This document shows positions 1 to 26,138 of a DNA stretch of 26,138 bases, one piece after another (positions within the stretch are counted from its first letter, which is position 1; each line of letters starts with the position of its first letter). The DNA lies in the IMG/VR virus record IMGVR_UViG_3300009184_000180, positions 1-26,138 of that record, one strand, 5' to 3'. A program made the translations under genes and the position numbers. This DNA comes from a virus. Under the pieces are notes generated by a model. The model made no database searches. It was given only the letters and a program-made list of their open reading frames with translations, and was not told where the DNA came from.

Positions 1-396
1 ACCCATCCTAATGGCCTCTTGAGTATTGTCGTAGTCCTCCCTTTGCATCTGAAGGTTCCATTGAGCCTGCTGAGCGTTAAGGTCGAAGTTACGCAACTGG
101 GCTTGTTGATATTCTTTCTTGAGCTCGAAGTCTCTGGTTCCGGCTTGGAAGTTGTATTCCTGCTGGTCTTTGGTGAGCTGAAAATTACGATCGGCGTTGA
201 TCATCTCCTGTGCAAACTGACGTTCACGCAGGGACTGCATCCGATTGGCATTGGTGATGTTGGTGGTGGCGTCGTACTGCTTGATGAAATTATTCATCAC
301 CTCCTGATCTTGCAAAGTCTGATTACCAGCATAAGCGGCAGTCGCGCTCATATTGGGGGCTCGGAACTCTCCTGGTAGTTGATATGCTTGTGCCAT
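1..396 (-). CDS. Partial glutamine-rich virion protein, candidate internal/ejection protein (C-terminus cut by window edge)
   Basis: This frame starts with ATG at 396 and stays open for 132 codons to the left edge, so the C-terminus is missing. It begins MAQAYQLPGEF and becomes very rich in Gln, Asn, Arg and Glu, with a predicted helical, coiled-coil-like stretch from about residue 25 onward (many Q, E, R and N with regularly spaced aromatics). There is no catalytic motif and no membrane segment in the visible part. The start lies 3 nt after the stop of the gene before it (TAATTTATG) and has no clear Shine-Dalgarno site. As the last gene of the tail/virion block, next to a glycine-rich protein, it could be an internal core or DNA-ejection protein; that is inference from position and composition. 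That it is a real gene is likely because the frame continues the tight gene packing. Confidence 0.75.
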   Translation of the reverse strand, partial: MAQAYQLPGEFRAPNMSATAAYAGNQTLQDQEVMNNFIKQYDATTNITNANRMQSLRERQFAQEMINADRNFQLTKDQQEYNFQAGTRDFELKKEYQQAQLRNFDLNAQQAQWNLQMQREDYDNTQEAIRMG

Positions 397-399
397 AAA

Positions 400-1371
400 T
401 TAGAATTGTTTTGTTCCGTAAGACCCAAATCCTCCGAACCCACCCATGCTTTGCGGGGTGAGGTAACTAGAAACCATATTTGTAGGCATCGACATCATGG
501 GTCCTGAGAAACTCCCGCCGGGGGTAGCACCCATACCCATGCTCGGGATATTAGGAGCTCCATTCCCACCACCTAACATCCCACCTCCTCCACCCAAAAG
601 CCCACCACCGAAAAGCGAAGTCCCCATTTGTCCCATCGAAGAAATAGCACCGCCGGATTGACCGGCCCCAAGTTGGAACCCACCACCTCCGGCAAGACTG
701 CCCAGACCGCCACCCAGCATGCCACCCAAAGCTGTTCCCGCTCCGGGCATAAGGAATGAACCGGCAGCGGCACCAACAAGACCACCAATAGACCCAAACA
801 TACTCCCGCTACTCTGTGCGTTCTGGACATCATAGTTATACTTGTTCATGGCGTTTTGGTTAGCAACATTTGCTTTGTTTGTTGCGTCCTGCAGCTGTTC
901 GCCTCGGAGTTGACCAGTAGAAAATAAATAGTTTTGCGCTTGTTGCGGGCTAAGATAATCAGCCATCTGCAATAAACCGGGAAGGGCGGACATTCCTTGC
1001 GCTTGCAACTGGGATGATAGCTGGCCGTAACTGGCAGCTTCCCCAAAGATTGCGGCTTGGCTTGTTCCGGGCAAACCAGCCGCCATATTTCGGGCGGCAA
1101 ATTGTCTTTGAGCTTCAGCTTGCGTATCCGCCGACGGAGTACCCGATAAAAGTTGGGAAACCAAATTAGCTGACTGTTTGGTAGCGCCAATTGTTCCGGG
1201 TAAACCTTGTTCTAACTGATTCCTAAAACCTTCATTTATAGTCGAAGCAAATTGTTCTAGACCTGGCAATTCAGCACCTTGCCCCATGAACATAGAGAAT
1301 GTTTCCGACAGGGGCACCTTACGAGGAGCCTGCAACTGGGGCGGTGATGGTGATTTGCTACCACCCCCCAT
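400..1371 (-). CDS. Virion protein with glycine-zipper C-terminus, candidate ejection protein
   Basis: A protein of 323 residues. Residues 1-20 are Pro/Ser-rich, residues 25-185 look helical and Gln/Ala-rich, and residues about 190-320 are dominated by Gly with Ala, Met, Ser and Leu. The segment around 192-230 (GSIGGLVGAAAGSF, then GGMLGGGLGSLAGGG) is a glycine-zipper pattern of the type found in membrane-inserting proteins. No enzyme motif is visible. The ATG at 1371 lies 1 nt after the stop of the upstream gene (TAATATG). Similar Gly-rich proteins occur among virion and ejection proteins of short-tailed phages; here a role in crossing the host envelope during DNA delivery is inferred from composition and from its place among tail genes. 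It could instead be a passive structural or adhesin component. Confidence 0.8.
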   Translation of the reverse strand: MGGGSKSPSPPQLQAPRKVPLSETFSMFMGQGAELPGLEQFASTINEGFRNQLEQGLPGTIGATKQSANLVSQLLSGTPSADTQAEAQRQFAARNMAAGLPGTSQAAIFGEAASYGQLSSQLQAQGMSALPGLLQMADYLSPQQAQNYLFSTGQLRGEQLQDATNKANVANQNAMNKYNYDVQNAQSSGSMFGSIGGLVGAAAGSFLMPGAGTALGGMLGGGLGSLAGGGGFQLGAGQSGGAISSMGQMGTSLFGGGLLGGGGGMLGGGNGAPNIPSMGMGATPGGSFSGPMMSMPTNMVSSYLTPQSMGGFGGFGSYGTKQF

Positions 1372-1372
1372 A

Positions 1373-1795
1373 TTAGGCCATCCTCTCCGCTAAAGCCCAA
1401 GGAAGTACACGCATACGCTGGTTATACTTGGCTCCCTCAAAACAAACCCAATCACGGATACCGGAAAGAGCAATCGCGTTACGCACCAGTTCAGTCCGAA
1501 CAGTCTTATCCTCGGACGCCAAGATAACAATTGCCACACCTTTAGCTTTGAAGTCATTTTCCCAACTATGAATATCTTCCGGCTTATCCACAAACTGCAA
1601 AGCCAACACCCCGTCAATCTTCCCTTTGTTGTTTTGGTGTACAAGCAACTGGCCTAAGTCTGCAAAGAACTTGATCATGTCCTTCAAATCCTTTCGGTTC
1701 CAATGCCGATAGAAGGGGATTTTCTTTTCGACGTAGGTTATCACTTGACCATTGATATCTTTCATTTTAAGCCGTTCGTCAATAATTGGTTGCAC
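1373..1795 (-). CDS. Small tail-region protein, weakly acetyltransferase-like
   Basis: A protein of 140 residues with mixed alpha/beta character. The central part has a long helix (about residues 33-52, KDLKDMIKFFADLGQLL), a strand (IDGVLALQFV), and a later strand (GVAIVILAS) followed by a helix, an order reminiscent of the GNAT fold that some short-tailed phages carry as a small internal virion protein. I cannot point to a conserved acetyl-CoA loop, so the resemblance is weak. The longest start is GTG at 1795, forming a TAGTG overlap with the stop of the preceding gene, which suggests translational coupling; an in-frame ATG at 1765 (MKDINGQ) is an alternative, and neither has a convincing Shine-Dalgarno site. 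It sits between the duplicated adaptor-like protein and the glycine-zipper protein, so a virion or assembly role is plausible. Confidence 0.7.
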   Translation of the reverse strand: MQPIIDERLKMKDINGQVITYVEKKIPFYRHWNRKDLKDMIKFFADLGQLLVHQNNKGKIDGVLALQFVDKPEDIHSWENDFKAKGVAIVILASEDKTVRTELVRNAIALSGIRDWVCFEGAKYNQRMRVLPWALAERMA

Positions 1796-3114
1796 TACCG
1801 AAGATTGCCAATTTCACCCATAGCCCACGCCGTACCCTGTACCTGCATGGTCAAACGGTTACCACCCCGCTTCTGTTGGAGCTCGTCCCGCAATAGCTGG
1901 ATAGCCTTTTGTTCGTGGAAAGTATAAAAGTCTGGTTTATCGGCCTGCATAAAAGCGGTGACCATTTCTAGCAGAGCGGGGTAATTACCGACCACCATCG
2001 GGTCAGAATCTTGTGTTTTTGCTGACCACCGAACAGAACCAAGAACAGTCAGAATACAAGGGTCTTCGGGGTTAGTTGGCCGATTAACAAAGATTTTACG
2101 TTTAGCTAATATGGTCCCAGTAGTCTCATCGAATACAGCGTCTTCCCCACGATCTATAACAAGCAACCCATTTGTATTAGTCGTCGTCCTAAAACCAGGA
2201 CCGTTCTCGTGGAAGTCGTATTCTCTGGCAAAAAGGTTTACCCGTTCGGAATTAAAAGAGCAGAACAAAATTGATTCTACGTCATGGGGAAGATACATCT
2301 CTCCACTTTCTGGTACCTCGATATCAAACTGTCTGATCGACCCGTACCAAGATCCGCGGGTAAGCAGATACTCTTCCGCTTTATCAATCAAGTGGAACAA
2401 CGCCGAGTCATCTGTGTGTAACCCGTCTTTAAGATCCAAAGCCATACGAGCTCTCATCCACCCCATAGTCCCCTCAGTTGTGGTCGATACCAAAGATTGA
2501 TAGTTAAGACGACGAGCTCCTTCAAGAGTCTTGTCCAAAACCAAAGATAATCTTTCGACGGCTTTTTGTTCAAAAGCTTGAGCAAGGTCAAGTTGTCCAT
2601 TTTGTTCTCTCCAAAGAGCCAAAAGCATGAGACGCAGAGCGTCAAGATCTTGGATAACCAACAAGTCGGTATTGCTAGCAACAGGAATAAAATTAAGCTT
2701 GCCTGTAACTTCTACGGATTGAGGGAGCGGGCTAATCCCAGAAACTTGGTACGACCGATAATTAGAAGACGTAATTGGTTTTCCAACCCGCAACAAAGTT
2801 TCACTATTCGAAAGAAAAGCCTGTTCAGTATTGGTGAGGAGACCATTTGGTAGAGTGGTGGAAGTTGCTCTAATGATAGTACTTAATCCAAATCCAGAAA
2901 CAGTTGTAATATCCCCTGTGTAATCTGGGAGAGTAAATACTCCGTTCACCAAAGGAAGCGAAAATTTAGCCAATACGCCGAGCCAAGTACGGACCGCATA
3001 GAGGCGTCTCTGAGCCTCGTTAATGCGGGAAATTACCCGATCATCGGTAGGGTAGACACCATTATCAACATAAGTTGATAATGCAGCCTTGGCTTCTGCA
3101 AGTGTGATTGCCAT
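1795..3114 (-). CDS. Internally duplicated adaptor / tail-tubular-A-like protein
   Basis: A protein of 439 residues built of two related halves. Residues 11-70 (helical, with TDDRVISRINEAQRRLY, then a short beta part ending in LP) match residues 225-283 (TDDSALFHLIDKAEEYLL, ending in LP). Residues 155-205 (ALRLMLLALWREQ, then FEQKAVERL) match residues 377-415 (ALLEMVTAFMQAD, then FHEQKAIQLL). An N-terminal helical pair, a beta middle and a C-terminal helix pair are what is expected of head-to-tail adaptors such as T7 gp11, which is about 200 residues long; here two such units appear fused. The ATG at 3114 follows the upstream stop by 3 nt. A connector role is inferred from this architecture and from the surrounding tail genes; the duplication is directly visible. 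Confidence 0.75.
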   Translation of the reverse strand: MAITLAEAKAALSTYVDNGVYPTDDRVISRINEAQRRLYAVRTWLGVLAKFSLPLVNGVFTLPDYTGDITTVSGFGLSTIIRATSTTLPNGLLTNTEQAFLSNSETLLRVGKPITSSNYRSYQVSGISPLPQSVEVTGKLNFIPVASNTDLLVIQDLDALRLMLLALWREQNGQLDLAQAFEQKAVERLSLVLDKTLEGARRLNYQSLVSTTTEGTMGWMRARMALDLKDGLHTDDSALFHLIDKAEEYLLTRGSWYGSIRQFDIEVPESGEMYLPHDVESILFCSFNSERVNLFAREYDFHENGPGFRTTTNTNGLLVIDRGEDAVFDETTGTILAKRKIFVNRPTNPEDPCILTVLGSVRWSAKTQDSDPMVVGNYPALLEMVTAFMQADKPDFYTFHEQKAIQLLRDELQQKRGGNRLTMQVQGTAWAMGEIGNLR

Positions 3115-3117
3115 GGC

Positions 3118-3546
3118 TTAGTTGAGGATCTCAGGCCAGACGGCTTTGATTTCCTCGGGGGTAGTTCCAAGAATTGGTATGTTGGTTACGTCACGAAGTT
3201 CCTGTTTTGCTGAGACGACCCGAGCAATCTCAGTAGTATTCTGAGTTTCCGTAGCCCTCATGTAAGCAAGATCAAGGGCTTCTAACTTAGGCTTACGGGC
3301 TTCACGCCATTTGTTTTTCCAAATTTGTTTCGCTCCTTCTAGATCGATCTCTACTTGGCCCTGATTGTACTTCCAAACGGGGAAGAAAGTTAAATCGGAG
3401 GGAATTGAATCTGCGTCAACAATTGCATAGTCTGATCCTTCGGGGACATCTTTTTCTGCAATCTGCTCAACGGTCAGACCACATTTGCATGGTTGCAGAA
3501 TGGATACTGAATTTCCTGCTCCTTCGTATATAACTATTTTATTCAT
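3118..3546 (-). CDS. Probable tail-fibre assembly chaperone
   Basis: A protein of 142 residues starting MNKIVIYEGAG. The C-terminal half contains a helical region (about residues 80-125) with Trp/Arg/Lys-rich helices, then LEALDLAYMRATE and AKQELRDVTNIP, a pattern seen in phage tail-fibre assembly and XkdW-like proteins, where a KQ-x-LRD motif sits near the end. The frame is open for 15 more codons upstream (to 3591), but that would overlap the previous gene by 41 nt; the ATG at 3546 lies 4 nt after that stop in a TAATTTTATG junction identical to the one at 4331-4340, so I prefer it. Position directly after a tail-fibre gene supports a chaperone role. It may act on this fibre, the RCC1 fibre, or both. 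Family assignment is moderate; position adds weight. Confidence 0.72.
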   Translation of the reverse strand: MNKIVIYEGAGNSVSILQPCKCGLTVEQIAEKDVPEGSDYAIVDADSIPSDLTFFPVWKYNQGQVEIDLEGAKQIWKNKWREARKPKLEALDLAYMRATETQNTTEIARVVSAKQELRDVTNIPILGTTPEEIKAVWPEILN

Positions 3547-3550
3547 AAAA

Positions 3551-4333
3551 TTATGATGAGAGGATAGCGATAGACGTATAAACAAAATCAATTGCGTTAC
3601 TGGATTGTTGCACAGTTACGAAGTCAACATATCCCGTCGTCGCACTTACGAGCCTAACGCCTGCATCTGCTACACTATTCCACACTTCATTTCCTTGTCC
3701 GACTGTGCCAAGAACAGCGTAATTTGCTGCTGGCATGGCTGTAGCAAAAGTAACTCTAAACCCGCCAGTCGTTGCGCCAGCTATTCTTGTAATACTTGAT
3801 ATATTAAAACTTTGCGTGGAATAAATTGTTAAGTTTCCTCCGTTAAAATTAACCCAAGCCTTTACAGTTCGTTTTGCCACATTGTCTGATTGTGTTACGC
3901 TAGTCGAAAGCATTGGGAACGTAATGCTCCCACTCGGAATACTCTTTGCAACATCGGACCATAAAGCCCGTTTAAGTACGCTATTAACTCCTGCTTGGGA
4001 AACTAAAAATTGGTCGCTGGCGTCTACTGAGGTAATTTGGTTTTTACCGCTGATCAAAGTTTCCGAATACGCGCTACCGGATGATATGTTTCCAGCAAAC
4101 GGGTATTCGAGATAAGCACCGGCAACCGATCTGTATACCTTCAGTCTTGTGTTATCCGATGTGTCTACCCAGAGATAATCAGCAGCGGGAAGGGGACTGA
4201 CTCCGTTAGAGTATAAAACTTTGCTAGATATTGTGAATGCAGGAATCTCCAAGTATTGCGCGAACAACTCCAAGAGATCTTGGGGAGCTCCGTAGCACGT
4301 TCCAGTAGGTAATGTTCCGGGTATTAGGGCCAT
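3551..4333 (-). CDS. Tail fibre protein
   Basis: A protein of 260 residues. The N-terminus (MALIPGTLPTGTCYG, residues 1-60) contains LPAADYLWVDTSDNTRLKVYRS, a short beta module found in virion proteins. Residues about 155-260 form a typical fibre tip: VKAWVNFNGGNLTIYS, SSITRIAG, GFRVTFATAMPAANYAV, and a closing hydrophobic strand. This AWVNFNG plus FTTAMP-type signature is common in phage tail fibres. The ATG at 4333 follows the stop of the RCC1 fibre gene by 4 nt (TAATTTTATG); no Shine-Dalgarno site is seen. It is followed at once by a probable assembly chaperone, the usual fibre/chaperone order. The receptor cannot be predicted. It could be the distal part of a composite fibre together with the upstream RCC1 protein. 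Confidence 0.85.
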   Translation of the reverse strand: MALIPGTLPTGTCYGAPQDLLELFAQYLEIPAFTISSKVLYSNGVSPLPAADYLWVDTSDNTRLKVYRSVAGAYLEYPFAGNISSGSAYSETLISGKNQITSVDASDQFLVSQAGVNSVLKRALWSDVAKSIPSGSITFPMLSTSVTQSDNVAKRTVKAWVNFNGGNLTIYSTQSFNISSITRIAGATTGGFRVTFATAMPAANYAVLGTVGQGNEVWNSVADAGVRLVSATTGYVDFVTVQQSSNAIDFVYTSIAILSS

Positions 4334-4337
4334 AAAA

Positions 4338-6425
4338 TTAGAAGGGCATTGTTATTGGGCTACTTGCATTGTTTGTAGAGTATGGTCCGAGAGAACCATT
4401 TGTCTGAGCCCCGCAACATAACACCTTACCGTTACTCAAAAGAATTCTTAAAGCCACATAACCATAAGAATTATCAACACCGTCGGCCGTTATATCCACG
4501 ATAGATTGTCCATTCGTATTCACCTTGGCAAAACCCCAAGTCGGTAGTTGTGTTGTCGATGCCCCCCTGCCTAGTTGGCCCCAATCGTTTCTACCAGCAC
4601 TATAGAGGAATCCGTTAGAAGAAAGAACATAAGTCGAAAAATAATTATTATTCCCAACTACTACAACTTTTTGGGCAGCCCCGAGAGAAGCGGGGTCATA
4701 AGTCTTAGTGAAAGTTGAATTAACGGTAGCTGTAGCCCCACCAGAACCGTTGGCCCCAAAGTTTCCATGCCCATTATATCCGGCCATCCATAAAGAACCA
4801 TCAGTTTTTTTCAAAACTGTGTAGCTGAAGCCGTTGTCATTCCCTTGGGGTACATAAATATCGGAAACCCCAGTTTGAACCATTGTCGCGTATCCCGAGT
4901 TAGTATCAGTTACAGTTCCATTTCCTAACTGACCGTAATTATTGTACCCAGACGTGTAGACTTGCCCTGAAGCTGTCAACATAACCGTGTGACCACCACT
5001 TCCGTTCGTCGAGCCGAGAATCTTTGTTACTTTTCCTTCTGCCCCCGCTCCTAGGGGGACACCTGCCGATTTGAGATAATAGTTTAAAGCGGTCATGGCA
5101 GTTTGGTTACCCTGACTTAACTGACCATATCCGTTATACCCAGAGCACAAAACTTTCCCATCGTCAGCCCCCAGAGGACTGCCTAAATAAATTCCGCTTG
5201 CGTAATTATTTCCCCAAACATAAGCGTCAGAAAACAGTTTTGTTCCCCCAATTCTGAGCGGTGAGGTTATAGTCGTCTCAGTTCTTCCGAGTTGTTTATC
5301 GCTGTTACTGCCCCACCCATAGGTTTCTCCAGTTGGGGTAATTGCAACGACCGTTTCATAAGTATATTGAGATAGTCTTAATTTAAGTATAGGCAGATTG
5401 TTGAAAGAAGATTGGGGAATCGGGGTAAACATCGTAGAATCGGCTGTAGAACCTAACCCCATGCAACCGTCTCCCCCCGCCCCCGCGGCGTATAGTATTC
5501 CCTGATTAGACAGGACATAAGAAGTTCTCCAACCGGCGAAAACAGCGTGAGCTGCTGGGAAAACATCCCCAACTCCAGAAGAATTTGCGTTAAAAGTGCA
5601 TTCAACTGGGAAGCTTACATCCGAATTACTAGACCCTATCGCGTTTTTGTAGCTATAGTTACCCCCAGTTACTTTGACCTTTCTGTCTTGGGTTATAAAA
5701 AAAGATCCTCTGTAGGATCCAAAATTACCATATGCGTTAAAAGTATTGCAAAGACCATTGGTGCAACCATACGCCACGGCTTTTGCGCTTACTCCCGTAC
5801 CTGTGTCAATAGTTACGGAGGGAGTAATTAAATAACCAGAACCGGGATTAGTGATTGTAACGGAAGAAACCGATCCCGCAGTTAAAACTGCGATTCCGGT
5901 TGCTGTATCCCCAGTAGGTGAAGCAGTAAAACTAACTGCTGGAACAGTTGTATACCCAGAACCTTGATTGTAGACAACAACATTCTCCACCGAACCAGAA
6001 AATATAACAGCAGTTCCAGGTCTTGCCGTCCCTGCGTTTTCAACAAAAGTACGATCGGGTTCACCAAAGTTGGAGATACGCAAAGAACTGGCCGCCAACT
6101 TTATGGCAGTTACAGCTCCGTCTGCTAGTTTTGGAGTTGTAACTGCAAGATCAGAGAGTTTTCCGGTAGACACGGAAATATTGCGAATGTGATTTGTGGT
6201 GACCGCTCTTTCCGAGTCAACGGATGCGCTGGAACTCAAAACATCTGCGGTTACTGCGTTTCCGGCAAGTTGCAAAGTCCCAATTGAATAGTTTGCGGGA
6301 AGAAACATCCCAGCATTTTTAGCGACTAGAAATGAAATACTGTAAGTGCTTGCCCCCTGAACAATTGGAAAGATATCTGTTAAATTAGCCGTAGAGGCTG
6401 CAGGTAATTGGGATATCCTAGGCAT
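4338..6425 (-). CDS. Tail fibre with RCC1-type beta-propeller domain
   Basis: A protein of 695 residues. Residues 1-40 (MPRISQLPAAS...DIFPIVQG) match the short N-terminal attachment module of many phage fibres. Residues 60-112 hold LA-V-T-x-KLA repeats typical of fibre shafts. Residues 148-215 hold two GSGY-x-x-x-P-x-V units. Residues about 301-682 hold RCC1-like repeats, each a strand pair followed by a GYNxxGQLGxG-type loop: around 310, 366, 425, 487, 545, 606 and 666, with a weaker one near 248. Seven blades equals the usual RCC1 propeller. The predicted role is carbohydrate or protein receptor binding at the cell surface; the specific ligand is unknown. The ATG at 6425 has no clear Shine-Dalgarno site. 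The domain content is visible directly; receptor binding is inferred. Confidence 0.85.
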   Translation of the reverse strand: MPRISQLPAASTANLTDIFPIVQGASTYSISFLVAKNAGMFLPANYSIGTLQLAGNAVTADVLSSSASVDSERAVTTNHIRNISVSTGKLSDLAVTTPKLADGAVTAIKLAASSLRISNFGEPDRTFVENAGTARPGTAVIFSGSVENVVVYNQGSGYTTVPAVSFTASPTGDTATGIAVLTAGSVSSVTITNPGSGYLITPSVTIDTGTGVSAKAVAYGCTNGLCNTFNAYGNFGSYRGSFFITQDRKVKVTGGNYSYKNAIGSSNSDVSFPVECTFNANSSGVGDVFPAAHAVFAGWRTSYVLSNQGILYAAGAGGDGCMGLGSTADSTMFTPIPQSSFNNLPILKLRLSQYTYETVVAITPTGETYGWGSNSDKQLGRTETTITSPLRIGGTKLFSDAYVWGNNYASGIYLGSPLGADDGKVLCSGYNGYGQLSQGNQTAMTALNYYLKSAGVPLGAGAEGKVTKILGSTNGSGGHTVMLTASGQVYTSGYNNYGQLGNGTVTDTNSGYATMVQTGVSDIYVPQGNDNGFSYTVLKKTDGSLWMAGYNGHGNFGANGSGGATATVNSTFTKTYDPASLGAAQKVVVVGNNNYFSTYVLSSNGFLYSAGRNDWGQLGRGASTTQLPTWGFAKVNTNGQSIVDITADGVDNSYGYVALRILLSNGKVLCCGAQTNGSLGPYSTNNASSPITMPF

Positions 6426-6457
6426 TGTGGTTTATATCCAAAACAAACTTGCGGAAG

Positions 6458-6601
6458 TCAAGTAAACAACGGCGAATCTGATTCAGTTAAAATATTTAGA
6501 TTGGCCTCAGTAAGAAGGTGTTCCGAAGTAACAATGGGCAAAACATTGAAACTAAGCGGGCAACAATCAAGCTCGTAACAAGATGATACGTCTTCAGGCA
6601 T
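6458..6601 (-). CDS. Small conserved-looking acidic protein (47 aa)
   Basis: A 47-residue protein starting MPEDVSSCYELDCCPL, with three cysteines in residues 8-14 and a leucine-rich acidic C-terminus (LLTEANLNILTESDS). The frame extends upstream to 6658, but that would overlap the nozzle-like gene; the ATG at 6601 is preceded by a strong GGAGGTG Shine-Dalgarno site 7 nt away, which decides the start. The start lies 1 nt after the previous stop (TAACATG). I do not recognise the function. Its place between a large nozzle/hub-like gene and a fibre gene suggests a virion-associated or assembly role, but the sequence itself gives no specific clue. The clustered cysteines could bind metal or simply be structural. 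Confidence 0.7.
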   Translation of the reverse strand: MPEDVSSCYELDCCPLSFNVLPIVTSEHLLTEANLNILTESDSPLFT

Positions 6602-6602
6602 G

Positions 6603-9191
6603 TTATAACACCTCCAATGAGTCTGTTCCTTGGTACTGTTCAAGAATTCTCTGCCCAAGCATGAGAATCCGATTTAATTCGAAATGCCCATCAAATTCCA
6701 ATCGAAGCTGGAAATCGTTACCGTAAATATATGGCCTCGAGATAATTGCATCGGAATCTTCCGGAGGAGTTGGCATCCTGATTTGAGGCCGATATTGGGG
6801 TTGTAAATTCTTAAGGGTAAAATTACTCAAACAAGAACTGTCATTCGCAGCTTTTGCTGGAATAAAAGTAAAGGTTGGAAAATTACCAACATCCCATCGT
6901 ACCTCTAAGTTATTCCAAAAATTTTCTGGATCTAAAGTGTAACTTTCCCAATTTTTTGTGGCTGAACTGTTAATTGTAAAACAATAGTTTGGAAATGTTC
7001 CGGTCCTTGTAACCAAATCGACAACAAAACCGGCGTTATTTAAAGCTACTTCCATCGCCGAAGCTTGCCCAACAGCGTCATCAGATTCAATGTACTGTAA
7101 CAAATTAGTATATACTCCAGCCGAACCAAGCCGGTAGTAAAAGGAGGTCGGACTTTTATCGGAGAAACAAATATTGAAAGCCGACGCATCAATCTCTGTA
7201 AGAGTCACTCCAGGATCAATACAATTATCTGTTGTAGCGCACCTTGAGAAAGAGTGCCATTCTCGCCAACAAGGGTACTGATCCGGTCTCCAATATACTT
7301 TTGCATCTACAGTTCCCGCCAAATCTGAAAGCCAGAAATCAGCTCGGATCATTCGCTTCTGTTCTGCCGGAGACCCGAATGAGTATGCTTTAGTTTCAAG
7401 AATAGATGAAATTCTCTGCTGCCCAGCCGAATTCGGGTAATCAAAAATAGCGTTTGTTGTTATTTCCCAGAGAGAATTGATTCTTCCGTTTGGTATGTCC
7501 AAAGACATGATATACGCTTTGGGTACTCCACCGACCAAACCAGAAAATAATTTCAAAACATTTAGCCCAGCCCATACGCCATCGTAACTTGCGACACGTT
7601 TGGAACCAACAGTCCCTAAAGTTGTAAAGTCTAAGGCAACAATTTTGGAAAAAATCGTCGGTTGAGGAGTCGAAATATTTGGTGGTAACCCAGAGTATAT
7701 AATTGATGGGGTTGCGGTAAACAAAAGCCGGTTATCAAATACAATCGAACTCACATCTCCTAGCATACTTTGATTGTCGAATGACAAAACAGAATTCATT
7801 TCTGCCGACATCGGAACTTGCCCGTAACTACCTAATTCCGCCCTAGCGTTACGGTAGGATCTCAATCCGTCAAAAGACCTAAAGAAAACGTCTGCGTTAT
7901 TTGTTGTAACACTATCTTGGGAGGTTGCCCCGACGCTTGTAAATACAACTCGTTGAAACCCTTGAGTACTATTCCATTGATCTCTTGGTACGGCCACAGC
8001 AAACGAAGCTGTTCCTCTTTCGCAGAACACAAGTAAATCTCCCTGCCCAGTTCCTGTGTCTTGAACTGGCATAAAGACCATCCCGTTAATCTTTCCCATA
8101 AATGACGGAACTTGAAGAGAACCGCCAAGAGCAAGATAATTTGTCTCGGTAAAACGAAGCAAATCAGAAACAGAACCTGCGTTGAATTTTGCGACAAATC
8201 CGCCAGCCCCAGTGGTATTACCTGCGGTAGTAGACGCAAAATCAATATCAAAAATTGTTCCAGACGCATTTTTGATAATCCACGTTCCATTTAAACCCTC
8301 TGATGAAGAATGCCCCGTAACAGTAACTCGATCGCCGTTCGAAAACCCATGATTGGTTACTGTATTAAATCGGTAAGTAGAAGTGGTGTTATTACTTCCG
8401 CTACTTATACTAACTTGAGAAGTGCTACCCCCATAAACTAAATCACCCGCGGTTATAACCAGTTTGTCGGAGCTAACAACAAAAAGTCTTCCTTGCCCGT
8501 ACGCCATTATTGTTCCAGAACCTATAGTGTGCAACTGCGATTTTAGCCCTGTCGACCCCGTTGAGCCAATTCCCGAATAGAACAAATCATTGCCGTCAAA
8601 TATTAAAGGAGTATTTTTCCCATTTTGGATAATCAAATATTGTTCAGCTTGGACAAAATAACATTTTTCTACCACGCTAAAACTTGGAGAGAGTAGTTTG
8701 GCAATTCCGGTTCCTGACCCAATTCCTGTTGCGGTAAATTGAGTACCTATCGCAGGGCTATCACCTGCCCCAATTGATGTCCAATCCGTGTTACCTAATG
8801 CAGAAATAATATAAACTTTTTCTGTTTGGATAAATGCAGCGGGAATTATCGGAGTTAACTGGTCCACAATACGGGTACTCAAATCAATTTTTACGACATA
8901 CCCGCCAAAAACACCAATTATGGAAGAATTATAACCAACACGACTGTCCTGATAAAAATAAGATCCTTGAAAATTTTGTTTGGTAAATGCTTCGTTTCCA
9001 GAAAAAGCCCCAGAAAATAAAGATACTTGTCTAAAACCAGGCCTAGTCCGAGGACGACCACCCCTAAAAGTAAGGTTGACCGCCGTAGCTACGGCATTAG
9101 CAGATATAAGTGTTGGGGAAAGACTTGAATCCATCCCACCCGAAAAATCCTGTTGTCCCTCAAGGATTAACGTAGAGTCAGCGATGGGCAT
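6603..9191 (-). CDS. Large tail nozzle/hub-like protein with inserted beta domains
   Basis: A protein of 862 residues. The N-terminus (FSGGMDSSLSPTLI, then ANAVATAVNLTFRGGRPRTRPGF, residues 16-53) is the type of opening seen in tail nozzle or tail tubular B-like proteins, followed by propeller-like beta repeats (QYLIIQNG, PLIFDGN, GRLFVVSSDKLVITAGD, DVFFRSFDGLRSYRNAR). Two small domains interrupt this framework: residues about 122-166 (NTDWTSIGAG...QFTATGIGSGTG) and about 257-335 (NHGFSNGDRVTVTGH, NGTWIIKN), both of types that recur in unrelated virion proteins. The last 300 residues are beta-rich with several Trp and Cys. The ATG at 9191 lacks a Shine-Dalgarno site (ATATTTTATG). The size and gene order fit a short-tail nozzle/hub; a large minor tail protein is the alternative. 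Confidence 0.75.
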   Translation of the reverse strand: MPIADSTLILEGQQDFSGGMDSSLSPTLISANAVATAVNLTFRGGRPRTRPGFRQVSLFSGAFSGNEAFTKQNFQGSYFYQDSRVGYNSSIIGVFGGYVVKIDLSTRIVDQLTPIIPAAFIQTEKVYIISALGNTDWTSIGAGDSPAIGTQFTATGIGSGTGIAKLLSPSFSVVEKCYFVQAEQYLIIQNGKNTPLIFDGNDLFYSGIGSTGSTGLKSQLHTIGSGTIMAYGQGRLFVVSSDKLVITAGDLVYGGSTSQVSISSGSNNTTSTYRFNTVTNHGFSNGDRVTVTGHSSSEGLNGTWIIKNASGTIFDIDFASTTAGNTTGAGGFVAKFNAGSVSDLLRFTETNYLALGGSLQVPSFMGKINGMVFMPVQDTGTGQGDLLVFCERGTASFAVAVPRDQWNSTQGFQRVVFTSVGATSQDSVTTNNADVFFRSFDGLRSYRNARAELGSYGQVPMSAEMNSVLSFDNQSMLGDVSSIVFDNRLLFTATPSIIYSGLPPNISTPQPTIFSKIVALDFTTLGTVGSKRVASYDGVWAGLNVLKLFSGLVGGVPKAYIMSLDIPNGRINSLWEITTNAIFDYPNSAGQQRISSILETKAYSFGSPAEQKRMIRADFWLSDLAGTVDAKVYWRPDQYPCWREWHSFSRCATTDNCIDPGVTLTEIDASAFNICFSDKSPTSFYYRLGSAGVYTNLLQYIESDDAVGQASAMEVALNNAGFVVDLVTRTGTFPNYCFTINSSATKNWESYTLDPENFWNNLEVRWDVGNFPTFTFIPAKAANDSSCLSNFTLKNLQPQYRPQIRMPTPPEDSDAIISRPYIYGNDFQLRLEFDGHFELNRILMLGQRILEQYQGTDSLEVL

Positions 9192-9226
9192 AAAATATAT
9201 CTAACCGATTCAATCTTGCTGGGCAA

Positions 9227-9637
9227 CTAGTCTTTAATAACAGCCCAGTTATCCCGCCATTTTGAATTAGGTTCCAAGTAGATAGACTTGGTTTTAGGCA
9301 TCTTAGCTCGAGGCATCACAAATAAAGCGTCTTGCGTGATATGGTAAAAGATAAAAGTATCGCAATCGCTCCGGCTATAAATACTCTTAGCTTTATGTGT
9401 GTTCATCCTAGATGCCCACCCATATCCAGGACCCTTAACCGCTAAGAACTTGATCTTTCTCCTACGTTGATCTTCGTTACCAATGGTCGACTTGACTTGG
9501 ATACGGTGGAGTTTACCGCCCCAGTCTGATACTAAGTCGTATCCAGAATCAAATACTGGGAGGCTAACTAGGAAACCGTGTTCCAATAACTTGGCAGAAA
9601 CTCGTTGTACCCCAACAGCACCAATTCTTAAACTCAT
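9227..9637 (-). CDS. PD-(D/E)XK-type endonuclease
   Basis: A protein of 136 residues with the layout of a compact PD-(D/E)XK nuclease: an N-terminal helix (GAVGVQRVSAKLLEHGF), then YDLVSD with the candidate acidic residue Asp34, then a strand with IQVKST, where Gln47 and Lys49 occupy the catalytic E/Q-x-K position. The IQVK(S/T)T variant occurs in the PDDEXK_5-like group, which includes the intron-encoded I-Ssp6803I. A later DCDTFIFY strand supports the fold. The ATG at 9637 overlaps the endolysin stop as ATGA and has an AAAGGA site 7 nt upstream, so it is co-translated with the lysis genes. Possible roles are a free-standing homing-type nuclease, a host-DNA nuclease, or a DNA-processing enzyme; the sequence does not choose among them. 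Confidence 0.75.
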   Translation of the reverse strand: MSLRIGAVGVQRVSAKLLEHGFLVSLPVFDSGYDLVSDWGGKLHRIQVKSTIGNEDQRRRKIKFLAVKGPGYGWASRMNTHKAKSIYSRSDCDTFIFYHITQDALFVMPRAKMPKTKSIYLEPNSKWRDNWAVIKD

Positions 9638-10191
9638 AGCCAGTCCTTTGCTAACAGGGAACCGAGAAGACGACGACGTCGATAGACCCCATCTCCGTCT
9701 CTACTACCCCCGTTGTTGGTGTTTCCCTCAATCGTTATGGCAAAATCGCCGGATACTCTTTCGATTAATCCCGTGTGCCCCACTCTTTTAAGGCTTTGAA
9801 AATAGATCCCGAAGGTATCTGCTTCGGTGGGTAGTCGACCACGCCCTCGATCCCAGTTCGGGTTTTTGACGAAATCTGGAGACCACGCACTTCTTGGGTA
9901 GGGATTACGATCTCGCCCGAGGGCAGAGTCGCCAACCCAGACGACGTAAGCCGCGCACCACGGGGCGCCCGTCCCTTCGAGTCCGACGCTTTTGAGGATT
10001 TCTTCGACTTCTTTCCCGTCGTTCTTTCCTGTTGCTTCTTTGATTCCGATTGTTGATTTCGCAAATGATATGATCTTTCCGCGAGCACCACCTTGCGGGT
10101 CAGGACTTCCCATTCCAAGTCCTCCAGAGAGAAGCAGCGTCGCAAAACCCAGAGTTGGAAGGATCGAAACATTTATGAACCTCGGGTGCAC
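9634..10191 (-). CDS. CHAP/NlpC-P60-type endolysin, two possible starts
   Basis: A cysteine peptidase-like cell-wall hydrolase. With the GTG start at 10191 it has 185 residues; candidate catalytic residues are Cys79 (GAPWCAAYVVWVG), His139 (VGHTGLIE) and Asn157 (EGNTN). The domain spans about residues 38-170 and ends with a basic RRRR patch. The long start adds a weakly hydrophobic Gly/Leu-rich segment (residues 7-26), like a signal or signal-arrest-release anchor. A second in-frame ATG at 10113 has GGAGG 7 nt upstream, a far better site than the GTG, and gives a 159-residue soluble form. Long and short forms may both be made. The long start overlaps the holin-candidate gene by 19 nt. It would cleave peptidoglycan peptide or amide bonds; the exact bond cannot be read from sequence. 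Confidence 0.85.
   Translation of the reverse strand: MHPRFINVSILPTLGFATLLLSGGLGMGSPDPQGGARGKIISFAKSTIGIKEATGKNDGKEVEEILKSVGLEGTGAPWCAAYVVWVGDSALGRDRNPYPRSAWSPDFVKNPNWDRGRGRLPTEADTFGIYFQSLKRVGHTGLIERVSGDFAITIEGNTNNGGSRDGDGVYRRRRLLGSLLAKDWL
10113..10125 (-). promoter_or_regulatory. Internal Shine-Dalgarno and ATG of the endolysin
   Basis: On the minus strand, GGAGG (10125-10121) precedes an in-frame ATG (10113-10111) by 7 nt within the endolysin frame. It is stronger than the site before the GTG at 10191, where no purine-rich match is visible. It either marks the true start or a second start that yields a form lacking the hydrophobic N-terminus. Confidence 0.6.
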
Positions 10192-10517
10192 AAGGCAAAT
10201 GTAATCAAAAGTCCAATGAAGAGATAGACCAATAGCTTGGCTTTCGTCTCGGGGCGAAGGTTAAGGAAATCATCGGCAAACGCTTCGGTGTCCAGATACT
10301 TGTCGAATGGGGCCCAGTCAAAAGAAATGACCAACCAAACCACGAATACACCAAGCAAAAACTTGACGGTTCCGAACACCAGCAAATGCAGGGCTCCGAT
10401 ATCTATAACGCCCGCTGTGGGGTCGATATGTTGAAGGAGGGGTCCGAGCCCAAAGAACAGACCAAGAGCCCCTAAAAGGGCTATTAGACCCTGCACGTTG
10501 GTCTTAAGGAAGTTCAC
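10173..10517 (-). CDS. Candidate holin (three membrane segments)
   Basis: A small membrane protein of 114 residues with three predicted membrane segments: about residues 9-28 (GLIALLGALGLFFGLGPLL), 43-66 (LLVFGTVKFLLGVFVVWLVIS) and 94-110 (LLVYLFIGLLITFALC), separated by an acidic loop (KYLDTEAFADDF). Size, topology and a place just before an endolysin and after a spanin candidate make it the best holin candidate here. The frame opens with TTG at 10520, but GTG at 10517 forms a GTGA overlap with the stop of the spanin candidate, so I take GTG; a GGGG run lies about 9 nt upstream. No holin family is recognised by sequence. The XhlA-like protein further upstream is an alternative or partner in membrane lysis. 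Confidence 0.72.
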   Translation of the reverse strand: MNFLKTNVQGLIALLGALGLFFGLGPLLQHIDPTAGVIDIGALHLLVFGTVKFLLGVFVVWLVISFDWAPFDKYLDTEAFADDFLNLRPETKAKLLVYLFIGLLITFALCTRGS

Positions 10518-10900
10518 CAAGGAATCCCCACAAACTTCCTAGCTACGAACATGATACCACTAAAGATAAACCCCCTGAAGATCCATAGCCCTAAAGCAAT
10601 AAGAGCACCTCGATAGATCCAAAGCTCTTTCAAGGCTTTCCGTTGCTTGGCCTTCCAATCGTTGGCTTCTTTGGCGATACGTTCGTAGTCTCCAGCTTGA
10701 GCTTCGCAGGCAGCTTGAGCAGAGGAGAGTTGAGACTTTAGACTTCCAAACTCCTTCTTGATAGCGGGTAGATCGCCAGAGTTGACCGCCTGTTCTACGG
10801 CGTCGACCTTACGGGTGACTCCACCAAATTCTGGAGAACCTTTGGGTTTAATTGTGGAACAACCAACCAATAACAATAACGGTAGGATTAATATTCTCAT
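10514..10900 (-). CDS. Candidate unimolecular spanin (lipoprotein with C-terminal membrane segment)
   Basis: A protein of 128 residues starting MRILILPLLLLVGC. Residues 1-14 are a lipoprotein signal with lipobox L-V-G-Cys14. Residues 29-93 form a Lys/Glu/Ala-rich helical, coiled-coil-like stretch (VDAVEQAVNSG, AIKKEFGSLKSQL, ERIAKEANDWKAKQRKALKEL). Residues 98-120 are hydrophobic (GALIALGLWIF, GFIFSGIMFVA), interrupted by Arg109. Outer-membrane lipid anchor plus C-terminal inner-membrane segment is the layout of a u-spanin such as T1 gp11 (about 130 residues), which joins the two membranes in the last step of lysis of Gram-negative hosts. The frame opens upstream to 10996, but only the ATG at 10900 gives a clean signal peptide and avoids overlap with the XhlA-like gene. 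The helical middle differs from the beta-rich T1 protein. Confidence 0.75.
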   Translation of the reverse strand: MRILILPLLLLVGCSTIKPKGSPEFGGVTRKVDAVEQAVNSGDLPAIKKEFGSLKSQLSSAQAACEAQAGDYERIAKEANDWKAKQRKALKELWIYRGALIALGLWIFRGFIFSGIMFVARKFVGIPW

Positions 10901-10928
10901 GGGCTTAATATAGCTCCATGCGTAATAA

Positions 10929-11126
10929 TTACGAACCAAAAATATGCTTCCTAATAACGGGCCCAAACCAAGATACACAAGCAATGAGAGACCCAATAAT
11001 AGCCGACTGTTTCCACCATGCTTTCTCTACTGAACGAATACGACCCTCGTGGTCTTCTAAATGGGATAGGGCAGTATCAAGTTTTGTTTCGATACGAGCC
11101 AGTCTTTCGTTGTCTTTAGGGGCCAT
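10929..11126 (-). CDS. XhlA-like small membrane protein
   Basis: A protein of 65 residues: a charged coiled-coil-like N-terminal part (NERLARIETKLDTALSHLEDHEGRI, in two pieces over residues 6-30) and one C-terminal membrane segment (about residues 41-59, SAIIGSLIACVSWFGPVI) ending in a basic tail. This layout is that of the haemolysin XhlA / phage holin-accessory group, where the N-terminal helix lies in the cytoplasm. It starts with ATG at 11126, 1 nt after the previous stop (TAATATG). It lies first in the lysis cassette, 28 bp before the spanin candidate, so a role in membrane permeabilisation or holin regulation is likely but inferred. The three-segment protein at 10173-10517 remains the main holin candidate. 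Confidence 0.72.
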   Translation of the reverse strand: MAPKDNERLARIETKLDTALSHLEDHEGRIRSVEKAWWKQSAIIGSLIACVSWFGPVIRKHIFGS

Positions 11127-11127
11127 A

Positions 11128-11460
11128 TTAACCCCAAGGCAAAGGTTGAGTTTGTGGGGTTGGGGGAGGATTTAAAATGGAATTAATCTGCCCGTCGATA
11201 CAAGCATAAATAGAATTGACCCCGTTTTCCCCGAGTGCTGACTGAATCCATCCAATAACTTGTTGTTCGGTCAAATCTTCATAGGGGGTAAATTCTCCAC
11301 CCGTGTAAGTAAATTTTTGTGCTCCGCTAATGCCAGCAATTGTTTGGTCTTTCGCCCCCGTAACATTGTACACTGCAAGAACAACAACATCAGTTTCTCC
11401 ACCCTGTTTAGGTAGAACACTCATGCTAGTAACTTTCCAAGTGAAGATTGTATTGCTCAT
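11128..11460 (-). CDS. Small phage structural-region protein of unknown function
   Basis: A protein of 110 residues: a beta-rich N-terminal part (TIFTWKVTSMSVLP, ETDVVVLAVYNVTG, QKFTYTGGEFTPY), then a helix (LTEQQVIGWIQSALG), a second helix (VNSIYACIDGQINSIL) and a proline-rich tail ending LPWG. This order (FTWxV strand, TPYxxLTExQVxxWV helix, C-terminal LPW) recurs in small proteins of many aquatic phages, usually of unknown function. The ATG at 11460 overlaps the stop of the fibre gene as ATGA, which indicates coupled translation. No Shine-Dalgarno site is seen. Position between a fibre and the lysis cassette suggests a virion or assembly role, but no activity can be claimed. Confidence 0.75.
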   Translation of the reverse strand: MSNTIFTWKVTSMSVLPKQGGETDVVVLAVYNVTGAKDQTIAGISGAQKFTYTGGEFTPYEDLTEQQVIGWIQSALGENGVNSIYACIDGQINSILNPPPTPQTQPLPWG

Positions 11461-12947
11461 GCGTTATAATACGGAATTTGGTAAGCATTTGCTCCAATGC
11501 GAACACGAATATATCCAACTGGATTAGCAGTCAGAGCACTCGCTCCTCCATTTGCTCCGATATTTGTTTTGGTTGCGAGGGTGGAAGCAAATGCAATTTC
11601 TCCGTCAACTTGTGCTAAGGCGCCACTACCAAGAACAATACAATTAGACCGTGCTCCCGCATTGACATCTGCGGTGGCCCCGATAATAATATTATTTGAC
11701 CCAGTAGTAAGTGTGTCGCCAGCTTGAGCCCCTAAAGCAGTATTACTTGGCCCAGTAGCATAAAAAAGTGTATCAAATCCGCAAGCGGTGTTATTATTAG
11801 AAGTTTGATTTGTGTACAAAGAACCTTGTCCCATAGCCGTATTATTAGATCCAGTTGTTAGATTAAACAAAGGACTATTTCCGATAGCCGTATTATTTTG
11901 TCCACTTGTGTTAACCCGAAGAGAACCTTGTCCTATAGCCGTATTGTTAACCCCAGTTGTATTAGCACCGAGACTATTAACCCCGTAAGCGGTAAGTGAG
12001 GACCCGGTTGTGTTAGCAGATAAAGAATTTACCCCGCAAGCGGTGTTGTTTCCCCCACTTGTATTCGCAAAAAGAGCGTTAGTCCCAATGGCGGTATTAT
12101 TGCTTCCAGATGTGTTAGCGTTTAAAGCTGAGGAGCCAACAGCAACATTCGAAGCAATACTACTATTGCCTCTGCTTAAAGAAAGCCCGTTTACTTGACC
12201 ACACGCGAACTCATTAGAAGCTCCTCGGAGGACAATCGTACTAGCAGTGTTAACTGAGGTAGCAGTAGTGGCTGAATTCGAAACTTTGCCAGCCGTAGAA
12301 ATTGTGGCTAGTTTTGTATCCGCAATTGAACCTGCGGGGATTGTCGAAGCTATTGAGATATTAGCGGACCCATTGAAAGAAGTTGCTGTTCCGGTTATAT
12401 CGCCAGAAATCGCAATTGTCCTAGCAGTTGCGAGAGTAGTTGCCGTGCTGGCGTTACCAGTTAAAGACCCTGTGATCGCCCCAGTCACATCCAAGGTTCC
12501 AGCAACAGTCGTGTTTCCAGTCGAGGCAGCAACGGTAAACCTATTTGCGGCTACCGCAAAATTGCCACTACAGCTAAGCGTAGTTGAAGATACGGCCCCA
12601 CTGAAAACACCGGAAGCAGCAGAAAATCCGCCGAACACAGTCGTAGCCCCGGTAGCGGAGTCCACGGTAAATCTATTAGTATTGACAGAAAAATTACCTG
12701 CAACTGTTGTAACTCCGGTAGTCCCATTAACTGTAAATTTACTGCTACCAACAGCACCTACATCAAAATTACCGGTGCTCCTAAAAGTACCAGTTATTGT
12801 TGCCCCCACAGTCCCTAAAGCAAGAGCTGAATTATTGTTAACTCCGTCCTGAATCGTGGTTTGCGTACTACCGATAAAATTAGCTGAGGTCGTCGTTAAA
12901 AGCCGACCATATGTAGAAGCAATGGTATTTCCAGTTAAAGCTGCCAT
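11457..12947 (-). CDS. Tail fibre with YadA-like 17-residue repeats
   Basis: A protein of 496 residues. Residues about 59-151 contain three units of the form GNFxV...FTVxxxTGxTTVxG. Residues 152-240 are a Thr/Ala/Ser-rich linker with DITGTATSFNGSANI and GSIADTKLATISTAGKV, typical of fibre shafts. Residues 266-428 hold ten imperfect repeats built on NNTAIG-x-x-x-L-x-x-NT-x-G with a period of 17 residues, the left-handed beta-roll seen in YadA-type trimeric adhesins. The C-terminus ends GYIRVRIGANAYQIPYYNA, a common phage fibre ending; no S74 peptidase chaperone is present. The ATG at 12947 has a TAGGAGGAA site 6-7 nt upstream, so strong translation is expected. It is probably trimeric and involved in adsorption; the receptor is unknown. 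Confidence 0.87.
   Translation of the reverse strand: MAALTGNTIASTYGRLLTTTSANFIGSTQTTIQDGVNNNSALALGTVGATITGTFRSTGNFDVGAVGSSKFTVNGTTGVTTVAGNFSVNTNRFTVDSATGATTVFGGFSAASGVFSGAVSSTTLSCSGNFAVAANRFTVAASTGNTTVAGTLDVTGAITGSLTGNASTATTLATARTIAISGDITGTATSFNGSANISIASTIPAGSIADTKLATISTAGKVSNSATTATSVNTASTIVLRGASNEFACGQVNGLSLSRGNSSIASNVAVGSSALNANTSGSNNTAIGTNALFANTSGGNNTACGVNSLSANTTGSSLTAYGVNSLGANTTGVNNTAIGQGSLRVNTSGQNNTAIGNSPLFNLTTGSNNTAMGQGSLYTNQTSNNNTACGFDTLFYATGPSNTALGAQAGDTLTTGSNNIIIGATADVNAGARSNCIVLGSGALAQVDGEIAFASTLATKTNIGANGGASALTANPVGYIRVRIGANAYQIPYYNA
11664..12152 (-). repeat. Ten imperfect 51-bp coding repeats
   Basis: Within the fibre gene, the N-x-T-A-[IMCL]-G core recurs at residues 266, 283, 300, 317, 334, 351, 368, 385, 401 and 418, i.e. 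every 51 nt with one 48-nt step. The DNA repeats are degenerate, so the array is old or under selection for protein shape rather than a recent slippage expansion. Confidence 0.8.
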
Positions 12948-12975
12948 AGGGTTCCTCCTATCTATCCTCTACAAA

Positions 12976-13140
12976 TTAAAGATTGTCAACTTCTGCATTG
13001 TCAGCGATTCTTACGAACCATTCATCGTTTTTGTCTTGGTAAAGAGTTATAAAACCCTCGTCGCAAAGATATTTTATGCAGGCCAGAAGATCCTCTTCAG
13101 AGGGCGGTAGAAATCCATTCCCGCCTTCCGAGTATTCCAT
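12976..13140 (-). CDS. Small acidic protein (54 aa)
   Basis: A 54-codon frame from ATG at 13140 to TAA at 12976 fills the gap between two structural genes. The product starts MEYSEGGNGFLPPSEEDLL and continues with CIKYLCDEGFITLYQDKNDEWFVRI (shown in part: helix around residues 17-30, then two strands with an NDEWF turn). The helix followed by a beta hairpin recalls the end of a winged-helix unit, though the protein is too short for a full domain and is strongly acidic, so DNA binding is doubtful. The start lies 4 nt after the upstream stop, with AAGG about 10 nt before it. Tight packing on both sides and ordered composition make it likely real. Function unknown. Confidence 0.65.
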   Translation of the reverse strand: MEYSEGGNGFLPPSEEDLLACIKYLCDEGFITLYQDKNDEWFVRIADNAEVDNL

Positions 13141-13144
13141 CTGT

Positions 13145-13465
13145 TTACGCCTTGTATAAAATAGACATACCGCTAGTAAGCGTAACTTGTCGAATGTCTC
13201 CGTTAATAGTAACCCCAGCCGTTAACGTGTCTGCTGTTAAACTAGTAGCATTAACTATTCCGGGAGCTGTGATACTCGAGATAACAGAATTTTTTAAAAC
13301 AACAAGAGAAACATATGAACCCACAGGAGAACTAAAATTACCTGTGTGTAAAACAACCGCGCCGTTTTGACCAAGGGTCTGACGGCTAAGTTCATTCGCT
13401 TTATTAGCTGCCCTCTGGACGTCGTCCAAGGGTAGCGGTGCTGTGCCTTCGGGGTATAGGGCCAT
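13145..13465 (-). CDS. Small structural protein, fibre-shaft-like
   Basis: A protein of 106 residues. The first third (MALYPEGTAPLPLDDVQRAANKANEL) is helical; the rest is beta-rich and Ser/Thr/Val-rich (GAVVLHTGNFSS, SLVVLKNSVISSITAPG, TLTAGVTINGDIRQVTL), similar to short fibre or decoration proteins; it ends with GMSILYKA. The ATG at 13465 is preceded by AAGGAG at a spacing of 8 nt, giving a confident start. Strong initiation signals and a place after the capsid suggest a protein needed in many copies, such as a decoration, fibre-base or head-fibre protein; this is inference. No family is recognised. Confidence 0.75.
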   Translation of the reverse strand: MALYPEGTAPLPLDDVQRAANKANELSRQTLGQNGAVVLHTGNFSSPVGSYVSLVVLKNSVISSITAPGIVNATSLTADTLTAGVTINGDIRQVTLTSGMSILYKA

Positions 13466-13476
13466 GATTAAACTCC

Positions 13477-13791
13477 TTAGGTTACGGTCGTTACGAGCTG
13501 GCCAGCAGCACCTGCTCTATTACACTCTAAAACAAAATCATTACTGGCGCGAGCATAGGTACCTACGCTCTCGATCAAACTTGGGTTTGCAATTTGAGCA
13601 TTGGTAACTTGGCCGGAACCAACGGCACGTTGGAAATTGCGAATAAATTCAGCCGAAGCTGGATACATGCTACTTCCTTGGAGATTCTCTCCGGTAGTAC
13701 CACGCAATTGATCGCGGGTAATTTGGCCGAACATTAAAGCCCTTCGGAGTTGGCTTACGAATTCAATATTTGCTTGGGTTGGTTCTGACAT
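13477..13791 (-). CDS. Small protein with threefold 38-residue repeat
   Basis: A protein of 104 residues made of three related units with a period of 37-38 residues: an F, a basic helix and a GQ-[ILV]-T turn recur as F11/GQIT22-25, F49/GQVT60-63 and F86/GQLV97-100 (EFVSQLRRALMFGQ, EFIRNFQRAVGSGQ, DFVLECNRAGAAGQ). It appears all-helical with short turns, with no enzyme motif. The ATG at 13791 has AAGGAGG 7-9 nt upstream, the classic strong site. It sits between small unknown proteins downstream of the capsid gene, so a high-copy structural or head-associated role is possible. The last 36 nt of the upstream gene overlap its start, and its ribosome site lies inside that gene. Confidence 0.78.
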   Translation of the reverse strand: MSEPTQANIEFVSQLRRALMFGQITRDQLRGTTGENLQGSSMYPASAEFIRNFQRAVGSGQVTNAQIANPSLIESVGTYARASNDFVLECNRAGAAGQLVTTVT

Positions 13792-14069
13792 AGTTTCTCC
13801 CTCCTTCTATTCCTGATAGTTCTTAGTTTGTCAATCTTTCCCCGTACTTTTCTTGCGATAGCCTCAGCCGATACTCGGATATTGGCGGCTTCGCAAAGAC
13901 CGGGAACTTGATCAAAAAACAAATCAAAATGTAAAGCGGTGAAGTAGTTTTTTGGATCGAGCTTACGGCCAATAGGTGCGGTGAGGGCGAAGTCTAGATC
14001 ATGGAGTCCCTGCTCGACAATCGCGCAGACAAACTCTCTCCAGCCTTCGCCCTTCACCTCACGCTTCAC
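13755..14069 (-). CDS. Unknown basic phage protein (GTG start)
   Basis: A protein of 104 residues. The first 70 residues look globular (WREFVCAIVEQGLHDLDFALTAP, shown in part: helices with aromatic residues, then NYFTALHFDLFFDQVPGLC), and the C-terminus is a strongly basic helix (ARKVRGKIDKLRTIRNRRREK). The frame has no ATG near its beginning; the start must be GTG at 14069, immediately after the TAA of the previous gene (TAAGTG), which fits coupled translation. It ends 37 nt inside the next gene, a longer overlap than is usual here. Composition is protein-like, so I accept it. The basic tail could bind nucleic acid or a capsid surface. No family is recognised. Confidence 0.65.
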   Translation of the reverse strand: MKREVKGEGWREFVCAIVEQGLHDLDFALTAPIGRKLDPKNYFTALHFDLFFDQVPGLCEAANIRVSAEAIARKVRGKIDKLRTIRNRRREKLCQNQPKQILNS

Positions 14070-14321
14070 TTAAGCCATCTTCCCTTCGGGGGCGACACCC
14101 ATTTCAACGGCGTCAGCAAATCCGGCTTCGGCAGGAGCTTTGCTGGTATCTTCCGACTCCATCTCTTTTTCGGGCATCTCCGCCTCAGCACCTTCGATGG
14201 AAACCAAGTCCAAAGTTTTGCCGCCGTGTTTAAACGTGGCCATAGCTTCAAACGTGTCTCCCTCGACAACGCCTTCGGGCGGGGTAAATCCCTTCGGGAC
14301 TGCAAATGTAGCAATCTTCAT
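14070..14321 (-). CDS. Small acidic protein just after the capsid terminator
   Basis: A protein of 83 residues: a beta part (MKIATFAVPKGFTPPEGVVEGDTF in part, then KTLDLVSIEGAEA) and an acidic, Met/Glu/Ala-rich tail. The beta part looks like a small barrel carrying an EGV-x-x-GD loop. The ATG at 14321 has AAAGGAG 8 nt upstream, so I take this start. The frame is open for 31 more codons to an ATG at 14414, adding MNCGCPECMAKHG, a CxCxxC cluster; that longer form would start within 7 nt of the terminator tail and has no ribosome site, yet its residues look protein-like. Function is unknown. Transcripts must come from terminator read-through or a local promoter; TATAAA occurs at 14416-14421 on this strand but with no -35 match. 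Confidence 0.68.
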   Translation of the reverse strand: MKIATFAVPKGFTPPEGVVEGDTFEAMATFKHGGKTLDLVSIEGAEAEMPEKEMESEDTSKAPAEAGFADAVEMGVAPEGKMA

Positions 14322-14420
14322 ATTCTTTTCTCCTTTGTTAGGAGCGACAGCAATCACGACCATGGTAGGACCACGACCGTGTTTCGCCATGCACTCGGGG
14401 CATCCGCAATTCATATTTAT

Positions 14421-14459
14421 AAAAAGAAGGGAGGCGCAGGAATGAAACCTACGCCCCCC
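14421..14459 (-). terminator. Intrinsic terminator after the major capsid gene
   Basis: On the minus strand a 12-bp stem (GGGGGGCGTAGG with CCTGCGCCTCCC, two G-U pairs) closes a 7-nt loop (TTTCATT) and is followed by TTCTTTTT. It begins 19 bp after the capsid stop codon. Stem strength and U-tract make this a clear factor-independent terminator that would lower expression of the genes downstream of the capsid gene. Confidence 0.9.
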
Positions 14460-14478
14460 TTCAATTCAGTTACTCAGA

Positions 14479-15702
14479 TTACGAGTAGCAACCAACGAGG
14501 CCGAAGTCGGCCGCGCAGCGCTTGTGGCGGATAACCACACCGAGTTCAGGACGAACGGGTTTCGAACCGGAGCTAAAGATAGCCCGGAAGAATCCGATCG
14601 TGCCGTCGGGGTTACAATCCCGGCTGGGGATATTCCGCCAGCGGAAGTCACCGCGATAGCTCTGCGGGTCAAAGCTCGCAGCTCCGGTGCCGGAGATGGG
14701 CTTTGCGACCAACGAGGTGAACACGTCGGGATGGAAGATAATAGAATCTTCGTATTCCGCCGTGAAGTACGCGGGGTTCGGGATGTACCGTGTGCCCTTG
14801 GATGCGCTAGCATCGGTGGCATACGGATTGCGACGGACCCAAGCTCCACCGACGAGATCGTAGCGGGGAGTCATGGTGTCTACCAAGTGGTAGAAACCAG
14901 CGTAGCTACGTTCGACGCCGAGGGGCTGAATCAGTTCGCTAGGTTTTGCCCAACGGAGATCCTGACGGATGTCCGCGTTGAGCTTGATGAGGTCGTCAGA
15001 AGCCTCGGGGGAGGTGACGAGCAAGAACACGGGAGCACCGTTTTCTTTGCCGTACGCATTCTGACCAGCGCCGTCACGGATCAACCTAGAGTAGAAGTAC
15101 CGCAGGATTCCCTGGGTCAACCGACTCGTAGGCAGATTGGAGGTGCTGAACGAACCTTTGGTCTGGCCAGAAGCCGCCAAGAGTTCGGTTTGGTTAGCGT
15201 TGACGTTGTAGTTAGCGAGACGAACGTATTCGTCACGATAACGGTTTTCCCAAGCATACTGAGTGTTCTCAGTCATCACCGCCATGATGTTGCGGAGCTG
15301 TTCCTGACGACGAACGGGGAACCGTAGGTCATTCAAGCAGATGTCGGGGGAGTTGATTGCAGCCTGCTGAAGGTTGTAAGTGCGGAGGGTCTGGGCAAAG
15401 CCGAGGTTATCTCCGGTTACAGCGCAGGTTCCGGGTCCGGTGTTCGAGCCAGAGGGGGTAGCCCCAATGACCTGAGTTCCGACTCCGTTATACGCAACGT
15501 CCGTGAAACTGATCGAACCACCGGAAGCCGGTAGGGTCCGCTCATAGATCAGAACGTTAACAGTTGTGCCCATCTCATCCGGCCAAGCTTCTTGCTTAAC
15601 CAGAGTCGTCCACGGGGACGTGTTCAAAGTCTTCCGATAGATATCCGCACCAATACGGCCGGACTCAGTAATCAGAAGATTCTCAATATTCGTACAAGGC
15701 AT
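14479..15702 (-). CDS. Major capsid protein
   Basis: A protein of 407 residues at the expected place after portal and scaffold genes, flanked by its own leader and a strong terminator. The sequence has features of HK97-fold capsids: an N-terminal arm, a long central helix (RRQEQLRNIMAVMTENTQYAWENRYRDEYVR in part, residues 131-161), a beta/alpha core with FLLVTSPEASDDLI (226-239), a receptor of strands with YEDSIIFHPDVF (317-328), and a C-terminal block FRWRNIPSRDC...GFFRAIFSSGSKPVRPELG (353-388). Six cysteines are present (3, 93, 122, 363, 396, 405), which is many for a capsid protein. The ATG at 15702 is preceded by AAAGGAGAT at 6-7 nt, a strong site. Assignment rests on context and sequence style; I am confident of it. 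Confidence 0.9.
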   Translation of the reverse strand: MPCTNIENLLITESGRIGADIYRKTLNTSPWTTLVKQEAWPDEMGTTVNVLIYERTLPASGGSISFTDVAYNGVGTQVIGATPSGSNTGPGTCAVTGDNLGFAQTLRTYNLQQAAINSPDICLNDLRFPVRRQEQLRNIMAVMTENTQYAWENRYRDEYVRLANYNVNANQTELLAASGQTKGSFSTSNLPTSRLTQGILRYFYSRLIRDGAGQNAYGKENGAPVFLLVTSPEASDDLIKLNADIRQDLRWAKPSELIQPLGVERSYAGFYHLVDTMTPRYDLVGGAWVRRNPYATDASASKGTRYIPNPAYFTAEYEDSIIFHPDVFTSLVAKPISGTGAASFDPQSYRGDFRWRNIPSRDCNPDGTIGFFRAIFSSGSKPVRPELGVVIRHKRCAADFGLVGCYS

Positions 15703-15740
15703 ATTAGTATCTCCTTTGTTGAAGTAATGACTAAAGACTT

Positions 15741-15756
15741 CTCATCACACGATGAG
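15741..15756 (-). other. Hairpin upstream of capsid ribosome site
   Basis: On the minus strand CTCATC-GTGT-GATGAG forms a 6-bp stem with a tetraloop, about 39 nt before the capsid start codon. It is not followed by a U-tract, so it is not a terminator. It may protect the mRNA 5' end or serve as a processing site. Confidence 0.45.
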
Positions 15757-15921
15757 CGTGTCTCTTTGTCGTTTCTTAGTTTAAGAGCCGGCAAGCCCTA
15801 GAAGTTAGTTGGATACCCGTTAGCCGTCGGATACCGCGTCGGTGTCATTTAAAGCGTAGCCTGTAGGGCGCAGGCGAGTTAGCCCCATCGCATCGACACC
15901 TCTGCCAAAGAACTGAGATAC

Positions 15922-15949
15922 GATGTAACTAGTTGATTTGGGGTGTCAA
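15922..15949 (-). promoter_or_regulatory. Candidate sigma70-type promoter for the capsid gene
   Basis: On the minus strand a perfect TTGACA (15949-15944) lies 16 nt before TACATC (15927-15922), a poor -10 match. Its place in the only long gap, directly before the most highly expressed virion gene, supports it. The weak -10 keeps confidence modest. Confidence 0.4.
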
Positions 15950-15953
15950 GACC

Positions 15954-16649
15954 CTATGCTAAAAGTTTATCCAGTTCCTGTCGGTTGTTATCTATCCCAC
16001 CCCAAGACCAAAACTGCCTAACCGTATCCTTATCCTGTTTAGGATCTCTCCACTCAAACTTATCTCTATGGTGCTTCCAAGCATATGCCCCTAGGGTATT
16101 ATACTCGCTAAACCTACGATCTGGACGAGTAGCAACGAAAGTGTCAAAAGGCACTTTATGGGTAGCCTGTAAAAAATCCCTCATCTCCTTGTATATCCAT
16201 CTAGGGAAGATGTGTGGCGGACGACGCATAAACTCAAATTCGGGTTTCCAGCCTATAGCTTCCTGTACAATTGGTTGCCAAGGGCATTCTCCAATTTTAT
16301 CGTATGGCTCGTAGTATATAATAGCTTTCCCCTTATGGATGAAATCCTTGGGAGAGACATCGTGCAACCAGACGGTATCGGAATCAATATGGCATATGAA
16401 GTCGGCATCAGAGTAGAGATCAGCGTTTAGCTTGGTTACTTGCTGACCCAAATAATCCTCTGCGTACCTAGGGCAGATATGTACTTTTTCCAAGGTAAGA
16501 TGATTCAGTTCGTGTTGGTCACCATGCGGTACCACAATATGGATCTGGCGAAATCCCTTAGCTGACTTGGCACAGGACTTAAGACAGTAGGATAACCACT
16601 CAAAGTCTTTCTTGTAACTACGGATGAATAGGTCTACAGAGGCTTGCAT
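15954..16649 (-). CDS. Glycosyltransferase, DxD type (DUF6492-like)
   Basis: A protein of 231 residues with a GT-A-like layout: an N-terminal strand (VDLFIRSYKKD), a second strand (QIHIVVPHG), and ICHIDSDTVW (residues 85-94), where Asp89-Ser-Asp91 is the metal/nucleotide-sugar-binding DxD. The arrangement (IRSYKxD at the start, HIDSD in the middle, FSEYNTLG near residues 180-187) fits the DUF6492 glycosyltransferase group. It would transfer a sugar to an unknown acceptor. The ATG at 16649 overlaps the methyltransferase gene by 16 nt; three overlapping sugar-related genes form one unit. It ends just before the capsid promoter. The target may be a virion protein, a host surface glycan or nucleic acid; position next to the capsid gene favours, but does not prove, the first. 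Confidence 0.8.
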   Translation of the reverse strand: MQASVDLFIRSYKKDFEWLSYCLKSCAKSAKGFRQIHIVVPHGDQHELNHLTLEKVHICPRYAEDYLGQQVTKLNADLYSDADFICHIDSDTVWLHDVSPKDFIHKGKAIIYYEPYDKIGECPWQPIVQEAIGWKPEFEFMRRPPHIFPRWIYKEMRDFLQATHKVPFDTFVATRPDRRFSEYNTLGAYAWKHHRDKFEWRDPKQDKDTVRQFWSWGGIDNNRQELDKLLA

Positions 16650-17287
16650 AAAAGATCGTATTGGGGTCCTTCCTCGGGCGGGAATGATTGTAATTCGTAC
16701 CCAAGTTCAGATCGTAGATAAGTGATTAATGAGATCGGTGATTCGCCTCGTTGTTGTAAAGCGTGTTCGTTGACCTCGACCCACATGACTGGACGATGCT
16801 TTGTGATAGTTTTCTTAGCTCCCTTCAAAGCGGATACTTCAAATCCTTCTACGTCCAACTTAAAGAAATCCAGCCGAGGTAGATCGTACGAGTCCAGAGT
16901 TACCACAAATACAACCCTATCCCCAGAATCAGTTATACGACTAGAACCAGCGTTATCGGCTACGGAAAAGAACTGGCTACTTGGTTTATTGCTAAGTCCA
17001 GCTTTGACCGTTATGGCCGAAGGACAGTTGTAAACTAAACACTCGTAGGCAGAAATGTTGGGTTCGAAGGCGTAGACTCTCCCAGTAGAACCTACAGCCC
17101 TAACATAGGCGACGGTGTGATCACCAATGAAAGCCCCAGCGTCGACGACGTAATCGCCATCTTTGATATGCTTTAGGATAATCGGGAGAGAATATTCGTC
17201 GTGATCCAACTTCCCGGTCTCTTCGACCCAGCGGGAAATATGCGAATCGTTTTCTAGTACCGCAACGTTATTCGGTAGGATTTTCAC
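16634..17287 (-). CDS. FkbM-family SAM-dependent methyltransferase
   Basis: A protein of 217 residues with the full FkbM motif set: VVDAGAFIGDHT (residues 47-58, SAM-binding loop), VYAFEPN (71-77, acidic end of strand 2), LDFFKLDVEGFEVSALKGA (139-157) and RPVMWVEVNE (165-174). FkbM enzymes O-methylate sugars and similar hydroxyl groups, so it probably caps or decorates the glycan built by its two glycosyltransferase neighbours. The start is GTG at 17287 (GTGAAAATC), 20 nt inside the upstream gene, with AGGA about 9 nt before it. Overlaps on both sides show the three genes are translated as a unit. The substrate is unknown. Confidence 0.87.
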   Translation of the reverse strand: MKILPNNVAVLENDSHISRWVEETGKLDHDEYSLPIILKHIKDGDYVVDAGAFIGDHTVAYVRAVGSTGRVYAFEPNISAYECLVYNCPSAITVKAGLSNKPSSQFFSVADNAGSSRITDSGDRVVFVVTLDSYDLPRLDFFKLDVEGFEVSALKGAKKTITKHRPVMWVEVNEHALQQRGESPISLITYLRSELGYELQSFPPEEGPQYDLLCKPL

Positions 17288-18026
17288 TTTCAGGTTTCCT
17301 ACGCGTTTTACGTTTTTTCGGTTTAGCCTCAGGAATTTCGAATGCTTCTACCTTTTTTGGCATCCGGCGTTCACGAAGTCTTTCAATCAATGTGCCGTCC
17401 TTATTCTGATGAAACAACAAAGCTTCTTTACTAACCATAGCATCAACGCTAGCCTGATCTGGGAATGTAAAATTACGCCCCTCGTCTTTACGCCAAACGT
17501 GTTGAATAGATTTTGTCCAATTGGCTTGCCCAACAATCTGCTCAGCACCGACAACGTCAAACGCAGCAAGATCGGCATGAATAAGATTAAACGCTCGTTC
17601 CATCACGTTCTTTGGATAGATAGCATTACCACTCATATGCTCGGGGGTCCCTTCGACTTTGACCTGAGCGCCCATAAAATACTGACCGCAAGTACGGTAC
17701 TCTGAATCTAAAAAATCCAGCCACCCTGGCGCTAAAGGGATACAGTCTGGTTCACACCAAAAATAAGCCTCGGGGTTTGTCCCCCAAGTAATATGTTGAG
17801 CCACCCGCTTGAACAAATGATTTGGGCTCATAGGCCAGCCACGCTCGTCCTCATCATGCGGGACATACAGTTCGTAATGCCGACTGATTTCGGTTGGGTT
17901 CGCTACTCTACGGGCACAAGCAACCATCAAGCGATGGCTACCGATTCCTCCAAGTTCTTCAACCCAATCCACCCAGCGAATCGCCTGCTCCCGATCCTGA
18001 GGACCGACTGGCAGTACGACGAGCAT
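17268..18026 (-). CDS. Glycosyltransferase-like protein with basic C-terminal tail
   Basis: A protein of 252 residues. It begins with a strand (MLVVLPVGPQD) and helix (REQAIRWVDWVEEL), has a second strand (HRLMVACAR), and carries YFWCEPDCIPL at residues 88-98, where Glu92-Pro-Asp94 takes the place of a DxD motif of GT-A enzymes. Later motifs include a VVGAEQIVGQANW segment and LLFHQNKDG (203-211), whose His could bind the sugar nucleotide or metal. The last 25 residues are strongly basic and Pro-rich (KPKKRKTRRKPE), perhaps for binding nucleic acid or an acidic partner. The ATG overlaps the scaffold stop as TAATG, which ties its translation to the head genes. Acceptor and donor are unknown. 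Confidence 0.75.
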   Translation of the reverse strand: MLVVLPVGPQDREQAIRWVDWVEELGGIGSHRLMVACARRVANPTEISRHYELYVPHDEDERGWPMSPNHLFKRVAQHITWGTNPEAYFWCEPDCIPLAPGWLDFLDSEYRTCGQYFMGAQVKVEGTPEHMSGNAIYPKNVMERAFNLIHADLAAFDVVGAEQIVGQANWTKSIQHVWRKDEGRNFTFPDQASVDAMVSKEALLFHQNKDGTLIERLRERRMPKKVEAFEIPEAKPKKRKTRRKPESENPTE

Positions 18027-19318
18027 TATCGTCCCATCGACTTTTCGAGCGCTTCTAGGAATCCAACATTAGAAGGCAACGAACCTTCAACAGCAGAGTT
18101 AGTTTCGCTAGCGCCAGCCCCAGGAGTGGCCGCCTGATACTTCTTCAACTGCTGTTTCAACTCAGAGATGGTGGCGTTGCTTTTGTCGGTAAGATCACGA
18201 ACAACCTGTACTGCTAAAGGGAACAACACAGCTTGATACGTAAGGGTAGCTCGTTGCTGGTGATCGAGTGGCTGTTTATCCAGATACACAGCTTGCTCCC
18301 GAAGAGCTTTAATAGTGGTATCCCATTCAGGGGTCTGACCACGCTTCAAGATCGGGAAGGAATCCTCAAACTGGTTCCAAGTGTTCTCAAAAGCAACGTC
18401 AGCTTGACGCTCAAACTGTACCCTTTGTTCTTGCTCAAAAGCTGTTTCTTCTTGCTCCATTTTCTGAAGAACGTTTTGAGATTCTTGGAGCATTTCGTCT
18501 TTCTTGTTACGAAGTTGCTCAATCTCATCTAGCTTGGTCTTAACAGCCCAAGCATCCATAGCGTCTACGCCGGTCATTAAATCCTTGAACTCTGCTTTGC
18601 GCTGAGCGGGATCTTTGATGTCCAAAACTTTAAGAACATCTTTGGTATTTAGCCCTTCGTACCCAATAAGGGTATCCGCTAGGTTTTTCTCAGCTTTAGA
18701 TAGAGGCTCTCCGACAATCCGTTTGAACTCACGAGTCGATTCCAGTTTAACAATTGAAAGTTGGCTTTCGTAATCGGAAACAAGTTTGCGAGCTTCTTCT
18801 AACTCGGACTTAATGCCTTGGACTTCAGTAGAAGCTTCGGTGTTACCAGCTTTCCGAGACTTCTCTAATTCTTGCTTGAGAGAGGAGAGTTCTTGTTCGG
18901 CGGCTTTCAGAGCACGAGACTTAGCCGCGAAAGCAGAGTTGGCAGAAACTGTGGCTTTGCCTGGAAGCTTCTCGTCTTCCGCCGGTTCGTCGGAAATCTT
19001 GGCAACTTCTTTTACTTTCTCCGATTCTGGGGTCAACATTGAGTCAATAAGCTTGCTCGGAGTTTTGATCTCGGGGGTTTTGCTAAGATCAACTTCTGGT
19101 ACTTTCTCTTCCTTAGTTAGAGTCTGAGCAACAGGTGTCGTAGTTTCAACAGGAGCCGTAACAGCAGTATTTGCAACAGGAGCTGGGGGAGGAGTAGCCG
19201 GCTGTTCGATTACGGGATTTTGGTGTAGGGGAGTTGCAGAAGCTAATGGTGCTTCGCTGTCCCCAAGCGCTGCGTTGAGAGCATCCCCGAGTGATCCAAT
19301 ATCATTAGTTGTTGCCAT
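18026..19318 (-). CDS. Capsid scaffolding protein
   Basis: A protein of 430 residues, very polar. Residues 1-130 are Pro/Ala/Thr/Glu-rich and probably disordered; residues about 135-200 and 265-310 are strong coiled-coil candidates (LKAAEQELSSLKQELEKSR; EIEQLRNKKDEMLQESQNV); residues 310-395 are helical with aromatic residues (ENTWNQFEDSFPILKRG); a C-terminal part follows a disordered linker and ends in EALEKSMGR. This is the usual make-up of a phage scaffold, which guides assembly of the procapsid and is then lost. It sits between portal and capsid genes as expected. The ATG at 19318 has only a weak A-rich site upstream. No protease domain is visible. Confidence 0.85.
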   Translation of the reverse strand: MATTNDIGSLGDALNAALGDSEAPLASATPLHQNPVIEQPATPPPAPVANTAVTAPVETTTPVAQTLTKEEKVPEVDLSKTPEIKTPSKLIDSMLTPESEKVKEVAKISDEPAEDEKLPGKATVSANSAFAAKSRALKAAEQELSSLKQELEKSRKAGNTEASTEVQGIKSELEEARKLVSDYESQLSIVKLESTREFKRIVGEPLSKAEKNLADTLIGYEGLNTKDVLKVLDIKDPAQRKAEFKDLMTGVDAMDAWAVKTKLDEIEQLRNKKDEMLQESQNVLQKMEQEETAFEQEQRVQFERQADVAFENTWNQFEDSFPILKRGQTPEWDTTIKALREQAVYLDKQPLDHQQRATLTYQAVLFPLAVQVVRDLTDKSNATISELKQQLKKYQAATPGAGASETNSAVEGSLPSNVGFLEALEKSMGR

Positions 19319-19334
19319 AGTTTATGTTTCTTTT

Positions 19335-19616
19335 TTATTGGTTTACGTCTTCCCAAGGTGCTGGCAACTCTTGTGGCTCAGTCTTGGGGGTTTTAAGAAA
19401 ATCAATAGCTTTTAAAGCTGCGTACCAACCCTCGTTCCTCGAATGAGCTAAAGCACGAAGTTGAATAGATTCGCCATTAGCGGGAGTCAATTGATTTAAC
19501 TGAGGTAATCCAAGATGGATCAGAGCGGTCATACCAGCCCGCATGTGAGGCTCATTCCAAGTCTTCTTCCAAAGCTCTACGTAATCTGATCGTTTACTCC
19601 ATTCTTGGAATGTCAT
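19335..19616 (-). CDS. Small head-region protein of unknown function
   Basis: A protein of 93 residues, probably helical: MTFQEWSKRSDYVELWKK, then a helix with TALIHLGLPQLNQL, then RNEGWYAALKAIDFL, and a Pro/Glu-rich tail ending PWEDVNQ. It is rich in Trp. It lies between portal and scaffold genes, where short-tailed phages often carry a small protein of unknown role. The ATG at 19616 lies 24 nt after the portal stop with no good ribosome site, and the stop is 16 nt before the scaffold ATG. An accessory assembly role is the most one can infer. Confidence 0.75.
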   Translation of the reverse strand: MTFQEWSKRSDYVELWKKTWNEPHMRAGMTALIHLGLPQLNQLTPANGESIQLRALAHSRNEGWYAALKAIDFLKTPKTEPQELPAPWEDVNQ

Positions 19617-19640
19617 TGATACGTGTATCGCAGAACCAGA

Positions 19641-21914
19641 TTATTTTGCAAGCTTATTTTTTTCGGACATCGCCCGTAACTTTTGAGCAGTTTGGGCATC
19701 TCGGAGAGCCATGCGTTGTTTGGCTTCCTCTTCTTTAAGACGCAACCTAGTTCTAGACGACTCTTGTTGGATTGCCGCGTCAGCTTGAACCTTCGCAAGT
19801 TTAGCCGCGTAGTCTGCTTGAGCCTTAGCTTGCGCATCATCAATCTGCATTTTAATCGACTGCTCAAACTGTTGTTGTTGGGCCTTTGCCATAGCTTCTT
19901 GCTGGTCTTGTTGGGCTTTGGCAATCTGGTTTCCAAGAGACTGTACAGCTTGGTTCATCTTATTAATGAGAGTTTTAAATTGTCCGTACGCCACTTCACG
20001 AGTCTTGTCTCCCTTAATAGCCTGCAAATGTTGAGACATATGCGGAGTTTGCAACGAGAGGTACTTGAAAGCTTCGACTGGGGGAACTGCATTCTGGTCG
20101 AGAGCTTGCAAGAATCGAGCGGCGTCCATACCGTGAACTTGCAAATGAATAGCGTGGTTTTCGTTGGGCTGAACCGTTACGCTACGACCACTCTGCATCG
20201 AATCATTCTCCAGTTCGGCAATCTTAGCGTCAATCGGAAGACGAGGGGCTACGGCTTTGGATGGGGCATACCGATCTACCTGATCGTAACCAACACGAAC
20301 GGCTACTCGATCGCGGATAACATTCGCGCGACCAGTCTCATCCAGCATAGGCAACATTTGCATGAATTCGTTGAATGCCAACAGACGAGCTTGAGCACTT
20401 CCGTAGCCAACGGCTTTTAAAGGAGTGACGTCGTATACGGCTTTAAGAGCTTCGGGAGGAACGCCACGCTCTTTAAGACGTTTGTGGAAAAGAAGGGCAA
20501 TCGCAGCTCCGGGTTCATCTTGCGTCCAGTTAGTTCTGGAGAGACGGCGGAACTGTTCTCTGAGAAGTTTGCCCCACGGGACGTAATAGAAGTTCTGAGC
20601 TTGGGTCGAAAGTACGGCTTCTTTTTCCAACTGAGCATTAACTTCAGTAGCTGTCCTATCCCCGCTACCAGAATCAACCGATTGCGGAGCGTAGCTTCCG
20701 GTGTTATTCCGACGAACCATCGTAAGCTCTTGGGCAATCGGGAGAGCGTTGTTAGCAAGATTGGGCTCGGTTCGGTCAACAATGTTGAGGTTCGGCGGGA
20801 TGATTGCCATCGGACCGTTGTACGCAACTGTTAGGTTTGCCAAGTCATCCATCGTCTGAGGCTGGATCATCAACGAGGTCGACAAGAGAGTCGAATCGAT
20901 GATGGCATTACGAAGACGGTTAGTTATTTGAATGTGAGGATAAATCTTATAGCCCAAACCACGGATCGAATGAAGCGTCCCGTTCGTTCCAATACCATAG
21001 GTGAACAACACCAAAGCTTCATTGATCGTGCTAAAACGGCTGTCCTTCCGATAAAGGAAGTTCAAGTTAGACCCATCTCGGAGACCAATAGCGTGTGTGA
21101 TTGTGCCATCAAACTCTTGGATGTAATAGTGAACAGTCTGGATCTCAGCGGAACGGGCGTAAGAAAGGGAAAGATCGTTATCCTTCAGCATGACTTGAAT
21201 TTCTTCCCAATCCAAACGAACTCCAGCGGTATCGACTGGGACAGCGTTGATGATAGCCCTTCGAGTTTCCTCGACATCCCAACCCACCTGCTTGGCTACT
21301 TTAGGATCTTTGATGTACTGGTAAAGTTCGTGGGCGTAGTAAGAACGACGAGCACAGCAAAACTCGAATCGAGTATCAGAAGCGGCAACGCCGCGCGGAA
21401 CAAAGAAATCTTTCAGGCCGGCGACTTTCCAGCGCCAATCAGTATCGTCCTCAAAGAAAGCAAACCCAACACCATAAGCCACAAACTCGTGCGAAAGTCT
21501 TTGCTGGTTATAAAAGAATTCGTCCCAATCTTTTCGAAGAACACGATCGAACTCTTCGCTGATAATACTACCATAAATGCCTCGTTGCGTCCCATCGCCA
21601 AACTTTGTCTTAACTTCTGCGATTTGAGGCACTCCATTTACCAAATCAGAATAAGCGGAAAGGGCGTACTCAAGGTCGGCCTGAGCTTCTAGAAAGTTTA
21701 GATTCGAACGATAAGACTGGCCGAGAGTCCTGAGCGTTTCAGAATTGTACGGTGCTTCGCCGTCGAGCATCGCTTGTACCTTAACCCTCTGCGACGAGGC
21801 GATAAGATCCGCGTCAAGAAGGCGACGATAAATTCCATAAGCTGCTTTTGCATCTTTAAGTCTTGATTTGGGTGCTTTCCCAGTCTCCGAAATCGTTTCG
21901 AGGTTTTGGTCCAC
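19641..21914 (-). CDS. Portal protein
   Basis: A protein of 757 residues, directly after the terminase gene. The N-terminal 100 residues are helical (YGIYRRLLDADLIASSQRV); the core has typical portal features, including LNFLEAQADLEYALSAYSDLV, an alpha/beta wing (residues 130-230) and GLGYKIYPHIQITNRLRNAI (about 325-345), and CLIP/stem-like helices. The last 110 residues are a long Gln/Ala/Lys-rich helix (KAQQDQQEAMAKAQQQQFEQ and onward), recalling the C-terminal barrel or coiled coil of P22-type portals, which are of similar length. The start is GTG at 21914, supported by TAGGAGT at 7 nt; no nearby ATG competes. It forms the dodecameric DNA channel of the head. Confidence 0.9.
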   Translation of the reverse strand: MDQNLETISETGKAPKSRLKDAKAAYGIYRRLLDADLIASSQRVKVQAMLDGEAPYNSETLRTLGQSYRSNLNFLEAQADLEYALSAYSDLVNGVPQIAEVKTKFGDGTQRGIYGSIISEEFDRVLRKDWDEFFYNQQRLSHEFVAYGVGFAFFEDDTDWRWKVAGLKDFFVPRGVAASDTRFEFCCARRSYYAHELYQYIKDPKVAKQVGWDVEETRRAIINAVPVDTAGVRLDWEEIQVMLKDNDLSLSYARSAEIQTVHYYIQEFDGTITHAIGLRDGSNLNFLYRKDSRFSTINEALVLFTYGIGTNGTLHSIRGLGYKIYPHIQITNRLRNAIIDSTLLSTSLMIQPQTMDDLANLTVAYNGPMAIIPPNLNIVDRTEPNLANNALPIAQELTMVRRNNTGSYAPQSVDSGSGDRTATEVNAQLEKEAVLSTQAQNFYYVPWGKLLREQFRRLSRTNWTQDEPGAAIALLFHKRLKERGVPPEALKAVYDVTPLKAVGYGSAQARLLAFNEFMQMLPMLDETGRANVIRDRVAVRVGYDQVDRYAPSKAVAPRLPIDAKIAELENDSMQSGRSVTVQPNENHAIHLQVHGMDAARFLQALDQNAVPPVEAFKYLSLQTPHMSQHLQAIKGDKTREVAYGQFKTLINKMNQAVQSLGNQIAKAQQDQQEAMAKAQQQQFEQSIKMQIDDAQAKAQADYAAKLAKVQADAAIQQESSRTRLRLKEEEAKQRMALRDAQTAQKLRAMSEKNKLAK

Positions 21915-21949
21915 GTTGAACTCCTAGATACTCAATTAGATGAGAACGG

Positions 21950-23647
21950 TCAAGAATATAAGGAACTAGCGTTTCGCGCAAAAGAAAGAAAGTCCCTGTA
22001 CTTGCCTCCACCTGCTACGGTAGTTCCGGCCACGGCACTAGCCCTTTGACGACACACATCTAGCATGAGAAAAGCAGCATCAGCTATGTCTGGAGACCTT
22101 CCAAATCTAGCTTTCATATCTTTCTTAGATTCAACGTAGATCTTGCCACGTTCAGCCGTTCGATACTGTCTAGCTACTAGTTCTCGAGCTAGGTCGATAG
22201 TCACGCCTCTAACCTGACCAGCTCGTAAAAACTCTCTACCTACGTACCAAAGTTCCGACACTCTGTTCCCATAAGATTCATCTGCCTTTATGCGAGAGCT
22301 TCGGCTGACCGGCATATTACTCGGTCTTTCGGAGAATTTGACTCTCAGTATTGAGGGGCTCCAAATAGTAGCTATGATATCGCAAAGCGGATCACCTGCT
22401 CCGGTAGCGTCGACGGCTAGGTATCGCGGTAGAACCCCGTACTTCTCGCACTCTTGCTTTAACAACTGAGCAATCTGGTAGTTACGTGGGTTGTCTTTGA
22501 GCGAGGAGTTCTCTTGAAGTTCCACGTATTTGTCAAAGTGAACTGTCATCCCAGCGTCGGTCTCTCCGTACTTCCCTAGAAATAGAACAGATCTATCCCC
22601 CCCGCTGGTAAAACCAGGATCGAACCCAGCCACGGGAATCGGTTGTTTGGCCCCGACCCACATGGCTGGTTTGTGGGCTTCAAATTTACGAAGATCCGCT
22701 TCGCTGTAAATGTTCTCTTCAGAACCAGCAGGCGCTGGGAAAGAACGAATAAACCGCCAATAAGAAAGAGAATTTTCGCCAAGTCGTTTGCGATCCTCGT
22801 CTAATTTTTTACCAGTCAGCAAGAACGGCCACTTGTCGTCGTTATCTAGGTTGGGCGTCTTCTCTCCGTCTAGGTGGAGACAGAACCCATCTTTTGTTTC
22901 CCAACCACCTTCGTCTACCGTTATCGACTGCCATCCGTCTTTGGGTGTAACAAACTGCCCAAAAGGGTCGTAAGCGGAATTGAAGTTACCGCAGGCGACA
23001 CATTGGAAAAAGGGGTTGGCCGAAAGATTGGCCGTGGCCTCAAAGATAGCGGGAGATACATCTGTGGCCTCATCAATTAAAAGGAACACCCGTTTGTTTT
23101 TCAGGCCAAGCAACTTTTCGGAAGCTTCCTTTTCTTTATCTTTTGCGGAAGGAACAAGCGTGATACTAGACCGATCACTACTACCTTCTTCCAGCACAAG
23201 TTTGCCCATTGAGTCAACCAACTTTCCGGGCATCACCTTTGCTTGCATGTGACGTTCACGGACTCGACCCCACATACGCTTACGAGCTTCACGGACTGAC
23301 GTGGTAGTGACTAAGACCAAAGTATCAAACGGAGCAGAGTACCAATTGACCAACCCCCACAAACCAACCACCTCAGTCTTTGCCGAAGATTTAGGCCCGG
23401 AGATGCCAAGATAGTTCCACTTGCAAAGTTCTACGATTTGCTCATCAGCCCATGGGTTGCGTTGAAATCCTTGTGGGTTCTTCTTCGGATGATACGGCCA
23501 TAGCATCTCAACCACATTCCAGAAATGCTGTTCTTTGCCGAGACCACCAGTCTCAGGAGTCAAACCTTCTCGAAAAGCTAATAACTCGATCGTAAGTGAT
23601 GTAGCCCCTTCGGGCCACATTCGGCCATACTTCTCGGTTTGGGACAT
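21950..23647 (-). CDS. terL: Terminase large subunit
   Basis: A DNA-packaging motor and nuclease of 565 residues. The ATPase has a Walker A variant GPKSSAKT (residues 84-91) and Walker B VFLLIDEAT (187-195, Glu193 catalytic). The RuvC-like nuclease has GFDPGFTSGGD (Asp343), YLAVDATGAGD (Asp413) and SPDIADAA (Asp520, Asp523). ATG 23647 (MSQTEKYG) is preceded by CAGGTA at close spacing; the frame extends 10 codons further to a TTG at 23677, which I consider less likely. The next gene on the opposite strand starts 49 bp away, so both transcription units begin here. No small terminase subunit gene is visible; it should lie elsewhere. Confidence 0.93.
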   Translation of the reverse strand: MSQTEKYGRMWPEGATSLTIELLAFREGLTPETGGLGKEQHFWNVVEMLWPYHPKKNPQGFQRNPWADEQIVELCKWNYLGISGPKSSAKTEVVGLWGLVNWYSAPFDTLVLVTTTSVREARKRMWGRVRERHMQAKVMPGKLVDSMGKLVLEEGSSDRSSITLVPSAKDKEKEASEKLLGLKNKRVFLLIDEATDVSPAIFEATANLSANPFFQCVACGNFNSAYDPFGQFVTPKDGWQSITVDEGGWETKDGFCLHLDGEKTPNLDNDDKWPFLLTGKKLDEDRKRLGENSLSYWRFIRSFPAPAGSEENIYSEADLRKFEAHKPAMWVGAKQPIPVAGFDPGFTSGGDRSVLFLGKYGETDAGMTVHFDKYVELQENSSLKDNPRNYQIAQLLKQECEKYGVLPRYLAVDATGAGDPLCDIIATIWSPSILRVKFSERPSNMPVSRSSRIKADESYGNRVSELWYVGREFLRAGQVRGVTIDLARELVARQYRTAERGKIYVESKKDMKARFGRSPDIADAAFLMLDVCRQRASAVAGTTVAGGGKYRDFLSFARNASSLYS

Positions 23648-23660
23648 TACCTGATGGTAA
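23647..23660. promoter_or_regulatory. Inverted repeat in the divergent intergenic region
   Basis: TTACC-TGAT-GGTAA (5-bp arms, 4-nt spacer) sits at the terL start, in the 49-bp gap between the two divergent transcription units. It could be an operator for either direction. The short arms make chance a fair alternative. A TATAAG (23686-23691 region) and a TTGGCA (23671-23676) are present, but their spacing is too short for a standard promoter. Confidence 0.3.
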
Positions 23661-23696
23661 CAGAATCCCCTTGGCAATCCACTCTTTTTATAAGAG

Positions 23697-24206
23697 ATGA
23701 TCTGGATGGTAGCTATTGATCCCGGAGCAAGCGGAGGTATTGCATCCGTAACTGTTAACGGTATGGTCGATGCCGTAAAGATGCCTGAGACTGAAGGAGA
23801 TGTGCTGGGTAAACTAAAGAGTTTGCGGACTTATCACGATGTTATTGTCATCGAACAAGTCGGTGGGTACGTAGGTGGGGCGGGAAGTCCCGGCTCAGCA
23901 ATGTTTAACTTCGGTCGTGGGTTTGGTTTTATTTTGGGAGTCTCGATGACACTTGGATTTAGAATTGAAATGGTTCGCCCTCAGGCATGGCAGAAAGCTT
24001 TGAGCTTGGGAAATAGCAAAGGAATGGCAAGTAAGACGGAATGGAAGAACAAGTTAAAAGCTGAAGCACAAAGACTATTCCCAAATTTAAGCGTGACATT
24101 ATCTACGGCGGATGCACTATTGATACTCGAATATGGCAGACATCATATTGTTCGAGTGGCAGAAACCGGGAGCGGAAGCGCTATTACAAAGTCTTCGGAC
24201 AAATAA
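23697..24206 (+). CDS. RuvC-like Holliday junction resolvase
   Basis: A protein of 169 residues with RuvC-type acidic residues: Asp8 in VAIDPGASGG, Glu53 in VIVIEQVGG, and Asp139 in STADALLILEYG. The first strand, glycine-rich loop and C-terminal helix match the RNase H-like fold of phage resolvases, which cut branched DNA before packaging or during recombination. The start is ATG 23697 or ATG 23706 (MVAIDPG); AAGAG at 23692-23696 has a suitable 9-nt spacing only for the latter, so the protein may be three residues shorter. Its last 74 nt overlap the helicase gene in another frame, an unusually long overlap. It opens the plus-strand block with helicase and nuclease. Confidence 0.87.
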   Translation: MIWMVAIDPGASGGIASVTVNGMVDAVKMPETEGDVLGKLKSLRTYHDVIVIEQVGGYVGGAGSPGSAMFNFGRGFGFILGVSMTLGFRIEMVRPQAWQKALSLGNSKGMASKTEWKNKLKAEAQRLFPNLSVTLSTADALLILEYGRHHIVRVAETGSGSAITKSSDK

Positions 24207-25407
24207 TGTAGCTCTCGACGCCAGCGATACTGGCACGGGTAAGACAGCTAAAGCAGTTTGGTTAGCCCAACAACTAAAAGCGGACGTAATCGTAGTCTGC
24301 CCAAAAGCAGTTATCCCGTCTTGGAAAGAATGGTTAGATCGAGGGGGTATAACGCATGACGTTATAAACTACGAAAAACTAAAGACGGGTAAGACAAGGT
24401 TTGGTAAATGGAACGACGCCAAAAGTTGGGAGTGGACTTTTAGGGGGGCTAAACTTTTAATTTTTGACGAGGTCCATCGTTGCAAGGGGGCCACAAGCGT
24501 TAACGCCAAGATACTTACGGGGTCAAAGAAGTACCCAGTACTAATGTTGTCAGCGACAGCTGCAGAGAATCCGCTGGACATGCGAGCGACAGGCTTCATG
24601 TTAGGTCTCCATGAATACCACGACTTCTACCGGTGGAATTACAAAATGGGTTGTCGACCTGCCCCATGGGGCCGTGGTCTGGCTTTCATGGGCGGAAAGA
24701 AAATGTTACAAGAAATTCATAAATCTATTTTCCCGTCTAAGGGGCACCGCATCCGAATCGCCGACCTTGGGGACGCTTTCCCAAGCAACTCCGTGTTTGC
24801 AGAGTGTTACGACATGGGGGACGTTGACGTCATCTACGAAAAAATGCAAGCGCAGCTTGCGGAGTTGCGAAGCAAACGAACGTCCGAGAACCCGCTCACA
24901 ATCAAACTCAGGGCGAGGCAAGAAGCGGAGTTGATGCGTGTACCTGTCTTTCTCGAGCTTACGGAACAGGCAATCGCAGAAGGAAATGCTGTCGTTGCTT
25001 TCTTCAACTTTCGACAATCACTTGAAGCCTACCGAAAGCTTGTCAGAGAGGAATCGGCAGAAATCATTGGCGATCAAAAAGATGAAGACCGTGTACAAAA
25101 TATCGCGGACTTCCAAGCAAACAAAGTAAAAATATGTGCTTGCATGATTCAAGCAGGTGGTGTTGGATTGTCGCTCCATGACCTGCAAGGAGTACCAAGA
25201 ATCAGTCTTATCGCGCCGACATACTCGGCGATCGAAACCAAGCAGGCTCTCGGAAGAATTCATCGCGCAGGAGCTTTGTCTGCCAGTCGGCAATACTTGC
25301 TTTTCGCAAACGGAACCGTTGAAACACAAATCGCTAGGAGCCTCCGCCGAAAACTTCACAACATCGAAACACTTTCGGACGGGGACACATTAGGAGCAAT
25401 ACTATGA
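24133..25407 (+). CDS. SNF2-type superfamily 2 helicase
   Basis: A protein of 424 residues with the full SF2 motif set: LFEWQKPGAEAL (Q-motif-like, residues 6-17), DTGTGKT (32-38, Walker A), VIVVCPKAVIPSW (52-64, Ia), LLIFDEVHR (108-116, DEVH), LMLSATAAENP (137-147, III), IQAGGVGLSLHDL (339-351, V) and QALGRIHRAG (371-380, VI with Arg375 and Arg378). It lacks accessory domains and is short for a SNF2 enzyme, which is usual in phages. It would translocate on DNA with ATP, probably in recombination-linked replication. The start ATG lies 74 nt before the resolvase stop; no ribosome site is obvious, so coupling to resolvase translation is likely. It overlaps the next gene as ATGA. Confidence 0.9.
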   Translation: MADIILFEWQKPGAEALLQSLRTNNVALDASDTGTGKTAKAVWLAQQLKADVIVVCPKAVIPSWKEWLDRGGITHDVINYEKLKTGKTRFGKWNDAKSWEWTFRGAKLLIFDEVHRCKGATSVNAKILTGSKKYPVLMLSATAAENPLDMRATGFMLGLHEYHDFYRWNYKMGCRPAPWGRGLAFMGGKKMLQEIHKSIFPSKGHRIRIADLGDAFPSNSVFAECYDMGDVDVIYEKMQAQLAELRSKRTSENPLTIKLRARQEAELMRVPVFLELTEQAIAEGNAVVAFFNFRQSLEAYRKLVREESAEIIGDQKDEDRVQNIADFQANKVKICACMIQAGGVGLSLHDLQGVPRISLIAPTYSAIETKQALGRIHRAGALSASRQYLLFANGTVETQIARSLRRKLHNIETLSDGDTLGAIL

Positions 25408-26138
25408 GCCACCACAAATACGGACCAAGTTCACTCAAATGGCGGGAGATCTGCCCCGGATGGGACAACGAACCACAGCCAACGGAGGGCGGGTCTGTTG
25501 CTGCGTTAGAGGGAACGATGATGCACAAAGCCCTAGAAACTGGCAATTACGAAGGCTTGGACGAATGGCAGAAAAAAAATGTGCTGATGGTGTCCGATGT
25601 TTTCCAACAAATGAAAAACGAACTGGGAGAAATCATTGCGGATCTTCCCGAGGTTCAGTTGCAGATCGCCGAAGGTAAGACTTTCGGAACTGCGGACATC
25701 GTGCTGATCGGAAAGGGCAAAGCAAAGATTGGCGACGCCAAGTTCGGGTGGCATGCCGTGGATGACGCAGAAGAAAATATTCAAGGCTGGGCTTACGCCG
25801 TGGGCGTATTTGAGAAGTGGAAAGACGTTGACGAGGTTGAGGTGGTCTTTGCACAACCACGCATCAACATGATCAGCAGACATACTTTTAATCGTGACAA
25901 AGATTACGATCGGCTTAGACTCCGCGTAGAAACAATCATCGCTCGAGCTCAGCAACCAGAACCGGAACTGAACCCGACGGAGAAAGGATGTCTCTACTGT
26001 GGGAACAAAGGAACTTGCAAAGCACTACATTCGAAAGCCCTCGTCATCAGCAAAGGATACGACATGCTCCGAGACGCAGAGTTGCCGGTACTCGCAGACC
26101 CGCTTACTCTTGCGACTCCTGACCAGAGATCGCAGGCT
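25404..26138 (+). CDS. Cas4/AddB-type PD-(D/E)XK nuclease with Fe-S cysteines (3' end cut by window edge)
   Basis: This is an open frame of 245 codons to the right edge. Nuclease residues follow the Cas4/RecB order: His41 (MMHKALE), Asp98 (GTADIVLIG), Asp111-Ala-Lys113 (IGDAKFG), then Gln127-x-x-x-Tyr131 (NIQGWAYA). Four cysteines frame the domain, Cys17 (EICPGW) and Cys196/Cys199/Cys205 (CLYCGNKGTC), the pattern that binds a 4Fe-4S cluster in Cas4 and AddB. Phage members of this group (DUF2800-like) act as DNA end-processing exonucleases. The ATG overlaps the helicase stop (ATGA) and has TAGGAG 7 nt upstream. Residues after 206 continue past the cluster into a region I cannot assign. With helicase and resolvase it forms a DNA recombination/replication module. 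Confidence 0.88.
   Translation, partial: MSHHKYGPSSLKWREICPGWDNEPQPTEGGSVAALEGTMMHKALETGNYEGLDEWQKKNVLMVSDVFQQMKNELGEIIADLPEVQLQIAEGKTFGTADIVLIGKGKAKIGDAKFGWHAVDDAEENIQGWAYAVGVFEKWKDVDEVEVVFAQPRINMISRHTFNRDKDYDRLRLRVETIIARAQQPEPELNPTEKGCLYCGNKGTCKALHSKALVISKGYDMLRDAELPVLADPLTLATPDQRSQA

Follow-up and report, generated by a model that had tools for sequence, protein, structure and literature searches.

How is a head-to-tail adaptor assembled when the unit that forms its ring occurs twice in the same chain? In phage SU10 the adaptor has one unit per chain and forms a dodecamer, according to the available excerpts of PMC9509320. The question is raised by a gene in the window, the 26,138-nucleotide stretch of viral DNA analysed here (IMG/VR record IMGVR_UViG_3300009184_000180), whose minus strand appears to carry a structural operon. 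A first-pass annotation had described positions 1795 to 3114 as a fused tandem duplication of an adaptor-like domain; these coordinates are correct, and the gene is a single minus-strand ORF of 439 amino acids, in which the following parts can be recognized.

1795 to 3114, minus strand: two-unit adaptor-fold protein of 439 residues, recognized from the ORF, the homology of its halves, and fold matches
2479 to 3114, minus strand: unit 1, residues 1 to 212, recognized from its PF24175 score, the model, and a match to the phage P1 connector
1798 to 2478, minus strand: unit 2, residues 213 to 439, recognized from a match to SU10 gp11 (7z47_A), the model, and a conserved tail
2464 to 2493, minus strand: junction of the units, about residues 208 to 217, placed from the secondary structure of the model

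The motifs named in the first-pass annotation are all present twice and in identical order, with TDDRVISRINEAQRRL in half 1 and TDDSALFHLIDKAEEYL in half 2, followed by FTLPDY and MYLPHD and then by ALRLMLLAL..FEQKA and ALLEMVTAF..FHEQKA. The two halves are homologous, and the proposed duplication is confirmed. BLASTP of half against half gives an E value of 1e-4 with 21% identity across 203 residues of half 1, and the local alignment score of 66 is reached by none of 1,000 shuffles (mean, 30.4; s.d., 4.7). Identity between the two units is 21 to 24%, and a profile of half 2 recovers half 1 of the same gene with an E value of 5.8e-5. Profile-profile comparison, with an alignment that spans 190 columns, strengthens as relatives are added to each side, the E value falling from 1.3e-6 (7 sequences per side) to 4.2e-13 (9 per side) and 9.2e-17 (16 and 17).

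Both halves are adaptor-fold units, as judged from a model of moderate confidence. In the full-length AlphaFold2 model (mean pLDDT, 68.8; pTM, 0.46), each half is predicted to follow the order helix, helix, strands, helix, long helix, so that different folds for the halves, the outcome set beforehand as counting against duplication, are absent. Unit 1 has helices at residues 5 to 16, 25 to 40, 157 to 171, and 175 to 211 with a strand-rich middle at about 46 to 155; unit 2 has helices at 217 to 228, 236 to 252, 378 to 389, and 394 to 416 with a strand-rich middle at about 257 to 375, and ends in a tail (416 to 439) that is conserved and modeled with low confidence. At the junction, almost no gap separates the long helix that ends unit 1 from the helix that opens unit 2 in the model. 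Foldseek against the PDB ranks SU10 gp11 best (E value, 8e-6), followed by GP4, DEV, and cyanophage A4 portal-tail complex chains, among others. A structural aligner places SU10 gp11 (7z47_A) on residues 203 to 423 (Z, 11.6; rmsd, 4.0; 182 aligned) and the P1 connector (9ums_A) on residues 3 to 204 (Z, 8.3; rmsd, 4.0; 160 aligned), with half 1 also matched by chains of Carin 1 (Z, 8.1, over a range that extends to residue 249) and Kp7 (Z, 6.9). As each half has matches of its own, an adaptor fold is indicated for both. The PhicrAss001 chain 7qog_B also matches the model (Z, 8.2). Unit 1 predicted alone gave a poor model (pLDDT, 45.7), and its fold list, headed by 8zkk_B (Z, 8.1), is for that reason given no weight.

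In an hmmscan against the SU10_adaptor profile (PF24175), the whole protein scores 31.7 bits and unit 1 scores 35.0 bits, where the cut-off is 27, and unit 2 has no match to this profile. At E values up to 0.1, PF24175 matches 6 of 16 first units and 3 of 17 last units of the relatives (best last-unit E value, 4.4e-4). A search of 12 viral records with PF24175 gave no match, although the window protein passes the hmmscan cut-off; its controls likewise gave none, so this search carries no weight. No adaptor turned up when PDB sequences were searched with the protein or with whole-protein, first-unit, and last-unit profiles. The head-tail adaptor-like identity first proposed for the fused units is thus backed by sequence profiles as well as by fold.

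When the protein is placed among its relatives, its two units are seen to be the low end of a series from two to ten, which is invisible from a single sequence. IMG/VR was searched with the whole protein, its halves, and short first units, giving 124 adaptor ORFs of which 89 are distinct (80 of 104 candidates were kept in the last search), and units were counted with an iterated profile of helices 3 and 4 together with a last-unit profile. At the same locus, other uncultured phages have 2, 3, 4, 6, 7, 8, 9, or 10 units. The 66 complete single-ORF proteins comprise 25 with two units, 21 with three, 2 with four, 7 with six, 3 with seven, 1 with eight, 2 with nine, and 5 with ten; three series split between ORFs add counts of six, six, and seven to make 69 rows, and in 12 of these the count does not divide 12. 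One group has lengths of 779 to 781, 883 to 884, 988, and 1196 amino acids, in steps of about 104 residues, and in the short-unit group the internal repeats are mostly exactly 104 residues apart (102 to 105 for most). The divergent last unit of the short-unit group escapes the counting profile, and one unit was added per count because profile A6, built without this group, finds the last unit in all seven members checked with E values of 3e-38 or better. Left out of the counts, because they run off a contig end or have an ambiguous start or stop, were 19 of the 89 distinct proteins, among them L127 (closed after four units), L175 and L177 (alternative starts), and L117 (cut), as well as L114, a split series with at least seven units before its cut end. 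The series of L127 (7318 to 8697) stops at four units, through either a frame break or a real truncation; its group otherwise has at least six.

The phages of this family are uncultured and probably short tailed. None of 50,697 annotated phage records was matched by tblastn with the window protein, L011, L116, or L094 (E limits of 0.01, 1, 0.001, and 0.001, respectively), scans of bacterial and archaeal genomes found no relative, and ten records with a related terminase, most of them fragments, gave no adaptor match. L043, which has the longest downstream stretch among the latter, looks like an unrelated contig. Pfam matches of L101 and L116 (DUF3615, PAX, and others) were rejected as repeat artefacts, being short and scattered with no stretch that passes alone. 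In BFVD, viral proteins of 583, 1139, and 512 amino acids align to the model over 474, 486, and 464 columns, respectively, gaps included, and carry no functional name in the tables; members of the family may therefore be deposited yet unrecognized.

The make-up of the units varies along the chain. The last unit has a strand-rich domain in all members checked, and middle units consist of helices only. The domain is present in both the first and the last unit of two- and three-unit proteins and of the six-unit L094, and the middle units of L094, like those of three-unit proteins, are without it; in the short-unit group the first unit also lacks it, leaving the last unit alone with the domain. 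In SU10 the fibre dock and the loop that embraces the portal lie in the corresponding strand-rich part of the chain. A chain of intermediate sequence comparisons suggests that the short repeats are adaptor units: unit 1 of the window protein matches the short first units (E value, 5.8e-28), the short first units match the internal repeats (E value, 1.7e-14, with none of 20 column-shuffled controls better than 0.029), and the internal units of L094 match the last unit of the window clade (E value, 1e-10). Compared directly by hhalign, the internal 104-residue repeats and the window units give no significant match (probability, 2.8%).

Whole units have been gained or lost. L148 and L149 are 94.6 to 96.1% identical in their aligned flanks of about 16 kb, and the difference between their adaptor genes is a single in-frame 312-base unit, on either side of which the sequences continue without other gaps. 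On a tree of last units, built for the 69 rows by a quick method and subject to inflation by recombination, unit number changes at least 14 times. The internal repeats of L101 are 63 to 80% identical in protein, which makes simple assembly collapse unlikely there. In L117, two tandem 312-base units (residues 473 and 577) are 99.4% identical in DNA, and this pair may be a very recent duplication or an assembly loop. In four contigs the series is spread across consecutive ORFs, with every break inside a unit; that of L114 is cut, and the other three are as follows.

L100, 8001 to 10608: six units in three adjacent ORFs
L148, 7974 to 10891: seven units in three adjacent ORFs
L149, 8001 to 10579: six units in three adjacent ORFs

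In these three, the ORF breaks fall within a unit, between helices 3 and 4, so that a chain starts with the helix that finishes the unit of the previous chain. The chains on either side of a break thus seem to make up a unit together, an arrangement that suggests packing of each unit against the next.

The surroundings of the adaptor gene add further structural candidates. We take the terminase, portal, scaffold, and capsid genes of the window as named from their position and characteristic family features, tblastn support from annotated terminases, itself weak, being confined to the terminase. The following minus-strand genes are shared with relatives.

400 to 1371, minus strand: glycine/alanine-rich protein of 323 residues adjoining the adaptor gene, a candidate internal protein, with homologues near the adaptors of L077 (two units) and L151 (three units)
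3551 to 4333, minus strand: protein of 260 residues; 9 of 12 relative loci encode a homologue immediately upstream of the adaptor gene
6603 to 9191, minus strand: conserved protein of 862 residues, a candidate nozzle or muzzle by gene position

Read in the direction of the genes, the one for the 862-residue protein lies upstream of that for the adaptor; 11 of the 12 relative loci examined encode a homologue, and the protein gave no PDB or Pfam match naming a function. A tail-region protein of 695 residues (4338 to 6425, minus strand) has repeated G.N..GQLG-type motifs, with four motif matches, which we take to recall RCC1 beta-propeller repeats. Many NTAIG/NTACG repeats, presumably resembling the head of trimeric adhesins, are found in a protein of 496 residues (11457 to 12947, minus strand), short parts of which recur in other loci. 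Three genes between scaffold and capsid (15954 to 18026, minus strand) presumably encode sugar- or methyl-transferases, with 16634 to 17287 appearing FkbM-like, and this is an unusual place for transferases. Two plus-strand ORFs (23697 to 25407), divergent from the structural genes, are by resemblance presumably a RuvC-like resolvase and a helicase.

For the arrangement of the fused units, the first-pass annotation had offered a six-chain ring or two stacked layers. We consider it somewhat better than an even chance that the protein is a head-to-tail adaptor of the SU10/T7 kind with two fused units, in a family with two to ten, and that twelve chains form n stacked rings. Below the portal, each of the twelve chains would contribute one unit to every one of the n rings; the number of units would then set the height of the neck or tail barrel, and the strand domains at the chain ends would meet the portal, fibres, or nozzle. 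An odd number of units is incompatible with chains that place two units in each ring. We infer twelve chains, their stacking, its direction, and an effect of height on tail length; for stacking along the tail axis, it is the unit counts that speak. A tail barrel of five stacked dodecameric rings, made from four paralogous, separately encoded ring proteins, is described for PhicrAss001, an exception among podoviruses otherwise seen with one adaptor-type ring (PMC10172136, available excerpts). Its five rings measure about 23 nm, and by analogy one additional unit would be expected to lengthen the barrel by roughly 4 to 5 nm. Helix-only rings stacked between strand-domain rings were not found described for SU10 or PhicrAss001 in the available excerpts of PMC9509320 and PMC10172136.

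It is unlikely that the fused units instead represent alternating quasi-equivalent subunits of one ring of 12 made by six chains, although such a ring would match a six-fold nozzle and six fibres. Two neighbouring SU10 adaptors differ in their fibre-dock loops and jointly hold one fibre (PMC9509320, available excerpts), so that a fused pair could be the A-B pair of a six-chain ring, and the window protein indeed keeps the strand-rich middle in both units. However, same-locus homologues have 3, 7, 8, 9, or 10 units, and as a ring of 12 cannot be made up of chains with seven to ten units, a stack fits better; the six-chain rule would apply to the two-unit group alone. The stacked layers of the original proposal are thus favoured by these relatives, whereas the six-chain ring fails as a rule for the family and could hold for the two-unit protein by itself.

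An outward helical arm, with one unit, probably the last, forming the ring and the others serving, for example, as a fibre holder or collar, is possible in the many-unit members and improbable as a general account. It would agree with a last unit that always has the full SU10-like domain while the number of others varies, and with internal units that have no strand-rich middle. Against this, internal spacing of mostly 102 to 105 residues leaves little room for a linker, the two-unit group has strand domains in both units, and the breaks of split ORFs inside units suggest tight contact and not a loose string. There is very little likelihood that the protein is no adaptor at all and is a tandem-repeat structural protein of another role sharing the fold. 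Its role is read from fold and gene position, but the SU10_adaptor score is above the cut-off, the high-ranking fold matches are nearly all portal-tail or neck adaptors, and in each of the 12 records searched the half 1 and half 2 profiles detect a single adaptor gene, with no second. Returning to the stacked rings, it is conceivable, with a probability slightly short of even, that the linked units act as a digital length ruler, setting barrel height between 2 and 10 in recombination steps of one 312-base unit, equal to one ring.

Per unit, the window protein is alike in fold to SU10 gp11 (PF24175) and to the T7 gp11 and KP32 adaptors, with unit 1 matching the profile, and the helix bundle and strand-rich dock domain of SU10_adaptor proteins are both predicted in the moderate-confidence model. 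It likely shares the place of SU10 gp11, whose dodecamer sits between the portal and a six-fold nozzle (PMC9509320, available excerpts). It differs in having two units in one chain, with 2 to 10 in relatives, where SU10_adaptor proteins have one. Similarly, in the PhicrAss001 tail barrel (R1 to R4) a single virus supplies several adaptor-fold units with little identity between them, but as separate stacked chains from separate genes (PMC10172136, available excerpts), whereas here the units are fused and their number changes by whole units; both units of the window protein lie in one ORF, and the four relatives with split series are divided inside units. The phage P1 connector matches unit 1 in fold and differs as a chain of 188 residues, about one unit. 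P22/Sf6-type adaptors are single-unit proteins as well. Like the internal units here, they are without a fibre dock domain (PMC9509320, available excerpts). The unit fold is therefore known already; among solved adaptors none with fused units was found, and neither fused or multi-unit adaptors nor the counting of units was found described in the titles or abstracts of the literature searched.

As the number of units predicts the number of rings or of chains, the question of symmetry is testable, and near-identical phages one unit apart, as with L148 and L149, form a natural experiment. In long-tailed phages, tail length is generally attributed to a tape-measure protein. If fused units are counted in whole steps, tail or neck height would be set in a different manner, by discrete increments, and the fused units of this family may be a modular means of setting neck or tail length.

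Follow-up and report, generated by a model that had tools for sequence, protein, structure and literature searches.

A candidate unimolecular spanin with a predicted coiled-coil periplasmic part in the lysis cassette of an uncultivated phage

Introduction

A unimolecular spanin (u-spanin) is defined in PMC6139136 by a lipobox combined with a C-terminal transmembrane domain (TMD). The survey describes beta structure as dominant in gp11 of phage T1 and its 28-member family. It suggests collapse via beta structure for u-spanins, as opposed to the coiled coils of two-component spanins, and compares the former to class II (beta), the latter to class I (helical) viral fusion proteins. The u-spanins catalogued there fall into 13 families, those of phi13:2, phi12:1 and Flavobacterium phage 11b being listed in its Table 5, and a periplasmic cysteine is given for none of the 58 (PMC6139136). 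A later review describes u-spanins as beta in their periplasmic domain, free of periplasmic cysteines and lacking amphipathic regions (PMC7830690).

Here we analyse an ORF in a 26 kb virus record from IMG/VR (26,138 nucleotides; the whole stretch is called the window below), in which the structural genes are mostly on the same strand as the ORF. An earlier note had proposed that this ORF encodes a one-protein spanin, with a lipobox cysteine at residue 14, a hydrophobic C-terminal segment and, in contrast to the beta-rich middle of T1-type proteins, a coiled-coil-like middle.

Results

The gene and its family

The candidate helical u-spanin gene occupies window positions 10514-10900 on the minus strand. 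It reads from an ATG at 10900 to 10514 and encodes a 128-aa protein, MRILILPLLLLVGCSTIKPKGSPEFGGVTRKVDAVEQAVNSGDLPAIKKEFGSLKSQLSSAQAACEAQAGDYERIAKEANDWKAKQRKALKELWIYRGALIALGLWIFRGFIFSGIMFVARKFVGIPW, with the termini MRILILPLLLLVGC14STIKP...KALKELWIYRGALIALGLWIFR109GFIFSGIMFVARKFVGIPW. An upstream TTG is an alternative start in the close clade; if used, it would place the lipobox cysteine at residue 27 and leave the lipoprotein reading unchanged. A single-sequence scan of the IMG/VR viral contigs with six different patterns gave 56 relatives, and an aligned-family scan gave at least 125 related loci, 80 of which were kept; since KALKELW served as the pattern of the second scan, its invariance there is partly built in. 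Against ten close relatives, whose synonymous sites differ by up to about 60% and nonsynonymous sites by 1-4%, dN/dS of the gene is 0.025-0.041 (about 0.03). These values and the 125 related loci establish the ORF as a real gene under strong constraint.

Residue counts were made on 67 distinct mature sequences, 56 from near members and 11 from a distant clade. The lipobox cysteine is universal (67/67), which bears out Cys14, preceded here by LVG at residues 11-13 of a lipoprotein signal peptide (residues 1-14, window 10859-10900). The residue following it is Ser in 36, Thr in 15, Ala in 14, Phe in one and Leu in one, and Asp in none of the 67. In E. coli, lipoproteins with a residue other than Asp at this +2 position are sorted to the outer membrane; by this rule, which may differ in the host of the phage, the +2 Ser of the window protein predicts outer-membrane sorting. 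Conservation in the family peaks where the chain enters the membrane rather than in the coil; there the basic, Trp-containing motif W..KQ.KALKELW..R (window 10610-10657) is near-invariant. No variation is seen in either alignment at its W82, K85, Q86, K88, A89, L90, K91, E92, L93, W94 and R97, and it has undergone almost no nonsynonymous change among the close relatives. Family members are about 121-137 residues long; the member at one locus (L120, 2977-3603, plus strand) extends about 50 residues beyond the usual ...GVPW end, through a frameshift, a misassembly or a true extension.

Relatives were found neither in cultured phages (tblastn included), nor at the DNA level, nor in bacterial genomes, and for this reason no host is assigned; a terminase comparison gave no useful clue to it either. 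Profile searches of the spanin against PHROG, Pfam, NCBIfam and PDB returned weak coiled-coil matches only, none of which is counted as evidence of family; those to PHROG 'Rz-like spanin' families (best 0.00095) are expected of any coiled coil.

A heptad-patterned periplasmic part

A heptad pattern runs through residues 47-97 (window 10610-10762) into the juxtamembrane helix. The best 42-residue heptad contrast in the window protein is 4.26, against 2.26+-0.55 in shuffles (p=0.003), and three divergent relatives gave p=0.03, 0.003 and 0.037. In averages of the three subfamilies a period-3.5 hydrophobicity signal was present throughout (reached by 46, 10 and 5 of 2000 shuffles), with its register to the juxtamembrane motif unchanged from one subfamily to the next. 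In 55 of the 67 distinct sequences a heptad core position is taken by a periplasmic cysteine, Cys65 in the window protein (10706-10708). It lies either 30 or 23 residues from the motif; the two spacings differ by exactly one heptad, and such an indel keeps the register, as a coiled coil demands. The heptad-contrast test is conservative, since lambda Rz, a known coiled coil, reached only p=0.18.

The u-spanin ORFs of T1, VpV262, SIO1, phi13:2, phi12:1 and 11b all lacked a heptad signal (p 0.20-0.97, 6/6); those other than T1 gp11 were chosen by a lipobox-plus-TM scan, and their match to the published u-spanin entries is likely rather than proven. Cellulophaga phage phi13:2 was weighed as a possible precedent for a helical u-spanin: the middle of its candidate ORF is free of Pro and Gly and helix-prone by eye, yet carries no significant heptad signal. 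AlphaFold placed helices at residues 26-40, 44-107 and 109-124 of the window protein, with no strands, at low confidence (pLDDT 63); in the distant clade it gave a single helix, 45-119, through periplasm and membrane segment (mean pLDDT 80, >90 over 71-110). The coiled-coil-like middle that had been noted, and its contrast with T1 gp11, are thus upheld by the heptad contrast, the periodicity and the helical models, and the periplasmic part is very probably a coiled coil and not beta. A disulfide bond joining two parallel chains through the core cysteine would be a natural reading, to which we give somewhat less than even weight.

The C-terminal segment and Arg109

A hydrophobic C-terminal segment (residues 98-120, window 10541-10609), the putative inner-membrane anchor, is present in all aligned members, as the earlier note would lead one to expect, and has a Kyte-Doolittle mean of 1.96 over residues 101-119 in the window protein. 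Arg109 (window 10574-10576), which the note had called odd, does lie in the middle of this segment. Among the 56 members that do not belong to the distant clade the position is Arg in 52 and Lys in four, and this basic residue is absent from all 11 distant members; it is therefore better regarded as a clade feature than as an oddity of one protein. Since the modelled helix of the window protein breaks at residue 108, a short membrane helix may reach its cytoplasmic end at Arg109, with an interfacial helix after it. A rough weighted estimate of insertion energy was marginal for Arg109 members (+0.2 to +0.95 kcal/mol, and -0.66 for one atypical member) and -4.0 kcal/mol for T1 gp11; for the distant clade, whose segment is clean and without a central Arg, most values fell below zero (+0.2 to -1.0 kcal/mol). 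In Arg109-type members the periplasmic flank equals or exceeds the cytoplasmic one in basic character, contrary to the positive-inside rule.

The alternative that fares best starts from these features. The protein could be a helical tether that does not span, held by its lipid in the outer membrane and by a basic juxtamembrane helix and a kinked, Arg-containing hairpin in the outer leaflet of the inner membrane. Marginal hydrophobicity with a central Arg or Lys in 56/56 members outside the distant clade, the helix break at 108 and the basic residues ahead of the segment would all fit such an arrangement. However, the distant clade combines a clean segment lacking the central Arg with a continuous, high-confidence helix, so that homologues would need differing topologies, and we consider a non-spanning tether unlikely. 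Location of the segment outside the membrane is only partly excluded, insertion being marginal where Arg109 is present and more favourable in the distant clade; in the models of both, the helix runs on into the segment. A full inner-membrane span is likely but not certain.

The lysis cassette

Downstream of the spanin gene, and overlapping its stop codon, lies a gene without family match (10173-10520, minus strand) whose product has three hydrophobic segments and is best read as a holin; it may act as a pinholin-like trigger. It is followed by a CHAP-type endolysin gene (9634-10191, minus strand; phrog_9589, 7.5e-20). This endolysin, like the CHAP endolysins of five relatives (L013, L014, L038, L041 and L045), begins with a Sec-signal-like or SAR-like hydrophobic segment, which makes export by the host probable, and the GH108 endolysins of the distant clade are without such a segment. 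On the other side of the spanin gene is a 65-aa XhlA/holin-like protein (10929-11126, minus strand; phrog_689 holin 0.01, phrog_5225 0.0006) consisting of a coil and a C-terminal hydrophobic segment, possibly an accessory lysis protein; coil-plus-TM proteins of 76-83 aa are encoded at the corresponding position in several relatives, L013, L014 and L034 among them.

The order spanin, candidate holin, endolysin is kept in 47/47 loci of the window's wider clade. The distant clade has other partner genes: a small membrane protein is encoded upstream and another membrane protein downstream, followed by a GH108 or phage-lysozyme endolysin. Over the whole set an endolysin gene lies downstream in 79 of the 80 kept loci, and in 79/79 of those with room for one, as the contig of the exception ends 468 bases past the gene. 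These endolysins are of the CHAP type at 66 loci, GH108 at 10 and phage lysozyme at three. The spanin gene has thus been kept while the endolysin was exchanged, and its conservation beside three unrelated types of peptidoglycan hydrolase is the strongest evidence that it would have a role in lysis.

Other genes of the window include one for a 695-aa protein of the structural region (4338-6425, minus strand), whose C-terminal half carries RCC1-like repeats (regulator of chromosome condensation; E 1.7e-26). A 496-aa protein (11457-12947, minus strand) has many degenerate NTSG.NNTA.G repeats resembling the head repeats of trimeric autotransporters and is a probable fibre. Between the capsid genes and those of the scaffold region, two glycosyltransferase-like ORFs flank a methyltransferase-family gene (15954-18026, minus strand; phrog_8156, 4.8e-22).

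Search for a second spanin

A strict six-frame scan of the window found no other plausible lipoprotein ORF, embedded Rz1-like ORFs included. A looser scan added one plus-strand lipobox ORF, antisense to the portal gene and without a membrane segment; across all six frames of the window the spanin ORF alone combines a plausible lipoprotein signal with a membrane segment. Four longer relatives (contigs of 64-72 kb, completeness not stated) held no conserved i-spanin/o-spanin pair, and the only lipoprotein common to them is the spanin gene product. Two of the four, both near relatives (G001, 50854-51006; G002, 49140-49292), encode a conserved 50-aa lipoprotein, MKWWW..ILIPAI.LGMSGCW.FEEDGWS.WNS.EPTL, about 22 kb away and far from the lysis genes; it was rejected as an o-spanin because of this distance, its lack of an i-spanin neighbour and its absence from the other two relatives. 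An Rz1-like ORF embedded in another frame was rejected as well, none being plausible in the window or conserved in the relatives. A separate spanin pair, which would have spoken against a single-protein system, was thus found neither in the window nor as a conserved feature of the four long relatives.

One could still suppose that the protein is half of a two-component spanin, namely the outer-membrane subunit, and that its partner in the inner membrane is a separate protein such as the XhlA-like one, which is adjacent and coil-rich and has similar genes upstream in several relatives. We regard this as very improbable: the hydrophobic segment of the XhlA-like protein is C-terminal, the opposite of an i-spanin, distant-clade members have a different small membrane protein at this place, and the window spanin candidate already has both anchors.

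Comparison with known spanins

T1 gp11 and the window family share the N-terminal lipobox, the C-terminal hydrophobic anchor, the place in the lysis cassette and a nearly equal periplasmic length (82-86 residues in the family, 83 in gp11). They differ in that the gp11 periplasmic part is predicted to be mainly beta, lacks a heptad signal and a periplasmic cysteine, and is joined to a much stronger TMD. No sequence similarity between the two proteins was found, and the family thus lacks both the beta-rich periplasmic part and the sequence similarity by which the T1 gp11 family is recognized. The Bacteroidetes-phage ORFs (Cellulophaga phi13:2 and phi12:1, Flavobacterium phage 11b), picked here by the lipobox-plus-TM scan alone, likewise have a lipobox and a C-terminal hydrophobic segment, and in phi12:1 and 11b the ORF directly follows the endolysin gene; they differ in showing neither significant heptad periodicity nor a periplasmic cysteine. 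Lambda Rz resembles the window protein in its coiled-coil helical periplasmic part and its periplasmic cysteines. Its TMD, however, is N-terminal and it has no lipobox, and Rz and Rz1 are both required, whereas the window protein has both anchors on one chain. An i-spanin has an N-terminal TMD and no lipobox, and an o-spanin is a lipoprotein that lacks a membrane segment and has an i-spanin partner; the window family conforms to neither.

Lpp/OprI proteins are also lipoproteins continuing into an Ala-rich helical zipper, and the window protein could be a lipoprotein of other function (superinfection exclusion of the Cor/Llp kind, or an Lpp-like envelope protein) that rides along with the lysis genes. 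Weak resemblances to Lpp/OprI (NF040598, E 0.0026, 18.2 bits, below the curated cutoff of 43) and, for two members, to Cor (0.075) would fit this. We find it very improbable, given the position beside three endolysin types in 79/79 loci and the hydrophobic segment at the C-terminus, a feature missing from both Lpp and Cor.

Discussion

As far as tested, the window family has the defining u-spanin topology and lies outside the T1 gp11 family, and we think it probable that the protein is a u-spanin with an alpha-helical, coiled-coil periplasmic part and a putative lysis function. The topology proposed earlier is supported by the lipobox in 67/67 sequences, the C-terminal segment and the lysis linkage, while spanning itself is supported in part. 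The suggestion of a separate u-spanin type holds insofar as the family is predicted to be helical, mostly bears a periplasmic cysteine and is not of the T1 family, from which it differs in predicted fold and in cysteine content; the comparison covered six u-spanin ORFs, and a helical build may also occur elsewhere among the 13 catalogued families.

How such a protein might act can be pictured as follows. Signal peptidase II would cut before Cys14, the cysteine would be lipidated, and the non-Asp +2 residue would direct the N-terminus to the outer membrane. Residues ~26-97 would make up a rod some 11 nm long (72 residues x 0.15 nm), the heptad core pairing molecules as a parallel coiled coil that a Cys65-Cys65 disulfide could lock. 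The helix would then pass through the near-invariant basic, Trp-rich juxtamembrane stretch into the C-terminal inner-membrane anchor. Intact peptidoglycan would cage these tethers; after holin and endolysin action they could cluster, zip or fold back and draw the two membranes together, so that these fuse and the outer membrane breaks, which is the role of lambda Rz/Rz1 or T1 gp11. A bolder proposal is that the family represents a second structural class of u-spanins, a single-chain coiled-coil fusogen forming a disulfide-lockable parallel dimer, with its helix unbroken into the inner-membrane anchor and with SNARE-like or class I-like zipping rather than beta-rich collapse; to this we give a little less than even weight.

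By joining u-spanin topology to a coiled-coil middle with a conserved cysteine in its core and to a near-invariant basic juxtamembrane helix, the family would break the division by which two-component spanins are class I-like and u-spanins class II-like. The motif W..KQ.KALKELW..R provides a recognizable mark for annotating spanins in uncultivated phages, and the family offers a one-gene system of about 121-137 residues for studying the fusion of two bacterial membranes by a coiled coil. If the reading is true, the outer-membrane step of lysis would in these phages be carried out by one protein, built unlike the best-studied u-spanin, that of T1.
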